This document shows positions 1 to 64,000 of a DNA stretch of 64,000 bases, piece by piece. The position numbers and the translations under genes were made by a program. Numbering within the stretch: the stretch's first letter is position 1; every line of letters begins with the position of its first letter. The notes under the pieces were generated by a model. The model had not been told where the DNA came from. It worked only from the letters and a program-made list of their open reading frames with translations, and did not search any database. The stretch is from Actinomycetota bacterium (GTDB lineage Bacteria; Actinomycetota; Geothermincolia; Geothermincolales; RBG-13-55-18), in assembly GCA_014360645.1 (NCBI GenBank), contig JACIXD010000002.1:124001-188000 (forward strand), given 5' to 3'.

Positions 1-415
1 CGATGGTGTTGGTGGGCCTGTTGACGTCGGGATATCCCACCGTCCAGATGGTGAAGAACATGATGACCAAGGCCAGGAGCACGTGGGAGAGGGAGCCTGC
101 GAAGATGATCCAGAAGCGCCTCCCGTAGGAGACACCCCGGTAGGAGCGGGGGAAGTCCTCGGGGCTCACCTCCTCCTCGGGGTTCATGCCCAGGACCTTC
201 ACGTAGCCCCCCACCAGGATCCACTTGATGCCGAACTCGGTGTCCCCCCGCCGGGTGCTCCAGATGCGCGGCCCGAAGCCCACGAAGAACTCCGGGCATT
301 TCACCCCCGCCAGGCGCGCGGCGATGAAGTGCCCCAGCTCGTGCACGATCACCAGCACGATGACGGCGGCGATGGTCGCCAGGACCGTGGTGATCACACC
401 GCCTACCGATGCCAT
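1..415 (-). CDS. rseP: Site-2 protease RseP, N-terminal part (cut by left window edge)
   Basis: Intramembrane zinc metalloprotease that releases membrane-tethered regulators such as anti-sigma factors. The N-terminal hydrophobic helix carries HELGH, the HExxH zinc motif, followed by the usual FFVGFGPR stretch. A second hydrophobic segment begins near the window edge. ATG at 415 is preceded by a GGAAGGAAC ribosome site. The gene runs on past base 1, so the PDZ and second catalytic motif (NxxPxxxxDG) are not visible. It lies downstream of dxr on the same strand, the order usual in many bacteria. Confidence 0.93.
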   Translation of the reverse strand, partial: MASVGGVITTVLATIAAVIVLVIVHELGHFIAARLAGVKCPEFFVGFGPRIWSTRRGDTEFGIKWILVGGYVKVLGMNPEEEVSPEDFPRSYRGVSYGRRFWIIFAGSLSHVLLALVIMFFTIWTVGYPDVNRPTNTI

Positions 416-608
416 GTTCCTTCCGCCCTTTCCCTCTCAGGCCCGTCCGATCCCGCCATGGGCGTCGGGCGCCTCCTGCGTCCGCCGCCCTCCCTTGCCG
501 GACCTCTTCTACCTCATATCCGGTCACCCAGCGACGCCGGCGCCTTCCTCGATCCCGCGGCCGCTCCCCATCTCAATCCCTTCAACAGGTGTATGCCCAG
601 GTCGGGCG

Positions 609-1784
609 CTAGGTCTCCTCCCCATCGACGAGGTATGAGGCCTTCGCGCGCGCCCATTCCTCCACCGCCAGGACGTCGTCCAGTGAGCGCACCGGCTTGG
701 GGACGTGCGCCTCCAGAGTCTCCCCTATGATCCTCTCTATGTCCAGAAAGCCGACCCTCCCCCGCAGGAAGGCCTCCACCGCCACCTCGTTGGCGGCGTT
801 GAGCACCGCGGTGGCCGTCCCCCCTCTCTTTCCCGCCCGGTAGGCGAGCTCCAGGCAGCCGAAGGTCTCCCGGTCCACCTCCCCGAAGGTGAGCCTTCCC
901 AGCTCCGCCAGGTCGGTGCGCCGGAAGGGCGGGCCCCACCGCTCGGGATAGGAGAGGGCCAGCGCTATGGGTAGTCGCATGTCGGGCACGCTGAGCTGCG
1001 CCGCTAGGGAGCCGTCCCGGAACTCCACCAGGGAGTGCACTACGCTCTGGGGATGCGCCAACACTTTTATCCTCTCGTAGGGCACCCCGAAAAGAAAGTG
1101 CGCCTCGATGACCTCCAGCCCCTTGTTCATGAGGGTGGCGGAGTCCACGGTGATCTTCTTACCCATGCTCCAGGTGGGGTGGGCGAGGGCGTCCTCCACC
1201 GTCACCTCCGCCAGTTCTGCCCGCGAGCGCCCGTAAAAAGGTCCTCCCGAGGCGGTGAGCACGATGGCCTCCACGTCGCCCGGGTCCTCGCCCCGCAGGC
1301 AGTGGAAGACGGCGCCATGCTCGGAGTCCACGGGGATGAGCTCGCCCCCGTTACGCAGGGCGCTCAACACCAGCTCCCCGCCCGCCACCATGCTCTCCTT
1401 GTTGGCGAGGGCCAACCTCTTGCCGGCCCCCAGAGCCGCCAGGGTGGGAGGGAGGCCCGCAGACCCCACGATGGCGTTGAGCACCGTGTCCGCCAGGGGA
1501 TAGGCCGCCGCCTCCAGCAGGCCCTCGGGTCCCGCCGCCACCTCCACGCCCGTGCCCCGGAGCCGGCGCGCCAGCTCCTCCGCCGCCTCCCCCTCCGCCA
1601 TGCATACCAGGGGAGGCCGGTACCTCCGCGCCTGTTCCTCCAGCAGGTCCACGTTGCGCTGCGCCGTGAGGGCCACCACGCGCAGGCGGTCGGGGTGGGC
1701 GTCCACCACCTCCAGGGCCTGGGTGCCGATGGAGCCCGTGGAACCGAGCACCGCCAGCCCCCGCGTCTCCTTGTAAGCTGCCAT
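609..1784 (-). CDS. dxr: 1-deoxy-D-xylulose 5-phosphate reductoisomerase
   Basis: Second enzyme of the MEP isoprenoid pathway: converts DXP to MEP with NADPH and a divalent metal. The 391 residues match the family's length. Visible are the NADPH loop GSTGSIG near the N terminus, LANKES, the metal/substrate segment PVDSEH, the SGGPF loop, and the HPTWSMG and MNKGLE motifs. The ATG at 1784 has no Shine-Dalgarno sequence. A perfect TATAAT lies six bases upstream of it, so the mRNA is probably leaderless. rseP follows after a gap of about 190 bp. Confidence 0.97.
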   Translation of the reverse strand: MAAYKETRGLAVLGSTGSIGTQALEVVDAHPDRLRVVALTAQRNVDLLEEQARRYRPPLVCMAEGEAAEELARRLRGTGVEVAAGPEGLLEAAAYPLADTVLNAIVGSAGLPPTLAALGAGKRLALANKESMVAGGELVLSALRNGGELIPVDSEHGAVFHCLRGEDPGDVEAIVLTASGGPFYGRSRAELAEVTVEDALAHPTWSMGKKITVDSATLMNKGLEVIEAHFLFGVPYERIKVLAHPQSVVHSLVEFRDGSLAAQLSVPDMRLPIALALSYPERWGPPFRRTDLAELGRLTFGEVDRETFGCLELAYRAGKRGGTATAVLNAANEVAVEAFLRGRVGFLDIERIIGETLEAHVPKPVRSLDDVLAVEEWARAKASYLVDGEET

Positions 1785-1790
1785 GGGACA

Positions 1791-1796
1791 ATTATA
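1791..1796 (-). promoter_or_regulatory. -10 element (TATAAT) of dxr, leaderless arrangement
   Basis: On the minus strand a consensus TATAAT ends six bases before the dxr ATG, which would place transcription start at or next to the start codon. I see no convincing -35 and no ribosome site. This TANNNT-N6-ATG spacing is the known signature of leaderless genes in Actinobacteria. Confidence 0.6.
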
Positions 1797-1870
1797 AGGG
1801 TTGGGGTGGGTTCGGCGCCCGTCCGCGTCGGCCTCACCGCCTTGGTACGGCGGGAGAGTTCCTTAACCCA

Positions 1871-1969
1871 GATGCCGTCGCGGCCTGCGGAAGTCGATTT
1901 TGCCGGAGGCCAGGTCGTAGTCCTGGGTACGAGAGTGCCTTGACCTCCGATGCCGTCGCGGCCTGCGGA
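1871..1969. repeat. Pair of 21-bp direct repeats
   Basis: The 21-base sequence starting GATGCCGTCGCGG occurs identically at 1871-1891 and 1949-1969, 78 bp apart, in the non-coding gap between dxr and the broken nucleotidyltransferase gene. No gene or hairpin explains it. Confidence 0.7.
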
Positions 1970-2030
1970 AAAGACCGGAGATCGAGAGCGGCGCATAAAG
2001 GAGGGTTTTATCCCGGACGACCCGGAGGAA

Positions 2031-2404
2031 CTAGGGCGTCACCGCATACAACGCCTTCCCTTTGCCCATGGCGTGGCGGATAAACGGGTTGATCCTTTCC
2101 ATCTCCTCCGGTTCCTCCGGGATATATATCAGGATATCCATGGACACCCTCGGCCGGATCCTGCCTTGCACATCCTTGAGGCGGTCCAGGAACCTCTTGT
2201 CCGTCCGCGGGACCACCATAAGGTCAATATCGCTGAAAGGGCCGATCCTGCCCTCGGCCAAGGATCCGATGAGGATCGCTTTCTCGGCCCCATGCGCCTG
2301 AGTTCCTCGACCGCCCGAGAGAGCTCCCGTGACAACAAGCGGCGCCTTCTCTCCAACATTTCTTCGCCTATCATCAACACCGCCACCTCTCTCGCCACGA
2401 TCAT
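2031..2404 (-). pseudogene. Minimal nucleotidyltransferase (MNT-like), broken by a -1 frameshift
   Basis: The C-terminal part reads GSLAEGRIG followed by SDIDLMV, the GSx10DxD core of the KNTase/MNT nucleotidyltransferase fold. The matching N-terminal helices (MIVAREVAVLMIGEEM) lie in another frame, starting at an ATG at 2404 with AGGTGG upstream. The two frames join if one G is restored in the four-base G run (2288-2291 on the plus strand as CCCC), giving a product of about 125 residues. The frameshift may be a real inactivation or a sequencing error. Such proteins often pair with HEPN toxins, but no HEPN gene is adjacent. It is inserted between cdsA and dxr, which are usually neighbours. 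Confidence 0.7.
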
Positions 2405-2792
2405 AGCATCCACACCGTTTCCACCTGGGCCTCTCGTCGAGTGCAACCATCGGCCGATGCTCCCCACGCGATGCCGCCTTCCCGACTGCTATCCCTAGCT
2501 GGAGGAAGATCCTGGAATGAGGTCGGTCGACGCGCTCCCCGTGTCGTCACCCGTCAATGCATACGCCCGCCTTTCCCCCGGGTTGCGGTCCCGGAACCGC
2601 TGCGGCATGCCGGACACGGCGCTCCCATCATGAGCGGGCACCGTGTGTCAGGTCGGCCACAAACGGCGATCGGGGGCATACGGGGCATATGTGTGCCTGT
2701 CGTTGACCTGGCAGTCTATGCCATATCGCGCGCATTCCGTTTTCCATATCCTTCCGCTGCCGGCCGGCGCGTCGCGGTCCCCCCGGGGCCGG
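2405..2792. other. Non-coding gap between nucleotidyltransferase remnant and cdsA
   Basis: About 390 bp with no supported gene. The reading frames present lack ribosome sites and show no recognisable protein sequence. No clear terminator or promoter was found. Confidence 0.5.
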
Positions 2793-3680
2793 CTACAGCT
2801 TGAGGACGAGGTAACGCAGCAGGTAGTAGGAGACCACGGCGGTGAAGAACATGGAGTCGAAACGGTCCATGATGCCGCCGTGGCCGGGGATGAGGGAGCT
2901 CATGTCCTTGATGCCCAGCTCCCTCTTCACCAGCGACTCGGAGAGGTCTCCCAGGGGGCCGAACACGCACACCACCCCCGCCAGGGACATGGCCACCCCC
3001 AGGCTGAGCCAGTCGCGGTTCAAGGTGAGGTAGAGCACGTAGGCGGCGACGAAGGAGGCCAGGGTTCCCGCCGCCGTCCCTTCCCAGCTTTTCCCAGGGC
3101 TGATGCGCGGCACCATCTTGTGGCGGCCGAAAGCCGACCCCGCGAAGTAGGCGATGGAGTCGTATATCCATACCATCACGATCACCGCGAAGGGCGCCGT
3201 CCAGGGCACGTCGTCGAATCCCAACATGAGCACGAAGTGGGCCAGGCACAGTCCCACCAGGGCCACCCCCAGAAGGGAGACGGCGATATCTACGGTGGGG
3301 GAATCGGAGCCCCCGCGCGCGATGCACCACGCGAAGAGCAGCGGCAGGTAGCAAGCCATGGCCACCACCAGGGGAGTGAGGTCCTGGCTCTCACGGAGAA
3401 AATAGGCGATGATCGGGAAGGCGCATCCGGCGGCGACGGAGAGGAGAGCGGCAGGACGGTAGCGGTGGCGGGAAAAGGTGGAATAGAGCTCCCAGAGGCC
3501 GCCCAGGACGATGAGGGATATCCCCGCCGTGAAGGGGATCTCGCCCCACCACAGCAGGATGACCACCACCAGGACCAACACCACCGCGCTCACCACGCGC
3601 GCCGCCAGCCCGCGGAAACGCGCCGCCAGCGGAGCCTTGCCGCCGCCGCCCGCCCCCGCTCCCGCCGCGCCGCCCGCCAC
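2793..3680 (-). CDS. cdsA: Phosphatidate cytidylyltransferase
   Basis: Makes CDP-diacylglycerol from phosphatidate and CTP in the membrane, the branch point of phospholipid synthesis. The 295-residue protein has several hydrophobic helices and the C-terminal family signature: SPGKSWEG, then GDLSES, then KDMSSLIPGHGGIMDRFDS. The start is GTG at 3680, immediately after the frr stop (TGA then GTG, no gap), so it is translationally coupled. It closes the rpsB-tsf-pyrH-frr-cdsA group. Confidence 0.96.
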   Translation of the reverse strand: MAGGAAGAGAGGGGKAPLAARFRGLAARVVSAVVLVLVVVILLWWGEIPFTAGISLIVLGGLWELYSTFSRHRYRPAALLSVAAGCAFPIIAYFLRESQDLTPLVVAMACYLPLLFAWCIARGGSDSPTVDIAVSLLGVALVGLCLAHFVLMLGFDDVPWTAPFAVIVMVWIYDSIAYFAGSAFGRHKMVPRISPGKSWEGTAAGTLASFVAAYVLYLTLNRDWLSLGVAMSLAGVVCVFGPLGDLSESLVKRELGIKDMSSLIPGHGGIMDRFDSMFFTAVVSYYLLRYLVLKL

Positions 3681-4238
3681 TCAGACCTCCATGAGTTCCT
3701 TTTCCTTGACCTTGAGCATCTCGTCGATCTCGGCCACATAGCGGTCGGTGAGCTTCTGCGCCTCCTCCTGTCCCCGGCGCAGGTCGTCCTTGGTGATCTC
3801 CCCCTCCTTCTCGAAGGAGCGCAGGTCCTCGATGGCGTCGCGACGCACGTTGCGCACCGCCACCCTGCCCTCCTCGGCCTTGGCGCGCACCAGGCGCGTG
3901 AGCTCCTTGCGCCGCTCCTCGTTGAGCTTGGGTATGGGAAGACGGACGACGTTGCCGTCGTTGACCGGGTTGAGACCCAGGTCCGACTGCAGGATGGCCT
4001 TCTCCACCTCCGGGATCACGCTCTTGTCGTAGGGAGAGATGACCAGCAGGGTGGGCTCGGGCACCCCTATGGAGGCTATCTGGTTGAGGGGGGTGGGCGT
4101 GCCGTAGTAGTTCACGCTCACCCGGTTGAGCAGCGAGGCGCTGGCCCTCCCGGTGCGGATGGAGGCGAACTCGTCCTTCACGTGTTCCACGGCCTTCTTC
4201 ATGCGGCGTTCCGCGTCCTGCAACACCTCGTCTAACAC
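3681..4238 (-). CDS. frr: Ribosome recycling factor
   Basis: Splits post-termination ribosomes together with EF-G. 185 residues, the normal family length. Visible are [18 protein letters not shown], the PYDKS segment and the [11 protein letters not shown] segment. The start is a GTG at 4238 preceded by GGGGGAGAAACA. It overlaps the pyrH stop by seven bases, so the longer upstream frame is not used. The direct junction with cdsA downstream implies one operon. Confidence 0.97.
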
Positions 4239-4990
4239 TGTTTCTCCCCCTTGTCCTTCTCGTCGGCAACGATGGTCCCGATCCTCTCGCCGCAAAGAAC
4301 GCGGGTGATGTTGCCCGGCACGGTCATGTTGAACACGATGATGGGGAGGCGGTTGTCCATGCACAGCGACACCGCCGTGGCGTCCATGACCCTGAGCCCT
4401 TGCTGCAGCACCTCGATGTAATCCAGGGAGGCGTACATCACCGCCTCCGGGTTGAGCATGGGGTCCGAATCGTAGACCCCGTTGACCATGGTGGCCTTGA
4501 GGATGGCCTCGGCGCCTATCTCCAGGGCGCGCAGGGCGGCGGTGGTGTCGGTGGTGAAATAGGGGTTTCCCGTGCCGGCGGCGAAGATGACCACCCTTCC
4601 CTTCTCCAGATGGCGGATGGCCCTGCGCCTGATGTAGGGCTCGGCCACCGCCTGCATCTCGATGGCCGACTGCACGCGGGTGAAGACGCCCCGCTTCTCC
4701 AGGGCGTCCTGCAGGACCAGGGAGTTCATCACCGTGGCCAGCATGCCCACGTAGTCGGCCGCCGCGCGGTCCATGCCCCTGGCGCTCGCGGCCATGCCCC
4801 GGAAGATGTTGCCGCCCCCCACCACCACGGCTATCTGCACCCCCAGGCGGTTCACCTCCGCCAGCTCGTCGGCGATGACCCCCACCGTCTCGGGATCTAT
4901 GCCGTATTCCAGGCGGCCCATGAAGGCCTCGCCGCTGAGCTTGATGAGCGCCCGCCTGTAAAGGGGCGTGGGTCTCTCTCCCTCGGCCAA
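4232..4990 (-). CDS. pyrH: Uridylate kinase (UMP kinase)
   Basis: Phosphorylates UMP to UDP; bacterial type of the amino-acid-kinase fold. Visible are IKLSGEAF with the catalytic Lys, [34 protein letters not shown] and [13 protein letters not shown]. The start is TTG at 4990 with an AAAGGA site seven bases upstream; there is no nearer ATG that keeps the N-terminal strand. 252 residues. It overlaps frr. Confidence 0.97.
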
Positions 4991-5094
4991 GGCTGTCCTT
5001 TCCCCTTACGCGGTTCTTCGGAGACGGTCCCGTCCGACGTCCCGATAAGTTTTCTATTCCCTCCGACCGGATACCTTCCCCTCCGCCCGCCGTC

Positions 5095-5697
5095 CTATTC
5101 GGACGTCTCGCCGACCTGGAAGCGGACGAAGCGCCTTACCACGATGTTCTCGCCCGTCGCGGCGATGGTACGCTGCACCAGCTCCCGGATGGTGATCTCC
5201 GGGTCCTTCACGAAGGGCTGCTCCAGCAGGCACACCTCCTCGTAATATTTCTTGAGGCGTCCCTCCACGATCTTGTCCACCACCTTCTCCGGCTTTCCCT
5301 CCTTGAGGGCCCGGCTGCGGTTTATCTCCCTCTCCTGATCCAGCAGCTCCTCGGGAACGTCCTCCGGGGACACGTAGAGGGGGTTGGCCGCCGCTATGTG
5401 CATGGCGATGTCGTGCACCATGGCCCGGAAAGTCTCGTTGCGCGCCACGAAATCGGTCTCGCAGTTCACCTCGAGCAGCACGCCGATGCGGTTGTTAAGG
5501 TGGATGTAGGCGTCCACGATCCCGTCCGCCGCGCTGCGCCCGGCCTTCTTCTGGGCGCCCGCCAGGCCTTTCTCGCGCAGGATGCGCACCGCCTTCTCCA
5601 TATCCCCCCCGGCCTCCTGGAGCGCCTGTTTGCAGTCCATTATCCCGGCCCCGGTGGACTCCCTCAGTTCCTTTACCTGCGCTGCGTTTATATCCAT
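5095..5697 (-). CDS. tsf: Elongation factor Ts, short form
   Basis: Nucleotide exchange factor for EF-Tu. Starts [13 protein letters not shown], with the signature segments [13 protein letters not shown] and [12 protein letters not shown]. At 200 residues it is the short form found in Thermus, cyanobacteria and some Actinobacteria, with the second core subdomain reduced. ATG at 5697 follows GAGGAGGAGAG. It lies downstream of rpsB. Confidence 0.97.
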
Positions 5698-5726
5698 CTC
5701 TCCTCCTCTTGGTTAAGTCTCGGTCG

Positions 5727-5953
5727 GCTCCGCGCCTCACTCCCCCGCCCCGGCCTCCGCGGCTTCCTCTCCGGTCCGGTCGGAGGCGGCCACCGAAACG
5801 GGCTCGCGCGGCCTCTCTTCCTCTTCCCTGCGGCGCGCCCGCTCCGCGCCTCACTCCCCCGCCCCGGCCTCCGCGGCTTCCTCTCCGGTCCGGTCGGAGG
5901 CGGCCACCGAAACGGGCTCGCGCGGCCTCTCTTCCTCTTCCCTGCGGCGCGCC
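5727..5953. repeat. Near-perfect 114-bp tandem duplication covering the 3' end of rpsB
   Basis: The segment 5841-5953 recurs at 5727-5839; the first difference is at the last base of the 114-bp unit. The unit contains the final roughly 33 codons of rpsB and its stop. Because 114 is a multiple of three, the copy lies in frame after the true stop and ends in the same stop codon, so readthrough would add a second acidic tail. The near-identity indicates a very recent event. Confidence 0.9.
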
Positions 5954-6648
5954 TGCAGGGCATCCCGGATCTGGTATCCCTCCAGAACGGCGTTGGCGAT
6001 AACCCTGCTGATGAGGTTGGCCGCCCGGATGGCGTCATCGTTGCCTGGTATGACGTAATCCACCAGGTCGGGGTCACAGTTGGTATCCACCACCGCGATC
6101 ACCGGTATCTCCAGCTTGCGCGCCTCCATGAGCGCTATGTTCTCCTTGCGCGGGTCGATGATGAAGACCGCGCCCGGAAGGCTCTCCATGTTGCGCAGCC
6201 CCTCCAGGTTGCGGCGCAGCTTGGCCAGCTGGTGCCTCACCTGCGTGGCCTGCTTCTTGGGCATGGCCTCGATCTCCCCCGAGGACTCCAGCTCCTCCAG
6301 CTCCTTGAGCTTCTCGATCCTGCGCCTGATGGTCACCCAGTTGGTGAGGGTGCCGCCCAGCCAGCGGTTGGTGACGTAGGGCATTCCGCAGCGGATGGCG
6401 TTCTCCCGTATGGCCTCCTGTGCCTGCTTTTTGGTGCCGATGAAGAGTAGGGTGCCGCCCCTACCCACCATCTCGCGGATGAAAATGTAGGCCTCCTCGA
6501 TGAGGGCAAGCGTCTGCTGCAGGTCGATGATGTAGATTCCGTTACGCTCGGTGAAGATGTACTTCTTCATCTTGGGGTTCCAGCGACGGGTCTGGTGACC
6601 GAAGTGGAACCCCGCCTCCAGCAGGTGTTTCATGGATACTACGGTCAT
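5851..6648 (-). CDS. rpsB: 30S ribosomal protein S2
   Basis: Small-subunit protein S2. [19 protein letters not shown] begins the conserved domain, followed by [15 protein letters not shown] and the [11 protein letters not shown] segment. The ATG at 6648 has a strong GGGAGGAAAA site; upstream in-frame ATGs lack one. 265 residues including an acidic, Glu/Ala-rich tail, which is exactly the part duplicated just downstream. It heads the rpsB-tsf-pyrH-frr-cdsA group. Confidence 0.97.
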
Positions 6649-6742
6649 TTTTCCTCCCGGTTTTTCCTCCGCCCGCATCCACCCCCTCGACGTCCCCTCG
6701 GGGCACCCGTCAAGGGGTCCGCGGGCGTGCGTGATGACGGCC

Positions 6743-6767
6743 AAAAAAAATCCCGCCTGCGGCGGGC
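6743..6767 (-). terminator. Rho-independent terminator
   Basis: On the minus strand CCCGCC-GCA-GGCGGG is followed by ATTTTTTTT. It lies about 310 bp downstream of the whiG stop and about 95 bp upstream of the rpsB start, separating the two transcription units. Confidence 0.85.
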
Positions 6768-7076
6768 CTCGCGGCGCCTCTCATCCAGGTCGCGATAAGC
6801 GAATCTCCAGGCCCACCTCCTCCGCTGTCGTTTTAGGCGCCAAAGAGAAAGTTAACATAAAGCGCCCGGTCGGGCAACTCGGCGGGGGACGCCACGGCCC
6901 TCGCGCGGCATTCTCCGCCGCCAGCCATCTTGAATGGAGTCGGAGACGATGCGAGCGATTGCGCGCCGCTCTCCCGGCCGGCGTTTTCTTCCGCTCGCCC
7001 ACGCGGACATGCAGCCCGCGATCCTCTGGAGATCACGCCGCGGCCCTCGAGCGTTACTTGCGGTCGCGCCCGTGCC
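6768..7076. other. Untranslated stretch between the whiG stop and its terminator
   Basis: About 310 bp with no supported gene. Short minus-strand frames lack ribosome sites. If the terminator at 6743-6767 ends the whiG mRNA, this is an unusually long 3' untranslated region. No tRNA or named RNA family was recognised. Confidence 0.45.
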
Positions 7077-7907
7077 TCACAGTTCCAGCGCGCCCCTGGC
7101 GCTGGTCAGGCGGCCCTTTAGGCGCAGGATGGCCTTGGTGTGCATCTGGCACACCCTCGACTCCGTCACCCCAAGCACCTCGCCGATCTCGCGCAGGGTC
7201 AGACCCTCGTAGTAGTAGAGGGAGATGACTATCTTCTCCCGCTCCGGGAGCCGGTTGATGGCCTCGGCGAGGATCCGCTTCATCTCCTCGATCTCGTAGG
7301 TCTGGGATGGGTCCTTGACGCGCGAGTCCTCCAGGGTGTCCACCAGGCTCACCTTGTCGCCCTTGTCGCCGCCGATGCTCCACAGCTCGTCCAGGGCCAC
7401 TAGGGAGATGAAGCTCATCTGCTGCAGGAGCTGGTTGAGCTCGTCCACCGACATCCCCATGTGTTGGGCCACCTCCTCGTCGGTGGGCAGGCGCTTGAGC
7501 TCGTTTTCCAGCACCATGTAGGCCTTCTCCAGCTCGCGGGCCTTGAAGCGTATGGAGCGCGGCACCCAGTCGATGGAGCGCAGCTCGTCGATGATGGCCC
7601 CCTTGATGCGGGAGATAGCGTAGGTCTCGAACTTGATACCGCGCCCGGGGTCGTACTTCTCGATGGCGTCTATGAGCCCGAAGATGCCGTAGCTGACCAG
7701 GTCGGCGTACTCGATGTTGGGGGGAAGCCCCGAGGAGACCCTCCCCGCGACGTATTTGACCAGGGGCGCATAGTTGAGGATGAGCTTCTCGCGGGCTTCC
7801 TGCGAGCCCTCTTCCTTGAATTGCTTCCAGATATCGCTTACATCCTCTATTCCGTCCAACCTGGCTCCTCTTTTGTAAAAGTCTGCCGTGTTCAACATTC
7901 TCCCCAT
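7077..7907 (-). CDS. whiG: RNA polymerase sigma factor, WhiG/FliA type
   Basis: Alternative sigma-70 family factor of group 3. Region 2 reads YADLVSYGIFGLIDAIEKYDPGR-like with KFETYAISRIKGAI; region 3 reads PTDEEVAQHMGMS; region 4 carries LTLREIGEVLGVTESRV. 276 residues, the WhiG length. In Streptomyces whiG sits between dprA/xer-like genes and rpsB, as here, which favours WhiG over motility FliA; no flagellar genes are in view. ATG at 7907 has a weak site; ATG at 7898 is an alternative. It probably shares the xerC promoter. Confidence 0.92.
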   Translation of the reverse strand: MGRMLNTADFYKRGARLDGIEDVSDIWKQFKEEGSQEAREKLILNYAPLVKYVAGRVSSGLPPNIEYADLVSYGIFGLIDAIEKYDPGRGIKFETYAISRIKGAIIDELRSIDWVPRSIRFKARELEKAYMVLENELKRLPTDEEVAQHMGMSVDELNQLLQQMSFISLVALDELWSIGGDKGDKVSLVDTLEDSRVKDPSQTYEIEEMKRILAEAINRLPEREKIVISLYYYEGLTLREIGEVLGVTESRVCQMHTKAILRLKGRLTSARGALEL

Positions 7908-7941
7908 CTCGGTAATCAGATGCTGGGCCTTTGCAGTAGCA

Positions 7942-8844
7942 TCACGCGCGAGGGTGGGTCCGGAAAAAGACCTCTTTCAGCTGACCTTTATCAAGATGAG
8001 TATAAATCTGGGTGGTTGATAAATCAACATGGCCCAGCAGCTCCTGAACCGTCCTCAGGTCCGCCCCACCCTGCAGCATGTGGGTGGCAAAGGAGTGTCG
8101 GAGGGTATGCGGACTGACCCTCCTGCCCCCCTCCAGCTCCCGGAAGAAACGCTCCACCACCCGGCGCACACCCCGGTCGCTCAGCCTGCCCCCGCGTAGG
8201 TTGAGGAACAGAGCTCGCTCGGCGGCGCCGTCGGGAGAGTTGGCGGCCAGCGCCGGCCTCTCCTTCTCCAGGTACCTCCCCACCAGCTGTAGCGCTGCGT
8301 CATGCACGGGGATGACGCGCTCCTTGCGACCCTTACCGAGAACTCTCACCTCCCCTCTCCTCATATCCAGGTCTTCCAGGTCAAGACCCGACAGTTCCCC
8401 CACTCGCATACCGGTCGCGTAAAGCAGTTCTATGACCGCCATATCCCTCAACGAGGTGCGGTAGACATGCAATGCATGTTTCTCCTCCGCACCCTCTATC
8501 TCCTCCAGCCGCAACGCGCGCGGAAGCCTGCGTTCCCGCCTGGGAGGGGAAAGGGCCAGGGAAGGATCGGCCCGGAGATAGCCCCTGAGGGTGAGAAACC
8601 GGAAGAACCCCTTGACGGAAGAAGCGCGCCGCGCCACCGTGGAGCGCGCGTAACCCCTGGTCTGCAGGTTGGCGAGGTAGCGGCGGAGGAGACGGTGGTC
8701 CACCTCCGCCGGCTCTTCCGCACCCGCTCGCCGGCAGAACTCCTCGAAGACCCGCAGGTCCTCGCGGTACGCCCGCAACGTCTCGGGCGAGAGGTTGCGT
8801 TCCGCCTCGAGAAAGCGCAGGTATTCCTCCACCAGAGAGTCCAT
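7942..8844 (-). CDS. xerC: Tyrosine recombinase XerC/XerD
   Basis: Site-specific recombinase that resolves chromosome dimers at dif. It has an N-terminal SAM-like core-binding domain (EEYLRFLEAERNLS) and a catalytic domain with Arg in TGMRVGELSGL, Lys in GKGRKERVIP, HTLRHSFATH and LGHVDLSTTQIYTH, ending with the nucleophilic Tyr. 300 residues from the ATG at 8844, which has GAGGGGGAAG upstream; the earlier TTG at 8862 has none. whiG follows after 34 bp. Confidence 0.95.
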   Translation of the reverse strand: MDSLVEEYLRFLEAERNLSPETLRAYREDLRVFEEFCRRAGAEEPAEVDHRLLRRYLANLQTRGYARSTVARRASSVKGFFRFLTLRGYLRADPSLALSPPRRERRLPRALRLEEIEGAEEKHALHVYRTSLRDMAVIELLYATGMRVGELSGLDLEDLDMRRGEVRVLGKGRKERVIPVHDAALQLVGRYLEKERPALAANSPDGAAERALFLNLRGGRLSDRGVRRVVERFFRELEGGRRVSPHTLRHSFATHMLQGGADLRTVQELLGHVDLSTTQIYTHLDKGQLKEVFFRTHPRA

Positions 8845-8886
8845 CTTCCCCCTCGAGCGCAAGCCTTTCTGTTGAAACCTTATATG

Positions 8887-8914
8887 ATTTTATACTATAC
8901 GATATTATTGTCAA
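8887..8914 (-). promoter_or_regulatory. Strong sigma-70-type promoter of xerC-whiG
   Basis: On the minus strand there is a perfect -35 TTGACA (8909-8914), a 16-bp spacer, and -10 TAAAAT (8887-8892). It lies 43 bp before the xerC ATG, inside an AT-rich island of about 80 bp (8880-8960) that stands out sharply from the GC-rich surroundings. Confidence 0.75.
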
Positions 8915-9423
8915 TAGTTGAATTTATTGTTGATGATTTTAATTATTGTTATAAAAATGCACCGGCACTTTTCTCGGCGACGACGGCGCCGCCTTCTTCG
9001 GGGATACGGCCGACATCCCGCAACCCGCATCCCCCTCTCTCTCCGGAGTCCACGGCCGCGGCGACGGCGGGTTTTACGGAGAGATGCGGAAAGCCCCCCG
9101 GCCATGCCGGAGGGCATATTGGCCGGAGGGTGGTGGCGGAGCCGGCGGAGAGGTGACGTGCGACCCGACCCGTATTCCCGGCGAGCTCAACCCTCGGAGG
9201 GGATTTCACGGCTGTCCGCGCCCGCGGGAGCTCGGTCGACGATGTTCGCGCGAGCGCTCAAATCCCGCCGAAGGAGGGCCGGAAACCGCCGCGGCGATCT
9301 TCCGACTTACCTACGCTTCATCATGGAGACCGGAGGAGAAACCCCGCCGCCCGCCCCGTGGCGGCCGCGTAAGGTTCCGCTGTCCTTGCGTGCGGCACCC
9401 CGACATCCGATCGAGCGGCTCAC
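8915..9423. other. Non-coding gap between xerC promoter and dprA
   Basis: About 510 bp. The first 45 bp are AT-rich and the rest strongly GC-rich. Open frames here have no ribosome sites or recognisable sequence. No terminator with a T-run was seen behind dprA. Confidence 0.5.
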
Positions 9424-10566
9424 TCACAGCAGGGGAAGAGCGCGGTATCTGCCCCCGGCCTCCTCCGCCACCAGACCCCGCAGGACCAGGGACGACAGCC
9501 GCGCGAGCAGCTCTCCCGCCGGCCTGCCGGTCTTCGCCGCCAGCCAGTCCAGGCCGCACGGCCCACCCCGCAACAGCTCGAGGCAGGCCGCCTCCTCCGC
9601 GGTGAGCGCCTCCCTCTCCTCCGCCTCTCCCCCCGGCGCGGCCGTTCCCTCACGCCGCGCGAGGTCCAGGCCCTTCGCGACCTCCCAGGGCAGCTCCTCG
9701 CAGATATCGGCGACCTCCATGACCAGCTTCGCCCCCTTCTGGATCAGGCCGTTGGTCCCGAGAGAGAGGGGGTTGCCGATGGGCCCGGGCACGGCCATGA
9801 CCTCCCTACCCTCCTCCAGCGCGATCTCCGCAGTGATTAGGGCGCCGCTCTTCCGTGAAGCCTCCACCACCACCACGGCATGGCTCAGACCGGCTATTAT
9901 GCGGTTACGGCAGGGGAAATGCCACGGGAGCGGTTCCGTGCCGGGGGGAAACTCGCTTATTATGCATCCCCGCTCCGCTATCTCCCGCAGCAGCGAGGCG
10001 TGCCCCGGAGGATAGACGCGGTCCACCCCGCATCCCAGCACGGCCACCGTATGCCCTCCGGCCTTAAGGCATCCCTGGTGGGCCTTTCCATCCACCCCGT
10101 ATGCCGCTCCCGATACCACGGTGATGCCCAGGCGCGCCAGTTCCTCCCCCAGGGTACGCGCGACGAAGCTGCCGTAGCTCGACGCCTTTCGCGAGCCCAC
10201 CACCGCCACGCACGGCCGCTCCCGCGGCGGCATCTCTCCCCGCACGAAGAGCACGGCCGGGGGGTCGTAGATGGCGGCGAGCAGGCGCGGGTACGAGGGG
10301 TCGCCGGGCACAAGGACCTTGATCCCCGCGCGGGCAAGCTCCTCCAGGACCTCCCCGGGGCGAACCGACGCGCACCTTTCCGCCCAGGCCTCCGATCTCG
10401 CCCCTCCCACAAGGGCGACCGCACGCCCACCGCCGTGGGCCAGCACCTCCCACAGCTCTTTTGCGCCTCCCGCGAGCGCCATGAGCTTTGAAAGAGAGAG
10501 CACGCTCATGCCGGGAAGGCATGCCAGCGCCGCCCTATATGCCGCTTCCAACCCGCACCTCCCCAT
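9424..10566 (-). CDS. dprA: DNA-processing protein DprA
   Basis: Loads RecA on incoming single-stranded DNA during transformation. The Rossmann-like core shows VGSRKASSYG, SGAAYGVDGKAHQG, AVLGCGVDRVYP, and EASRKSGALITA. The C terminus is the winged-helix DprA domain (LDWLAAKTGRPAGELLARL). 380 residues. The N-terminal LACLPG segment fits the family's helix-hairpin-helix part, so the ATG at 10566 is accepted despite a weak ribosome site. Its first ten codons lie inside a 29-bp repeat also found at the 3' end of comM. Confidence 0.94.
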   Translation of the reverse strand: MGRCGLEAAYRAALACLPGMSVLSLSKLMALAGGAKELWEVLAHGGGRAVALVGGARSEAWAERCASVRPGEVLEELARAGIKVLVPGDPSYPRLLAAIYDPPAVLFVRGEMPPRERPCVAVVGSRKASSYGSFVARTLGEELARLGITVVSGAAYGVDGKAHQGCLKAGGHTVAVLGCGVDRVYPPGHASLLREIAERGCIISEFPPGTEPLPWHFPCRNRIIAGLSHAVVVVEASRKSGALITAEIALEEGREVMAVPGPIGNPLSLGTNGLIQKGAKLVMEVADICEELPWEVAKGLDLARREGTAAPGGEAEEREALTAEEAACLELLRGGPCGLDWLAAKTGRPAGELLARLSSLVLRGLVAEEAGGRYRALPLL

Positions 10567-10697
10567 AGGAACAAATCTGCGAGAGCTTGTTGAGCATCAC
10601 GTATCGCATCTCCCCCTTCGGCGCAGCGGGGCGCTTGTCCCGTGCGCTACGGTACCCGATGGCGATCTTATATGCCGCTTCCAACCCGCACCTCCCC
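10536..10697. repeat. 29-bp direct repeat at the comM end and dprA start
   Basis: A 29-base sequence beginning TATATGCCGCTTCC is identical at 10536-10564 and 10669-10697, 133 bp apart. The right copy encodes the last codons of comM, including its stop. The left copy encodes the dprA start codon and first residues in a different frame. Confidence 0.85.
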
Positions 10698-12224
10698 GGC
10701 CATGAACGAGCCCCAGAGCCTCTCCAGGGTCCGGTACTGCACCGCCTCGGCGAGGTCCGAGACCCCGACGCGGTCGCGTCCCGCAAGGTCGGCGATGGTC
10801 CTCGCCACCCTGAGGCACCGGTCGAAACCGCGCGCCGTGAGCCCCAGGCGCTCGCAGGCCGTGAACATGAAGCGCTTTTCCTCCTCGCCGAGTCGGCATG
10901 CGGCCCGCAGGGCGGCCAGCCCTACGCTCGCGTTGGTGAGGCCCTTCCCGCCCCAGCGCTCCCTCTGCCTCTCGCGCGCCCTGATGACCCTCTCCCTCAC
11001 CGCCTCCGACCTCTCGCCGGCGGGAAGTTCCACCAGCTCCCTGGGGCCAAGCCGAGGTACTTCCACCTGGAGGTCGATGCGGTCCAGCAGGGGGCCCGAC
11101 ACGCGCCCGTAGTAGCTCCTCACCCGGGAGGGCGCGCACGAACAGGCGCGCCTCGAGTCTCCCAGGTACCCGCAGGGACAGGGGTTCATGCCCGCCACCA
11201 GGAGGAAGCGCGCTGGGAAGCTGGTGCAGACCAGCGAGCGCGAGATGCTCACCTTTCCCGATTCCATGGGCTGTCGCAAGACCTCCAGCGCGTCGCGCTT
11301 GAACTCCGGCAGCTCGTCCAGGAAGAGGACACCGTGGTGGCTGAGGGTGATCTCGCCCGGGCGGGGGAAGTTCTTGCCCCCGCCCACCAGGCCTACGTGG
11401 GATATGGAGTGGTGTGGGGAGCGGAAGGGCGGCCGCGTGGAGAGCGGCCGCTCCGGGTCCAGTATGCCCGCCACGCTGTGGATGCTCGCGACCTCCAGCA
11501 CCTCCTCTCCCTCCAGGGGCGGCATGATGCCGGGAAGCCTCTCGGCCAGCATAGACTTCCCGGACCCCGGGGGGCCGACCAGGAGGAGGTTGTGAAAGCC
11601 GGCCGCCGCTATCTCCAGGGCCCGTTTGGCGTGGGTCTGCCCCTTGACCTCGGAGAGGCAGGGAGGCTCTTCCTCTCGGACCTCTTCCTGGACCGGCTGC
11701 TTCTCGGGGGCGCCTTCGCCCTGCAGGTAATCCAGGGCCTGACGCAGGCTCTCCACCCCCGTGACCCTGATGCCCCCGATGCGCGCCGCCTCGCGCAGGT
11801 TCTGCGCCGGGAGGATTATCTCCTCACGCCCCTGCCTCCTGGCCCAGAGGGCCATGGCCAGGGCACCCCTCACCCCGCGTACCTTCCCGTCCAAGGCCAG
11901 CTCTCCCACCACCAGCCTTCCCTTTAGGGCGGAGGGATCCAGGGCGCCGGATACGGAGAGGATGGCGAGGGCGATGGGAAGATCGAGATTGGAGCCCTCC
12001 TTGCGCAGGTGGGCGGGGGCGAGGTTCACGGTGATGAGCTGGCGGCAGAAGAGCAGCTCCGAGTTGGCCACCGCCGCCTTGATGCGGCGGTAGGATTCCC
12101 TCACCGCCGCGTCGGGCAGCCCCACCATGTAGATGCCGGGGAGGCTTCCCGAGGTGTTGACCTCCACCTCCACCTGTACCACCTCCATCCCGAGGATGGA
12201 GCAGCTCTCGACCCTCGCGTACAT
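10668..12224 (-). CDS. comM: YifB/ComM-family AAA+ ATPase (Mg-chelatase-like)
   Basis: Branch-migration helicase-like ATPase used in natural transformation. The N-terminal ChlI-like domain begins MYARVESCSILGME. The AAA+ core has Walker A GPPGSGKSM, Walker B GVLFLDELPEF, and the GMNPCPCGY Cys motif, followed by the C-terminal Mg-chelatase domain. 518 residues from the ATG at 12224, which follows AGGAGGTGTTGCG. The C-terminal tail derives from a 29-bp repeat and replaces the usual family ending. Its pairing with dprA suggests competence. Confidence 0.95.
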   Translation of the reverse strand: MYARVESCSILGMEVVQVEVEVNTSGSLPGIYMVGLPDAAVRESYRRIKAAVANSELLFCRQLITVNLAPAHLRKEGSNLDLPIALAILSVSGALDPSALKGRLVVGELALDGKVRGVRGALAMALWARRQGREEIILPAQNLREAARIGGIRVTGVESLRQALDYLQGEGAPEKQPVQEEVREEEPPCLSEVKGQTHAKRALEIAAAGFHNLLLVGPPGSGKSMLAERLPGIMPPLEGEEVLEVASIHSVAGILDPERPLSTRPPFRSPHHSISHVGLVGGGKNFPRPGEITLSHHGVLFLDELPEFKRDALEVLRQPMESGKVSISRSLVCTSFPARFLLVAGMNPCPCGYLGDSRRACSCAPSRVRSYYGRVSGPLLDRIDLQVEVPRLGPRELVELPAGERSEAVRERVIRARERQRERWGGKGLTNASVGLAALRAACRLGEEEKRFMFTACERLGLTARGFDRCLRVARTIADLAGRDRVGVSDLAEAVQYRTLERLWGSFMAGEVRVGSGI

Positions 12225-12247
12225 CGCAACACCTCCTATATAAGTTG

Positions 12248-12275
12248 AGCATATTTTACAACTGGGGTATGACAA
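12248..12275 (-). promoter_or_regulatory. Candidate promoter of comM-dprA
   Basis: Minus-strand TTGTCA (12270-12275), a 16-bp spacer and TATGCT (12248-12253), in an AT-rich stretch 24 bp upstream of the comM ATG. Confidence 0.5.
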
Positions 12276-12290
12276 ATATATTTACAGACA

Positions 12291-12313
12291 TAAAAGCTTC
12301 CCGCTCGGGGAAG
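12291..12313 (-). terminator. Possible terminator behind the zinc-ribbon membrane gene
   Basis: Minus-strand CTTCCC, a five-base loop, then GGGAAG followed by CTTTT. The stem is short and the T-run is short, so this is tentative. It lies about 240 bp past the stop at 12550. Confidence 0.35.
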
Positions 12314-12405
12314 ATCCGGGGGTGCCCGTTGCCTTCCGCACCGGCCGCGGCCGTCTTTCGACGCGGCCACGGCGGTCAAGGGGTGGAGATCGGAGACCCG
12401 GTCCG

Positions 12406-12432
12406 GGAATCTGGTAATATATTACAGATTCC
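12406..12432. repeat. AT-rich inverted repeat in an intergenic region
   Basis: Arms GGAATCTG and CAGATTCC flank TAATATATTA, making an almost perfect 27-bp palindrome with a single unpaired base. It sits about 120 bp past the end of the zinc-ribbon membrane gene (stop at 12550) and about 180 bp upstream of comM. It could be an operator or recombination site. No such site can be named from sequence alone. Confidence 0.6.
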
Positions 12433-12549
12433 TATCGAGATGAGGGTAAGGCAAGCCCATGTTCGCGGTTATCGAATGAACGGCGGCTCCCGTCGCCCGC
12501 CTCCCGCCTGTGGACTCGGTGAAAGGACAGGCTCGGTGTCCGGGGTCCC

Positions 12550-13119
12550 TCATGGGCTGGCGGTCTCCGTCGCCCTCCGCCCCGCCAGCCACGAGAACAG
12601 GCATCCCAGGAAGAGGAGGGCGGGGACGGCCCACCATGTCCTCGCCATGACGCCCCAACCCCCCGAGATGTAACCCCGGCGGGAGAGATACCAGAGAGCG
12701 GGAGGCAGGGTCGTCCCCAGGGCCAGCGCGTTGGTGACCAGGGATACCAGCACTCCCCTCACGCCCGCACGCCGCGCTATCTTCACGTCGGGATAATACA
12801 GGGCCGCGAGCAGCGACAGGCCCAGCACCGCCAGGGCGGCCAACGCCACCGCCGTGTTGTCGTAGCTGACCCATATGGCCACCATCACGAAGATGAAGAA
12901 CAACCCCAGCGCGAGGATGCCGTAGATCACCTTGTGCAGCAGGGACATGAGCGTCAGCCTCAGGAAGGAAGGGGGGCGCTGCACCCGCACCCTGCGGATC
13001 TGCTCCTCCAGCTCGAAGGCCTCCGTATCATCGGGGACGGCGTCGAGGTCCCGCTCGCAGTTGAAACAGTATTCGTCGCTGTCCAGGTTGTTCCTGCCGC
13101 ACCAGGGACAGGGCTTCAT
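12550..13119 (-). CDS. Zinc-ribbon membrane protein of unknown function
   Basis: 189 residues. The N terminus has a zinc ribbon with two CxxC pairs (CPWCGRNN and CFNCERD). After an acidic linker come about four hydrophobic segments with little else between them. The ATG at 13119 follows GGGAGGAGGCGT; the longer upstream frame has no site. The layout resembles small zinc_ribbon_2 membrane proteins, but the family is not recognised. It stands alone between comM and the yraN-rnhB-lepB-rplS group. Confidence 0.7.
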   Translation of the reverse strand: MKPCPWCGRNNLDSDEYCFNCERDLDAVPDDTEAFELEEQIRRVRVQRPPSFLRLTLMSLLHKVIYGILALGLFFIFVMVAIWVSYDNTAVALAALAVLGLSLLAALYYPDVKIARRAGVRGVLVSLVTNALALGTTLPPALWYLSRRGYISGGWGVMARTWWAVPALLFLGCLFSWLAGRRATETASP

Positions 13120-13183
13120 ACGCCTCCTCCCTCGCCGTACCCAGACGCCCTCGACGGAGGAAACCATGCGTTGTGACTGTGCC

Positions 13184-13555
13184 TCACGGCTCCCCCACCT
13201 CGAAGGCGTCTTGCACGTGCACTATTCTCCAACCGCCTCCCGTTTTTAGCAAGGCGATCACGTCGAATCGGCATTCCCTGCCTCCCTCGCCCCTCTCCGC
13301 CAGGTAAAAGGCGGCCGCGCGGGCCATGCGTCTCCTCCTCCGCTCGTCCACCGCCCCCAGCGCCTCCTCCACGTCCCCACCGCGGCGCGTCTTCACCTCG
13401 CAGAAGACCAGCACCTCCCCCCTGGCCGCGATCACGTCCAGCTCGCCGAAGGGGCAGCGGTAATTGCGCTCCATGATACGGTAGCCGCGGCGCCTCAGGA
13501 AAGCGGCCGCCGCCTCCTCTCCCGCCGCTCCCAGCTCGTGGATCCCCGACCCCAT
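13184..13555 (-). CDS. YraN/UPF0102 family nuclease-fold protein
   Basis: 123 residues of the UPF0102 family, a restriction-endonuclease-like fold. Visible are the core GELDVIA and FCEVKTRRG, where Asp, Glu and Lys form the putative active site, and RFDVIAL near the end. Its biochemical role is not established. ATG at 13555 follows AAGGCGGGG; a GTG at 13567 overlapping the rnhB stop is the alternative. The rnhB-yraN neighbourhood is common in Actinobacteria. Confidence 0.9.
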   Translation of the reverse strand: MGSGIHELGAAGEEAAAAFLRRRGYRIMERNYRCPFGELDVIAARGEVLVFCEVKTRRGGDVEEALGAVDERRRRRMARAAAFYLAERGEGGRECRFDVIALLKTGGGWRIVHVQDAFEVGEP

Positions 13556-13563
13556 CCCCGCCT

Positions 13564-14205
13564 TCACTCCCGGGGGATCAATTCCATCTGCGCCACCCGC
13601 CGGAAGCTGCCGCGGTGGCACGCCGCCGGGCCGTGCTCCGCGATGGCCTCCAGGTGCAGGGCGGTGCCGTAGCCCTTGTGCCGCTCGAAACCGTACTGCG
13701 GGCAGCACACCCACCAGTGCCACATGAGATGGTCTCGTATCACCTTGGCCAGGATGGAGGCGGCGGCCACGCAGCGGCAGCTGCGATCCGCGTGCACCAC
13801 GCTCCACTGCGGGAGGTTCAGGCCGTCCACGCGGTAGTAGTCCACCACCGCCAGGTCGGGGGGAGGCGAAAGCCCCGCCAGGGCTTCCCGCAACGCCGCG
13901 ATGTTGCTCTCCTGCAGCCCCCTCCCGTCGATCTCGGCCGCGGACACGCAGGCGAAGGACCAGCTCTCGGCGCTTTCCAGGATGCGCGCGAAGAGCTCCT
14001 GCCTCCGTCCCGGAGACAGGCGCTTGGAATCGTCCAGCCCCCTCAATCCCCCCAGCTCTGCCCCCTGCGGCAGGATCACCGCCGCGGCGACAAGCGGTCC
14101 CGCCAGGGCTCCCCTGCCGGCCTCGTCCGCGCCGGCCACGCGCCGGTAGCCCATGCGGTGTGCCCATGTCTCGGCGGCAAGCCCTTCGGGGTTCAAGACC
14201 CCCAC
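13564..14205 (-). CDS. rnhB: Ribonuclease HII
   Basis: Cleaves RNA in RNA-DNA hybrids and single ribonucleotides in DNA. Catalytic acids lie in GADEAGRG (DEAGRG motif), VVDYYRVDG and HADRSCRCVAAASI; the ERHKGYGT loop is also present. 213 residues. The start is GTG at 14205, four bases after the lepB stop, suggesting coupling. Confidence 0.95.
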   Translation of the reverse strand: MGVLNPEGLAAETWAHRMGYRRVAGADEAGRGALAGPLVAAAVILPQGAELGGLRGLDDSKRLSPGRRQELFARILESAESWSFACVSAAEIDGRGLQESNIAALREALAGLSPPPDLAVVDYYRVDGLNLPQWSVVHADRSCRCVAAASILAKVIRDHLMWHWWVCCPQYGFERHKGYGTALHLEAIAEHGPAACHRGSFRRVAQMELIPRE

Positions 14206-14209
14206 CCGC

Positions 14210-14911
14210 CTAGAGGGATGACCAGCGGCTGGGAGGCCACCATGTGGCCACCGCCCTCCCGATTATCGCCCGCAGGGGGACGAAGCCCCAGCGCCGGCTG
14301 TCATTGGAGTTGGGGCGGTTGTCCCCCATGACCATCACGCACCCCTCGGGAACCTCCCACCTGCCGTTGGCGTTGTCGCGCACATACTCGTAATGCGCCT
14401 CGTAGGGCTCGCCGTTCACGAAGAGCTCGCCGTCGCGCAGCTCCACGGTGTCGCCCCCCACCCCCACCACGCGCTTGATAAAGGGCAGGGATTCTTGGTG
14501 GGTGATGTTGAGCACCTCGGCCAGCAGGTCCAGGGAGCGGGAGAGGCCGTTGCTCCCCTGGGTCCAGTTCGCGGTATCGTTGGGGTCGAAGCGGAAGACG
14601 ATGATCTCGCCCCGGCGCGGCTCGCGAAAATGATAGGTGATCCTGTCCACGAGCACCCTGTCGCCCTCCCGCAGCGTGGGCTCCATGGAGGGGGAAGGGA
14701 TGAGGAAGGGCTTGGTAACAAACGCCTGCAGGTAGATGGCGATGACCAGCGCGATGATGAAGAGCACCGCGAACTCCAGGACCACGCCTATCCAGTGTGC
14801 GCGGTCGTGCGGGTCGTTCGCGGAGCTCAGGTCCGAGGGTTCTCCAGGGACAGGCACATGCTCCCGGTCTCCCGGTGGTGTGGTCGGTCCGTCGTCGGTG
14901 TCAGGGGTCAT
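14210..14911 (-). CDS. lepB: Signal peptidase I
   Basis: Removes signal peptides from secreted proteins. A single N-terminal membrane helix (VVLEFAVLFIIALVIAIYL) follows a charged cytoplasmic tail. The catalytic Ser is in PSPSMEPTL, the Lys in FIKRVVGVGGD, and the box GDNRPNSNDSR is present. 233 residues. ATG at 14911 lies 11 bp after the rplS stop without a strong ribosome site. Confidence 0.96.
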   Translation of the reverse strand: MTPDTDDGPTTPPGDREHVPVPGEPSDLSSANDPHDRAHWIGVVLEFAVLFIIALVIAIYLQAFVTKPFLIPSPSMEPTLREGDRVLVDRITYHFREPRRGEIIVFRFDPNDTANWTQGSNGLSRSLDLLAEVLNITHQESLPFIKRVVGVGGDTVELRDGELFVNGEPYEAHYEYVRDNANGRWEVPEGCVMVMGDNRPNSNDSRRWGFVPLRAIIGRAVATWWPPSRWSSL

Positions 14912-14922
14912 GGGGAACCCGC

Positions 14923-15270
14923 TCAGGTCCTGCGCTTCTCCTTGATCCTGGCCGCCTTTCCGACCCGGTCGCGCAGGTAGTAGAGCTTCGCCCTCCTCAC
15001 CCTCCCCTGGGTCACCACCTCTATCTTGGAGATGATGGGGGAGTGTACGGGGAAGGTGCGCTCCACGCCCACCCCGAACGAGACCTTGCGCACGGTGAAG
15101 GTCTCGCGCAGGCCTCCGCCCTTGCGCGCTATCACCACGCCCTGGAAGACCTGGATGCGCTCGCGGTTGCCCTCCACCACCCTGACGTGGACCTTTACCG
15201 TGTCTCCGGGCCGGAAGTCCGGTATGTCATCCCGCAGGTATTCGCTCTCCACCATGTCCGTCTTCTGCAT
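14923..15270 (-). CDS. rplS: 50S ribosomal protein L19
   Basis: Large-subunit protein at the subunit interface. 115 residues, with [24 protein letters not shown], and [14 protein letters not shown] at 15270 follows GGAGGAAGGAAG. It is the first gene of a probable rplS-lepB-rnhB-yraN unit, separated from trmD by about 155 bp. Confidence 0.97.
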
Positions 15271-15292
15271 CTTCCTTCCTCCTTTCCGCTAT

Positions 15293-15322
15293 ATTACAAC
15301 CCAAGGCCGCCCCCGAGGGCAA
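15293..15322 (-). promoter_or_regulatory. Candidate promoter of rplS
   Basis: Minus-strand TTGCCC (15317-15322), an 18-bp spacer, then TGTAAT (15293-15298), or TAATAT two bases further on. It lies in the gap after trmD, just upstream of the rplS ribosome site. Confidence 0.4.
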
Positions 15323-15425
15323 GCCCCCGGGCGTGACGTCGAGGATCACGGCCCCGGCGCCGTCCCCGCCCCGGACCTCTCCCCGACCCGCTGCATCCGC
15401 GAGGGCGGCGACGCACCTCCCGCGC

Positions 15426-16157
15426 TCAACCCGGCTCCTCCACGCCGCCGCCACGATCCCCGCGCAGCAGGTCGGGGCGTACCCGTTCCGTGAAGGCGCG
15501 CGCGGCCTCCCGGCGCCACCTCTCCACCGCGGCATGGTCGCCGGAGAGCAGCACCTCCGGGACCTTCCAGCCCAGGTATTCAGCGGGGCGCGTGTACTGC
15601 GGGTATTCCAGCATGCCGCCGCTGAAGGACTCCTCCTCCAGGGAAGCACGGTTCCCCACCACCCCCGGCACGAGGCGCGCCACCGCGTCGATGACCACCA
15701 GGGCCGCGAACTCGCCCCCCGACAGCACGTAGTCCCCCACGGACAAGGCCGAGGTGCAGAGGTGCTCCAGCACCCGCTCGTCTATGCCCTCGTAGCGGCC
15801 GCAGATGAGGGCCAGGCGGGGCAGCGCCGCCAGCTCCGCCACCCGGCGCTGGGTCAGCCTCTCGCCCCGCGGCGTGAGCATCACCACCTCGACCTCCTCC
15901 CGCAGGCGCTCGATATCCTCCAGGCCGTAGCCGAGGGACGAGGTCACCGCCTCGAAGACCGGCTCCGGCTTCATGACCATGCCCGCCCCTCCCCCGAAGG
16001 GCGCGTCGTCCACCTGGCGGTGCTTTCCCTTCCCGTGTTCGCGGATATCGTGTACGCGCACCTCCAGGACCCCTCCCGCTATGGCCTTGCCCAACAGGCC
16101 CTCCCTCAGGGGGGAGTCGAAGATGGCCGGGAATATGGTGAACACGTCTATGCGCAT
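15426..16157 (-). CDS. trmD: tRNA (guanine-37-N1)-methyltransferase
   Basis: Makes m1G37 in tRNAs to prevent frameshifting. The SPOUT knot shows ICGRYEGIDERV, SVGDYVLSGGE and YTRPAEYLG; the N terminus reads MRIDVFTIFPAIF. 243 residues. ATG at 16157 follows CCGGAGGGGCGAG. It is the last gene of the ffh-rpsP-khpA-rimM-trmD unit. Confidence 0.97.
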   Translation of the reverse strand: MRIDVFTIFPAIFDSPLREGLLGKAIAGGVLEVRVHDIREHGKGKHRQVDDAPFGGGAGMVMKPEPVFEAVTSSLGYGLEDIERLREEVEVVMLTPRGERLTQRRVAELAALPRLALICGRYEGIDERVLEHLCTSALSVGDYVLSGGEFAALVVIDAVARLVPGVVGNRASLEEESFSGGMLEYPQYTRPAEYLGWKVPEVLLSGDHAAVERWRREAARAFTERVRPDLLRGDRGGGVEEPG

Positions 16158-16184
16158 CTCGCCCCTCCGGAAAGAAAGACCGCC

Positions 16185-16709
16185 TTACAGCTCCAGGAGG
16201 CCGGGGAGCGGCTCGATGACCATGGTCCCGGACACCTCGTCCACTTCCCTGACCACCGGGGCGATGGCGGGGATGAGGAACTCGCGTTCTCCCCGCACCA
16301 CCAGCACGTCGTTGGCGCCCGTCTCCATGACCTCCACCACCTCGCCCAGCACCCTTCCCTCGCGGGTCCGTACTTCCAGCCCCAGGAGCTGATGTTCCCA
16401 CATGGCGGAAGGGGGAGGCTCTCCGGTCTCATCCGGGGTGATGAACAGCTTCCTGCCGCAGAGCGCCCCCGCTCCCTGCCTGGTGTCGATACCCCGGAAC
16501 CTCACCTTGAGTCCCTCGCGGTCCTTCTCCGCCTCCTCCAGCAGCAGCCGCTCGCCGCCCTCCCTCCCCTCCAGGATGAAGGAGTTGCCGGGGGTGAAAC
16601 GCCGCGGGTTCTCGGAGAGCACTTCCACCCGCATCCAGCCCAGGACGCCGTGGGGCTTGAGCACCCTCCCCACCACCACCAGCGATACCCTGCGGGCGCG
16701 GGGAGCCAT
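16185..16709 (-). CDS. rimM: 16S rRNA processing protein RimM
   Basis: 30S maturation factor acting on the 16S 3' domain and binding S19. The N-terminal RimM domain (VVGRVLKPHGVLGWMRVEV) is followed by a PRC-barrel (LLGLEVRTREGRVLGEV, then GANDVLVV, then LIPAI). 174 residues. ATG at 16709 lies five bases after the khpA stop with no ribosome site of its own, so coupling is likely. Confidence 0.95.
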   Translation of the reverse strand: MAPRARRVSLVVVGRVLKPHGVLGWMRVEVLSENPRRFTPGNSFILEGREGGERLLLEEAEKDREGLKVRFRGIDTRQGAGALCGRKLFITPDETGEPPPSAMWEHQLLGLEVRTREGRVLGEVVEVMETGANDVLVVRGEREFLIPAIAPVVREVDEVSGTMVIEPLPGLLEL

Positions 16710-16714
16710 GGGGA

Positions 16715-16945
16715 TCAGTCTATTATCTCGACGATGGCGTTGCGGCCTTCCCTGGTGGCCGAGGCTTTGATGAGGGTGCGCATGGCCTGGGCGATGCGGC
16801 CGTTCTTGCCTATGACCTTGCCCACGTCGTCGGGGTGTACGCGCAGCTGCAGGATGATGGACCTCTCTCCCTCCACCGTGGTGACCTCGACGCCGTCCGG
16901 GTTGTCCACCAGCGACCTGGCAAGATATTCCAACAGCTCCTTCAC
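16715..16945 (-). CDS. khpA: KH-domain RNA-binding protein KhpA
   Basis: Small KH protein: VKELLEYLARSLVDNP, then HPDDVGKVIGKNGRIAQ with the GxxG loop GKNG. 76 residues from GTG at 16945, which matches the family start and follows AGGGGGG. An upstream GTG at 16981 has an even better GGGAGGAGAG site, but it lies inside the end of rpsP and adds 12 residues not typical of the family; either start is possible. Confidence 0.9.
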   Translation of the reverse strand: MKELLEYLARSLVDNPDGVEVTTVEGERSIILQLRVHPDDVGKVIGKNGRIAQAMRTLIKASATREGRNAIVEIID

Positions 16946-16970
16946 TTCGGCCCCCCTGCCCGTGTCCCTG

Positions 16971-17240
16971 TCAGCCTGCACTTCTCTCCTCCCGGAACCT
17001 CTGCCATATGCCCTTGGCCTCCAGGAGCTTGCGCACCTGGTCCGTGGGCTGCGCCCCGTCGCGCAGCCATTTGAGGACCTTCTCCTCGTCGAACTCGATC
17101 AGGGAGGGCTCCGTGCGGGGGTCGTAGCGACCCAGGACCTCTATGAACCTTCCGTCACGGGGACTGCGGGCGTCGGCGGCCACCACCCGGTAATAGGGCT
17201 TCTTCTTCCCGCCCATGCGTCTGAGCCTGATCTTCACCAA
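16971..17240 (-). CDS. rpsP: 30S ribosomal protein S16
   Basis: 89 residues: [20 protein letters not shown], then [13 protein letters not shown], then [13 protein letters not shown]. The family length and order are complete. It lies between ffh and khpA in the conserved ffh-rpsP-KH-rimM-trmD arrangement. Confidence 0.97.
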
Positions 17241-17287
17241 ATCGCCGCTCTCCTTTCCTCCTTCTCTTCCCGCTCTGCGCGGATCCG

Positions 17288-18616
17288 CTACAACTGGAAT
17301 GGAAACATCTGCCCCATGCGCCTGGGGGACATCTTTCCGAATTGCTTGATGAGTTTCTGCATCTGCTGGAACTGCTGCAGCAGCCGGTTGACGTCCTGGG
17401 TGCTGGTGCCGCTTCCCCTGGCGATGCGCTGCTTACGGCTGGCGCCGATGATCTGCGGCTTGCGCCGCTCCTCCGGGGTCATGGACTGGATGATGGCCTC
17501 CACGCGCTTGATCTGGGACTCGTCCACCTGCAGTCCCTTGAGCTTGGAGGAGGAGATGCCGGGGATCATGCCCAGGATTTGGTCGAGGGGCCCCATCTTC
17601 TTGAGCTGGTGCATCTGCTCCAGGAAGTCCTCCAGGGTGAACTGCTGCTTGCGCAGCTTGCGCTCCAGCTCCTGCGCTTTTTTCTCGTCGTAGGAGGCCT
17701 GGGCCTTCTCGATGAGGGTGAGCATGTCCCCCATGCCCAGGATGCGCGAGGCCATGCGCTCGGGGTAGAAGGGCTCGAGGTCGCCCATCTTCTCCCCCAC
17801 GCTGGCGAACTTTATGGGCTTTCCGGTGACCGTCTTGATGGAGAGCGCCGCCCCTCCCCTGGCGTCGCCGTCCAGCTTGGTGAGGATGACGCCGTCCACC
17901 CCCACCGTCTCCACGAAGGCCTGGGCCACGTTGACCGCGTCCTGTCCGGTCATGGCATCCACCACCAGCAGGGTCTCGCTAGGCGGGTGCTTCTTCTTGA
18001 TGCGCACCAGTTCCTGCATCATCTCGTCGTCGATGTGGAGGCGCCCGGCGGTGTCGATGATCACCGTGTCCAGCCCCTCCCTCTCCGCCTTCTTGAGTCC
18101 CGCCGCCACGATGTCCTCGGGCCGGGCGCCGCGGTCGGAATATACCTCTATCCCCACCTGTTCCCCGAGCTTCTCCAGCTGGTCGATGGCCGCGGGGCGG
18201 TAGATGTCCGCCGCCACCATCATGGGATGGCGTCCCTGGTTCTTGAGGTGCACCGCGAGCTTGGCGGTGGCGGTGGTCTTTCCCGAGCCCTGCAGGCCCA
18301 CCAGCATCACGGAGGCGGGAAGGCGGTTTCCGAAATCGATGCGTACGTTGGAGCTCCCCAGGAGCTCGGTGAGTTCCTCGTTGACGATCTTTATCACCTG
18401 CTGAGCGGGGGTGAGGGAGCGCAGCACCTCCTGACCCACCGCCCTCTCCCGCACCCGGGCGATGAAATCCTTGACCACCTTGAAGTTCACGTCCGCCTCC
18501 AGGAGCGCGAGGCGTATCTCGCGCATCACCTCCTCCACCTGCTTCTCGGAAAGTCTGCCGTGGCCGCGCAGGCGTTTGAAGATGTCCTGGAGCCGGTCGC
18601 TCAGGTTGTCGAACAT
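17288..18616 (-). CDS. ffh: Signal recognition particle protein Ffh
   Basis: GTPase that, with SRP RNA, targets nascent membrane proteins. N domain from [14 protein letters not shown] domain with [26 protein letters not shown] and [11 protein letters not shown]-terminal Met-rich M domain ([19 protein letters not shown]). 442 residues from the ATG at 18616. The longer frame upstream of this ATG is not family-like. Confidence 0.97.
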
Positions 18617-18725
18617 GGGTTCCCCGCCTCTTGTGCTTCCTCTCGATGCCTGTCGAGCCCTTCCGCTTCCCGGCCTCGCGGGCCCGGAGAGCGGCGGGCT
18701 CCCTCCTTCCGTCACTAAATAATTA

Positions 18726-18754
18726 AAGTTATCGGAAAGCCCAGGTGATGTCAA
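18726..18754 (-). promoter_or_regulatory. Promoter of the ffh-rpsP-khpA-rimM-trmD operon
   Basis: Minus-strand TTGACA (18749-18754), a 17-bp spacer, and TAACTT (18726-18731), about 110 bp upstream of the ffh ATG. The perfect -35 and ideal spacing stand out in a GC-rich gap. Confidence 0.7.
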
Positions 18755-18839
18755 AGATTCCCGCAGCTCAAACGCGGCGCGTCGGTGGTCGCGGCGCCCT
18801 CCGCGAGGCCGGACCCCCCGCTCCGGAGCCCGCCCATGC

Positions 18840-20744
18840 TCATGCGAGGGGGACGGTGAAATAGAAGGAGCTGCCCTCCTCGGGCGCCGATTCCACCCAC
18901 ACCCGGCCCCCCCACGCCTCCACGGCGCGCTTCACCGTGGCGAGCCCTATCCCCAGGCCGCCGTGTATATGGTCGCAGCAGCGAGTGAAGGGCTGGAAGA
19001 TGTTCTCATGTTCCTCCTCGGGAATGCCTATGCCGTTGTCTCCCACGCAGAACACCGCCAGGTCACCCCGGGCTTCGCAGGCCACCGTCAGGCGAGGCGT
19101 GCCGCTCGGAGCGCGGTACTTCAGGGCGTTCTCCACCAGGTTGGAGAACACCTGGTAGAGCCGCACGGGATCGGCCTTCACCGCGGGCAGCGGCCACCCT
19201 ATCTCCACCTCCGCGCCTAGCTCCTCCATCTCCGACCCCCTCTCGAGGAGCACCTCCCGCAACACCTCTTCGGCACTCGCCACCGCCCCTTCCGCCTCCA
19301 ACCCGCCCACCCTGGCGTAGGCCAGGAGGGAGCTCATGAAAGAGTCCATGCGCTTCACTCCCTCCATGACGTACCCCAGGCATTCCTCCACCTCCCCCAC
19401 GTCGCCGCGGCGCGCCGCCCGCCGGGCTGCCTGGGCGAAACCGCTGATCAGGGAAAGGGAGCCTCGCAGGTCATGGGAAACGGTGTGGGCGAAGGCCTCC
19501 AGCTCCCGGTTCTTCTCCTCGAGCTCTCGCTGCACGCGCTCGCGCTCCGCGATCTCCTCCCGCAGCCTCTCGTTTGCGGTCATGATCTCCAGGGTGCGCG
19601 CTTCCACCAGCTCCTCGAGGTGCTCACGGTACCGCTTCAGCTCCTCCTCCGCCTCCCGCCTCGCGGTGATGTCCCGGAAGATCCCCCGGGTGCTGGCGGG
19701 GCGACCTCCCTCGAAGCGGCAGCTGCTCTTGCCCTCCAGGAACACCTCCCTCCCGTCCCTGGCCAGGAAGACCACCTCGGCGATCTCCACCTCCTCGCCG
19801 CTCAGAACGCGCTTGAACAGCTCGCGGCAGTGATCGCGGTAACGGGGGTGGATCACGTCGAAGAGGGTCAGTCTCTCCAGCTCCTCTTTCTCGTACCCCA
19901 GGGTCTCGCGCCAGATGCGGTTCACGTAAAGGAAACGACCCTCGGGGTCCACGCTCTGGATGAGCACTCCGGCGTTCTCGAAGAGGTCGCGGTAGCGTTC
20001 CTCGGACTCCCGCAACGTCGCCTCCCACTCCTTCCTCTGGGTGATGTCTATGCCGGTGGCGGCCATGTAGCGCGGTATCCCGTCCAGGCCTCCGATCACC
20101 ATTCCGTTCATGAGCATGGGGAACACGCTCCCGTCCCTGCGGGCGTGCCAGACCTCCAGTGCGTCGTACCTTCCCTCCTCCCGCAGGCGCCGGTTGATCT
20201 CCTCCACCTCCCGTATCTGATCGCGGTTGTGGAAGATGGAGAGGTTCCTCCCCTGTACATCCTCCGGCCGGTAGCCGTGACAGAGAGCGAAGTACTGGTT
20301 GACGAAGATGAGGTCGCCATCCAAGTCCGCCACCGCGATGCCGAAATTGGCTTGCTCGCAGATGGCCTTGAGCATGCGCGCCTCTTCCTCGGCGGCGCGC
20401 ATATCCGTCACGTCGACCATCACTCCCGCCAGCCCTCTCAACTCGCCGCCCTCCCGTAGAAGACGGCTGCTAGTGCGCACGTAGCGCACCTCTCCCGTCT
20501 TGTCCAGCACCCTGAATTCGTAAGGCTCCAGCCTGCCCTCAAGGGTGCGCTCCAGGCTGGACATGAGGCCGGGAAGGTCGTCGGGGTGGACGAAATCGGT
20601 GAAGTGCCTCCCCGATACCTCTTCCGCCGTGTAATGCGACAGGGACTCGATGGCGGGGCTGACGTATGAGAACACGCCGTTTTCGTCGAGCACGAACACG
20701 ACGTCGTTGAGGTTCTCGAAGATGAGGAAGAAATATTCCGTCAC
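18840..20744 (-). CDS. Sensor histidine kinase with three PAS domains
   Basis: 634 residues from the GTG at 20744. Three PAS domains come first (about residues 4-114, 122-237 and 245-364; PAS repeats end in DVTDMRAAEEE, DITQRKEWEA and DITARREAEEE). A coiled coil follows, then HisKA with the phospho-acceptor His about residue 424 (TVSHDLRGSL). The ATPase has N box NLVENALKY, G1 GDNGIGIP and G2 GGLGIGLATV. No membrane segment is visible, so it is a cytosolic sensor. No response regulator is adjacent. An in-frame TTG at 20912 would add 56 low-complexity residues. It splits ffh from ftsY. Confidence 0.9.
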   Translation of the reverse strand: MTEYFFLIFENLNDVVFVLDENGVFSYVSPAIESLSHYTAEEVSGRHFTDFVHPDDLPGLMSSLERTLEGRLEPYEFRVLDKTGEVRYVRTSSRLLREGGELRGLAGVMVDVTDMRAAEEEARMLKAICEQANFGIAVADLDGDLIFVNQYFALCHGYRPEDVQGRNLSIFHNRDQIREVEEINRRLREEGRYDALEVWHARRDGSVFPMLMNGMVIGGLDGIPRYMAATGIDITQRKEWEATLRESEERYRDLFENAGVLIQSVDPEGRFLYVNRIWRETLGYEKEELERLTLFDVIHPRYRDHCRELFKRVLSGEEVEIAEVVFLARDGREVFLEGKSSCRFEGGRPASTRGIFRDITARREAEEELKRYREHLEELVEARTLEIMTANERLREEIAERERVQRELEEKNRELEAFAHTVSHDLRGSLSLISGFAQAARRAARRGDVGEVEECLGYVMEGVKRMDSFMSSLLAYARVGGLEAEGAVASAEEVLREVLLERGSEMEELGAEVEIGWPLPAVKADPVRLYQVFSNLVENALKYRAPSGTPRLTVACEARGDLAVFCVGDNGIGIPEEEHENIFQPFTRCCDHIHGGLGIGLATVKRAVEAWGGRVWVESAPEEGSSFYFTVPLA

Positions 20745-21248
20745 GGGCCGGTTCTCCCCGCCTGCCCGAGCGGCCTCAGCCCGTGCTTCGCCTCCGCCGA
20801 CTGCTCCGTGCTTGCGGCGGCGGTATCCCCCTCCGCTCCTGAAGTTGCGTCTCTCGTCCTTCAACGTCTCAAGGCTTCCGCTGAACGGGAAAGGAAGGCC
20901 GATACGCGCCAAGCGCGCTTGAGAACCTGCTTGAAGCCCCCTTCGCGGCCGCTTTTCCTCGCCCCTTCTCTCCGGGTCCCATCGCCCGGAGCCGTATTCG
21001 CGCCTTATTATAGCGTAACGGCGAGTAAATGGTTATCACCCGCACGGGTCATTCCCGCAAGGCCATACATGGATCCTCTACATATATGGCGCAGATATAT
21101 TTTCCATAAAGGGCTGAGATACGGCGTCGGATCGCCCACGCACCGCACAAGCAGCGCGTACCCGCGGGGAAACGCGCCATTCCCCCATACCGAGGCGGGG
21201 AAGCTGGGCATTATCTCCTTGTTGCCCGAGCTTTGCGATCCCCTCGTC
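20745..21248. other. Gap between histidine kinase and ftsY, with a candidate -10
   Basis: About 500 bp. A perfect minus-strand TATAAT (plus strand 21007-21012) lies upstream of the kinase gene but has no good -35. The stretch 21060-21120 is richer in A and T than its surroundings. No other gene is supported here. Confidence 0.45.
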
Positions 21249-22559
21249 CTACGGCGTGGGGGAGAGAAGAGCCGAGGCGAACTCCCGGGGATCGAAGGCG
21301 TGCAGGTCCTCCAGTCCCTCGCCCACGCCGATGAACTTGATGGGGATGCCCAGCTCGTGCACGATGGCCACCACGATCCCCCCCTTGGCGGTGCCGTCGA
21401 GCTTGGTGAGCACCACACCCGTGACCTCCACCGCCTCTCCGAACTGACGCGCCTGGATGAGGCCGTTCTGTCCCGTGGTCGCGTCGATCACCAGCAGGGT
21501 CTCGGTGACCTCCGCGTTCCTCTCCGCCACTCGTTTTATCTTGCGGAGCTCCTCCATGAGGTTCACCTTGGTGTGGAGGCGTCCGGCCGTGTCCGCGATG
21601 ACCACGTCCACGCCCCGCGCCCGCGCCGATTCCACCGCGTCGTGGATCACCGCGGCCGCGTCCGCCCCCTGGCGGTGCTTCACGGTGTGCACGCCCACCC
21701 GCTCGCCCCAGACCTCGAGTTGTTCGATGCCCGCAGCACGGAAGGTATCCCCGGCGGCGAGGATGACGCGCTTGTCCTCTCCGCGCAGGAGGTGGGCGAG
21801 TTTGGCGATGGTGGTGGTCTTGCCGGTGCCGTTCACCCCCACCACCATGATCACGCTGGGACCGCTCCGCGCAAAGCGCAGGCCGGCTTCGCCGACGTCC
21901 AGGGACTCCGCCAGCACCTCGCGGAAGAGGTCCAGGAAGGCGTCGGGGTCCCTGACTTTTTCCCTCGCCATGCGCTCTTTGACCCTGTCCACCATGGTCA
22001 TGGTCATCTCCATGCCCACGTCCGCCCCCACCAGGATCTCCTCGACCTCCTCCCAGAAGGCGTCGTCGAAACGGCGCGCTGCCAGGGCCCTGGAAAGGGG
22101 GGCCATGAAGTTCATGCGCGACTTGCTGAGTCCCCTGCGCAGTCGCGGAAGCCACCCCTCCCGCTCCTCGCCCGCCTCCTCGCCTTCCCCGCGCCACGGC
22201 GCCTCCGCGGCTTCCTCGGTTCCGGGACGGGGGGGCTGCACGGAGGGCTCCTCTTCGCCGGGCTCCGTCGACGTCGGCACCGGGGTCTCTCGCTCCAGGC
22301 TCTCCGCGTCCTCGGCGGCTAGGGCGGCGTCCTCCGTTTCCCCGGCAGGGACCCCGCCCGGAGGAGCGCATGCCACGGCCTCCCCCTCGCCCTCCGCGAC
22401 CTCGGGGAGCTCCCGAAGCTCCTCCATGGCCTGGAGCTTCTCCTTTTTCCTCCGCTCCTTCTCCGCCTTCCTCTCCGCCTTGAGGCGCTCCTTTTCCTCC
22501 CGCGCGTGCTCCTTTTTCTCCGCCTTCTCGCGCTTTTTCCGCTCCCGGTCCTCCGCCAT
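21249..22559 (-). CDS. ftsY: Signal recognition particle receptor FtsY
   Basis: Membrane-associated SRP receptor GTPase. A long, highly charged A domain (Lys/Glu/Arg coiled coil, then Pro/Glu-rich) spans about residues 1-150. The NG domain follows with GVNGTGKTTT, AAGDTFRAAGIEQL, DTAGRLHTK, TKLDGTAKGG and FIGVGEGLEDL. 436 residues from the ATG at 22559. Its ribosome site is weak (GGGACGG), and longer in-frame starts exist. Confidence 0.96.
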   Translation of the reverse strand: MAEDRERKKREKAEKKEHAREEKERLKAERKAEKERRKKEKLQAMEELRELPEVAEGEGEAVACAPPGGVPAGETEDAALAAEDAESLERETPVPTSTEPGEEEPSVQPPRPGTEEAAEAPWRGEGEEAGEEREGWLPRLRRGLSKSRMNFMAPLSRALAARRFDDAFWEEVEEILVGADVGMEMTMTMVDRVKERMAREKVRDPDAFLDLFREVLAESLDVGEAGLRFARSGPSVIMVVGVNGTGKTTTIAKLAHLLRGEDKRVILAAGDTFRAAGIEQLEVWGERVGVHTVKHRQGADAAAVIHDAVESARARGVDVVIADTAGRLHTKVNLMEELRKIKRVAERNAEVTETLLVIDATTGQNGLIQARQFGEAVEVTGVVLTKLDGTAKGGIVVAIVHELGIPIKFIGVGEGLEDLHAFDPREFASALLSPTP

Positions 22560-23009
22560 GGTCACCGTCCCTTGCTCGGAGCGGCCCTTTCCACCGCTCC
22601 CCGTCCCGACTTCCTCACGTCCTATGGCCGCCCTTCCTGTTCCCGGTCCTCCGCCCGCGCTTCCACGGACTTCCACGGTTTCGGGATGTACTCGATGCCC
22701 CGTGGCCTCGCCCATCCCCGGGAAGAAGGCCGTTCCCCAGAAAGTGTGGGCCAAGCGCCCGGAACGGTCAAGCCGCCGCGGGGGCAGGCCAACACATGCT
22801 TGATTACCACATATTTACATGATGCCGCTAGTCCACCCCGTGAGGCGAGGCCTCCCGTAAGCACCTTCTCGCTCCGGCCGCGTACTCCCGCATGCCCTCT
22901 TCGGGAGCGCGTCACGCGTGCAGCAACAGGCCTGGCGGGAACCCGTTTACCGGCCGCACGACCGCCGGCTTGCGGCCGGGCATCCTTCTCGACTGCCGGC
23001 GCCGGGCGC
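22560..23009. other. Non-coding gap between smc and ftsY
   Basis: About 450 bp. A short AT-rich patch at 22797-22830 may hold an ftsY promoter, but no matching -35/-10 pair is convincing. No terminator with a T-run was seen behind smc. Confidence 0.45.
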
Positions 23010-26000
23010 TCAAGCCGTTCCCGCGCGGGCGAGGTGTTCCGCCTCGTCGAGGCGCTGGCTGACCACGCGCGACACGCCCGTCGCCTGCATGGACACGCCG
23101 TAGAGGACGTCCGCGATCTCCATGGTGCGCTTCTGGTGGGTGATCACGATGAGCTGCGAATCCCCCCTGAACTCCTTGAGCATGTCAAGAAAGCGGTGGA
23201 GGTTGACGTCGTCCAAGGCCGCCTCCACCTCATCCAGGAAGTAGAAGGGGCTGGGGCGCGTCTTGAAGAGGGCGAAGAGGAAGGCCAGTGAGATGAGGGC
23301 GGTCTCCCCTCCGGAGAGCAGCGAGAGCTTCTTCAGGCGCTTCCCGCGCGGCTGCGCCTCGATATCCACCCCGGTGTTGAGGAGATCGGTGGGATCGGAA
23401 AGGGTGAGCTCCGCCCTGCCCTGGGGAAAGAGCTTCTCGAAGAGCTCCTGGAAATGGCGGTTCACCTCGTCGAAGGTCTGGCGGAAGATGCGCATGATCT
23501 CGCGGTCGATGGCTCGTACCACCTTCTGCAGCGAGGCCTTGCTCTCGCGCAGGTCCTCCACCTGTTCCACCAGGAACTGGTAGCGCTCCTGCAGGGCGTG
23601 GTGTTCTTCCACCGCCATGAGGTTCACCTGACCCAAGGAATCCCTCCTCCGCTCCAGGTCCTCGCATTCCTCCCGCATCTCCGCAACCGGTCTCTCGGGA
23701 AGATAATCGGTGACCGCGGTCTCCAGGGGTATCTTGTACTCGTCCAGCAGCCGCTGCACCAGCATATCCACGCGCATCTTGAGCTGGGCCGCCACCAGGT
23801 CGCGGTTGTGCGAGCGCTCCCGCAGTTCCTCCTCTCGCGCCCCCAGCTCCGCGAGCCTCTCCCGCAACGTCTCCAGCTCGCGCTCCCTCGCCTCCAGCTC
23901 CTCTCTGCTTTGCGCCTCGCGCTCGCCGCAACGAGCGGCCATGCCGCCGTGGATGTCGCTCAGCGCGCGGGCGAGCTCCAGTATCCTCTCCTGCCTGCGC
24001 GCCAGTTCCGCCAGCTCCTCCCTCCCCGGCGGCGCGGGCGAGGCGAGCTCCGCTCCCAGCTCCTCCGTCCTCGCCTCCAGGTTGCTGCGGCGTTCCTGAA
24101 GGGAGGCCATGCCCGCCTTCATTTCCTGCAACGCCGCATCGCACCCGCGCTCCTTCTCGCGCAGGCGGCTCACCTCCTCCTCGCTCTCCCGGAGGCGGCG
24201 CGCCCCGTCCTCCTCCCCGCCCGCCAGCGCGGCGATGTCCTTCTCCAGCTCCCCGAGCTTCAGCTCCAGTCCCTCCGCCTCCTCCTCCAGGGAAGCGGCC
24301 CGTTCCAGGGAGCTCTCAGCCTCGGACCCCATCTCCTCCAGGCGCCCCGCCAGGATCCTCCTCTCCTGCTCCAGCTCGCGGCGCCTCGCCTGCACCTCAC
24401 CCACCTCCGCGGCCAGGGATTCGGCCTCCTTCTCCAGGCTCGCCAGGGTGGACAGGGCGCTCTTGCGCCGCACCTCCAGGGAAACCGCCTCCTCGTCGCA
24501 CAGCTCCAGCATTTCCTGCAGCTGCTCGATCTCCCGCCGACGGGCGATGACATGGAAGGGACTGCGCGGCCTGGCGCCTCCCTTCACGGCACGCCGCGGC
24601 GCCACCACGTCACCGTCCTGGGTCACGAAGGTGAGGGCGGGGTAGCCCTCGGCGGCGGCGGCCGCATCATCGAGGGTGGAGCACAGCACCACCTCTCCAA
24701 GCAGATGCTTGAGTGCGGGCGCGATCTCGGGATCCCCCTCCACCACCTCCAATGCCGGCACCCCTCCCGCGATGCGGGCCAGGTTCCCCAGGTCCGCGTC
24801 CTCCGCACGCGCGAGTTCCGAGAGGGGCAGGAAGACGCAGTAACCGTCCTCGTTCCTCTTCAGCATGCGGATAGCCTGGAGGGCGGAATGCAGGTCGCGC
24901 GTGACCACGCTGAACAGCCACGGCCCCAGGAAGGATTCCAGGGCCCTCTCCCACCTCTCCTCGATCCTGATGTGGTGAAGGAGCATGCCCACGACCCCGG
25001 GCATGTTCCCCGCCTCGTCCAGCACCCTGGACGCCGAGGCCGCGTAATCTATACGCGAGGAGAAGACCTCCTGCAGGGCGCGCAGCCTGGCGACCACCAG
25101 GGCTTCCTCCTGGAAGGAACGCCTCTGCATGCGCCCCACGGATTCCACCTCTTCGCGGAACCTGGCGATGTTCCCCCGTACCTCTTGCATGGCGGCGGAC
25201 AGCTCCTCCCGCCGCGCCGCCAGTCTCTCCGCCTCGCATGCTCTCTCGCTCTCCTCCTCGCGCAGTCTCGCAAGCTCGGCCTCCAGCTCCTCGCATCTTG
25301 CCCTGAGCCTCGCCGCCTCTCCCCTCAGCGACTCTACCTTGTCCCTCAGCCTGGAGGCCTCGCCCTCCAGGCGCCTCTTCCTCTCCCGCGCTTCCTCCAG
25401 GGCACGCCGACACGCGTCCCTCTCCTGGCGCGCCTTACCCAGCGCGGCAGCGATCCGTGCGCGCTCCCCGCCCAGACGCTCCCGCTCCTCGCGCAGCCTC
25501 GCCAGCTCTTCCTCCGCCCGCTTCCGCTCCTCCTCCAGTTCCGCCACCCGGCGGACCGTCTCCTCACGCCGAGAGACCCATCCCTCGCGGTAGGAGGCGT
25601 CGCCGCTGAGGGCGGCGTAGAGCTTCAGCCTCTCCTCCCCCAGGCTCTCGCATGCCCGCAGCCTCTCCCCCAGCGAGACCAGCCGCATCTCGCGGTCCCT
25701 GGTGGCGTCCAGCTCCGCGCGCAGCCTCCTTATCTCCGCCTCTATCTCCCCCGTCCTGCGGCGCGCCTCGCCGGCCGACGAGGCGACCTCCTCGAGGTCG
25801 CGCGCCAGCTTCTCTTCCTCCTCGCGGCGGTTCTCCCACTGCCCCTTCAGTTCCTGGAGCTCGGCCACCAGGATACGGATGGAGAGGTCCCGGATGCGCG
25901 CGGACAGCTCCTGATATTCCCGTGCCTGTCTGGCCTGCCTCTCCAGGGGCTTCAACTGCTTGTTCACCTCGGACATGATGTCCCTGATGCGCACCAGGTT

Positions 26001-26558
26001 GCGCTCCACTCCCTCTATCTTGCGCAAGGCCTTCTCCTTGCGGCGCCGGTGCTTGCGCAGCCCCGCCGCCTCCTCGATGAAATGGCGTCGGTCCTCGGGC
26101 TGGCTGCGCAGGATGCTCTCGAGCCGGTTCTGCCCGATCACCGCGGTGAGCTCCCTTCCCACCCCCAGGTCAGAGAGGAGTTCCTGGATGTCCGTGAGCC
26201 GGCAGGGGGCCTTGTTCAGAAGGTATTCGCTCTCCCCCGTGCGATAGATGCGCCGCGTCAGCACCACCTCGGGAAAATCGATGGGCAGGTCACGGTCGCG
26301 GTTGTCCAGCGAGAGCGACACCTCGGCCATGCTCATGGGCTGTCTGGTGGCGCTCCCCGCGAAGATCACGTCCTCCATCTTCGAGCCCCGCAGGTTGCGC
26401 GGGCTCTGCTCGCCCAGCACCCACAGTACCGCGTCGGCGACGTTGCTCTTCCCGCTGCCGTTAGGCCCCACGATCACGGATATGCCGGGCTCGAACTCCA
26501 GGGTCACCTTTTCCGCGAAGGACTTGAACCCGCGCGCGCTCAGCGTCTTCAAGTACAT
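23010..26558 (-). CDS. smc: Chromosome segregation protein SMC
   Basis: Condensin ATPase. The N-terminal head has Walker A GPNGSGKSN, with the Q-loop region IGQNRLESIL where many SMCs have GQG. Two long Glu/Arg-rich coiled coils flank a hinge (from about MPGVVGMLLHHI to VTQDGDVVAPRR). The C-terminal head has LSGGETALISLAFLFAL and Walker B FYFLDEVEAALDD. 1182 residues from the ATG at 26558 with AGGGAAAGAG upstream; an ATG ten codons earlier is the alternative. No scpA/scpB is in the window. Confidence 0.97.
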   Translation of the reverse strand: MYLKTLSARGFKSFAEKVTLEFEPGISVIVGPNGSGKSNVADAVLWVLGEQSPRNLRGSKMEDVIFAGSATRQPMSMAEVSLSLDNRDRDLPIDFPEVVLTRRIYRTGESEYLLNKAPCRLTDIQELLSDLGVGRELTAVIGQNRLESILRSQPEDRRHFIEEAAGLRKHRRRKEKALRKIEGVERNLVRIRDIMSEVNKQLKPLERQARQAREYQELSARIRDLSIRILVAELQELKGQWENRREEEEKLARDLEEVASSAGEARRRTGEIEAEIRRLRAELDATRDREMRLVSLGERLRACESLGEERLKLYAALSGDASYREGWVSRREETVRRVAELEEERKRAEEELARLREERERLGGERARIAAALGKARQERDACRRALEEARERKRRLEGEASRLRDKVESLRGEAARLRARCEELEAELARLREEESERACEAERLAARREELSAAMQEVRGNIARFREEVESVGRMQRRSFQEEALVVARLRALQEVFSSRIDYAASASRVLDEAGNMPGVVGMLLHHIRIEERWERALESFLGPWLFSVVTRDLHSALQAIRMLKRNEDGYCVFLPLSELARAEDADLGNLARIAGGVPALEVVEGDPEIAPALKHLLGEVVLCSTLDDAAAAAEGYPALTFVTQDGDVVAPRRAVKGGARPRSPFHVIARRREIEQLQEMLELCDEEAVSLEVRRKSALSTLASLEKEAESLAAEVGEVQARRRELEQERRILAGRLEEMGSEAESSLERAASLEEEAEGLELKLGELEKDIAALAGGEEDGARRLRESEEEVSRLREKERGCDAALQEMKAGMASLQERRSNLEARTEELGAELASPAPPGREELAELARRQERILELARALSDIHGGMAARCGEREAQSREELEARERELETLRERLAELGAREEELRERSHNRDLVAAQLKMRVDMLVQRLLDEYKIPLETAVTDYLPERPVAEMREECEDLERRRDSLGQVNLMAVEEHHALQERYQFLVEQVEDLRESKASLQKVVRAIDREIMRIFRQTFDEVNRHFQELFEKLFPQGRAELTLSDPTDLLNTGVDIEAQPRGKRLKKLSLLSGGETALISLAFLFALFKTRPSPFYFLDEVEAALDDVNLHRFLDMLKEFRGDSQLIVITHQKRTMEIADVLYGVSMQATGVSRVVSQRLDEAEHLARAGTA

Positions 26559-26902
26559 CTCTTTCCCTGCTCTCCTGTCATCCGCCATCCATCAAGTTCA
26601 TGGACATTTCCAGTTATATTTCTTCCTCGCCCGGCCCTTCACCTTCCCCACCGACCATTCCATTCCCCTTACCTCCCGACGTCAAACCGTAAGCGGGCGA
26701 TCACGTCAAACCCTCTTCCGCAACCGACCGCCTCACCCCCCTTTCGACATCGACCGCCGGCCGCCTCCTCCCCCGCACACACCTCCTCTCCAAGGCCTCC
26801 TCGCCGCCCTCCGCGCGGCCTGCCGTCCTCGACCCCGGCAGCAAAAAGGGGCCCCGAGGGGCCCCGCATACCGCCCGGCGTCATCCCCGCCGGTCAGCGC
26901 CG
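26559..26902. other. Intergenic region between degV-family gene and smc
   Basis: About 340 bp holding the strong terminator at 26843-26865 and, nearer smc, a TATAAC-like -10 without a clear -35. No gene is supported. Confidence 0.5.
26843..26865 (-). terminator. Rho-independent terminator of the rsmD-to-degV operon
   Basis: Minus-strand GGGGCCCC-TC-GGGGCCCC followed by TTTTTGC, a perfect 8-bp GC stem with a T-run, 38 bp past the degV-family stop. Confidence 0.9.
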
Positions 26903-27751
26903 CTATTCCACGGGAAAGAAGCCCACTCCCACGGTGCCGGGACCCACATGGGACCCTATCACCGGCCCGGTCTCGTTCACCGCGATGGCCTCGGGGTCGC
27001 AATCCAGGGCCTGCTTCACCTTGGAACGCAACTCCTCGAGGCGGTCTCTGTCCCTTACGTAGGTCAGCCCCACCTGTACCCTGCGCCCCCCGGCCTTCTC
27101 CGCCGCCAGCTCCACCAGACGGTCGAGGGCCTTGCCGCTTCCGCGCACCTTGTCCAGGGCGTCGATGGTGCCGTCGATGTAGAGGATGGGCTTGATGCGC
27201 AGCATGGAGCCCATGAGCGCCTGCGCTCCCCCTATCCTCCCCCCGCGGTGCAGGTATTCCAGGGTGTCCACGCAGAACATGAGGTTGCTCCGGGAGATCA
27301 TGCGCTGCGCCAGCGACTTCAGCTCCTCCATGTCCCCGCCCGCGTCCCTGGCCTTCACCAGCTCCTGCACGAACATCATGAGCTGGATGCCGGTGAAGCG
27401 GGAGTCGATGACCTCGATGGGATAATCTCCCATTTCGGCCGCGGCGGAGCGGGCTGACTCGCAGGTGCCGCTGATGCCCGCACTGATGTGGATGCTTATC
27501 AACCTGTCGTACCGTTCTGCCATCTCGCGGTAGGCCTCCAGGAACTCTCCCGCGGAAGGCTGCGAGGTGGTGGGGAAGGTCCCGGGCTGCTGCAGGCGCC
27601 GGTAGAACTCGTCGTTGTCGATGTCCACCCCCTCGCGGTAGGAGACCTCGTCCATGATCACCTTGAGCGGGACCACCTTGATGTCGTGCTCCGCTGCGTA
27701 ATCCCGGTCGAGGTAAGCGGTCGAATCCGTCACCAAGCCGATTCCAGCCAT
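26903..27751 (-). CDS. DegV-family fatty-acid-binding protein (FakB type)
   Basis: Binds a fatty acid and presents it to FakA for phosphorylation. The DegV fold is visible: VTDSTAYLDRDYA, FPTTSQPSAGEF with the conserved TSQPS loop, HISAGISGT, VIDSRFTG, and RGGRIGGAQALMGSMLRIKPIL. 282 residues. ATG at 27751 follows AAGGGGGT. A FakA homologue at 35899-37491 and PlsX at 28525-29544 complete an acyl-phosphate route to phosphatidate. It ends its transcription unit at the terminator. Confidence 0.93.
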   Translation of the reverse strand: MAGIGLVTDSTAYLDRDYAAEHDIKVVPLKVIMDEVSYREGVDIDNDEFYRRLQQPGTFPTTSQPSAGEFLEAYREMAERYDRLISIHISAGISGTCESARSAAAEMGDYPIEVIDSRFTGIQLMMFVQELVKARDAGGDMEELKSLAQRMISRSNLMFCVDTLEYLHRGGRIGGAQALMGSMLRIKPILYIDGTIDALDKVRGSGKALDRLVELAAEKAGGRRVQVGLTYVRDRDRLEELRSKVKQALDCDPEAIAVNETGPVIGSHVGPGTVGVGFFPVE

Positions 27752-27785
27752 CTCGTACCCCCTTTTCCGTCTCGCGCCGGCGCCG

Positions 27786-28511
27786 TCAGCAGGCCCCCAG
27801 CCTGCGCAGGGCCTCCCGCGCCGCCTCCTGTTCCGCCTCTTTCTTCGAGCTGCCGCTGCCCCGCCCCAGCCGTTTTTCCCCCGCGAACACGGTGGCGTGG
27901 AAGACCTTGCGGTGGTCGGGACCTTCCTCCCGCAGGCGGTAACGGGGCAGTATCCCCTTCTCCTTCACCAGATATTCCTGCAGCTGCGACTTGTAATCGT
28001 AATCCAGCCTTCCCGAGACCGCCTCCTCCAGCTTGTCCCCGAAGATGCGCAGGCACACCCTTTCCGCCTCTTTCAGGCCCCGGTCCAGGTACACCGCCCC
28101 GATGAGGGCCTCAAGGGCGTCGGCGATGATGGAGGACTTGTCCCCACCTCCGTCCGCCCGCTCGTCCCGGCTGAGGTAGAGATGCTCACCCAGACCCATT
28201 TTCCTCGCCGCATCCGCCAGGGAGTTCATGTTCACCAGGTAGGAGCGGATGCGCGTGAGGTCCCCCTCGTCGAGCTCCGGGTGGTTGCGGTAGAGGTATT
28301 CGGACAACACCACGTCGAGCACCGCGTCCCCCAGGAACTCCAGCCTCTCGTAGGTGTGGCCGGGGGGGAGCGCGTTCTCGTGTGCATAGGAGCGGTGGGT
28401 AAGGGCCCTCCTGAGCAGCTCTCGGTCCCTGAAGGTCACCCCCACGAGCTCCTCTACCGGTTCCCTCGCCCGCTCGGGCTCCCCTCTCCTTCTCCCGCGC
28501 CTCAGGAACAT
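27786..28511 (-). CDS. rnc: Ribonuclease III
   Basis: Double-strand-specific RNase for rRNA and mRNA processing. The catalytic signature ERLEFLGDAVLD and the second acidic helix (DALEALIGAVYLD) are present, followed by a dsRBD (DYKSQLQEYL to SSKKEAEQEAAREAL). 241 residues. It lies between plsX and the degV-family gene, all on one strand with short gaps. Confidence 0.96.
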   Translation of the reverse strand: MFLRRGRRRGEPERAREPVEELVGVTFRDRELLRRALTHRSYAHENALPPGHTYERLEFLGDAVLDVVLSEYLYRNHPELDEGDLTRIRSYLVNMNSLADAARKMGLGEHLYLSRDERADGGGDKSSIIADALEALIGAVYLDRGLKEAERVCLRIFGDKLEEAVSGRLDYDYKSQLQEYLVKEKGILPRYRLREEGPDHRKVFHATVFAGEKRLGRGSGSSKKEAEQEAAREALRRLGAC

Positions 28512-28524
28512 CTCTTGCCTTGCC

Positions 28525-29544
28525 TCAGCCGTCCAGCGCCAGCAGGCGCTCGGTGTTCTCCACCAGCCCCGTCCGCACCGCCTCCGCCGCCACGCGGAGG
28601 GAATTCTTTATCGCCAGCGCGTCGGAACTGCCGTGGGCGATGATGCACACCCCCCGCACCCCCAGTAGCGGAGCCCCTCCGATGGCGCGATAGTCGAGCT
28701 CCCCGCGCAGGGATAGCAGCGCGGGCAGCACGGGCTTCATCTCCTCCTCTGAGAGGGAGGAGAGGTTCTCGAGCAGCCGCCTGGTGATCATGGAGGCCAC
28801 CCCCTCGATCACCTTGAGGGCCACGTTGCCGGTGAAGCCGTCCGTCACCACCACCTCCGCCCTGTCCGAGGCCAGGTCCCGGCCCTCCAGGTTGCCCACG
28901 AAATTGATGCGGCTGTCCGAGCGCAGCAAGCGGTATGCTTCCCGGGCAAGCTCGTCGCCTTTGGTATCCTCCTCCCCGATGTTGAGCAACCCCACCCTGG
29001 GCTCATTCACCCCGAACCGGAGCGATGCGTAAGCGCTTCCCAGCAGGGCGAACTGCCGCAGGTGCTCCGGACGGCAATCGGCGTTGGCTCCCGCGTCCAA
29101 CAGGAGCTTGGGCGCCTGTGCGGGGGGGAGCACCACCGCCACCGCCGGTCTCTTGACGCCCCTCATGCGCCCCCAGGAGAAGAAAGCCGCCGCCATGGCG
29201 GCTCCGGTGTTGCCTGCAGAGACCATGGCCTGCGCCCTGCCCTCGCGCACCTCCTCCGCGGCCTTCACCACCGAGGAATCAGCGCGGTCCCTGACCGCCC
29301 ACGCACCCTCTTCGTGCATCCCCACCACGTCCGGCGCGTGCACCACCGGCAGCTCCCCCCGGCCCTCCCGCGCCAGGGCCTCCCTCAGCACCGCCTCGTC
29401 CCCTACCAGCACCACCTCGAGCCCCAGCTCATCCCGGGCGTCAAGGGCGCCCGCCACCGTGGCCCCAGGGGCGTGATCTCCTCCCATGGCGTCCAGCGCT
29501 ATGGTGAGCTTCTGCGCGCCTTTCCCTTCCTCCACGTCCTTCAC
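28525..29544 (-). CDS. plsX: Phosphate acyltransferase PlsX
   Basis: Makes acyl-phosphate from acyl-ACP for phospholipid synthesis. Visible are IALDAMGGDHAPG, SAGNTGAAMA, LDAGANADC, LNIGEEDTKG and DGFTGNVALK. 339 residues from the GTG at 29544 with GGAGGGGAGC before it. The upstream gene order rpmF-plsX is the one familiar from E. coli and many other bacteria. Confidence 0.96.
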   Translation of the reverse strand: MKDVEEGKGAQKLTIALDAMGGDHAPGATVAGALDARDELGLEVVLVGDEAVLREALAREGRGELPVVHAPDVVGMHEEGAWAVRDRADSSVVKAAEEVREGRAQAMVSAGNTGAAMAAAFFSWGRMRGVKRPAVAVVLPPAQAPKLLLDAGANADCRPEHLRQFALLGSAYASLRFGVNEPRVGLLNIGEEDTKGDELAREAYRLLRSDSRINFVGNLEGRDLASDRAEVVVTDGFTGNVALKVIEGVASMITRRLLENLSSLSEEEMKPVLPALLSLRGELDYRAIGGAPLLGVRGVCIIAHGSSDALAIKNSLRVAAEAVRTGLVENTERLLALDG

Positions 29545-29728
29545 GCTCCCCTCCGAAGCGGACGCCGCCGCCGCGCCACGGCCTCCCCGAAAAGAAGGCC
29601 GCCTTCCACGGCGGTGCTGGGTAGACCTTTGGTCAGGCCCGGATTCCAGCGGGTCTGCCCGTTCTCTTCACCGATGGGCCTGCAGGGGTCCGCTTCGTGG
29701 GTCCGCACGGGCTGCGGCCGCGTCCCGC

Positions 29729-29905
29729 TCACTCCGTCTCCAGGATCTCCCGGCCGTTGTAGGTGCCGCAGTTGGGACAGGCCCGGTGGGGCAGCTTGGG
29801 GGAATGGCACTGCGGGCATTCCGACTTGGGGGGGGCCTGCAGACCCCAGCGCGCCCGCCTGGACGAGGTCCGTGAACGCGATTTCTTGCGCTTGGGAACC
29901 GCCAT
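29729..29905 (-). CDS. rpmF: 50S ribosomal protein L32
   Basis: 58 residues: MAVPKRKKSRSR, then two CxxC pairs (CPQCHSP and CPNCGTY) forming a zinc ribbon. ATG at 29905 follows GGAGGCCGGATA; upstream in-frame codons are not part of the family. It sits between the DUF177 gene and plsX. Confidence 0.96.
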   Translation of the reverse strand: MAVPKRKKSRSRTSSRRARWGLQAPPKSECPQCHSPKLPHRACPNCGTYNGREILETE

Positions 29906-30016
29906 TATCCGGCCTCCGTAAACCTTTCCATCTCTCCTGCTTCTCGATTCCCGTAGAGTATAAGCGTGCGCCCATATACGGTCAAGCGAGGGCACACGCC
30001 CCCGTACGGGAACGCC

Positions 30017-30598
30017 TCACTCCCAGCCCTCCTCCTCGAGTAGGCCCCTGAGGACCTCCAGGCGCGGGTCCGTCTCCTCCGCCTCGCACCGGCAATCGCC
30101 CTGGTTGAGGTTCTTGCCGCACCTGGGACAGAGGCCGCGGCAAGCCTCGTCGCAGAGGCGTTTTATGGGGAGCCCAGTCATCACGTTGTCGTTTACCAGC
30201 AGGTTCAGGTCCACGGCTCCCTCGTGGATGACGTAGTCGTCGTCCTCCAGGACCTCGGCATCACGCAGCCTCCTCCCCTCCGGCCCTACCGCGCCCAGCC
30301 CCGGCCGGCGATAGAACTCGTCCACCGCCAGATCCAGCCGGTGGCGGTATTCCTCAAGGCAGCGGGTACAGTGCACGCTGATGGAGCCCTCTATCCTGCC
30401 CTTCACCCGGATGCCATCCGGGCTGCTCTCCATCCACGCCTCCAGCCTCAAGTCGCCTTGTTCTCCCAGATAGACCACTCCTTCATCCCCCACGCGGGCA
30501 TCCAGGGACACGGAGACCTTCTCTCTGGAGAACACCTTTTTCTGCAGGTTGGTAACAGGTACCTTGAGGCGGCGGTCGAAGGGTGTCTCTCCGGTCAT
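30017..30598 (-). CDS. DUF177 (YceD-like) protein
   Basis: 193 residues of the YceD/DUF177 family, which pairs with L32 in many genomes and has been linked to 23S rRNA and ribosome assembly. The CTRCLEEY motif and a C-terminal Cys cluster (CDEACRGLCPRCGKNL, CRC) are visible. ATG at 30598 follows AGGGAAGAG. It lies directly upstream of rpmF as usual. Confidence 0.92.
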   Translation of the reverse strand: MTGETPFDRRLKVPVTNLQKKVFSREKVSVSLDARVGDEGVVYLGEQGDLRLEAWMESSPDGIRVKGRIEGSISVHCTRCLEEYRHRLDLAVDEFYRRPGLGAVGPEGRRLRDAEVLEDDDYVIHEGAVDLNLLVNDNVMTGLPIKRLCDEACRGLCPRCGKNLNQGDCRCEAEETDPRLEVLRGLLEEEGWE

Positions 30599-30773
30599 CT
30601 CTCTTCCCTCGCCTTCAACGCGATGCCGAGGCGCCGTATGCAACCGGGCGCGGACCTGCCGGATGGGTCTGCGGTGGGGACCCGCGGCCTCGCCCGGATG
30701 CTGCGGACGCTTCCGCCCGCTCCACGCCAGGCCCCGGTATGAATATCAACAAGGACGGTGGTCCCGGTACTCC

Positions 30774-31256
30774 CTAGTCCAGGTCGAACTCCTCTTTGGC
30801 CTCTTCCTGCTCCGGAGGGCCCTGCAGCCTCTCCCGCGCCCGCTTGATGACCTCCAGGAGCTTATAGCAGGTGACCTCGAGGTTGGCCAGGCGCTCGTCG
30901 GCGTAGTCCTCGGCCTCCAGCCTTATCTCCCTCGCCTGGGCCTGGGCCTCCTCCACGATCCTCTCCGCCTCCGCGCGGGCCGCTTTTATGATCTCCGTCT
31001 CCTCGATGAGGCGGGCCCGCTCCTCCTGCGCCTCCTCGCGGATCCTCTCCGCCTCCTTGCGGGCCTCCTCCATGAGCTCCTGCTTTTCCTTCACCATCCA
31101 TCGCGCCTGCTTGAGCTCCTCGGGAAGAGAGCTGCGGAACTCGTCCAGCAGCTCGAAGATCTCGGTCTCGTTGATCATGACCGAGGAGGAGAAAGGGACG
31201 TGCTTGCTGGAGACGATGAGGTCCTCTATCCTATCCAGTTGTTGAAAGACGTCCAT
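30774..31256 (-). CDS. SepIVA/DivIVA-like coiled-coil protein
   Basis: 160 residues. The N-terminal segment (LDRIEDLIV, then a short loop, then EIFELLDEFRSSLPEEL) resembles mycobacterial SepIVA, a septal/polar cell-envelope factor. It is followed by a long Glu/Arg/Ala coiled coil (about 55-130) and the closing LANLEVTCYKLLEVI. The position between coaD and the DUF177-rnc cluster matches the mycobacterial locus. It is shorter than SepIVA. Role in division or growth is inferred from similarity and synteny. Its ATG directly abuts the coaD stop. Confidence 0.75.
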   Translation of the reverse strand: MDVFQQLDRIEDLIVSSKHVPFSSSVMINETEIFELLDEFRSSLPEELKQARWMVKEKQELMEEARKEAERIREEAQEERARLIEETEIIKAARAEAERIVEEAQAQAREIRLEAEDYADERLANLEVTCYKLLEVIKRARERLQGPPEQEEAKEEFDLD

Positions 31257-31766
31257 CTAGACCGCCCCTTTCCTCAACGCACTGAACTTCCTCGCGAACA
31301 TCTCCATCAACTCCCCCTCTATCTCCTCCGGCACCAGGCCGGTAATGGATCCACCGTAACAGGCCACCTCACGCACCGCGCTGGAGCTGATGAAGGTGTA
31401 TTCGGGGTTGGCCATGACGAAGAAGGTCTCCACGTTCTCGTCCATGGCCTGATTTATCTGGGCCATCTGGAACTCGTATTCGAAGTCGCTGATAGCCCTC
31501 AGCCCCTTGATGATGGCCGTCGCGCCCACCGCGCGGGCGAAGTCAACCAGCAGGGAGTCGAAGGACTCCACCTCCACGTTCTCCATCCCCGCCGTCACCT
31601 TGCGGAGCATCTCCACCCTCTCCTCGAGCGTGAACAGAGGTCGCTTGTAGGGGTTGGCGGCCACCGCCACGATAAAGCGGTCGAAATACCTGCGCGCCCT
31701 GCTGATGACGTCCAGATGGCCGCAGGTTATGGGGTCGAAGGTACCGGGGCAGATGGCTACGGTCAT
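31257..31766 (-). CDS. coaD: Phosphopantetheine adenylyltransferase
   Basis: Penultimate step of coenzyme A synthesis. The nucleotidyltransferase motif PGTFDPITCGHLD, KRPLFTLEERVEM, KGLRAISDFEYE, and the ISSSAVRE motif are present. 169 residues. It overlaps rsmD by four bases (ATGA) and abuts the SepIVA-like gene. Confidence 0.97.
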   Translation of the reverse strand: MTVAICPGTFDPITCGHLDVISRARRYFDRFIVAVAANPYKRPLFTLEERVEMLRKVTAGMENVEVESFDSLLVDFARAVGATAIIKGLRAISDFEYEFQMAQINQAMDENVETFFVMANPEYTFISSSAVREVACYGGSITGLVPEEIEGELMEMFARKFSALRKGAV

Positions 31767-32362
31767 GGTTCGCTGGACCCCTCCCGTTCCGGTTTTACAA
31801 CATTTTCCTCTTTTACATAAACATCCACCGCGGTCTCCCCGTACTTCCGCCGCTCCCGGTGTCTCATACCCGGGGGAGGAGCCGGGGGTGCGCTCCGCAG
31901 TGGAGCCTCTATCACCACCACCGCCGAGGGCGCCAGAAAGCCCCCCGCGGCCAGTCTTTTAAGCATCTCCTGACGGTATCGCAAGTCAATTCTATAGGGT
32001 GGGTCTATAAAAATCAAATGGAAGGGCGACCGCCTGCCAGCGGTTTTCCGCAGGTAATCCAGTATCTCAGCCCTCACCACCGTGCCTCTGCCGGACATGC
32101 CAAGCATATCCAGATTTTCCTGAATAATGCGGCAGGGCTCGCCGCCGCGGTCGACGAACACCGCCTCCGCCGCCCCGCGGCTCAAGGCCTCAAGGCCCAG
32201 GGAACCGCTGCCCGCGAAGAGGTCCAGCACCGCCGCTCCCGTCACCCGCTCCCCCAGCATGCTGAAAACCGCCTCGCGCACGAAATCCCGCATGGGTCGC
32301 GTGCCGCAGCCGCGGGGGGCCTTGATGCGCCTCCCCCTTGCGTCTCCCGCGATGATCCTCAT
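31763..32362 (-). CDS. rsmD: 16S rRNA (guanine-966-N2)-methyltransferase
   Basis: SAM-dependent methyltransferase. The N terminus MRIIAGDARGRRIKAPRG and RPMRDFVREAVFSML match RsmD; SAM site LDLFAGSGSLGLEALSRGA; catalytic IFIDPPY. 199 residues, with a Lys/Arg-rich tail. It overlaps coaD by four bases. Confidence 0.95.
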   Translation of the reverse strand: MRIIAGDARGRRIKAPRGCGTRPMRDFVREAVFSMLGERVTGAAVLDLFAGSGSLGLEALSRGAAEAVFVDRGGEPCRIIQENLDMLGMSGRGTVVRAEILDYLRKTAGRRSPFHLIFIDPPYRIDLRYRQEMLKRLAAGGFLAPSAVVVIEAPLRSAPPAPPPGMRHRERRKYGETAVDVYVKEENVVKPEREGSSEP

Positions 32363-32391
32363 ATCCCTATTCTACGCCAGGCGGCGCGCGG

Positions 32392-33213
32392 TCATGGCAT
32401 CGCCTCCCGCACCGCAGCCCTCACCACGTAGCGGTAAGGGGGGTGGAAGGTGGGGGACGGCCTCCCGTCCTCGGCGCAACACACGAAGAGTGTGAGCAGG
32501 GGGCGGGGCGAGGGGTCGACGATCCAGGTGTCGGTGTCACGGACCACGAAGCTCTGTTCCAGGCGGTAGAGGTAGCTCCGTCCGCCGTAGGATATGCGTA
32601 TCTCGGAACCCTCCTGGAGGTCGAAGAGGCGGTTGAAGGGAAAGTCCACCTGGCCGCTGGCATGGGCCATGAGCACCAGGTTTCCCCGCCCGGGGCGTCC
32701 CGTGCCGGGGTAATGGCCGACCCCGAATCCGATGGCGCTCGCCACCCCCTGGGGCTGCTGGCCCTCGACCACCGGCCCCGCGTAGGAGAAGGACGGGACC
32801 TCGATCTGCATGGCGTCGCTGCGCGTGGTGAAACTGATCTCCACCCCCTCCGAAAGCACCGCACCCCACGCGTCCCGCGCTCCTCCCGCCTGTAGGCGAA
32901 AGGTGTATGCGGTACCCGGAGCCAGCAGGTTCACGGGCACCACGAGCACCTCGGATTCCCCCGAGACCGCGAAGGATATCCCCGGCTCGAAAGAGGCCGC
33001 GCCGGCCAGTCTGTGCAGGTCCATGGGCCGGTCGAAGGAAAGGGCGATCACGGCGTCCCTGCCCGCCCCCGCGCCTTCAGGCGCCATGACGCGCATGAGC
33101 CTCGGGCCGCCCGCGGGGGATGCACCGGACGCCGCCGCCCCGGGCGATGCCAGCGCCGCCAAGCAGCACAGCAACACCGCCGCCACCGCCTTCCTTCCCG
33201 CCGCAGGCCTCAC
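32392..33213 (-). CDS. Sortase with signal peptide and Ig-like domain
   Basis: 273 residues. An N-terminal signal peptide (about 1-27, GAAAS cleavage region) is followed by an Ig-like Big_5 domain (about 38-130) and a sortase domain. Catalytic residues: His184 in LVLMAHASG, Cys245 in LTLFVCC, Arg261 in RYVVRA. Sortases join sorted proteins to peptidoglycan or pilins, and an N-terminal Ig domain is unusual. GTG start at 33213 follows GGAGGAATC. No LPxTG substrate is in the window. It lies 29 bp upstream of rsmD. Confidence 0.85.
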   Translation of the reverse strand: MRPAAGRKAVAAVLLCCLAALASPGAAASGASPAGGPRLMRVMAPEGAGAGRDAVIALSFDRPMDLHRLAGAASFEPGISFAVSGESEVLVVPVNLLAPGTAYTFRLQAGGARDAWGAVLSEGVEISFTTRSDAMQIEVPSFSYAGPVVEGQQPQGVASAIGFGVGHYPGTGRPGRGNLVLMAHASGQVDFPFNRLFDLQEGSEIRISYGGRSYLYRLEQSFVVRDTDTWIVDPSPRPLLTLFVCCAEDGRPSPTFHPPYRYVVRAAVREAMP

Positions 33214-33313
33214 CGCGTGATTCCTCCTGCCCGCTCTCCGCCCCCTTCACCTACCGCGTCCATGTCAGGGCTCTTCTCCGTAGAGTGGGGCGAAGGCGGG
33301 ACAAAGTCAAGGT

Positions 33314-33420
33314 AAGATCGCATCCCCGCTCGCCACAAAAGGAGCGCTACCGCCTTGCCGGGGGCATGGCGGCGTGGGTTCTCCGCAAGATCGCATCCCC
33401 GTTCGCCATGAAAGGAGCGC
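33314..33420. repeat. Two diverged 34-bp repeats
   Basis: The 34-base segment starting AAGATCGCATCCCCG occurs at 33314-33347 and again at 33387-33420 with a few substitutions, 73 bp apart, in the gap between recG and the sortase gene. Confidence 0.7.
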
Positions 33421-33448
33421 CGTCCTGTTCCCCGCCCCTTCCATGCGA

Positions 33449-33696
33449 CCGAAGACCGATGTTCATGCCATATGACGCAGCTTCGACTCAAGGCACGGGG
33501 GCGTTCCCGTCCCGGTTGCACCGATCATCCCCGGCGTGGACGTAGGGATGCACGCCAGCCGAAGACCGATGTTCATGCCATATGACGCAGCTTCGACTCA
33601 AGGCACGGGGGCGTTCCCGTCCCGGTTGCACCGATCATCCCCGGCGTGGACGTAGGGATGCACGCCAGCCGAAGACCGATGTTCATGCCATATGAC
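33449..33696. repeat. 110-bp direct repeats, two and a quarter copies
   Basis: The unit at 33449-33558 is repeated identically at 33559-33668, and its first 28 bases recur at 33669-33696. Each unit contains the near-palindrome GTTCATGCCATATGAC and a small hairpin around CGGGGGCGTTCCCG. It lies in the 535-bp gap downstream of recG. The units are too long and contiguous for CRISPR. Frames through the repeats have no ribosome site. The recG-proximal end carries GATCGAAGATCTGACCCC, reminiscent of ends of REP-type elements, but no transposase is present. Confidence 0.88.
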
Positions 33697-33748
33697 ATGG
33701 GATAGACGTGATGATGCCTGTTGACCGAAGATCGAAGATCTGACCCCG

Positions 33749-35872
33749 TCAGGCGTGGAAGAGCCATTCCAGGATCTCCCCGAAACGCTCCGCCACCTCC
33801 AGGCGCAGCAGCGCGTTCTCCGGCCTAGACAGGCGGGGGTCGGCTTCCACCAGAGAAACGGCATCGGCCCTCGCCAGCTTCAGGAGGCGGAAGTCCCTTA
33901 TCAGCCGCGCCACCTTCAGATCGGGCATACCTGACTGTCGCGTGCCGAACAGAGAACCCTCGCCCCGGATCTCCAGGTCCGCCTCGGCCAGCCGGAATCC
34001 GTCGTCGATCTCCGCGATGGCACGCATGCGCCTCCGGGTCTCCTCGCTTTCCCCCTCGAAGACGAAGACGGCATGGGCGGGGTGCTCTCCCCTTCCCACC
34101 CTTCCTCTCAACTGGTGCAGTTGGGAGAGCCCGAAGCGGTCGGCGTTCTCCACCATGATCACGGTGGCGTTGGGTATATCGATGCCCACCTCGATCACCG
34201 TGGTGGACACGAGGATGTCCGTCTCCCCCGTTCGGAACGCCCGCATGGCCTCGTCCTTCTGCGCCTTGGGCATCTGCCCGTGCAGCAGGCCCACGCGCGC
34301 CCCCGGAAAGACCCGGCGTATCTCGCCCGCCTCCTTTTCCGCCGCCTTCGCCTCCACGGCGGGGGAATCCTCCACCAGGGGGCAGACCACGAAGGCCTGC
34401 CGCCCCTTCTCCAGCTCTCCTGCCACGAGGGCATAGGCCTCCTTCCGACCCTGGGGGCCGATGACCAGGGTACGGGTGCCGGCCCTCCCCGCCGGCAGCT
34501 CGTCGAGGGTGGAGACCTCCAGGTCGCCGTATAGGGTGAGGGAGAGGGTGCGCGGGATGGGCGTGGCGGTCATGATGAGGGTGTCGGGGTGGCTCCCCTT
34601 CTCTTTTAGGAGCATGCGCTGCCTCAGACCGAAGCGGTGCTGCTCGTCTATCACCGCCAGACCCAGGCACGCGAACTCCACGTCGCCCTGGATGAGGGCA
34701 TGGGTGCCGACGAGGATGTCCAGGTCACCCGTGCGCGCCGCTTCCAGGATCTCCCTCCTCCTCGCCGCCGCGGTGGCGCCGGTGAGCAGCTCCACGCGCA
34801 CCCCCGGCACCTCCTTGAGCAAGGCGCATATGTTCCTGTAGTGCTGTTCCGCCAGCACCTCGGTGGGCGCCATGATGGCCCCCTGGTAGCCGCCCTCGCA
34901 GGCGTTGAGCAGAGCGGCCAGGGCCACCACCGTCTTTCCGGATCCCACCTCCCCCTGGAGCAGGCGGTTCATGGGAGCGGGCCTGGCCATGTCCGCGGCG
35001 ATCTCCCCCAGCGCCCTTTCTTGGGCCGCCGTGAGGCGGAAGGGCAGGGAGGAGATGAAGGACGCCACCAGCTCCCCGGGAGGGGGATGGGGGATGCCGT
35101 GCGTCTCCAAGGCCATGTGCCTGCGCCGCAAGGCCAGGGCCACCTGCATCACCAGCAGCTCCTCGTAGGCCATGCGATGCCGGGCGCGGTTGAGGCGCCC
35201 CTGCGAGGTGGGGAAATGCATCTCGCGCAGGGCTAGGGCACGGTGGGGGTAACCGCGGCGCAGGCGCAGGGCGAGCGGGAGTGGGTCGGGCAGGTCCCCG
35301 TACTGGTCCAGCGCCCGCATGACCAGGCGCCGCAGCACGGCGGCACTCATCTTCTGGCTGGCGGGATGGATGGGGATGATGCGCCCCGTATGCACCGTCC
35401 TCTGGCCCACCTCGCCCGTGTCGCCCACGACGTCGTAGGCCGGGTTGACCATCTGCAGCCGGCCGAAGCGGTACTGGACCTTGCCCGAGAACACCGCCTC
35501 CGTCCCGGGGGGGAGGCGGTCGGCGTGATAGGGCTGGTTGAACCATATCAGGTTGAGGTACGCGGAGCCGTCGTAGATGGAGATGTTGAGCACGCTGCGG
35601 TTGCGCGAAAGGCGGTTGAACTCCACCTGGCGCACCGTGCCCAGGACGGTGGCCTCCTCTCCGATGCGCACCTCCCCGATGCGCGACACCCTGCGCCGGT
35701 CGACGTAACGGCGGGGAAAATGGAAGAGCAGGCCCTCCACGGTCTCTATCCCCATGGCACGCAGGTTGCGCAGGAAACCCCCTCCCACGCCGGAGACGGC
35801 GCTCACCGGCTTTCGCAGCGACCTCCAGTTGCCCTCCAGCACGGAGACCCTGCGCTCTTCATGACCGGACAT
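33749..35872 (-). CDS. recG: ATP-dependent DNA helicase RecG
   Basis: Remodels stalled replication forks. N-terminal wedge/OB region (VGGGFLRNLRAMGIETVEGLL, then the FPRRYVDRR segment); helicase motifs GEVGSGKT, VLAEQHY, DEQHRFG, TATPIPRTL, STTVIEVGIDIP and QLRGRVGR. 707 residues. ATG at 35872; fakA ends 26 bp upstream, so it is likely in an asp23-fakA-recG unit. Confidence 0.97.
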   Translation of the reverse strand: MSGHEERRVSVLEGNWRSLRKPVSAVSGVGGGFLRNLRAMGIETVEGLLFHFPRRYVDRRRVSRIGEVRIGEEATVLGTVRQVEFNRLSRNRSVLNISIYDGSAYLNLIWFNQPYHADRLPPGTEAVFSGKVQYRFGRLQMVNPAYDVVGDTGEVGQRTVHTGRIIPIHPASQKMSAAVLRRLVMRALDQYGDLPDPLPLALRLRRGYPHRALALREMHFPTSQGRLNRARHRMAYEELLVMQVALALRRRHMALETHGIPHPPPGELVASFISSLPFRLTAAQERALGEIAADMARPAPMNRLLQGEVGSGKTVVALAALLNACEGGYQGAIMAPTEVLAEQHYRNICALLKEVPGVRVELLTGATAAARRREILEAARTGDLDILVGTHALIQGDVEFACLGLAVIDEQHRFGLRQRMLLKEKGSHPDTLIMTATPIPRTLSLTLYGDLEVSTLDELPAGRAGTRTLVIGPQGRKEAYALVAGELEKGRQAFVVCPLVEDSPAVEAKAAEKEAGEIRRVFPGARVGLLHGQMPKAQKDEAMRAFRTGETDILVSTTVIEVGIDIPNATVIMVENADRFGLSQLHQLRGRVGRGEHPAHAVFVFEGESEETRRRMRAIAEIDDGFRLAEADLEIRGEGSLFGTRQSGMPDLKVARLIRDFRLLKLARADAVSLVEADPRLSRPENALLRLEVAERFGEILEWLFHA

Positions 35873-35898
35873 GTCGCCGCCCCGTGGATCACCGCCGC

Positions 35899-37491
35899 CT
35901 ACTCCACGCCGAAGATGTAGTGATATACGGGCTGTCCCCCGTCTATCACCTCCACCTCCAGGCCCCTGCCCTCCAGGAGATCGACGATGGGACCGTGGTC
36001 CAGGCCGCGGGCCTCCTCGCCGATGATCACGCTGACGATCTCGTCTCCCTTCTCCACCATCCTCTCCAGGAGCTCCGTGGCGGCCTGCAGCGCGTCATGC
36101 GAGGCGGAGACGATCTCCCCGCGGAAGAGCCCGATGAACTCCCCCTTCCGTATCTTCCTCTTCTTCACCTTGCTGTCGCGGACCGCCGCCGTCACCGCTC
36201 CCGTCTTCACGCTCCCCAACGCCTCGCCCATCCTATCGCGGTTGTCAGCCAGGTCGCTCCGGGGATCGTAGGCCACCATGGCCGCGAAGCCCTCGGTGAT
36301 GGAGACGGCGGGGATCACCGCCACCTCTTTGGAGGTCAGCTCCCGCGCCTGCTCCGCCGCGGGGATGATGTTCTTGTTGTTGGGGATGAGCAGCACCTTA
36401 TCCTGGGGGAGGCTGTCGATGGCGTCCAGCATCTCCGCCGTGCTGGGGTTCATGCTCTGTCCCCCGTCCACGATGAGGTCCACCCCCATGGAGCGCAGGA
36501 TCTCCTTGATGCCTTCGCCCACCGCCACCGCCACCACGCCGATGGGCTTTTCCCGCGCCGCCGAGCGAGCCGTCCCCGCCTCCTCCACCTGGAGCTTGAG
36601 GTCGGTGATCTCCACGTCCGTGAGGCGGCCCGCGGCCGAGGCCTCCTCGATCACCTTCCCCAGCTCGTCGGTGTGCACGTGCACCCGGTAGAGCCTGTCT
36701 CCCCCCACCACCAGAACCGAGCCGCCCAGGGTGTGCAGCACCTCGCGGAAACGCTTCGCGCGTGAATCCTTGCAGTGCAGCATGAACTGGGCCTCGTAGC
36801 GGTAGTCCTCCCCTTCCGCAGACCCCGGAAGTACGGCCTGCGCCACCTCCTCCTCGACGGCCTCCAGCTCCTCGCCGCTGAGGTAGGCGAGCATGCCCTC
36901 GAAGATGGCCAGCAGTCCCCTTCCTCCCGCATCCACCACGCCGGCGTCCTTGAGCACCGGCAGGAGGTCGGGCGTATGCTCCAAGGTCTCCCTGGCCTTG
37001 ATCACCACGCCGGCCAACCACTCCTGCAGGGAGACTCCGGATCCCCTTAGCTTCTCGCCCTCCTCCGCCGCCTCCCGCACCACGGTGAGGATGGTCCCCT
37101 CCACCGGCTTCATCACCGCGCGGTATGCCACCTCCGAGCCACGGGAAAGGGCGCGGGAGAAAACCTCCACGTCCACGAGGTCGTTCTCCCCCAGCACCTC
37201 GGTCATCCCCTTGAGGATCTGGGAGAGCACCACGCCGGAATTGCCCCTCGCCCCCATGAGGGAACCGCGGGATATGGCCTGGCAGAGGCCTTTCATGTCG
37301 TGATGGTTGGCGCTCCTGACTGCGTCCCTCACCGCCTGCATGGTGAGGAGCATGTTGGTGCCCGTGTCCCCGTCGGGGACCGGGAACACGTTCATGGCGT
37401 TTATCTCTTCCTTGTGGACCCTCAGGGCCTCTATGGCCTTGTCGACCAGCCCGACCAGGTCCCCGGCCCCCAGGCTCTCCAACGACTGCAT
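35899..37491 (-). CDS. fakA: Fatty acid kinase FakA (DAK2/DhaL plus DegV-like domains)
   Basis: Phosphorylates fatty acids bound to FakB. The N-terminal DhaL domain has NVFPVPDGDTGTNM and GARGNSGVVLSQIL; a middle domain follows (VDAGGRGLLAI ... VHVHTDELG); the C-terminal domain starts near IVDGGQSMNPS and ends HYIFGVE. 530 residues, the YloV length. ATG at 37491 has only a weak site and lies 11 bp after the asp23-like stop, suggesting coupling. Confidence 0.94.
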   Translation of the reverse strand: MQSLESLGAGDLVGLVDKAIEALRVHKEEINAMNVFPVPDGDTGTNMLLTMQAVRDAVRSANHHDMKGLCQAISRGSLMGARGNSGVVLSQILKGMTEVLGENDLVDVEVFSRALSRGSEVAYRAVMKPVEGTILTVVREAAEEGEKLRGSGVSLQEWLAGVVIKARETLEHTPDLLPVLKDAGVVDAGGRGLLAIFEGMLAYLSGEELEAVEEEVAQAVLPGSAEGEDYRYEAQFMLHCKDSRAKRFREVLHTLGGSVLVVGGDRLYRVHVHTDELGKVIEEASAAGRLTDVEITDLKLQVEEAGTARSAAREKPIGVVAVAVGEGIKEILRSMGVDLIVDGGQSMNPSTAEMLDAIDSLPQDKVLLIPNNKNIIPAAEQARELTSKEVAVIPAVSITEGFAAMVAYDPRSDLADNRDRMGEALGSVKTGAVTAAVRDSKVKKRKIRKGEFIGLFRGEIVSASHDALQAATELLERMVEKGDEIVSVIIGEEARGLDHGPIVDLLEGRGLEVEVIDGGQPVYHYIFGVE

Positions 37492-37502
37492 GCTAGCCGC
37501 GC

Positions 37503-37868
37503 TCAGTTTGCCCTTACCCCCTGCACGTGCACCTGCACCTCTTCCACCTTGAGCCCCGTGCTGCTCTCCACCATGTACTTGACCTGCTCTATGAGGTTGT
37601 GCGCCACCTCGGCGATGTTGATCCCCGCCTCCACGATGACGTAGAGGTCGAAGCTGACCCCCTCTTCGCGCCGGCGCAGGCGGACTCCCTTGCGCAGCGA
37701 CTCCCTTCCCAGGAGCTCGGCCACGCCCTCGTGAAAGCTCTGGCTGGCCATGCCCACGATGCCGTAACAGCGGGTGCAGGTGAGCCCGGCCAGGTCGGCC
37801 AGCACGTCGTCGCTGATGGTTATCTTTCCCAGCGACTCCCGATCCCTCTCGCGTTCCGCCTCGACCAT
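37503..37868 (-). CDS. Asp23/Gls24-family envelope stress protein
   Basis: 121 residues: ITISDDVLADLAGLTCTRCYG, then FDLYVIVEAGINIAEVAHN, then the KYMVESSTGL segment. The family forms membrane-anchored or cytosolic assemblies linked to cell-wall stress, and YloU commonly precedes YloV (FakA), as here. ATG at 37868 follows AAGGAGG. The upstream frame extension is not family sequence. Confidence 0.93.
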   Translation of the reverse strand: MVEAERERDRESLGKITISDDVLADLAGLTCTRCYGIVGMASQSFHEGVAELLGRESLRKGVRLRRREEGVSFDLYVIVEAGINIAEVAHNLIEQVKYMVESSTGLKVEEVQVHVQGVRAN

Positions 37869-37904
37869 GCCCGCAAGCCTCCTTCCTCCGCCCGGAACAG
37901 AAAG

Positions 37905-37913
37905 ATTATAGCA
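37905..37913 (-). promoter_or_regulatory. Extended -10 promoter of asp23-fakA-recG
   Basis: Minus-strand TGCTATAAT, an extended -10, 36 bp upstream of the ATG. The -35 is poor, as is common with TGn extension. Confidence 0.6.
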
Positions 37914-38114
37914 ACCGCCGGCGACGCAGCACCACAGCTTCCGCGCAAGGGAGGCGCGGGCGGCGCCTGCCGCCGCGGCGTAGGCCGCGTGCGGGCCGAC
38001 CGGCGCGGCGACGCCGCTCTTCGAGGGGACCTTCGGCGCACCGCTTCGAGTAGATTTTTGTTTTTTGGCAACGAAACCTTTTCGTGTTGATTTATTATGA
38101 GTCAATTCGTCGTA

Positions 38115-38143
38115 TTGTAACCACCTGCGGCTTCTGTTAACAT
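38115..38143 (+). promoter_or_regulatory. Promoter of rpmB
   Basis: TTGTAA (38115-38120), a 17-bp spacer, TAACAT (38138-38143), ending 27 bp before the rpmB ATG. It lies in the AT-richer divergent region shared with the asp23-like gene. Confidence 0.65.
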
Positions 38144-38170
38144 ACACCCGTATGTTCGGAGGAGGTATGG

Positions 38171-38356
38171 ATGTCCAGGATATGCGAGATCTGCGGGAAA
38201 AAGCCCGGTTTCGGGTTTAACATCAGCCACTCACACCGCAAGACCAAGCGCAGGTGGAACCCCAACATCCAGAAGGTCAGGACGGTGGTGGACGGAAAGC
38301 CCGCCCGCATCAACGTGTGCACCAAGTGCATGAAGGCGGGGAAGGTGAGCAGGTAG
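38171..38356 (+). CDS. rpmB: 50S ribosomal protein L28
   Basis: 61 residues. Starts [15 protein letters not shown], then [16 protein letters not shown], ending KVSR. It has a zinc-binding CxxC pair (CEIC) and a second (CTKC), the Cys-plus form of L28. ATG at 38171 follows GGAGGAGGTATGG. It is divergent from asp23-fakA-recG, a conserved arrangement. Confidence 0.97.
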
Positions 38357-38741
38357 GCGCGCAGGTTCCGCGCCTTTGACCTTCGATCTTACCGCAACGG
38401 CAGCTCCCGTGGGGGGGCCGCGCGGCGGGGATGGAGAAGACACGCGCACCCGTGGGGGGTTCGACAACGACTTCAGGGCAACGGCAGCTCCCGTGGGGGG
38501 CCGCGCGCAGCCGGAGACAACGCGGGCAAGAAAGCGCACATGAGATGACTCTCCCGGCAACGCCCCCTCCATACCCGGGGTGATCGTGGCGGCGCCTGCC
38601 GCGGACGGGGTCACGGGCCCGGTGGTGAGCCCGGTCGGTAACCCGGACCTGCGGCAGGTATGATCCGTATGGGAACAAGGGAGGAAGAACAGGAGTACGC
38701 CGCGCCGCGGCGCGGTGTCCGCGGGGAGAAAGGATGAGGGG
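38357..38741. other. Gap after rpmB with short repeats
   Basis: About 385 bp, no gene supported. It begins with a segment containing GACCTTCGATCTTACC, then a repeated GC-rich motif at 38394 and 38478 (see repeat entry). No T-run terminator for rpmB was seen. Confidence 0.5.
38394..38506. repeat. Two GC-rich direct repeats of about 30 bp
   Basis: GCAACGGCAGCTCCCGTG followed by a G run and CCGCGCG occurs at 38394-38424 and 38478-38507, 84 bp apart; a third partial copy (CACCCGTGGGGGG) lies between them. Confidence 0.75.
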
Positions 38742-39557
38742 ATGAAGGATCTCAGGGGCAAGGTGGTCCTGGTCACCGGAGCGGCCCGGGGCATGGGAAA
38801 GCTGCACGCCGCCAACTTCTGCCGCGAGGGCTGCCGCGTGATCATGACCGACATCGACGAGGCCGAGCTCGACCGCGCCGCGGAAGAGCTGAGGGGAAAG
38901 GGCGGGGAGGTCTACGCCTACCGCCACGACGTGTCGAGCCGCGAGGACTGCTTCGCGGTGGTGGAGAAGGCGGTTCGCGAGGTGGGCCCCATCGACGTGC
39001 TGGTGAACAACGCAGGGGTCACCGAATGCAGGGCCGTCCTGGACCTCTCCGAGCAGGCGGTCAGACGCATGATGGAGGTAAACTACTACGGGTACGTGTG
39101 GATGATGCAGGCGGTGGTCCCGGACATGGTGCGGCGCGCCAGCGGACACGTGGTGAACATCTGCTCCGTGGCCGGCAAGACGGGCACCGCCAGGATGGGC
39201 GGCTACTGCGCCACCAAGTTCGCCAACATCGGTATCACCGACAGCATCCGTATGGAGCTGCGGGGGAGCGGGGTCGATTTCACCATCGTCAACCCGGGCT
39301 ACGTGGCCACCGGGATGTTCGAGGGCGGTAAGCCCCCCATCATCACCCGCTGGCAGGACCCCCAGAAGGTGGCCGACGTGGTGCTGGAGGCGGTGAAGAA
39401 GAACAAGGCCGAGGTCTGCGTGCCCCGCTTCGACGTGTGGCTGGTGGCCTTTCTGCGGGGCCTGTGCATGCCCAGGCTACTGGACTTCATCTTCCACCTC
39501 ACCAGGGTTGACAGGTCCATGGACAACTGGTGCCGGGTGGGCGACCGCCCCTTCTGA
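38742..39557 (+). CDS. Short-chain dehydrogenase/reductase
   Basis: 271 residues of the classical SDR family. NAD(P) motif TGAARGMGK; NNAG; catalytic Ser in NICSVAGKTG and Tyr/Lys in GGYCATKFA; NPGYVATGM. The C terminus is extended and hydrophobic (VWLVAFLRGLC), as in acyl-acting or lipid SDRs. Substrate not determinable. ATG at 38742 follows AAAGGATGAGGGG; ATG-like starts just upstream would add nine residues. Confidence 0.92.
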   Translation: MKDLRGKVVLVTGAARGMGKLHAANFCREGCRVIMTDIDEAELDRAAEELRGKGGEVYAYRHDVSSREDCFAVVEKAVREVGPIDVLVNNAGVTECRAVLDLSEQAVRRMMEVNYYGYVWMMQAVVPDMVRRASGHVVNICSVAGKTGTARMGGYCATKFANIGITDSIRMELRGSGVDFTIVNPGYVATGMFEGGKPPIITRWQDPQKVADVVLEAVKKNKAEVCVPRFDVWLVAFLRGLCMPRLLDFIFHLTRVDRSMDNWCRVGDRPF

Positions 39558-39635
39558 CGGGCGGATCGGCACGCCCCGGCCTCCCTCCGCCGTGGTCGGT
39601 TTTGGCCCTCGCGATGCCGGCTATGCCCGGCGCAC

Positions 39636-39673
39636 GCAACGGGGGCGGCGGCTTTTCGCCCCGCCCCCGTTGC
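39636..39673. terminator. Large GC hairpin between convergent genes
   Basis: GCAACGGGGGCGG at 39636-39648 pairs with CCGCCCCCGTTGC at 39661-39673 around a 12-base loop. It lies between the SDR (plus) and lipoprotein (minus) genes. Neither side has a T-run, so it is a terminator-like stem rather than a classical intrinsic terminator. Confidence 0.5.
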
Positions 39674-39734
39674 GCCAGGCCTTGCCCCCTCCGCCGCGCC
39701 ATCCCTACTGCGGCGGAGGGTAGGAAGCCGTCCG

Positions 39735-40325
39735 TCAGGACTCGAGCTTCTTGTCCAGCTTGATCTGCTCCGCCTCCTTCATCAGCTTATCGATGTCGTC
39801 CCCCAACTCCTGGAGCATGGTCATCTCCTCGCTCTCCATCATCATGGAGATGAGGTCCACCTGCTGCCCCTGGGCCAGGGCGATGAGGGTATCGCTGAGC
39901 TTAGCCAGCAGGGTCTGGGCCGCCGCCAGCTGCTTCTTCATCAGCTCGATGGCCTCCATCATCTTGGCGGCATAGTCCTTGTAGTCCTGCACGCCTTCCA
40001 GGCCGTTTATCTTCTTGTACTCGGCATAGGCGGCATCGATGTTTTTCCCGATGGCCGCGAAGGTCTCCTCGAACTCCTTCTTCAGGGCCTCCCCCATCTC
40101 CCCGGTGAAGGCGGAATAATCTCCACCGATGGCTTTGGTGGCTATCTCGGTCTGCTTCTCCTCCAGCCCTTCCCAGGTGGTCTCCACGGCATCGATGTAC
40201 TCGTCGCCCTTCTTCATGTACGACTTGGCCTCGTCCTTGTTCTTGTCACCGCCGCAGCCGGCGACGAAGGCCAGCGTGGAAAGGCATAACGCGGCGATGA
40301 GCCCGGCGACCAGCAGTTTCTTCAT
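39735..40325 (-). CDS. Predicted lipoprotein, helical, function unknown
   Basis: 196 residues. Signal peptide MKKLLVAGLIAALCLSTLAF with lipobox VAGC (Cys about 24). After a Lys/Asp-rich linker the mature part is mostly helical, rich in Lys, Glu and Met, without recognised domain. ATG at 40325 follows AAGGAGGTAGAGAGG. A TATAAT (plus strand 40381-40386) lies about 55 bp upstream. Composition is less GC-rich than neighbours, consistent with high expression or different origin. Confidence 0.85.
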   Translation of the reverse strand: MKKLLVAGLIAALCLSTLAFVAGCGGDKNKDEAKSYMKKGDEYIDAVETTWEGLEEKQTEIATKAIGGDYSAFTGEMGEALKKEFEETFAAIGKNIDAAYAEYKKINGLEGVQDYKDYAAKMMEAIELMKKQLAAAQTLLAKLSDTLIALAQGQQVDLISMMMESEEMTMLQELGDDIDKLMKEAEQIKLDKKLES

Positions 40326-40510
40326 CCTCTCTACCTCCTTCTACCCGTCAACGGTCCCTCCCACAAACACTACTCGGTATATTATATTCCATCCTTGTTG
40401 CCCTTATCCCTTTTACGTGCATGATCTGAGGCCCTACATCTTATGCGCGTTCCAGCGCCCACTCCACCGGCCGGCCCCATGCGTCCGCCACGTCCCCGCC
40501 GCCGGCTCCC

Positions 40511-41293
40511 TCAACGGGAAGGATGGACGGGGCCCCGCCCGCGCCCCAGGCGCAGGGAGTTCGCGAGGGCGCGCAGGGTGTCCTCCCTGGCTCCCGCCGC
40601 CGCGCGGTCAGGCGGCTCTCCCCGCGCCAGCCGCGTCGCCAGGGCGGCGGAATACACGCATCCCGTGCCGTGGTCATCGGACGTCTCAACCCTGGGTCCC
40701 CTGAACTCCAGCATGCGCCTCCCGTCGTAGTACACGTCCACCGTCTCTCCTCCCGGCAGATGCCCCCCCTTCACCACCACGTGGCGCGGCCCCAGGCGGA
40801 GCAGAGCCCGTGCCGCCTCGTGCATCTCCTCAAGGCCCGCGACGGGGAAACCCGCGAACTCCTCGGCCTCCGGGAGGTTGGGGGTGAAAAAGGCCGCCAG
40901 GGGGAGAAGGCGCTCCACCAAAGCCTCCTTCCCTTCCTCATCCAGCAGGGGATGCCCGCTGGAGGAGAGGAGGACGGGATCCACCACCAGGTCCGCCGCG
41001 CCCCGGCCCGCCAGGGTCGTGGCGACCGCCCGCACCACCTCCGCGTTGGCGAGCATGCCCGTCTTTATGGCCGCCACCTCGAAGTCCTCCAGCACCGCCA
41101 GCATCTGCGAGACCACCACTGGGGCGGGAATGTCGTAGCGCTCGAGCACTCCCTTGGTGTTCTGGGAGGTGACGCTGGTGACCGCGCATGCCCCGTGGGC
41201 ACCCAGGGCGTAGATGGTCTTGAGGTCCGCTTGGATACCGGCACCCCCTCCGGAATCGGAACCCGCCACCGTGAGCACCACGGGAAGGATCAC
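40511..41293 (-). CDS. thiD: Hydroxymethylpyrimidine/phosphomethylpyrimidine kinase
   Basis: Two-step phosphorylation of HMP to HMP-PP for thiamin. Visible are TVAGSDSGGGAGIQADLK, TSVTSQNT, KTGMLANAE, TPNLPEAEEFAG and TSDDHGTGC with the catalytic Asp/Gly/Cys. 260 residues from the GTG at 41293 with GGGAGG upstream; an upstream frame lacks one. Downstream of thiL by 223 bp, it is the last gene of the thiamin group. Confidence 0.95.
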   Translation of the reverse strand: MILPVVLTVAGSDSGGGAGIQADLKTIYALGAHGACAVTSVTSQNTKGVLERYDIPAPVVVSQMLAVLEDFEVAAIKTGMLANAEVVRAVATTLAGRGAADLVVDPVLLSSSGHPLLDEEGKEALVERLLPLAAFFTPNLPEAEEFAGFPVAGLEEMHEAARALLRLGPRHVVVKGGHLPGGETVDVYYDGRRMLEFRGPRVETSDDHGTGCVYSAALATRLARGEPPDRAAAGAREDTLRALANSLRLGRGRGPVHPSR

Positions 41294-41516
41294 CGCATGC
41301 CTCCCGCATATATCGGCAGCTCGAGCCAGGGGGCGGCGGGCACCCGACACGCGCTTCTTCGACGTCCCGGACGGGAGGGCGGACGGCGGTGCCGTGCATG
41401 GGCCTCGGCTCGCGCGTCCGCGGGAAGCGACCGCTCTCCTTTCCGGTAAGAGCGCGTCCGCTGTCCGCGCGGCAAGGCAACCCGCACGATACGCGACGCC
41501 CCCGCCTCCTCGCTCC

Positions 41517-42503
41517 TCATCCCCCGGGCTCCCGGAAATGTTCGTAGCCCCATCGCCCGGGGCGTACCCGCCTTCCCTCGCGGTCCACCAACTCCACCCC
41601 TTCCCCGGAGATGATGTCGCCGATGACCGTCAGTCCCGCGTCGCCCGCCAGCCCCTCCAGGACCTCCGCGTCGGCGACCACCAGGAGCTCGTAGTCCTCA
41701 CCGGCGCCGAGGGCGGCTTCCAGCGCCTCCTCGCCCATGCGGCCGGCGGCCTGCCACGCCTGCGGTGATATGGGAATATTATCCATCACGATCCTGGCTC
41801 CCACCCCGCTTTCCTCGCAGACATGCCCCAGGTCTCGCAGTAGGCCGTCGCTGATGTCTATGGCCGCCGAGGCCCCCGCCTCCAGGGCCATCCTCCCCTC
41901 GCGCAGCCGGGGACGGGGATAGAGGTGACGAACGGCGCAGAAGTCGTCCGTGTCTCCGCCTTCCATCAGCAGCTTCATCCCCAGGCCGGAATCCCCCAGG
42001 GTACCGGTCACCGCCACCGCCTGTCCGGGCCGAGCCCCGCCGCGGGCGAGGAACCTCCCCTCCGGTAGGGTCCCCACCAGGGACACGGAGATGAAGAGAT
42101 GCCGCGGGGAGGTCACCACGTCCCCACCCACCACCGCGCATCCGAACTCCTCTCCGCAGTCGCGCAGTCCGCGGTACAGCTCCTCCACCGCCTCGGCCTC
42201 CAGGTCCCCCCTCAGCCCCAGCACCACCAGCGCGTAGGCGGGAGTCCCTCCGCCCATGGCCGCGAGGTCGGAGAGGTTGACCGCCAGCGCCTTGTATCCC
42301 AGGGAATGCCAGGGGGTATAGGCGAGGTCGAAATGCACGCCCTCCACCATGGCGTCGGCGGTGTAGGCGAAGCTCCCGCCGCCTCGCGCGGCGAAGACGG
42401 CGGCGTCGTCGCCGACCCCCAGCACCATGCCCTCCAGCGCGGAATCAAGCCCGCGCCGCAGCTCCGCGATGAGCCCGAACTCCCCCAGCTCCTCCAGACG
42501 CAT
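41517..42503 (-). CDS. thiL: Thiamin-monophosphate kinase
   Basis: Phosphorylates TMP to thiamin diphosphate. GVGDDAAVF, TADAMVEGVHFDL, NLSDLAAMGG, VVGGDVV, ISDGLLRDLGH and GAGEDYELL are visible. 328 residues. ATG at 42503 follows GGAGGTGGAGAGA; a GTG nine bases earlier is the alternative. Sits between thiC and thiD. Confidence 0.96.
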   Translation of the reverse strand: MRLEELGEFGLIAELRRGLDSALEGMVLGVGDDAAVFAARGGGSFAYTADAMVEGVHFDLAYTPWHSLGYKALAVNLSDLAAMGGGTPAYALVVLGLRGDLEAEAVEELYRGLRDCGEEFGCAVVGGDVVTSPRHLFISVSLVGTLPEGRFLARGGARPGQAVAVTGTLGDSGLGMKLLMEGGDTDDFCAVRHLYPRPRLREGRMALEAGASAAIDISDGLLRDLGHVCEESGVGARIVMDNIPISPQAWQAAGRMGEEALEAALGAGEDYELLVVADAEVLEGLAGDAGLTVIGDIISGEGVELVDREGRRVRPGRWGYEHFREPGG

Positions 42504-42547
42504 TCTCTCCACCTCCGGCTACCCCTGCTTCGCGCGGAGCGCGATCC

Positions 42548-43861
42548 TCAATCGCAGGCGGGCGCCTCCTCGCGTCCCAGGTACTCGGCTATGAAGCGCA
42601 TGGCGCAGAAATCCCCGCACATGGTGCACGCCCTCTCTCCCTCCACCTGGCGTTCCCCGAACAGGCGGCGCGCCTTCACCGGGTCCAGGGCGAGGCGCAA
42701 CTGCTCCTCCCAGTCCAGCCCTTTCCTGGCGCGGCTCATCTCCAGGTCCCAGGCGCGTGCGCCGGGAAGACCTCGCGCGAGGTCGGCGGCGTGTCCCGCG
42801 ATGCGGGTGACCACCACCCCCTCCCTCACATCATCCGCCGTGGGCAACCCCAGGTGCTCACGCGGCGTGACGTAGCATAGGAAATCGGCGCCCGCGAGGG
42901 CGGCCAGCGCCCCCCCGATGGCCGCCGCGATGTGGTCGTATCCCGCCGCCACGTCGGTGACCAGGGGACCCAGCACATAGAAGGGCGCGCCGCGCGTGAT
43001 GGCCTTGGCCATGCGCACGTTGGCCTCCACCTGGTGGAGTGGGATATGGCCGGGCCCTTCCACCATGCACTGCACGCCGGCCTCGCGGCAGCGGCGCACC
43101 AGCTCGCCCAGCACCACCAGCTCCGCCAGCTGCGCGGCGTCGCTGGCGTCCTCGATGCACCCCGGGCGCAGGCCGTCGCCCAGGGAGAGGGTCACCTCGT
43201 GCCGGCGCGCTATCTCCAGCAGGCGGTCGAAGTCCTCGTAGAGGGGGTTCTCCTCCTGGTTGTGGAGTATCCATCCTGCGAGGAAGGCCCCCCCGCGGCT
43301 CACGATGTCCGCCACGCGCGGGTTGGCCTTGAGGGCCTCCAGCACCCCGGAGGTGACCCCACAGTGCACGGTGATGAAATCCACCCCCGAAGCGCAGTGG
43401 TCCTCCACGGCGCGGAAGATATCCTCGGCCTTCATGGCCACGATGCTCCCCCGCTCCTCCTGGGCTCTCACCGCCGCCTGGTAGATGGGCACCGTGCCCA
43501 CGGGAACAGGAGAGGCGCTCACCACGGCCCTCCTCACCTCGTCGATGGGGCCGCCCGTGGAGAGGTCCATGACCGCATCGGCGCCCGCCTCCACCGCCGC
43601 CCTCAGCTTTTCCAGCTCCTCTCCGATGGTGGCGTAGTCGCTGGAGGTCCCGAGGTTGGCGTTCACCTTGGTGCGGGAGCCGCCGCCCACCACGCATGGC
43701 CTCCGCAGGGGCCGGGCACGGTTCGCCGGGATCACCGCCCTCCCCTCCAGCAGGGCCTGCGCCAGGGCTTCCTTCTCCATGCCCTCCTCCGCCGCCAGCC
43801 TCTCCAGGAGGGAGACCTCCTCGCCCGCCCTCAGACGGTCCAAAAGCGTCTTCTCTAACAC
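42548..43861 (-). CDS. thiC: Phosphomethylpyrimidine synthase
   Basis: Radical-SAM enzyme turning AIR into HMP-P. Visible are VNANLGTSSDY, LSTGG, VHCGVT, GDGLRPGC, EGPGHIP and the C-terminal [4Fe-4S] motif CTMCGDFC. 437 residues, the shorter anaerobe-type N terminus compared with about 630 in E. coli. GTG start at 43861 follows GGAGGTAGAGAC and lies a few bases after the thiE stop. Confidence 0.97.
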   Translation of the reverse strand: MLEKTLLDRLRAGEEVSLLERLAAEEGMEKEALAQALLEGRAVIPANRARPLRRPCVVGGGSRTKVNANLGTSSDYATIGEELEKLRAAVEAGADAVMDLSTGGPIDEVRRAVVSASPVPVGTVPIYQAAVRAQEERGSIVAMKAEDIFRAVEDHCASGVDFITVHCGVTSGVLEALKANPRVADIVSRGGAFLAGWILHNQEENPLYEDFDRLLEIARRHEVTLSLGDGLRPGCIEDASDAAQLAELVVLGELVRRCREAGVQCMVEGPGHIPLHQVEANVRMAKAITRGAPFYVLGPLVTDVAAGYDHIAAAIGGALAALAGADFLCYVTPREHLGLPTADDVREGVVVTRIAGHAADLARGLPGARAWDLEMSRARKGLDWEEQLRLALDPVKARRLFGERQVEGERACTMCGDFCAMRFIAEYLGREEAPACD

Positions 43862-43865
43862 GTCT

Positions 43866-44513
43866 CTACCTCCCTACGCGGTGGGCATCCACGATCCCGC
43901 GCAGGCGCTCCACCGCCATCTCCATGTTATCCGCGGCGCTCACCGCCGAGATCACCGCGATACCGTCGGCGCCGGCCTCCAGGACCCGGGCGGCGTTCGA
44001 GGCATCGATGCCTCCTATAGCCACGAGGGGGAGGTCGACCGCCTCCCTGATCCTCCTCAAGCCCTCTATGCCCACGGGTTCGCCTGCATCCGGCTTGGTG
44101 GGGGTGGCGAAGACCGGGCCCACCCCGATATAATCCGCTCCCGCCGCGCGAGCTTCCAGGGCCTCCTCCACCGTGCCCGCCGATACTCCCAGGACCATGT
44201 CCTCCCCCACCAGGCGCCGCGCTGCCGCGGGTGGCAGGTCATCCTGCCCGACGTGCACCCCGTGGGCCTCGCAGGCAAGCGCCACATCCACGCGGTCGTT
44301 TACCAGGAAAAGGCAGCCCCTCCCGGCGGCCCGCACCAAGGAGGCCACCTCTCCGGCCAGGCGCAGCAGCTCCCTTCCCCCCGCCTCCTTGTCTCGCAGC
44401 TGCACGGCGTCCGCCCCTCCCCGCAGCGCCGCCCGGGCGACATCGAGATGATCGATCCCCCGCCCGGGGTCGCGGCAGGTTATCACGTAGAGCCCCAGCT
44501 TCACCCGCCTCAT
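43866..44513 (-). CDS. thiE: Thiamin-phosphate synthase
   Basis: Joins HMP-PP and thiazole-P to TMP. TIM barrel with VQLRDKEAGGRELL, LFLVNDRVDVALA, GVHVGQDDL, GVSAGTVEEA, DYIGVGPVFAT and AIGGI. 215 residues. ATG at 44513 follows GGAGGCGGATGTAG. Lies between thi4 and thiC. Confidence 0.96.
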   Translation of the reverse strand: MRRVKLGLYVITCRDPGRGIDHLDVARAALRGGADAVQLRDKEAGGRELLRLAGEVASLVRAAGRGCLFLVNDRVDVALACEAHGVHVGQDDLPPAAARRLVGEDMVLGVSAGTVEEALEARAAGADYIGVGPVFATPTKPDAGEPVGIEGLRRIREAVDLPLVAIGGIDASNAARVLEAGADGIAVISAVSAADNMEMAVERLRGIVDAHRVGR

Positions 44514-44614
44514 CTACATCCGCCTCCCATATACTTCCTCTTTCCTCTCCTCTCGCCCCTTTTCCCCGCCCCTCCGCGGCATGCCGAGGGGGCATTCGCT
44601 CGAGTCCGGGCCCA

Positions 44615-45397
44615 TCACCCCAGGAGCTCGAGGGCGAGGCGGGCCGCCTCCCGCCCGGAGAGCAACATGCCTCCGAAGACCGCCCCCATGCGGTGGGACC
44701 CATACACCGCGTTGGCGGTCATGCCCGCCACGATGAGCCCGGGGTGCACCTGGCGCGTGTTGTGCACCAGGGCGGCCTCGCCCTTTTCCGCCCACATGGA
44801 CCTCTCCCCCGCCACCGTTCCGTCCGTCGTGAGCAGGCGGATCCCCGGCGCCTTCCTCGCCAGGGTGCGGCAGACCTCTGCATCGTGCCCGGTGGCGTCG
44901 ATGACCAGGCGCGATCTCAGGGCGAGGGGATCGACGTGCAGCCCCGCCCTCTCCACCGCCATCCAGTTGAGCACCACGCCGCAAACGCGGTCGTCCTCCC
45001 TCAACACCAGGTCTTCCACGCCCATGCCTATCCAGATGCGTGCTCCGGCATCGATGGCGGCCGCCGCGCTGCGGGAGACCGCCTCCACCGCGTCCACCAC
45101 GTAAAGGCCGTCCCCGCAGGGCTTGAGGGCCACCCCCGTCTCCTCTATGATCCCACGCGCCTCCTCCTGGACCACGATGCGGGGGAAGAGCATCCCTCCG
45201 CCCCACATGCCGCCCCCCACGTAGAGGTTGCGCTCGAATACCGCCACCCGCGCTCCTCCCCGCGCCAGGTAGCGCGCGGCGGTGAGGCCGCTGGGGCCCG
45301 CTCCCGCCACCGCCACGTCCAGCTCCAGGTCCTCCAGAAAATCGGCGGTAAAAGAACGTACTATGGCCGCCGTGATGGCGGTCTCCTCCAGGGCCAT
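44615..45397 (-). CDS. thi4: Thiazole synthase Thi4, His-type (sulfide-dependent)
   Basis: Makes the thiamin thiazole from NAD, glycine and sulfide, with iron. FAD/NAD site VAGAGPSGLTAA; GGGMWGGGMLFP; VVLNWMAVERAGLHVDPL; GMTANAVYGSHRMG. The position of yeast Thi4 Cys205, the sulfur donor, carries His (LHVDPL, about residue 154), as in the catalytic archaeal enzymes. 260 residues from ATG at 45397 with AAAGGAGGGGAG upstream. First gene of the thiamin operon behind the TPP riboswitch. No thiG, thiS or thiH is in the window. Confidence 0.92.
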   Translation of the reverse strand: MALEETAITAAIVRSFTADFLEDLELDVAVAGAGPSGLTAARYLARGGARVAVFERNLYVGGGMWGGGMLFPRIVVQEEARGIIEETGVALKPCGDGLYVVDAVEAVSRSAAAAIDAGARIWIGMGVEDLVLREDDRVCGVVLNWMAVERAGLHVDPLALRSRLVIDATGHDAEVCRTLARKAPGIRLLTTDGTVAGERSMWAEKGEAALVHNTRQVHPGLIVAGMTANAVYGSHRMGAVFGGMLLSGREAARLALELLG

Positions 45398-45505
45398 CTC
45401 CCCTCCTTTTCTCCTCGCCTCTCGCTTTCTATCCGCCATGCGGCGCTCCAGGCGCGCCGCCGCCCGCTCCTTCCGCCCTCGCGCCGCGCCCCTCCACCCG
45501 GCAGC

Positions 45506-45548
45506 GCGAAAGCAAAGGCGCCGCTCACCTGAAACGGTATGCGGCGCC
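45506..45548 (-). terminator. Riboswitch-controlled terminator
   Basis: Minus-strand GGCGCCGC, a 16-base loop, then GCGGCGCC followed by TTTGCTTT, directly after the TPP aptamer and before thi4. A ligand-bound aptamer would favour this stem, shutting off the operon. The T-run is interrupted. Confidence 0.7.
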
Positions 45549-45565
45549 CTCGCTGCGCTCTTGCA

Positions 45566-45640
45566 CGTTCCCTACGCCGGCATTACCCGGATCAGGTTCA
45601 AGGGTATGCTCTCAGCCCCCGCTCGGGAGCACCCCTACAT
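45566..45640 (-). promoter_or_regulatory. TPP riboswitch (THI box)
   Basis: The minus strand carries the canonical aptamer: GTAGGGGTGC, GCTGAGAG, ACCCTTGAACCTGATC, and GGGTAATGCCGGCGTAGGG. It senses thiamin diphosphate and controls thi4-thiE-thiC-thiL-thiD by the adjacent terminator. Confidence 0.97.
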
Positions 45641-45849
45641 GCTTGTTATTCGTTTTTCAAACCCGCTCGTCCCGCGGGCCCCAAACCTCACGCCCTTCAT
45701 GATAACTCATACCGGCACCGGGGTAAACGACGCGGGTCATGTCCTTTCCGCCGCTCCCTGCGGGTCTCCCCGTCCCCCTCCCGTCGTCATGCCCGAGAGG
45801 CGCGGTCCCGGTCGCCGGGGCCGGGGAACCCTCCTCGAGGTCTCCCTTG

Positions 45850-45859
45850 CTGGTATAAT
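45850..45859 (+). promoter_or_regulatory. Extended -10 promoter of the DUF1844 gene
   Basis: CTGGTATAAT, a TGn-extended TATAAT, ends 24 bp before the ATG at 45884. No good -35. Confidence 0.55.
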
Positions 45860-45883
45860 CTCCCTTGAAAGGAGGGTTCGCAC

Positions 45884-46597
45884 ATGGCCGATAAAGAGGA
45901 ACGCAAGAAGGTGAGCAAGCCGCGCGGGGACGAGCCCGCCGGCTCGAGCGCGAAAAGCAAGGGCGGTCCTTCCCCGGACGCCGGTAAGACGGCGGCGCGA
46001 AAACCGGCTTCCGGGAAGCGCGCGCGCGGCGGCGCCAAGGACGGGACGCCGGACGGGGGAGCGGAGGCCGCGGGACGTAAGAGAAAGAGCGGGCCGGCGG
46101 CGCCGGGTCAAGAGGAGGCCGCGGCCGGGGAGGCCGCCGGGAAGGCGGTGGACGCCGAAAAGGCCCGCGAGGCGGGAGAGGCGGAGGCCGTCGGGAAAGA
46201 TGAGGGCGACAGGATGAGAGAGGCCGGACGAGAGGAGGCCGCAGCCGGGGAGGCCGACGGGAAGGCGGTGGACGCCGAAAAGGCCCGCGAGGCGGGAGAG
46301 GAGATGAGCGAGGAGGAGTTCCGCCGCCTGGTGGAGGAGAGCCTGGAGAAGGTCACCGTGGCGGAGGTGGCCTTTACCATGATGAACCAGCTCGCCAGCA
46401 TGGGCTATCTCAAGATGGGCCTGCCGGAGAGCGTGAACCTGAAATACCGCGACTTCGAACAGGCGGCGCTGGCCATCGACCTGCTGGAGGCCATGATCAA
46501 GGGGGCCGAGGGCAGGATGTCCGAGGAACTCCTGCGGCCTTTCCGGGGAACCCTGGCCAACCTGCAGATGAACTTCGTGCAGCTGCGCAGGCGGTGA
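45884..46597 (+). CDS. DUF1844 protein with long repeated charged N terminus
   Basis: 237 residues. About 1-145 is disordered, Lys/Ala/Glu/Gly-rich, with a 23-residue segment beginning EEAAAGEA and running through KAVDAEKAREAGE that occurs twice 40 residues apart. The C terminus is DUF1844: FTMMNQLASMGYLKMGLPE ... AIDLLEAMIKG ... NLQMNFVQL. Its function is unknown; DUF1844 proteins are common in Actinobacteria near infC/rpmI/rplT. ATG at 45884 follows AAAGGAGGG. Confidence 0.85.
   Translation: MADKEERKKVSKPRGDEPAGSSAKSKGGPSPDAGKTAARKPASGKRARGGAKDGTPDGGAEAAGRKRKSGPAAPGQEEAAAGEAAGKAVDAEKAREAGEAEAVGKDEGDRMREAGREEAAAGEADGKAVDAEKAREAGEEMSEEEFRRLVEESLEKVTVAEVAFTMMNQLASMGYLKMGLPESVNLKYRDFEQAALAIDLLEAMIKGAEGRMSEELLRPFRGTLANLQMNFVQLRRR
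46112..46300. repeat. Internal 69-bp repeat, 120-bp period
   Basis: GAGGAGGCCGC begins a 69-base segment at 46112-46180 that recurs at 46232-46300 with two mismatches. It encodes the repeated acidic segment of the DUF1844 protein's N terminus. Confidence 0.85.
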
Positions 46598-46637
46598 GTC
46601 GCGTGGGCGTTCCCGCGCCTCACCGCCTCATCCACGA

Positions 46638-46856
46638 TCAGGATACGGCGTCGACGGCTGCGACGCTGATGTACACGGACTCGCGCTCGTGGCGCTCTCC
46701 GGCCAGGGTGCAGCTGACGTCCCTCAGAACCAGGAACCCGCCCTCGCTGACCTCCTCCAGGTCGCCCCGGAAATAATGCCCTCCCGACGTCCAGACCATG
46801 AGTTCCCGTCCCGCCTTGTCGGCCAAGGCGCGCCGCAGCGCTTCCAATTCGGCCAT
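46638..46856 (-). CDS. Small Sm-like (LSm-fold) protein
   Basis: 72 residues. Residues 16-48 fit the Sm1 motif (GRELMVWTSGGHYFRGDL, then FLVLRDV), and residues 61-71 (VYISVAAVDAV) fit a short Sm2. This is an archaeal/eukaryotic LSm-like pattern rather than Hfq, so RNA binding and ring formation are predictions. ATG at 46856 follows GGAGTGTGAGC. It lies two bases after the TPR gene stop, so the two are coupled. Confidence 0.65.
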   Translation of the reverse strand: MAELEALRRALADKAGRELMVWTSGGHYFRGDLEEVSEGGFLVLRDVSCTLAGERHERESVYISVAAVDAVS

Positions 46857-46858
46857 GC

Positions 46859-47425
46859 TCACACTCCTTCCCTCAGTCTCTGCAGGCGCCGGCGGGCCCG
46901 CGCGTCGTGGGGCTTGTAGAAGAGGTAGTCCTCCAGGTCCTGGATGGCCTCCTCCACGCCTCCCCTCTCCATCCAGGCCAGCGCTCGCTTGTAATAGGCC
47001 TGGGCGTAATCCGGATACAGCTCCAGGGCGAGGGAGTAGTCCTTCACCGCGGCCTCGTGTTCTCCCGCCGACGCCAGGATATCACCCCGTGCGCAGTAGG
47101 CCGCCGCGAAGTCGGGTTTCAGTTTGATGGCCCTGCTGAGCGCCTCTAGGGCCTCGTGGTGACGCCCCGCCTTCCCCAGGGCTATGCCCAGGTTGTACTG
47201 GGCCACCACGAACTCCGGGTACAGCTCCACCGCGCGCCGGTACATGGGGATGGACTGCTCCCATTCTCCCCTGGAATCGTGGAGTTGCGCCCGGGAGTTC
47301 AGTTCCGTGGCCTCCTTGATGGCCTCTATCCGTCCCCCGGAAAGGGCGAAACCGCACACGGGACAATTGTCCACTCCCAGAGGGATCTCCTTGGTGCAGT
47401 TGAAGCAGCGCGTGGTCTCGGCCAC
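46859..47425 (-). CDS. Zinc-ribbon TPR protein
   Basis: 188 residues. An N-terminal zinc ribbon (CFNCTKEIPLGVDNCPVC) is followed by about four TPR repeats (for example SIPMYRRAVELYPEFVVAQY, AIKLKPDFAAAYC, ALELYPDYAQAYYKRA). GTG at 47425 has AAAGGA upstream; starts further upstream would fall inside the tRNA gene and are rejected. Only about 17 bp separate it from the tRNA 3' end, suggesting one transcript. Confidence 0.85.
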   Translation of the reverse strand: MAETTRCFNCTKEIPLGVDNCPVCGFALSGGRIEAIKEATELNSRAQLHDSRGEWEQSIPMYRRAVELYPEFVVAQYNLGIALGKAGRHHEALEALSRAIKLKPDFAAAYCARGDILASAGEHEAAVKDYSLALELYPDYAQAYYKRALAWMERGGVEEAIQDLEDYLFYKPHDARARRRLQRLREGV

Positions 47426-47442
47426 CCTCGATCCTTTAAAAA

Positions 47443-47517
47443 TGGCGCCCTTGGGGAGATTCGAACTCCCGCACGTGGCTCCGGAGGCCACTGCTCTATC
47501 CACTGAGCTACAAGGGC
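47443..47517 (-). tRNA. tRNA-Arg(CCG)
   Basis: 75-nt cloverleaf with acceptor GCCCTTG/CAAGGGC, D stem GCTC/GAGC, anticodon stem GTGGC/GCCAC with loop CTCCGGA (anticodon CCG, reads CGG), T arm GGGAG-TTCGAAT-CTCCC, discriminator G and encoded CCA. Transcribed toward the TPR gene. Confidence 0.97.
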
Positions 47518-47541
47518 ACCGTTAACCCTGATTTCCCCTCC

Positions 47542-47570
47542 ATATTATCAAGGCAAGAGGGGCTTTTCAA
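47542..47570 (-). promoter_or_regulatory. Promoter of tRNA-Arg and downstream TPR/Sm-like genes
   Basis: Minus-strand TTGAAA (47565-47570), a 17-bp spacer and TAATAT (47542-47547), ending 24 bp before the tRNA 5' end. Confidence 0.7.
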
Positions 47571-47866
47571 TTTGCCGTTTCTTCTCCATGCCCTTCGCCT
47601 CACGGACGGGACGCAACGCCCTGCTCCCCGGATCGAGCATCCAGCAGAGCTCCCCCTTTCCTCTCGCCTGACCCGTTCGGTCCGTGGGGGCGACAAAGCG
47701 GTCTCCCGATCCTCTCAAACCGAAAACGCAAGCCGGGGCGCCGAGGCATCCCTCTCCGGCGGGCGCGGCCGCAGCGCGGTGGGCCGCGCCTCCCGGGGTG
47801 CGCGGCCCGGGGGTCTTTCCTCCCTTCGCCCGCGCGCCCCGGGCGCCCGAGAAAGGGGGCCTCCGA
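47571..47866. other. Non-coding gap upstream of tRNA-Arg
   Basis: About 300 GC-rich bases between the promoter and the end of the metallo-hydrolase gene. No gene supported; no T-run terminator seen. Confidence 0.45.
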
Positions 47867-48865
47867 TCAAGATGAGGTGAAGCGCCAGACCTCTCCCCCG
47901 CGGTCGCACCGCACCAGCCCCTCTTTCTCCAGGATGAGGAGGTGGCCCAGCGCCTCCTTAAGGGCCAGGAAGTGGTCCACCTGGGGGGGCTTCCCTCTCA
48001 CCTGCGGGAAGAGGCGCAGCGCCGTCTCCCACACCGTCACGCAACCCCGCTTAACCGCCTCAAGCGTCTTCTCCAGGCGCCGCTGGTGGTGCAGCAGGTT
48101 CATGTCTATCCTGCGCGACGCCTTGTCGATGGGACCGCCGTGCCCGGGGTAGGCCACCGCGATGTCGTAGCCGCGCAGCAGCTCCAGGGACTCGAGGAAC
48201 TGCGGCAGTCCGGTCATCTCCCCCCGCCACGGCGGACAGTACAGCTCGGGGTTGGGGGTGATGGAGCGCATGAGGTGGTCGCCCGAGAAGAGCAGCCCCT
48301 CGGAGCGCTCGTAATAGCACAGGTGTCCGGCGGTGTGTCCGGGGGTATGCACCGCCTCCAGCTCGCGGTCGCCGGCCTTCACCCGCTCTCCCCCCCGCAG
48401 GGGGACGTCCACCGGGCAGGGCTGCGAGAGGCCGGTCCAGACATGCGCCAGGGAGAAGATGGCCTCCGCCACCTCGCGCGGGAAGCCCATGCGCTCGGAA
48501 AGGGAGGCGTAGCAGCGGTATTCCTCCTCCAGGCGGGCTCCCGCGCGCTCGATGCGCGGTCTCTCGAAGCGGTGCGCCGCCACGGCGCCGCCCGTGCGGG
48601 CGCGCAGGCGTGCCGCCATGCCGAAGTGGTCGATGTGGGAGTGGGTGAGGTAGATGAACTCCAGCTCCGCCACTCCCGCACGCCGCAACGCCTCCGCCAC
48701 CACCTCCTCGAGTAGGGGGTGAAAGGGGCCCGCGTCTATGAGCGCGGGGTGTTCTCCCGTGAAAAGGTAGAGGTTGAAGTTCTTCAGCTCGTGCTGGATG
48801 GGTACCTCGATGCGGAAGACGTCCTCGCTCAGCCGCCGCAGGATGTCGCCGCCGTTGCCGTTCAT
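47867..48865 (-). CDS. Metallo-beta-lactamase-fold hydrolase
   Basis: 332 residues. MBL motifs: THSHIDHFGMAAR (HxHxDH), HTPGHTAGH, FSGDHLM, AYPGHGG. The C terminus is a winged-helix-like segment (ALGHLLILEKEGLVRC), as in LACTB2-like thioester or nucleic-acid hydrolases. Substrate unknown. ATG at 48865 overlaps the HNH gene stop by four bases (ATGA), so the two are coupled. Confidence 0.92.
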   Translation of the reverse strand: MNGNGGDILRRLSEDVFRIEVPIQHELKNFNLYLFTGEHPALIDAGPFHPLLEEVVAEALRRAGVAELEFIYLTHSHIDHFGMAARLRARTGGAVAAHRFERPRIERAGARLEEEYRCYASLSERMGFPREVAEAIFSLAHVWTGLSQPCPVDVPLRGGERVKAGDRELEAVHTPGHTAGHLCYYERSEGLLFSGDHLMRSITPNPELYCPPWRGEMTGLPQFLESLELLRGYDIAVAYPGHGGPIDKASRRIDMNLLHHQRRLEKTLEAVKRGCVTVWETALRLFPQVRGKPPQVDHFLALKEALGHLLILEKEGLVRCDRGGEVWRFTSS

Positions 48866-49362
48866 CCCACCAGGGCCGTCTCCAGGTAGGGCTCCCAGGT
48901 GGGATGGATGTCCCCCGCCTGGCTGAAGATCCAGATGTGGTCGTGGGGCTCCACCGGCTTTCGCGCCAGCTTCAGGCCGGCCTCGGAGGGGAGGCGGTTC
49001 ATCTTGCGCGTGTTGCAGCGCCTGCAGGCGGCCACCACGTTCTCCCATACGTGCTTTCCTCCGCGGCTGCGCGGGATCACGTGGTCGATGCTCTCGGCGC
49101 GGGCGCCGCAGTACTGGCAGGTATATCCATCCCTGATGAAGACGGCGCGCCGGCTCAGGGCGACGGAACGGTAGGGGGCATTTACATAATATACCAGGCG
49201 TATCACCGTGGGATAGGGCATGGACATGCGCTCGGCATGCAGGCGGGCGTCCAGCTCCTCGATGATCTCGGCCTTGTTCTTGAGCACCAGCACCACGGCC
49301 CTCTTCACGTTCACGAGGTTCAACGGCTGATATGACGCATTGAGGACCAGTACCCTGCGCAT
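48862..49362 (-). CDS. HNH endonuclease
   Basis: 166 residues. VLNASYQPLNLVNVKRAV begins this standalone HNH type, then CQYCGARAESIDHVIPRSRGG... CRRCNTRKMNR, with zinc Cys pairs and the His-Asn-His core (IDHVIPRSRGGKHVWENVV). This family is widespread as a stand-alone protein with no known fixed partner. ATG at 49362 follows AGGGAGACG. Confidence 0.94.
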   Translation of the reverse strand: MRRVLVLNASYQPLNLVNVKRAVVLVLKNKAEIIEELDARLHAERMSMPYPTVIRLVYYVNAPYRSVALSRRAVFIRDGYTCQYCGARAESIDHVIPRSRGGKHVWENVVAACRRCNTRKMNRLPSEAGLKLARKPVEPHDHIWIFSQAGDIHPTWEPYLETALVG

Positions 49363-49462
49363 CGTCTCCCTGCCCCTGCGGCACACCGCCGACCTCCGAT
49401 GCCGATCCCTGCCGCGGGCCTCGGTCTCCTTTCCCCTTCGCGGTTCCGCCACTTTGCCCCTA

Positions 49463-49490
49463 ATCATAAACCATGCCGGGTCGTTTTGAA
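49463..49490 (-). promoter_or_regulatory. Candidate promoter of HNH-metallo-hydrolase pair
   Basis: Minus-strand TTCAAA (49485-49490), a 16-bp spacer, TATGAT (49463-49468), about 100 bp before the HNH ATG. Confidence 0.45.
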
Positions 49491-49516
49491 CAGGATGCGC
49501 GTTTGCCGCCCCGCCT

Positions 49517-50146
49517 TCAGCGGACCCGGTCGAGGCCGGAGATGATCCGCGCCGCCGCCAGCTCCGCCAGCACCTCCAGGTCCTCGGTGGGGAGGTAGCC
49601 GGGGGCCGAGGCGTCGAAGAGGACCCTGGCCGAGGCGGGGAACTCCTCGTCCCGCTCGTTGAAGACGAGGAGCAGGGGAACGCGCGGCAGCACGTACCAC
49701 ACGGCCGCCACGTCACCGGGAAGGTCCCGGGGAAGCGCCTCGCGCTCCACCCAGGCGCGCAGGTCATGGAGGCGCCCCTCCAGGGCACGGGAGAGGGGGG
49801 CCTCGACATCGGCATGGAAGGCCGGTTCGTGGTAGCGGGCGCCGGGCAGGTCCCGGTACGCCACCCATCTCTCCTCCACCTCGCCGCCGTCCGCCTTCAG
49901 CAGGTAATGGAGGATGATGATGGATTCCTCGGGTGCGGCTGGCTCGCCGCCGGCGCGGCGCACCTCTCCCAAGGGATAGGCGACGGTGTGGGCCTCGCCG
50001 CAGAAAGGCACCTCGAAGCGCCTTTCCGCAAAGGAATAGGTGACGCCGGCGCGGGAAGCCATCCACGTGGGGTCTCTGGCGGCAAGCTCCTCCGCCGCCT
50101 TCTTCCTCGCTTCCCGGAACCGGTCCTCCGCTTCCTCGCCGTGCAT
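49517..50146 (-). CDS. DUF3786 protein
   Basis: 209 residues matching the DUF3786 pattern: VTYSFAERRFEVPFCG, IIILHYLLKA, WVAYRDLPG, YHEPAF, LPRVPLLLVFNERDEEFP, SARVLFDASAPGYLPTEDL. The family occurs mainly in anaerobes and has no proven function. ATG at 50146 follows GAGGAGGAAATC. It closes the queD-queC-DUF366-queE group, 30 bp after queE. Confidence 0.8.
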   Translation of the reverse strand: MHGEEAEDRFREARKKAAEELAARDPTWMASRAGVTYSFAERRFEVPFCGEAHTVAYPLGEVRRAGGEPAAPEESIIILHYLLKADGGEVEERWVAYRDLPGARYHEPAFHADVEAPLSRALEGRLHDLRAWVEREALPRDLPGDVAAVWYVLPRVPLLLVFNERDEEFPASARVLFDASAPGYLPTEDLEVLAELAAARIISGLDRVR

Positions 50147-50177
50147 GATTTCCTCCTCGGCCGCCTCCAGTCCCGCG

Positions 50178-50936
50178 CTACCTCGCGCCCCACGCCCTGT
50201 GCATCTGGGGCACCACCCTCACCGCGGCGAAGAAGGGCGCCGCCACCAGGGCGAGCTCCCGCGCATGCCGCGGCGACAGGGCTACGCCTCTTCCGCGCCA
50301 TGCCGGCTGCAGCACCAGCGTGAGCTCCGCGGCCTCGCCCGCCAGCCGGTGGCACGCTTGGGCCACCTCCTCGGGGGTGACCCCCTCCTCCACCACCATC
50401 TTCAGAAATACCTCTCGTGCGCGCGCCGCCTGCAGGAAGCGGCGCTGGGCGTCGCCGAGGTCCGCACCCTGGATATGGTAGGGCAGCTTGAGGTCCATGG
50501 CTATGATGTCGACCCAGGGCAGCAGCCTCTCCAGCTCCCGGTAAAGGGTGCCGTTGGTCTCGAGATATACGGGCATACCCTTCTCCCTGAGGGCGGGAAG
50601 CAGGGACGCCAGCGCCTCCGCCTGCAGGAGGGGCTCACCACCCGTCACGCTCACCGCCTGCATCTCCCGCGACCACAGCGAGGCCACGGCCTCGGCGAGC
50701 TCGCTTGCCGCCACGGGATTGACCAGGCTCCGGGCATCGCCTTCCCAGCGCGAGACCCGCGCCGCCGCCACGTGCTCCCTGGCCTCCGGGGTGTCGCAGT
50801 ACGAGCACGCGAGGTTGCATCCCGAAAGGCGGACGAAGACCTGGGGGGCGCCGCAGTACAGCCCCTCCCCCTGGAAGGAGGGGAAGACCTCGTGCACGTA
50901 CAGGGAAGCGGCTTGCACATCCATGCATCCGGTCAT
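50178..50936 (-). CDS. queE: 7-carboxy-7-deazaguanine synthase
   Basis: Radical SAM enzyme converting carboxytetrahydropterin to CDG. VHEVFPSFQGEGLYCG; CNLACSYCD [4Fe-4S] motif (CxxxCxxC); SVTGGEPLLQ; LETNGT. 252 residues. Third enzyme of preQ0 synthesis, with QueD and QueC encoded just upstream. Confidence 0.95.
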   Translation of the reverse strand: MTGCMDVQAASLYVHEVFPSFQGEGLYCGAPQVFVRLSGCNLACSYCDTPEAREHVAAARVSRWEGDARSLVNPVAASELAEAVASLWSREMQAVSVTGGEPLLQAEALASLLPALREKGMPVYLETNGTLYRELERLLPWVDIIAMDLKLPYHIQGADLGDAQRRFLQAARAREVFLKMVVEEGVTPEEVAQACHRLAGEAAELTLVLQPAWRGRGVALSPRHARELALVAAPFFAAVRVVPQMHRAWGAR

Positions 50937-50982
50937 GGCGGGTCCTTGCGCCGGCGGCCTCCGTGGCGCGGACGGCGCGCCT

Positions 50983-51570
50983 TCAGCTCACGCCCCTCAC
51001 CTTGCAGCGGGCCTGTTCGATGCCCTTCATCTCGTTGATGAAGCCCTGCAGCACCTTGAGGATGAAGTCGTCCACCGGCACCTCGAGGTCGTCCAGCCCC
51101 AGGGTGGGCACGGGGGTGTTCTCGCTGCTGATGTTCACGCCGAGGTGGATGAGGGCGGACACCGGACTCACCGTGGCCACCGATACCGTCAGCTTGCGGT
51201 TCTCCTCCTCGCCCTCCTCCGCCTCCACCTCGATATAGAGGTCATCCCCCCTGCGGGTGATGAACAGCTCGGGCTTCAGTTCCTCGATGACGTCCTTGAC
51301 CACGCACAGGAAGAGGCGCTGCAGGACCACGGCGCGCTCCAGGTCGCAGCCGAAGAGCTCCACGATGAAGTGCGCCATCTCATCGCTCCTGATCTCGGCG
51401 CGGTTCTTGCGGTCCTCGGCGTCCACCAGGCTCTCCACCCCCACCCGGCAGGGACCGCGGAAGGCGAGGATGGAGTCACCCTGCACGTCGTGCACGGTAT
51501 AGGAGTACAGGGAGCGGAGCTGTGAGCCGTCATAGGTTATCTTCTTGCCCTTGATGTACTTGCCTTTCAT
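50983..51570 (-). CDS. DUF366-family protein in preQ0 cluster
   Basis: 195 residues resembling DUF366 (mostly archaeal): KKITYDGSQLRSLY, QGDSILAFRGPCRVG, VDAEDRKN, EMAHFIVELFGCDLE, ITRRGDDLYIE, KLTVSVATVSPVSALIH, TPVPTLGL. No catalytic motif is recognised. ATG at 51570 follows GGGAGGGGGA. Sits between queC and queE, so a role in 7-deazaguanine metabolism is inferred by context only. Confidence 0.7.
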   Translation of the reverse strand: MKGKYIKGKKITYDGSQLRSLYSYTVHDVQGDSILAFRGPCRVGVESLVDAEDRKNRAEIRSDEMAHFIVELFGCDLERAVVLQRLFLCVVKDVIEELKPELFITRRGDDLYIEVEAEEGEEENRKLTVSVATVSPVSALIHLGVNISSENTPVPTLGLDDLEVPVDDFILKVLQGFINEMKGIEQARCKVRGVS

Positions 51571-51609
51571 TCCCCCTCCCGTCGGCCCTGAGCGCCGTCC
51601 GCGGCGGCT

Positions 51610-52305
51610 TCATCCGGCGGCGAAAAACCCGGCCAGGCGTTCCCTCACCCCCAGGCCCGCCGCCGCCCCGAGCAGTCGCGCGCACGATTCGCAATGCCCG
51701 CACATCGCAGTCCCTCCATTATAGCATGCCCAGATGAGGCTGAAGTCCAGCTCGCGGGCGAGGGCTTCACGCAGTATATCCATTTTATCCCAATCTAGGG
51801 TGAAGCTGCGCAGCCCTATTCCCGCCCGCGTGGAATAGCGCAGGGCGCGGTTCGTCTCTTCCAGGAAGGCGCGCGAGTTGTCCGGGAAGGTGGCCGCCTC
51901 CTCGGCGTTGAGCCCCATCACCACCCACCTCGCGCCCAGCGCCTCCGCCACGCACGCGCCCATGGCCGCCAATAGGCCGTTGCGGTTGGGGACCCAGACC
52001 GCGCACGTCGTCTCACGCATCGCGGTTTCGTTCCCCAGCGCGGAGACGTCCACCTCCGGCAGCGGCCCCCCCGCCGTGGTCAAGGCATCGCGGGAAAGCT
52101 CCCCCAGCCACCTCGCCTCCAGCACCAGGTGCCTCACGCCGCGCGCGGTGCACAGCCTCCCAGCCCTCTCCACCTCTCGTCCCGCCGCCCGCTGGCCGTA
52201 ATCCACGGTCACCGCAGCCGCTACCCCGCCTTCCTCAAGGGCCAGGAGAAAGTTCACCGCCGAATCGAGGCCGGCCGAGAGCATGACCACGTTCTCGCCC
52301 ATCAT
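51610..52305 (-). CDS. queC: 7-cyano-7-deazaguanine (preQ0) synthase
   Basis: ATP-dependent conversion of CDG to preQ0. PP-loop MLSAGLDSAVN, with Ala in place of the usual first Gly of SGGxDS. VPNRNGLL, GLNAEEAATFPDN, and the zinc motif CYNGGTAMCGHCESC are present. 231 residues. ATG at 52305 overlaps the queD stop by four bases (ATG at 52302 is equally possible). Confidence 0.93.
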   Translation of the reverse strand: MMGENVVMLSAGLDSAVNFLLALEEGGVAAAVTVDYGQRAAGREVERAGRLCTARGVRHLVLEARWLGELSRDALTTAGGPLPEVDVSALGNETAMRETTCAVWVPNRNGLLAAMGACVAEALGARWVVMGLNAEEAATFPDNSRAFLEETNRALRYSTRAGIGLRSFTLDWDKMDILREALARELDFSLIWACYNGGTAMCGHCESCARLLGAAAGLGVRERLAGFFAAG

Positions 52306-52679
52306 CCCTCCCGGTAGACCACCTCGGTGTCCGGCGACTCGCTCACGCTGACCCAGGCCAGGCTGGCCCCGGGCGCCGCGGCTCGCACCCTCTCCTCCAG
52401 CACCCGGTAGAGGTAACGGGCGATGTTCTCCGAGGTGGGAGAGAGGCGGTCGAAGGGCTCCAGGTCGTTGAGGCAGGAATGGTCGAAGGGGGCCACCGCC
52501 TCGCCCAGCATGGCCTCGAGGTCGTGGAAATCGATGACCATCTCTCCGGGACCGAGGTCGCTCCCGCATACCGCGGCCCTCACCCTCCAGGTGTGGCCGT
52601 GCAGGCGCGCGCACTTCCCCTCGTAACCGCGTAGGAAGTGGGCCGCGCTGAACCCCACCGCCGCGCGTATCTCGTACAT
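52302..52679 (-). CDS. queD: 6-carboxytetrahydropterin synthase
   Basis: Converts dihydroneopterin triphosphate to CPH4. FSAAHFLRGYEGKCARLHGHTWRV with the zinc histidines and catalytic Cys; FHDLEAML; LSPTSENIARYL; VSVSESPDT. 125 residues. First gene of the group. The GTP cyclohydrolase providing its substrate is not in the window. Confidence 0.95.
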   Translation of the reverse strand: MYEIRAAVGFSAAHFLRGYEGKCARLHGHTWRVRAAVCGSDLGPGEMVIDFHDLEAMLGEAVAPFDHSCLNDLEPFDRLSPTSENIARYLYRVLEERVRAAAPGASLAWVSVSESPDTEVVYREG

Positions 52680-52834
52680 GGACCCATTGTACCATCGCGG
52701 GGCGGGAGGTCTTGCTGACGCATCCGCAGTCAGGGTCCCGCATCCCCGATCTCTTCCCGGGCTACCGGTCCGCGGAAGAAGGCACGGCGGCCCCCCGCCG
52801 GGACACGGCCGAACGCTGACGGCGCGTGCCGCGC

Positions 52835-53830
52835 TCAGCGCAGCATCTCCACGAAGCTCTCCAGCCTTACGCGGGCCCGGGCGTCCAGCTCGGTCTCGCG
52901 GTCCAGCTCCAGGGTGAGGATGGGGACCGCCAGGGAGCGGCGCAGGATGATGTCCTCGACCTGGCGGAAACAGAAGCTCTGGACGTAATGGATGATCCCC
53001 GCCAGCCTCCTCCGTTCCGTCTCGCGGCGGATGTCCTCCAGGCGGTAGAATATGGAATAAGGATAGCTGTAGAGCAGGTACTTCTCCACCAGGTCCCGCG
53101 TAGCGAAGGGCAGGCTGAACTGGCGCTGGGTCTCGTTGTACACCACGCGCGCCCCCAGAGTCTCCAGGTAGTCGTAGAGCGACGGCGCCATGGGAGGCAC
53201 CCCCACGTATCCCAGGCGCACCATCTCCCCCGCCCTCGCGAACCCCGCGTCGCCCACGCGTTCCTCGGCCTTCGCGATGAAGGCCTCGAGCCCACCTCGG
53301 AAGGCGTCGGGGTCGCCCCCCATGTCGCTGCAGCTCACCAGGTAAAGGTGGTTCTCGAAACCCGTGACCAGCCCTTCCCTCCAGGTGAGCTCGTCCACGC
53401 GGTGTGCCCTGGCGCGCACCAGGTCAAGCCTCTCCGTCGCCTTTTCCACGGCCGCCTCCCCCGCTCCCAGGCGGCGAGCGAAGACCTCCATCTGCAGGCG
53501 CAGCAGCTCGTAGTCCCTGTCGTAGGGGTAGGCGAAGGGGATCACCTCCATCCCCTCCGACTGCAGGGTCTCCATCAGCCCGTGGGTGTTGGAGCAGTCG
53601 CCCTGGGTGACCGCCACCACGGCGTCGAGGTCCCCCATCTCCTCCACCACCCCGTAGATCCCCTTTATCCAGGCGCAGAAGGAGCGCGGGAACCCCGCCT
53701 CCTCCGCCCTCTCCACCAGACTCCGGTAACGGGGATGGGAGACGAAGACGTTGTTGAGGTCCACGGGGACGTGCCCGGCGGCATAGATGACCTCTATGGG
53801 CACCGTGGTGGTGATGCCTATCTTTCCCAT
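52835..53830 (-). CDS. 2-hydroxyacyl-CoA dehydratase/benzoyl-CoA reductase-like subunit
   Basis: 331 residues of the HgdB/BcrC-like superfamily: FCAWIKGIYG, VVAVTQGDCSNTHGL, VIPFAYPYDRDYE, and HYVQSFCFRQVED. Cys52, Cys79 and Cys287 are candidate [4Fe-4S] ligands. In known systems two such subunits work with an ATP-driven activator (HgdC/BcrD); neither partner is here, so its reaction is unknown. The ATG at 53830 lacks a ribosome site and is preceded at six bases by TATGGT, perhaps leaderless. Confidence 0.8.
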   Translation of the reverse strand: MGKIGITTTVPIEVIYAAGHVPVDLNNVFVSHPRYRSLVERAEEAGFPRSFCAWIKGIYGVVEEMGDLDAVVAVTQGDCSNTHGLMETLQSEGMEVIPFAYPYDRDYELLRLQMEVFARRLGAGEAAVEKATERLDLVRARAHRVDELTWREGLVTGFENHLYLVSCSDMGGDPDAFRGGLEAFIAKAEERVGDAGFARAGEMVRLGYVGVPPMAPSLYDYLETLGARVVYNETQRQFSLPFATRDLVEKYLLYSYPYSIFYRLEDIRRETERRRLAGIIHYVQSFCFRQVEDIILRRSLAVPILTLELDRETELDARARVRLESFVEMLR

Positions 53831-53870
53831 GCCTAGACCATATCACTTACAGCGTGCGGGTGAGAAACGC

Positions 53871-53895
53871 AAAAAGGGGCGCCCGCGGGCGCCCC
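53871..53895 (-). terminator. Rho-independent terminator of the acyl-CoA dehydrogenase gene
   Basis: Minus-strand GGGGCGCCC-GC-GGGCGCCCC then TTTTTGCG, 20 bp past the stop. A 9-bp GC stem with a T-run. Confidence 0.9.
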
Positions 53896-53915
53896 CCGTT
53901 TGCGGCGTGTGACGT

Positions 53916-55085
53916 CTAGCCCCAGGGATAGGCGTCGGTGACGCCCATGAGGTTGGCGCCGATGACCAGCCTCTGGATCTGCGCGGTGCCCTCGTAGATC
54001 TGCATGATCTTGGCGTCGCGCATGAGCTTCTCCACCAGGTACTCCTTCATGTAGCCGTAGCCGCCGTGGATCTGCACCGCGTTGGTGGTGACCTCCATGG
54101 CCAGGTCGCCACCGAAGGCCTTGGCGTAGGAGGACTCCAGGGAGCAGGGCAGGCCCTTGGTGGCCTTCCAGGCCGCGAGCTGGTAGAGGCGCCTGCCGGC
54201 CTCGATCTTCATGGCCATCTCCGCCAGCATGAAGTTGATGGACTGCTGGGCGATGATGGGACGGCCGAACTGCACCCTCTCCTTGGCGTACTTCAGGGCC
54301 TCCTCGAAGGCGGCGCGCGCCACGCCCACTCCCGCCGCTGCCACGCTGGCGCGGGTGAGGTCCAGGGTGGTCATGACGTTGTAGAATCCCTGGCCCATGG
54401 GGACGAGCAGGTTCTCCTTGGGCACCTTGACGTTGTCGAAGATGACCTCGGTGGTGTTGGAGGCGCGGATGCCCATCTTGTCTTCCTTCTTGCCGATGGA
54501 CACGCCCTCGTAGGCGCGCTCCACGATCACCGCGCCGATGCCGCCGTACTTCTTCTCCTTGTCGAAGGTGCAGAAGACGGTGTAGAAGTCGGCGATGCCT
54601 CCGTTGGTGATGAAGCACTTCTGGCCGTTGAGGATGTAGCCGTCGTCCGTCTCCTGGATGGTGGTGGAGATGGCCGCCGCGTCGGACCCCGCCCCCGGCT
54701 CGGTGAGGCAGAAGGCCGCGAACTTGGGGTCGTCGGGATCGCAGAGGCGCGGGAAATACCTCTGGCGCTGGTCGTCATTGGCGGCGATCATCATGGGGGT
54801 GGTGGCCAGGCTGTTGGCTCCCAGGGTGGTGGCGATGCCCGCGCAGCCCCAGAAGAGCTCCTCGCTGACCATGGCCGCGGTGAGCTGGTCCAGCCCGCCG
54901 CCGCCGTACTCCTCGGGAATGGCCATGGCGGTGAGGCCCGCCGCGGCGGCCTTCTTGATCAGGTCATCCGGTATCTTGCCCTCCTTGTCGCACTCAAGGG
55001 CGATGGGGCGCATCTCGTTGAGCGCGAACTCGTGGGCCATCTTGCATGCCGCTTTTTGTTCCTCCGTGAGTTCGAAATCGACCAT
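53916..55085 (-). CDS. Acyl-CoA dehydrogenase
   Basis: FAD enzyme for alpha-beta desaturation of acyl-CoA. FCLTEPGAGSDAAAI; KCFITNGGIADFY; TRASVAAAGVGVARAA; QIHGGYGYMKEY; catalytic Glu in QIYEGTAQIQRL. 389 residues, short-chain family length. ATG at 55085 follows AAGGAGGTTC. It is downstream of an enoyl-CoA hydratase, so both may serve fatty/branched acyl or benzoyl-type degradation; chain length not determinable. Confidence 0.95.
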   Translation of the reverse strand: MVDFELTEEQKAACKMAHEFALNEMRPIALECDKEGKIPDDLIKKAAAAGLTAMAIPEEYGGGGLDQLTAAMVSEELFWGCAGIATTLGANSLATTPMMIAANDDQRQRYFPRLCDPDDPKFAAFCLTEPGAGSDAAAISTTIQETDDGYILNGQKCFITNGGIADFYTVFCTFDKEKKYGGIGAVIVERAYEGVSIGKKEDKMGIRASNTTEVIFDNVKVPKENLLVPMGQGFYNVMTTLDLTRASVAAAGVGVARAAFEEALKYAKERVQFGRPIIAQQSINFMLAEMAMKIEAGRRLYQLAAWKATKGLPCSLESSYAKAFGGDLAMEVTTNAVQIHGGYGYMKEYLVEKLMRDAKIMQIYEGTAQIQRLVIGANLMGVTDAYPWG

Positions 55086-55182
55086 CTATGAACCTCCTTA
55101 CCTCTTCGAACTCCTGGTCGGGTACGTCCTTCCCTCGCGGGACCGGGTCAGGTCCTTCTATATCGTCAAGTAAGTATGCGCG

Positions 55183-55974
55183 CTACCTGCCCACGAATTT
55201 CGCCTTGCCGGAGCCTTCCTCCAGGAAGGTGCGCATACCTATCTTCTGGTCCTCGGAACCGAAGCACAGGGCGATGCCATGCGCCTCGATGAGCAGCCCC
55301 TCCTCTATGGAGCACTCCATACCCTTGTTGATGGCCTTCTTGGCCATGGCCAGGGCCACCGCGGGTCCGTTGGCGTACTTGGAGGCCACCTTGCGGGCGT
55401 ACTCGATCACCGACTCCTCCCCCGACACCACCTTCTGCACCAGCCCCATCTCCAGGCACTCCTGGGCGCTGTAGAAGCGGCCGCCGTAGATCATCTCCTT
55501 GGCCTTGGCGGGCCCGATGAGGCGCGGCAGCCTCTGGGTGCCGCCGGCGCCCGGGATGATGCCCAGGAGGATCTCCGGCTGGCCTATCTTGGCGTCCTCG
55601 TGGGCGTAGCGCCAGTCGGCGCAGATGGCCAGCTCGCATCCCCCTCCCAGGGCGAAGCCGTTGATGGCCGCGATAACCGGCTTGGGGATGTCCTCCACCG
55701 CCGTGAAGCTCGCCTGGGCGATACCGATGAACTTGGAGATCATCACCGGGGTCTGCTCCACCATCTCCTTGATATCCGCGCCGGCGGCGAAGTTCTTCTC
55801 CCCGCCGGTGAGCACCACTGCCCTCACCTCATCGTCCACGGAGAGCTCCTTTGCGCACTGCCCGATCTGCATGAAGAGATCCGCGTTCAGGGGGTTGAGG
55901 GGAGGGCGGTTGAGGGTCATGGTGGCAACGCCGTCGGTGATCTCCACCTTCACCAGCTCGTAATCATAGGCCAT
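55183..55974 (-). CDS. Enoyl-CoA hydratase/crotonase family
   Basis: 263 residues. Oxyanion hole residues in [10 protein letters not shown] and [18 protein letters not shown]; catalytic Glu pair region [19 protein letters not shown]. Hydrates enoyl-CoA to 3-hydroxyacyl-CoA. ATG at 55974 follows GCGAGGTGAAAA. Followed by the acyl-CoA dehydrogenase gene on the same strand. Confidence 0.94.
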
Positions 55975-56383
55975 TTTTCACCTCGCTTTTCACGTGCACG
56001 GACGACCGCCTTGGGCAAAGCGACCTGGGTATCCGGTTCTCACCTCCTCCTGTGTCTCCGGACTGCTCCGGCTCCTGCATCCTAGGGTGAGAATCACTTC
56101 CCTCGGAAAGGAGAATACCTGCGGGGGGTTGTCCGTCGCGGGAACCCCTCCTCTCTGGCGAACCTAGAACAGATTATCACCCCGCATGCCCGGCGTCAAT
56201 CGACGCGGTCTCCACCTTGAGGCAAAAGCGCAGGTAGAGACATCTTCGCGCGCCTACGCCGACCTTTCCGGACCGCGGCGGCCGTCCCTTGTCCCCCACC
56301 TTCCCCGCATATATAATGTCGCCTTGGGACTGGAACGGAAAGCCGAGGCCGGCGGGCTCGCGGGCCCTGGAGAACGAGACTCT
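55975..56383. other. Divergent intergenic region
   Basis: About 410 bp between the enoyl-CoA hydratase (minus) and the Na/Pi transporter gene (plus). It contains the transporter promoter at 56289-56317. An AGGAGGAGGTG site on the minus strand near 56045-56055 has no suitable start behind it. A candidate minus -10 (GATAAT near 56173) is weak. Confidence 0.5.
56289..56317 (+). promoter_or_regulatory. Promoter of the Na/Pi-cotransporter gene
   Basis: TTGTCC (56289-56294), a 17-bp spacer, perfect TATAAT (56312-56317), 66 bp before the ATG. Confidence 0.7.
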
Positions 56384-58063
56384 ATGAAACTGGAAGCGAC
56401 CTCGAACTGGTTCGGGATCATCGTCCTCTTGGGGGGCCTCGGGCTTTTCCTCTACGGCATGCACCTCATGAGCGAGGGCCTGCAGCTCGCGGCTGGCGAC
56501 CGCCTCCGCCGCCTGCTGGAGACCTTCACCAAAAACCGCTTCCGCGGGCTGGCCGTCGGCACGGCGGTAACCGCCCTCATCCAGAGCTCCTCCGCGACCA
56601 CGGTCATGCTGGTGGGCCTGGTCAACGCCGGCCTCATGACCTTCAGCCAGTCGGTGGCGGTCATCTTCGGGGCCAATATCGGCACCACCATCACCGGCCA
56701 GATAGTGGCCTTCAACGTAAAGACCCTCTCCTTTCCCTGCATCGCCGTCGGCTTCCTCCTCTACCTGACGGGAGAGAGAAGGGTCATCAAGTATACCGGC
56801 CAGGTCCTGCTCGGCTTCGGCATCCTTTTTCTGGGCATAGAGCTCATGAAGGGCGGGCTGGCCCCCCTGAGCAAATCCGGCACCTTCGAGAACTGGCTTT
56901 CCCGCTACGGAGGAAACTGGGTACTGGGCCTCCTGCTGGGAACGATCATCACCAGCCTGGTGCAGAGCTCCTCCGCGACCACGGGCATGGTCATCGCCAT
57001 GGCCGCCGCGGGGGTGCTGACCGCGGGCGGCACCGACGCCCGGGAGGCGCTGCGCATCGCCATCCCCATCATCATGGGCTGCAACATCGGCACCTGCATC
57101 ACCGCCTTTATCGCCAGCCTCGGGGCTAGCCTGCCCGCCAAGAGGGTGGCGGTAGCGCATTACCTGTTCAACATATCGGGCACCCTCGTCTTTCTGCCCT
57201 TCCTGGCCTGGCTCCCCGGATTCACCGTGCGCATCTCGGAGCTCTTCGGCTCCTCCCCCGGCGACATCGCGCGGCAGGTAGCATGGTTCCACACCTTCTT
57301 CAACCTCACCATGAGCCTCGTCTGGCTGCCTTTCCTGAACCAGTTCATATGGCTGGTCAAGCGGATCAAGCGCGGCCCGGAGAAGGTGGTGGAGAGAGAC
57401 CCCCTCTTCCTCGATCCGCGCATATTCCACAACCCGGCGGTGGCCCTGGAGATGGCCCGCAAGGAGATCACGCGCATGGGCGAGATCACCCTGGACATGT
57501 TGCGTTCCGCCCTCGGGTATATGAAGAAGATGGACCGCGGGGGAAAGAAACAGCTCCTGGAGATGGAGTCCATCGTGGACGGCTTGGCTCACTCCGTGAC
57601 CGAGTACCTCTCCAAGCTCTCCCAGGAGCCGCTGGCGGACGACCAGTCGGAGAAACTGGTGGGCTACATGCATGCCGTGAACGACATCGAGCGCATCGGC
57701 GACCACGCGGAGAACATCATGTACCTGGCCGCCAACAAGGCCGAGGGCGGGCATTCCTTCACCGACATCGCCTCGGCCGAGCTCGACGAACTCTCGACCA
57801 CCGCCCTGGAGATGTACGAGGGCATCATCGACTCCTTCGCGAGGGAGGACGCGGAATCTGCGCGCCGCTTCCAGGACCTGGAACATCTCGTGGACGAGAA
57901 GGCCTCGCAGTTCCGGCGCAACCACCTCAAGCGGCTGAACCGCGGCGAATGCGACGGCACGGCGGGGGTCATCTTCCTGGATGCCCTGAGCAACCTGGAG
58001 CGCGTGGGCGACCTTGCCAACAACGTGGGACACGTGACCACGGGCGAGCTGGCGAAGCTTTGA
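56384..58063 (+). CDS. Na/Pi-cotransporter family protein with PhoU domain
   Basis: 559 residues. Two Na_Pi_cotrans repeats carry the duplicated signature QSSSATT (ALIQSSSATTVML and SLVQSSSATTGMV) plus FGANIGTTITG and MGCNIGTCITAF; about eight hydrophobic segments. A PhoU-like helical C terminus begins about LEMARKEITRMGEI. Imports or exports phosphate in exchange with sodium. ATG at 56384 has only a weak ribosome site. Confidence 0.94.
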   Translation: MKLEATSNWFGIIVLLGGLGLFLYGMHLMSEGLQLAAGDRLRRLLETFTKNRFRGLAVGTAVTALIQSSSATTVMLVGLVNAGLMTFSQSVAVIFGANIGTTITGQIVAFNVKTLSFPCIAVGFLLYLTGERRVIKYTGQVLLGFGILFLGIELMKGGLAPLSKSGTFENWLSRYGGNWVLGLLLGTIITSLVQSSSATTGMVIAMAAAGVLTAGGTDAREALRIAIPIIMGCNIGTCITAFIASLGASLPAKRVAVAHYLFNISGTLVFLPFLAWLPGFTVRISELFGSSPGDIARQVAWFHTFFNLTMSLVWLPFLNQFIWLVKRIKRGPEKVVERDPLFLDPRIFHNPAVALEMARKEITRMGEITLDMLRSALGYMKKMDRGGKKQLLEMESIVDGLAHSVTEYLSKLSQEPLADDQSEKLVGYMHAVNDIERIGDHAENIMYLAANKAEGGHSFTDIASAELDELSTTALEMYEGIIDSFAREDAESARRFQDLEHLVDEKASQFRRNHLKRLNRGECDGTAGVIFLDALSNLERVGDLANNVGHVTTGELAKL

Positions 58064-58687
58064 GGGGCGGTGCCGCCACGGGCGGACGCGCCCGATCGAA
58101 GGATCCAGGTATGGCCCACCCGGCACGCATGGAGCGGCGCCGGAGCCGCCGGCGCCCCCACCCCGCCGCCACCCTGAAGGGATCGCCGTCCAATCCTCGT
58201 GTAAACCGTAGCCGTAGCCGGCGCATGCCCCGGACGAGGCGCGGGTTTCCTCTTCGCGATCGGCCCGTCCCCGCCTCCGCCGGACCCCCCTCCTGTCCGC
58301 GCGCGAACATCTCGATCGCCTCCTCGCCATGACGCCCATCCCCGTGCCCGAACACGCCGCGGGGATGTTTCTCCGCTCCGCCAGGGGGGAAAAATCGCTA
58401 ACAGGCATTCGGTGCGGCCCCGGAAAGGTCGGCCGCGGCGGATCGACCATGGAATGCCGGCATCTCGCCTTTTCGGAAGGCCGGCGGAAGAGGGGTGACG
58501 GGCTTTCCGGCGGGAGCGCTCGCCGGCCTCCCGCAACCCGCCGCCCCGAACGGCAGGGAGGTCCTCCGTGATCGGGCCCGCATACCGCCGGGGACAGACG
58601 GACCGAGGGCACGGAAGGGGGCCCTTCCAGCATCCCGCGGCGTGGGCGGCGGGAAGACCGCCGAGACATACAGAGGAGGCAGGAGGG
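58064..58687. other. Long non-coding gap before the GGDEF gene
   Basis: About 620 bp of GC-rich DNA. No gene is supported: the frames lack ribosome sites and look like shadows. No c-di-GMP riboswitch core was recognised, and no terminator with a T-run was seen behind the transporter gene. Confidence 0.5.
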
Positions 58688-59593
58688 ATGGAGTACCAGG
58701 AAGGATTTTACAAGACCCTGCTGGACAACCTCTACGACGGGGTATACTTCGTGGACGTCGAAAGACGCATCACCTACTGGAACCGCGGCGCCGAGAGGCT
58801 CACCGGATATAAGGCCGAGGAGGTCCTGGGAGAGTACTGCAGGGAGAACATCCTGGAGCACGTGGACGAGATGGGCAACCGGCTCTGCGAGACCTCGCTC
58901 TGCCCCGCGGCCAAGACGCTGCATGACGGGCTGGCGCGCGAGGAGGAGGCCTACCTGAGGCACAAGGAAGGTCACCGCCTGCCGGTTTCCATCCGCGTCG
59001 CGCCCATCAAGAACGAGCGGGGAGGGGTCATCGGGGCGGTGGAGATATTCGGAGACAACACGCCCCACCTGGTATCCAGGCAGACCATAGAGGAGCTCCA
59101 GAGGATAGCCCTTCTCGACCCCCTCACCGAGGTCGGCAACCGCCGCTTCGCGGAGATGAACATCCGGTTCAGGCTGGCGGAGATGTCCCGCTACGGATGG
59201 TCCTTCGGGGCGCTGCTGGTGGACATCGACCGCTTCAAGGAGGTCAACGACCGCTACGGCCACCCCATGGGTGACGAGGTGCTGCGCATGACCGCCCGGA
59301 CCCTCTCCAACAGCCTCCGCCCCTTCGACGCCGTGAGCAGATGGGGGGGAGAGGAGTTCATCGCCCTGGTGGTGAACGTGGATCCGGACAGCCTGCAGAT
59401 CGTGGGGGAGAAACTGCGGGCGATGGTGGAACAGTCGAGGCTGCGGCATGACGGTGAGGACATCCGGGTGACCGTCTCCGTTGGCGGGACCCTGGCCACC
59501 GCCCACGACGACCCCGCTTCCCTGGTGCGGCGCGCCGACGAGCTCATGTACGCCAGCAAGAGGCGCGGGCGCAACTGCGTGACTGTGGGCTGA
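58688..59593 (+). CDS. PAS-GGDEF diguanylate cyclase
   Basis: 301 residues. An N-terminal PAS domain (YDGVYFVDVERRITYWNRG, about 1-130) is followed by a GGDEF domain: DPLTEVGNRRF, LVDIDRFKEVNDRYGHPMGDEVL, and active-site WGGEEF. The GGEEF loop is the catalytically competent form, so c-di-GMP synthesis is predicted. No membrane segment or EAL domain. ATG at 58688 follows GGAGGCAGGAGGG. Confidence 0.93.
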   Translation: MEYQEGFYKTLLDNLYDGVYFVDVERRITYWNRGAERLTGYKAEEVLGEYCRENILEHVDEMGNRLCETSLCPAAKTLHDGLAREEEAYLRHKEGHRLPVSIRVAPIKNERGGVIGAVEIFGDNTPHLVSRQTIEELQRIALLDPLTEVGNRRFAEMNIRFRLAEMSRYGWSFGALLVDIDRFKEVNDRYGHPMGDEVLRMTARTLSNSLRPFDAVSRWGGEEFIALVVNVDPDSLQIVGEKLRAMVEQSRLRHDGEDIRVTVSVGGTLATAHDDPASLVRRADELMYASKRRGRNCVTVG

Positions 59594-59787
59594 CGCCGCC
59601 CGCGGCATGAGGGGACTGCGGGGCTCCTGCCGTCGGCTGGCGCGGGACGGAGACCCGGCTCCGAGCAGGCGGCACGGGCCATGCCTTCCCCACCCCATCG
59701 CGGTCCGGTTTCGCGGGAAGAACAAGTGGTCGAGGAAGCGGGCACGAGAGCAACCGCACCAGAAACGCGCGAGAAAGGATGAGAGCC

Positions 59788-60756
59788 ATGGCTCACGAGG
59801 TCAGGCCGGTGTTGGTGGCGAGCAGGTGCCTGGGATTCGCCGCCTGCCGCTGGAACGGCGAGATCATCCGCGACGAGTTCGTGGAGAGGCTGGCGAAGTG
59901 GGCGGATGTCGTCACCGTCTGTCCCGAGGTGGAGATCGGCCTGGGGGTGCCCAGGGACCCCATCCACATGGAGCTCACGGGGGACGGGTTGCGGCTGGTG
60001 CAGCCCGCCACGGGCAGGGACGTGAGCGAGGAGATGCTCGACTTCAGCCGCGACTTCCTCTCCCGCCTGGCCGCGGTGGACGGCTTCCTCCTCAAGGCGC
60101 GCTCGCCTTCCTGCGGGATCACCGACGTCAAGATCCACGCCCCGGGCGGAAGGTCGGGCGCGGTGGACAAGGGGCCGGGGTTTTTCGGGGCTGCCGTCCT
60201 CGCCGCCTTCCCCGACCTCCCGACGGAATCGGAGGGAAGGTTGAAGAACTGGCGCATCCGCGAGCACTTCCTGACCCGTCTCTTCACCCTGGCGCGTTTC
60301 CGGGTCTCCGTGAGCGGTAAGAAGGTGCGCGAACTGGTGGACTTCCACGCCTCCCACAAGCTCCTGCTCATGGCCTACAGCCAGTCAGCCCTCAAGCGGA
60401 TGGGCGCTCTGGTGGCCAACCGCGAGGGCCTCCCCTCGCGCGAGCTGGCGCGCGTCTACCGCGTGGAGCTGGAAAAGGCCCTGGCCAGGATGCCGCGCTT
60501 CACCTCCAACATCAACGTGCTCATGCACGCCCTGGGTTATTTTTCTAAAGAACTGCGGGCGCGCGAGAAGGCGCACTTCCTGGACGCCCTGGAGAGGTAC
60601 CGGCAGGGCCGCATCCCCTTGAGCGCGGTCAACAGCATCGTCAGCTCCTGGATCGCCCGCTTCGACCAGCCCTACCTCGAGCAGCAGTATTTCTTCAACC
60701 CCTATCCCGAGGAGCTGGCGTTGATCAGCGATTCCGGGAAGGGCCGCGACCTCTGA
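59788..60756 (+). CDS. DUF523-DUF1722 protein (YbgA-type)
   Basis: 322 residues. DUF523 part: VASRCLGFAACRWNGE, VCPEVEIGLGVPR, LLKARSPSCGITDVKI. DUF1722 (YbgA) part: ELVDFHASHKLLLMAYSQ, then RYRQGRIPLSAVNSIV, QYFFNPYPEEL. Full DUF523-DUF1722 fusion length; conserved Cys and His suggest a metal site, but function is unknown. ATG at 59788 is nine bases after AAAGG; another ATG nine bases earlier exists. Confidence 0.9.
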   Translation: MAHEVRPVLVASRCLGFAACRWNGEIIRDEFVERLAKWADVVTVCPEVEIGLGVPRDPIHMELTGDGLRLVQPATGRDVSEEMLDFSRDFLSRLAAVDGFLLKARSPSCGITDVKIHAPGGRSGAVDKGPGFFGAAVLAAFPDLPTESEGRLKNWRIREHFLTRLFTLARFRVSVSGKKVRELVDFHASHKLLLMAYSQSALKRMGALVANREGLPSRELARVYRVELEKALARMPRFTSNINVLMHALGYFSKELRAREKAHFLDALERYRQGRIPLSAVNSIVSSWIARFDQPYLEQQYFFNPYPEELALISDSGKGRDL

Positions 60757-60977
60757 AGGCGGTAAACGGCGAGGATCTCGCGAAAAAGGCGCTGGGGGAA
60801 GCGCGATGACCATACATCACCAACATGGAGAGCTGCCTGCGGCGTGTGGAGGAGTCCTACGGCGAATACCTCTCGCTGAACGCCGCACGGGGCCGAAACC
60901 CGGCGCAAGTGGCCGCCGCGGGAAGCGTTGTCGGGGAAGGCGAGGCGTGTCCCACGCTCCGCCAGACGCACCGCGTC

Positions 60978-62195
60978 TCAGTAACCCCGGGGCATGACGA
61001 AGTACATCGCCCTCTCCGCCATGATCGGGACATCGGAGCCGATCCGGATGGAAAAGGCCGCCCTCTCCAGGCCCGGTAGGACGTCGGCGGTGAGCGTCAC
61101 CCTCCTCTGCGCCGGCACCAGGTAGCGCTGTTCGAAAACGGCGCCGTCATCCCTCAGGAACTCCACCCGCACATCGGCGGGGGAGAAAGAGGGGTTCGAG
61201 AGCAGGAGATAGGTGTCGAAGGCGCCGTCGGTGTAGCCCTCTGCGAAATACCAGGTGGTGGAAGCGCGTGGTGAGCCCATGGCCACGTCCCCTCCCCGGT
61301 GGCTGTCCAGGTCGTAGTAGAGGGACCTCTCCGCCACCAGCGGACGGTCCGAGAAGACGGAAAAGGCCATCTCCTCGCCGCCGAGCCCACCCTGGGAGGA
61401 TATGGGAACGGTCACCCGGGAGCGCGCCCGCACCAAGCACTGGTGCCTGATGCTCCCGTGGTTGAGGTAGTAGTCAATGGTCACCAGAGCGTCCTCTTCA
61501 CCGGGGTTGCCCAGGAGAATATAGCTCTGATAGAAGCGCCTGGTGCACCCCTCGGCGAAATACCATTCCTGGGAGAGGCGAGGCGCGCCCATGGTGACGT
61601 GACCGCCCTTGATGTGATCCTTGGTGAAATACATGGCGCGCTCCGCCACCACGGGCCCGTCGGCGTGGACCTGCATGGAGAAGGAGGCCTCACCCATCGC
61701 CGGGAGGGCATCCACGGGCACGGTGTATCGTGAGTGCGGTCCCACCCAGAAAAAGTGGTCCACCCTCCCGCCTCCCTCCAGGAGGAAATACACCCGTGCG
61801 CTCACCCCCCGGTCACCGGGGTTGGCGAGCAGCAGCCAGGTGTCGAAACCCCCCGCCGTGTAGCCCTCGGCGAAATACCAGTCGGCGCAGGTCTCGGTGG
61901 AGCCCGCGGTCACCGTGCCGTCGGTGCGCGGGCCGGCCGCGAAATACATGGCGCGCTCCGCCACCAGGGGACGGTCGGCGTCGACCTGGATGGAGAAGGC
62001 GGTGGCGTCCATGCCCGGCACGTCGTCTACGGAGAGGGTGAAGCGGGAGTGGGGCGCGATGCCGCACGCCTGTTCCACCACCTCGCCGCTGTCCTTGAAG
62101 AACCTCACCCTGGCGACCGCCCCTTCCTCGCCCGGGTTGGAGAGCAGCAGGTAGGTGTCGTAACCTTCCGCGGTGTAGCCCTCGGCGAAATACCA
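60978..62195. repeat. Four-fold protein repeat inside the L,D-transpeptidase gene
   Basis: Copies begin with WYFAEG codons at 62195, 61880, 61565 and 61253 (minus strand), a period of 104-105 codons. Shared features: DTYLLLxNPG, PHSRxT, and a final AERAMYF or AERSLYY. The DNA has diverged, so the duplication is old. Confidence 0.9.
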
Positions 62196-63050
62196 GCGCC
62201 CGGCGGGCTCGGGCACCCCCGCCGTGGCGTGACAGCCGGATATCACCCTCTTCGCCAGCGAGGCGTAGGTTATGGTCAGGGGGGTGCCGTCGGGAGCCCA
62301 GTGGTACGGCCAGTAGGCCTCCAGGGGGTGTTGGCGGATGCACCCGTGGGAAGCGGGCGCCCCCAGCCCCGCCTCGTAACCGCTTGAACCGCGAGGCCAG
62401 GAATGCATGCCGTGGCTGGGGGTGAAGGCCATCCAGTAATCGCAGATGGCGCCCCCCAGGCCGGCGTGGGTGCCGTAGTGCCCGAGGATACGGAAATTTC
62501 CCGTGGGGGTGGAGTTGCGGAGCCCCGTGGAGCACCTGGTGACGTTGATCAGCTGGTCGCCCTCGTAGAAATAGAGCCGCTGGTCCGGGAGGGAACAGAC
62601 GATCCTCTTGGGGCCGTCCGCACCGCGGGCCGCCGGCCCCAGCCCGGCCGCGACGCGCTCCGAGAGCGGGCCTTCGCGAAAAGCATCGTCCACCGCGGCC
62701 ACGGCATAGTGATAGACCCTGCCCTGCTCCACGTCTCCGTCGAGGAAGAGCGGGTACGCGAGCATGGAATCCGCCGCCTTTCCTCCCACGGGAACGAATT
62801 CGCCGTGCGCGGGATCGGAGCGGTAAACGCGGTAGCCCGAGGCCCCCGGCACCGCGTCCCAGGTGATGGCTATGCGCAGGCCGGCATCCTCCGGCCTTTC
62901 CACCTCCCGGACGCCCGTGGGGGGAGGCAGCGTGCCTCCGGGCGAGGTCATGCCGCCGGGCAGGGTGACCTCACCGGCGCCGGCCGTGCCGGGTAAAGCG
63001 AGCGTGAACACTACAGCCATGCATGCTGCCGCCAGGATCGTCCTCCACAT
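60978..63050 (-). CDS. Secreted L,D-transpeptidase with Fn3 and four C-terminal repeats
   Basis: 690 residues. Signal peptide MWRTILAAACMAVVFTLALP with TAGA cleavage region; an Fn3 domain (about 46-136); a YkuD L,D-transpeptidase domain (about 149-261) with catalytic SHGCIR (Cys about 237). Then four repeats starting WYFAEG at about residues 286, 391, 496 and 600, each ending near VAERAMYF. L,D-transpeptidases make 3-3 peptidoglycan cross-links. ATG at 63050 follows AAAGGCGAAGGTG; ATGs at 63095 and 63137 are alternatives. Confidence 0.9.
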   Translation of the reverse strand: MWRTILAAACMAVVFTLALPGTAGAGEVTLPGGMTSPGGTLPPPTGVREVERPEDAGLRIAITWDAVPGASGYRVYRSDPAHGEFVPVGGKAADSMLAYPLFLDGDVEQGRVYHYAVAAVDDAFREGPLSERVAAGLGPAARGADGPKRIVCSLPDQRLYFYEGDQLINVTRCSTGLRNSTPTGNFRILGHYGTHAGLGGAICDYWMAFTPSHGMHSWPRGSSGYEAGLGAPASHGCIRQHPLEAYWPYHWAPDGTPLTITYASLAKRVISGCHATAGVPEPAGRWYFAEGYTAEGYDTYLLLSNPGEEGAVARVRFFKDSGEVVEQACGIAPHSRFTLSVDDVPGMDATAFSIQVDADRPLVAERAMYFAAGPRTDGTVTAGSTETCADWYFAEGYTAGGFDTWLLLANPGDRGVSARVYFLLEGGGRVDHFFWVGPHSRYTVPVDALPAMGEASFSMQVHADGPVVAERAMYFTKDHIKGGHVTMGAPRLSQEWYFAEGCTRRFYQSYILLGNPGEEDALVTIDYYLNHGSIRHQCLVRARSRVTVPISSQGGLGGEEMAFSVFSDRPLVAERSLYYDLDSHRGGDVAMGSPRASTTWYFAEGYTDGAFDTYLLLSNPSFSPADVRVEFLRDDGAVFEQRYLVPAQRRVTLTADVLPGLERAAFSIRIGSDVPIMAERAMYFVMPRGY

Positions 63051-63326
63051 CACCTTCGCCTTTCTCGGTCCAGTGCCGACGAGCGGGGCCGACATCACCT
63101 CACAACCTTCTACCTGAGCGCCGCTCCCCAAATCCATGCCGGGGATATTCTTCCCCAGGCCTGAGCTATTAATCGGAAAAGCTCGCCCGACGGTTTACGG
63201 TGTTCCGCGCAGATGACCCCCGGGTCCGCCGCGGCGGCGTACGCCGAATCGCCGTCATGACGGAAAAGGTGACGAGCATGCGGGTGCGGCCCGACGTACT
63301 TCCGCATCCCGGGAGCAACGCGCTGC

Positions 63327-63359
63327 TCAAAAGATGAGCGCGGGTAAGCCTGTGGGCAC
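63327..63359 (-). pseudogene. Remnant of an L,D-transpeptidase 3' end
   Basis: Minus strand encodes VPTGLPALIF followed by a stop, matching VPVGIPVLIF-stop of the adjacent transpeptidase gene (63396-63428). The two 33-base stretches agree at 26 positions and lie 69 bp apart. The rest of the copy is gone or unrecognisable. Confidence 0.55.
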
Positions 63360-63395
63360 ATTTCCCTCTTCATCCAGTAGTTTCTCTGGTTCCGC

Positions 63396-64000
63396 TCAGA
63401 AGATGAGCACGGGGATGCCCACGGGCACCCTCTCGTAGAGATCCTCGGAATCCTTGATGTACATGCGGATGCAGCCGTGGGAGGCGTTGGTCCCGATGGA
63501 CCAGGAGTTGTAGGTGCCGTGGATGAAGACGCCGGGAGCGCTGGTCTGGATGGCCCGTGTGCCCAGCGGGTTCCCCGGCCCGGGGGGTATATAGGGGGGC
63601 ATGGTCGCGGCCCAGGAGGTCCCCGGGTTCACCCAGGTGGGGTTCTTCTCCTTGCCCACCACCTTGTAGGTCCCGCTGGGGGTGGGCCAGGAGGGCATCC
63701 CCACGGCCACGGGGTACTGTTTTTCCACCTCCATGTTGTTGTAAAGGGTCAGTAGGTGGTTGGTCTTGTCCACGGTTATCACCTTGCCCACCTGGGAATC
63801 GGAGACCTCCGGCGGTGTCACCTCGATACGGAGCTCCGCCACCCGCTCCGTCGAGGAGAGAGCGGCGACGATGGCCTCGCGCGCCTCGTCCGCGTCCAGC
63901 TCCCACCCGTCCTGGGACTTCTGGAAGACCAGCTTGCGCCCCTCCAGCTTTATCTCCGCGTTCACGGGTGGGCGATTGATGGTGGATTCCAGGGTGGAGA
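63396..64000 (-). CDS. L,D-transpeptidase, C-terminal part (cut by right window edge)
   Basis: At least 200 residues in view. The visible part starts in what looks like a PG_binding_4 domain (RPPVNAEIKLEG ... WELDADEAREAIVAAL), then a YkuD domain: VITVDKTNHLLTLYNN, GMPSWPTPSGTYKV, FIHGTYNSWSIG, catalytic ASHGCIRM. The reading frame is open to base 64000, so the N terminus lies outside. A shorter GTG start at 63965 would cut through the peptidoglycan-binding domain and is rejected. Confidence 0.92.
   Translation of the reverse strand, partial: STLESTINRPPVNAEIKLEGRKLVFQKSQDGWELDADEAREAIVAALSSTERVAELRIEVTPPEVSDSQVGKVITVDKTNHLLTLYNNMEVEKQYPVAVGMPSWPTPSGTYKVVGKEKNPTWVNPGTSWAATMPPYIPPGPGNPLGTRAIQTSAPGVFIHGTYNSWSIGTNASHGCIRMYIKDSEDLYERVPVGIPVLIF

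Follow-up and report, generated by a model that had tools for sequence, protein, structure and literature searches.

Organization of the locus

We consider a tRNA gene and the two protein genes directly behind it on the minus strand of the window, by which is meant the whole 64,000-nucleotide stretch of DNA that was analysed. Read along the minus strand, a promoter is followed by tRNA-Arg(CCG), a zinc-ribbon/TPR gene and the gene of a 72-residue protein with a predicted LSm fold, beyond which lies the convergent DUF1844 gene. The features are as follows.

45884–46597, plus strand: DUF1844 protein gene, convergent neighbour and member of the conserved neighbourhood
46590–46637, minus strand: strong GC-rich hairpin (−31.9 kcal/mol, z −4.65) where the LSm and DUF1844 genes converge, without a U tract; possible transcript end
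46638–46856, minus strand: 72-residue protein with predicted LSm fold, ATG at 46856, stop included
46859–47425, minus strand: 188-residue zinc-ribbon/TPR protein, GTG start at 47425, coding to 46862, stop included in the interval
47426–47442, minus strand: 17-nt trailer/leader, with a U5 tract abutting the CCA and then an AAAGG-type ribosome-binding site
47443–47517, minus strand: tRNA-Arg(CCG), 75 nt, CCA encoded (Rfam tRNA, 68.2 bits)
47542–47570, minus strand: sigma-70-type promoter with TG extension, TTGAAA-N17-TAATAT, lying about 24 nt 5' of the tRNA
47867–48865, minus strand: metallo-beta-lactamase-superfamily gene between the HNH gene and the tRNA, in family f1 only
48865–49362, minus strand: HNH endonuclease-family gene, putative ancestral neighbour 5' of the tRNA in the class

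It is noted that the gaps given by the earlier note, 17 nt between the tRNA and the TPR gene and 2 nt between the TPR and LSm genes, are exact, and that the promoter which it placed before the tRNA is indeed present (47570–47542, with the tRNA at 47517–47443). Both reading frames are real genes, with orthologues 60–89% identical in the family and with dN/dS values of about 0.17–0.37 for the LSm gene (against five relatives) and 0.08–0.14 for the TPR gene, showing purifying selection. Beyond the convergent DUF1844 gene, at 41517–45439, lie thiamine-related genes that are Thi4-, ThiE-, ThiC- and ThiL-like. Judged by its named relatives, the window belongs in or beside Ca. Solincola, within the class Ca. 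Geothermincolia of the Actinomycetota.

Promoter, tRNA trailer and probable co-transcription

Between 46300 and 47900 the site at 47570–47542 is the single promoter-like site, while shuffled sequence gives 0.1. The promoter is kept as TTGAAA-N17-TA(A/G)(T/G)AT, 24–27 nt 5' of the tRNA, in 12 of the 14 genomes of the window's family, the remaining two having related hexamers with a spacing of 18 nt. A search of the window for a terminator hairpin behind the tRNA found none. In most genomes of the window's order the next gene begins about 17–20 nt behind the tRNA, and in all 17 order members a U-rich tract lies immediately 3' of the CCA, a tract that is not present in the other families of the class, including those keeping the tRNA and the LSm gene together. 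The locus has the layout of a tRNA-mRNA operon, with one promoter 5' of the tRNA, no terminator found behind it and a gene start directly after it. In the known mixed operons of E. coli the tRNA genes stand first (PMC1183518).

tRNA-Arg(CCG) is single copy in its own genome. Among the 47 tRNA genes of that genome, only this one and tRNA-Trp have a clearly real same-strand gene at most 30 nt behind, and only five have at least 5 T within the first 8 bases behind the tRNA. tRNA-Trp (G000:C2, locus L132) lies 28 nt before secE, which is followed by nusG, and a U-rich tract comes directly after its CCA; the genome has here a second tRNA-mRNA operon with the same layout. Because of the promoter, the U-tract, the terminator search and the comparable tRNA-Trp arrangement, it is likely, as far as sequence can tell, that tRNA, TPR and LSm genes are transcribed as one unit, an operon of an ordinary type.

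Fold of the 72-residue protein

The Sm-like fold of the 72-residue protein was called in the earlier note from motifs only, and the structure search now bears it out at the level of models. The structure predicted by AlphaFold with five orthologues (pLDDT 90.7, pTM 0.75) consists of an N-terminal helix and five strands forming a bent sheet, and in the Foldseek comparison with the PDB the best 50 matches are all entries for Sm, LSm or SmAP proteins or for complexes holding them, the top one coming from the human Sm core (E 1.2e-5, TM 0.80). That the protein adopts the Sm fold, on which the RNA-handling rings of archaea and eukaryotes are built, is thus a strong prediction.

The sequence signal for Sm is weak in the window protein and clear for the family. 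Against Pfam LSM (PF01423) the window protein scores 12.1 bits, under the cut-off of 23.4 bits, whereas the family member of genome G008 scores 24.7 bits, above it; matches with E up to 1 are obtained for 12 of 20 family members, the best having E 8.6e-6. The G008 member also matches SmAP1 (1i8f) with E 1.8e-5. The family profile finds as its best PDB match 1ycy, with E 1.3e-4 over a partial alignment, while the window protein alone gives E 0.15 against the same entry. Matches to HisF in the PDB profile search, covering only about 25 residues, were set aside as spurious. With these structure and profile searches, Sm motifs read by chance are ruled out.

Class-wide, E18, R30, G31 and E57 are invariant (28/28) and E54 is found in 27, and the strongest conservation in the family falls on VSCTLAGERxERE and HYFRG, outside the loops of the uridine pocket. 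In SmAPs that pocket is formed by DxHxN in loop L3 and RG in loop L5. When the G008 member is aligned to 1i8f, DQHVN is replaced by DEEGF and VVRG by VVAL, and the window protein has SEGGF and YISVAA at these positions, so that in neither protein are the pocket residues of archaeal SmAPs retained. With DxHxN and RG replaced, RNA binding by the LSm protein may have been lost; judged from these missing residues, any RNA contacts that it has must differ from those of archaeal SmAPs.

Distribution and neighbourhood in the class

The family profile finds exactly one LSm copy in 28 of the 31 genomes of Ca. Geothermincolia, and with the same profile no credible match is found in 365 other Actinomycetota genomes; two matches outside the class (G154 and G255), weak, partial and inside frames of 335–385 residues, were set aside. 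The scan of the whole collection used one query protein and reaches close relatives only. In the 31 genomes of the class the Hfq model PF17209 finds no match, the 72-residue gene included, although its positive control worked; an Hfq in disguise is ruled out, since the protein has no match to the Hfq model. As judged among the Actinomycetota genomes compared, the family would be a class-specific, non-Hfq bacterial LSm. Its inheritance looks vertical, because of the fixed position and the single copy. A mobile or phage origin was rejected, as tblastn of the window protein against phage and plasmid records gave no match and only weak PHROG matches were seen. Searches of the literature on the RNA biology of Geothermincolia and on non-Hfq LSm families in bacteria gave nothing specific.

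Across 24 loci that could be viewed widely, the order is HNH, the metallo-beta-lactamase gene (f1), tRNA-Arg(CCG), the TPR gene (the window's order only), LSm, a small lipoprotein gene (other families) and the convergent DUF1844 gene, with Thi4 often next beyond. As read from these loci, the ancestral neighbourhood is HNH, tRNA-Arg(CCG), LSm and convergent DUF1844. The tRNA stands directly upstream, on the same strand, of the LSm gene or of the TPR-LSm pair in 26 of the 28 genomes, a count that includes G024, where the tRNA falls in an assembly gap with its 3' end still readable and which was for that reason rejected as a genome without the tRNA, and that leaves G019, where a 2.5-kb opposite-strand gene lies between tRNA and LSm, and G018, where the contig ends at the locus and adjacency cannot be judged. 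In some families the gap between tRNA and LSm is about 250–390 nt; in the families other than the window's, the tRNA lies 19–114 nt behind the HNH gene.

Two further genes of the neighbourhood are noted. A small HNH endonuclease-family gene precedes tRNA-Arg(CCG) across the class (loci L083–L100). In other families (L084, L085, L091, L092, L093) the LSm gene is followed on the same strand by a short gene predicted to encode a lipoprotein, with a Cys after a hydrophobic leader; the stretch tested has no Pfam match.

In the zinc-ribbon TPR protein a CxxC...CPxC zinc ribbon at the N-terminus is joined to about 4.5 TPR repeats (AlphaFold pLDDT 93.6). Zinc-ribbon Pfam models score under their cut-off, and the four cysteines are invariant in the aligned TPR orthologues; the TPR domain resembles generic consensus TPRs, which bind proteins. 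Of the TPR-Sm pair that the earlier note proposed to survey, the order-level part stands: the tRNA-TPR-LSm arrangement is found in 16 of the 16 order members having LSm, and it leaves the TPR gene little space for a promoter of its own. With this and the Sm-fold hits of the structure search, neither of the two refutations named in the earlier note came about. Class-wide, however, the TPR gene is not a constant partner, and TPR-Sm as the conserved pair was rejected on that account; the gene is an insertion found in the window's order alone. Since tRNA and LSm are adjacent across the class and TPR is present in one order only, the two probably became neighbours before the TPR gene was inserted. 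In G015 (L095) tRNA-Arg(CCG) and the TPR gene are kept with no LSm between TPR and DUF1844, the LSm gene being missing through loss or an assembly defect; this arrangement suggests that the TPR protein does not strictly need the LSm protein.

Discussion

In our reading, the locus is a housekeeping tRNA-mRNA operon making a non-Hfq bacterial LSm protein, which is the best explanation of the data and which we hold to be somewhat more probable than all others together. The strong promoter would transcribe tRNA-Arg(CCG) and run on into the TPR and LSm genes. Maturation of the tRNA 3' end would then cut at or near the CCA/U-tract, freeing an mRNA whose leader is about 17 nt long. Translation of TPR and LSm, which are spaced by 2 nt, would be coupled. 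The Sm-fold protein would probably form a ring like its relatives and, in these bacteria without Hfq, chaperone RNA or scaffold an RNP, and in the window's order the TPR protein, from its operon position, would probably be an adaptor of the LSm protein or of its RNP.

The chief competitor, which we rate as distinctly less probable, is that the barrel is a module for protein-protein contact, with the TPR protein for instance, and has no RNA function, the link to the tRNA being no more than a borrowed housekeeping promoter. Sm folds are also known in proteins without known RNA action. Such a module would be consistent with the absent uridine-pocket residues, with conservation peaking outside the pocket loops, with the protein-binding type of the TPR domain, and with HNH and DUF1844 being about as constant beside LSm as the tRNA is, which makes adjacency a weaker guide to function, as the conserved synteny may simply be inertia. 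It accords poorly, however, with near-universal retention as a single copy in a class with no detected Hfq, and with the fact that SmAPs, among them several RNA binders, are the nearest solved relatives in sequence as well as in fold. That inertia might be the whole matter, the genes being neighbours solely by inherited synteny and having separate transcripts, seems to us unlikely: the HNH-tRNA-LSm-DUF1844-Thi4 block is conserved as a whole and the tRNA-LSm gap is wide in some families, but in the window's order the gap is mostly short, a single promoter is conserved and no terminator was found.

We regard as equally unlikely a tighter coupling, in which the LSm protein binds the U-tract of its own tRNA-Arg trailer, or tRNA precursors, and thereby autoregulates its expression. 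Hfq and SmAPs bind U-rich RNA (PMC5379935), and the tract after the CCA is constant in the order and of a kind rare among the genome's own tRNAs. Against this, other families with tRNA and LSm have no U-tract, tRNA-Trp before secE has the same tract with no LSm, and the residues of the uridine pocket are missing. The suggestion of the earlier note that coupling to a tRNA points to an RNA-linked role therefore holds in part: the adjacency is class-wide, but it is a weak sign of function, given that HNH and DUF1844 are about as firmly fixed there, that tRNA-mRNA operons are ordinary and that the uridine residues are absent. Because gene order is conserved generally and those residues are absent, the case for a functional link between LSm and tRNA appears weaker than that for co-transcription.

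Returning to the operon making an LSm protein, we consider it well placed as a candidate RNA-handling protein of bacteria, one so far unstudied, because the predicted Sm fold is conserved, Hfq is undetected and the gene lies behind a housekeeping tRNA in nearly all of the genomes searched. A bolder form, to which we give only a small probability, is that the Hfq-less Geothermincolia use a second, non-Hfq lineage of bacterial LSm as their general RNA chaperone, one whose RNA-binding surface is unlike those of Hfq and SmAP and whose production is tied to tRNA-Arg(CCG) transcription and 3' maturation. What makes the locus interesting is a conserved LSm family, distinct from Hfq, in bacteria where no Hfq is detected; the TPR-Sm pair is the form that a wider tRNA-Arg/LSm neighbourhood takes in one order. 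Such bacteria seem to be without an RNA chaperone, and the family would supply a candidate for one. The loci also give, for an uncultured lineage, a clear set of tRNA-mRNA operons that can be tested.

Comparison with known systems

Among small Sm-like proteins of phages, that of Gordonia phage Reyja, annotated as an RNA binding protein, resembles the window protein in fold (Foldseek TM 0.76, E 9.5e-5), whereas in sequence the window protein has no counterpart among the phage and plasmid records. Hfq likewise represents the Sm superfamily in bacteria, but the 72-residue protein is not an Hfq. The conserved hypothetical protein 1ycy of Pyrococcus furiosus, an archaeal entry, has 71 residues and is the best PDB match of the family profile, over part of its length. 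Archaeal SmAP/Lsm, represented by SmAP1 of Pyrobaculum aerophilum (1i8f), the nearest solved sequence relative of the G008 member, shares the predicted Sm fold and a similar length; by contrast, the host here is bacterial, DxHxN and RG are replaced, and the neighbours are tRNA-Arg, HNH and DUF1844, while many archaeal lsm genes adjoin L37e (PMC10221803). That published survey divides the superfamily by domain, with Sm in eukaryotes, Lsm in archaea and Hfq as the sole bacterial form; an LSm family inherited vertically as a single copy, in a bacterial class where Hfq is undetected, would breach this division. In layout, there is a close likeness within the same genome, where the tRNA-Trp-secE-nusG operon likewise has its tRNA first, with a gene closely behind and a U-tract after the CCA, but carries SecE and NusG in place of LSm.
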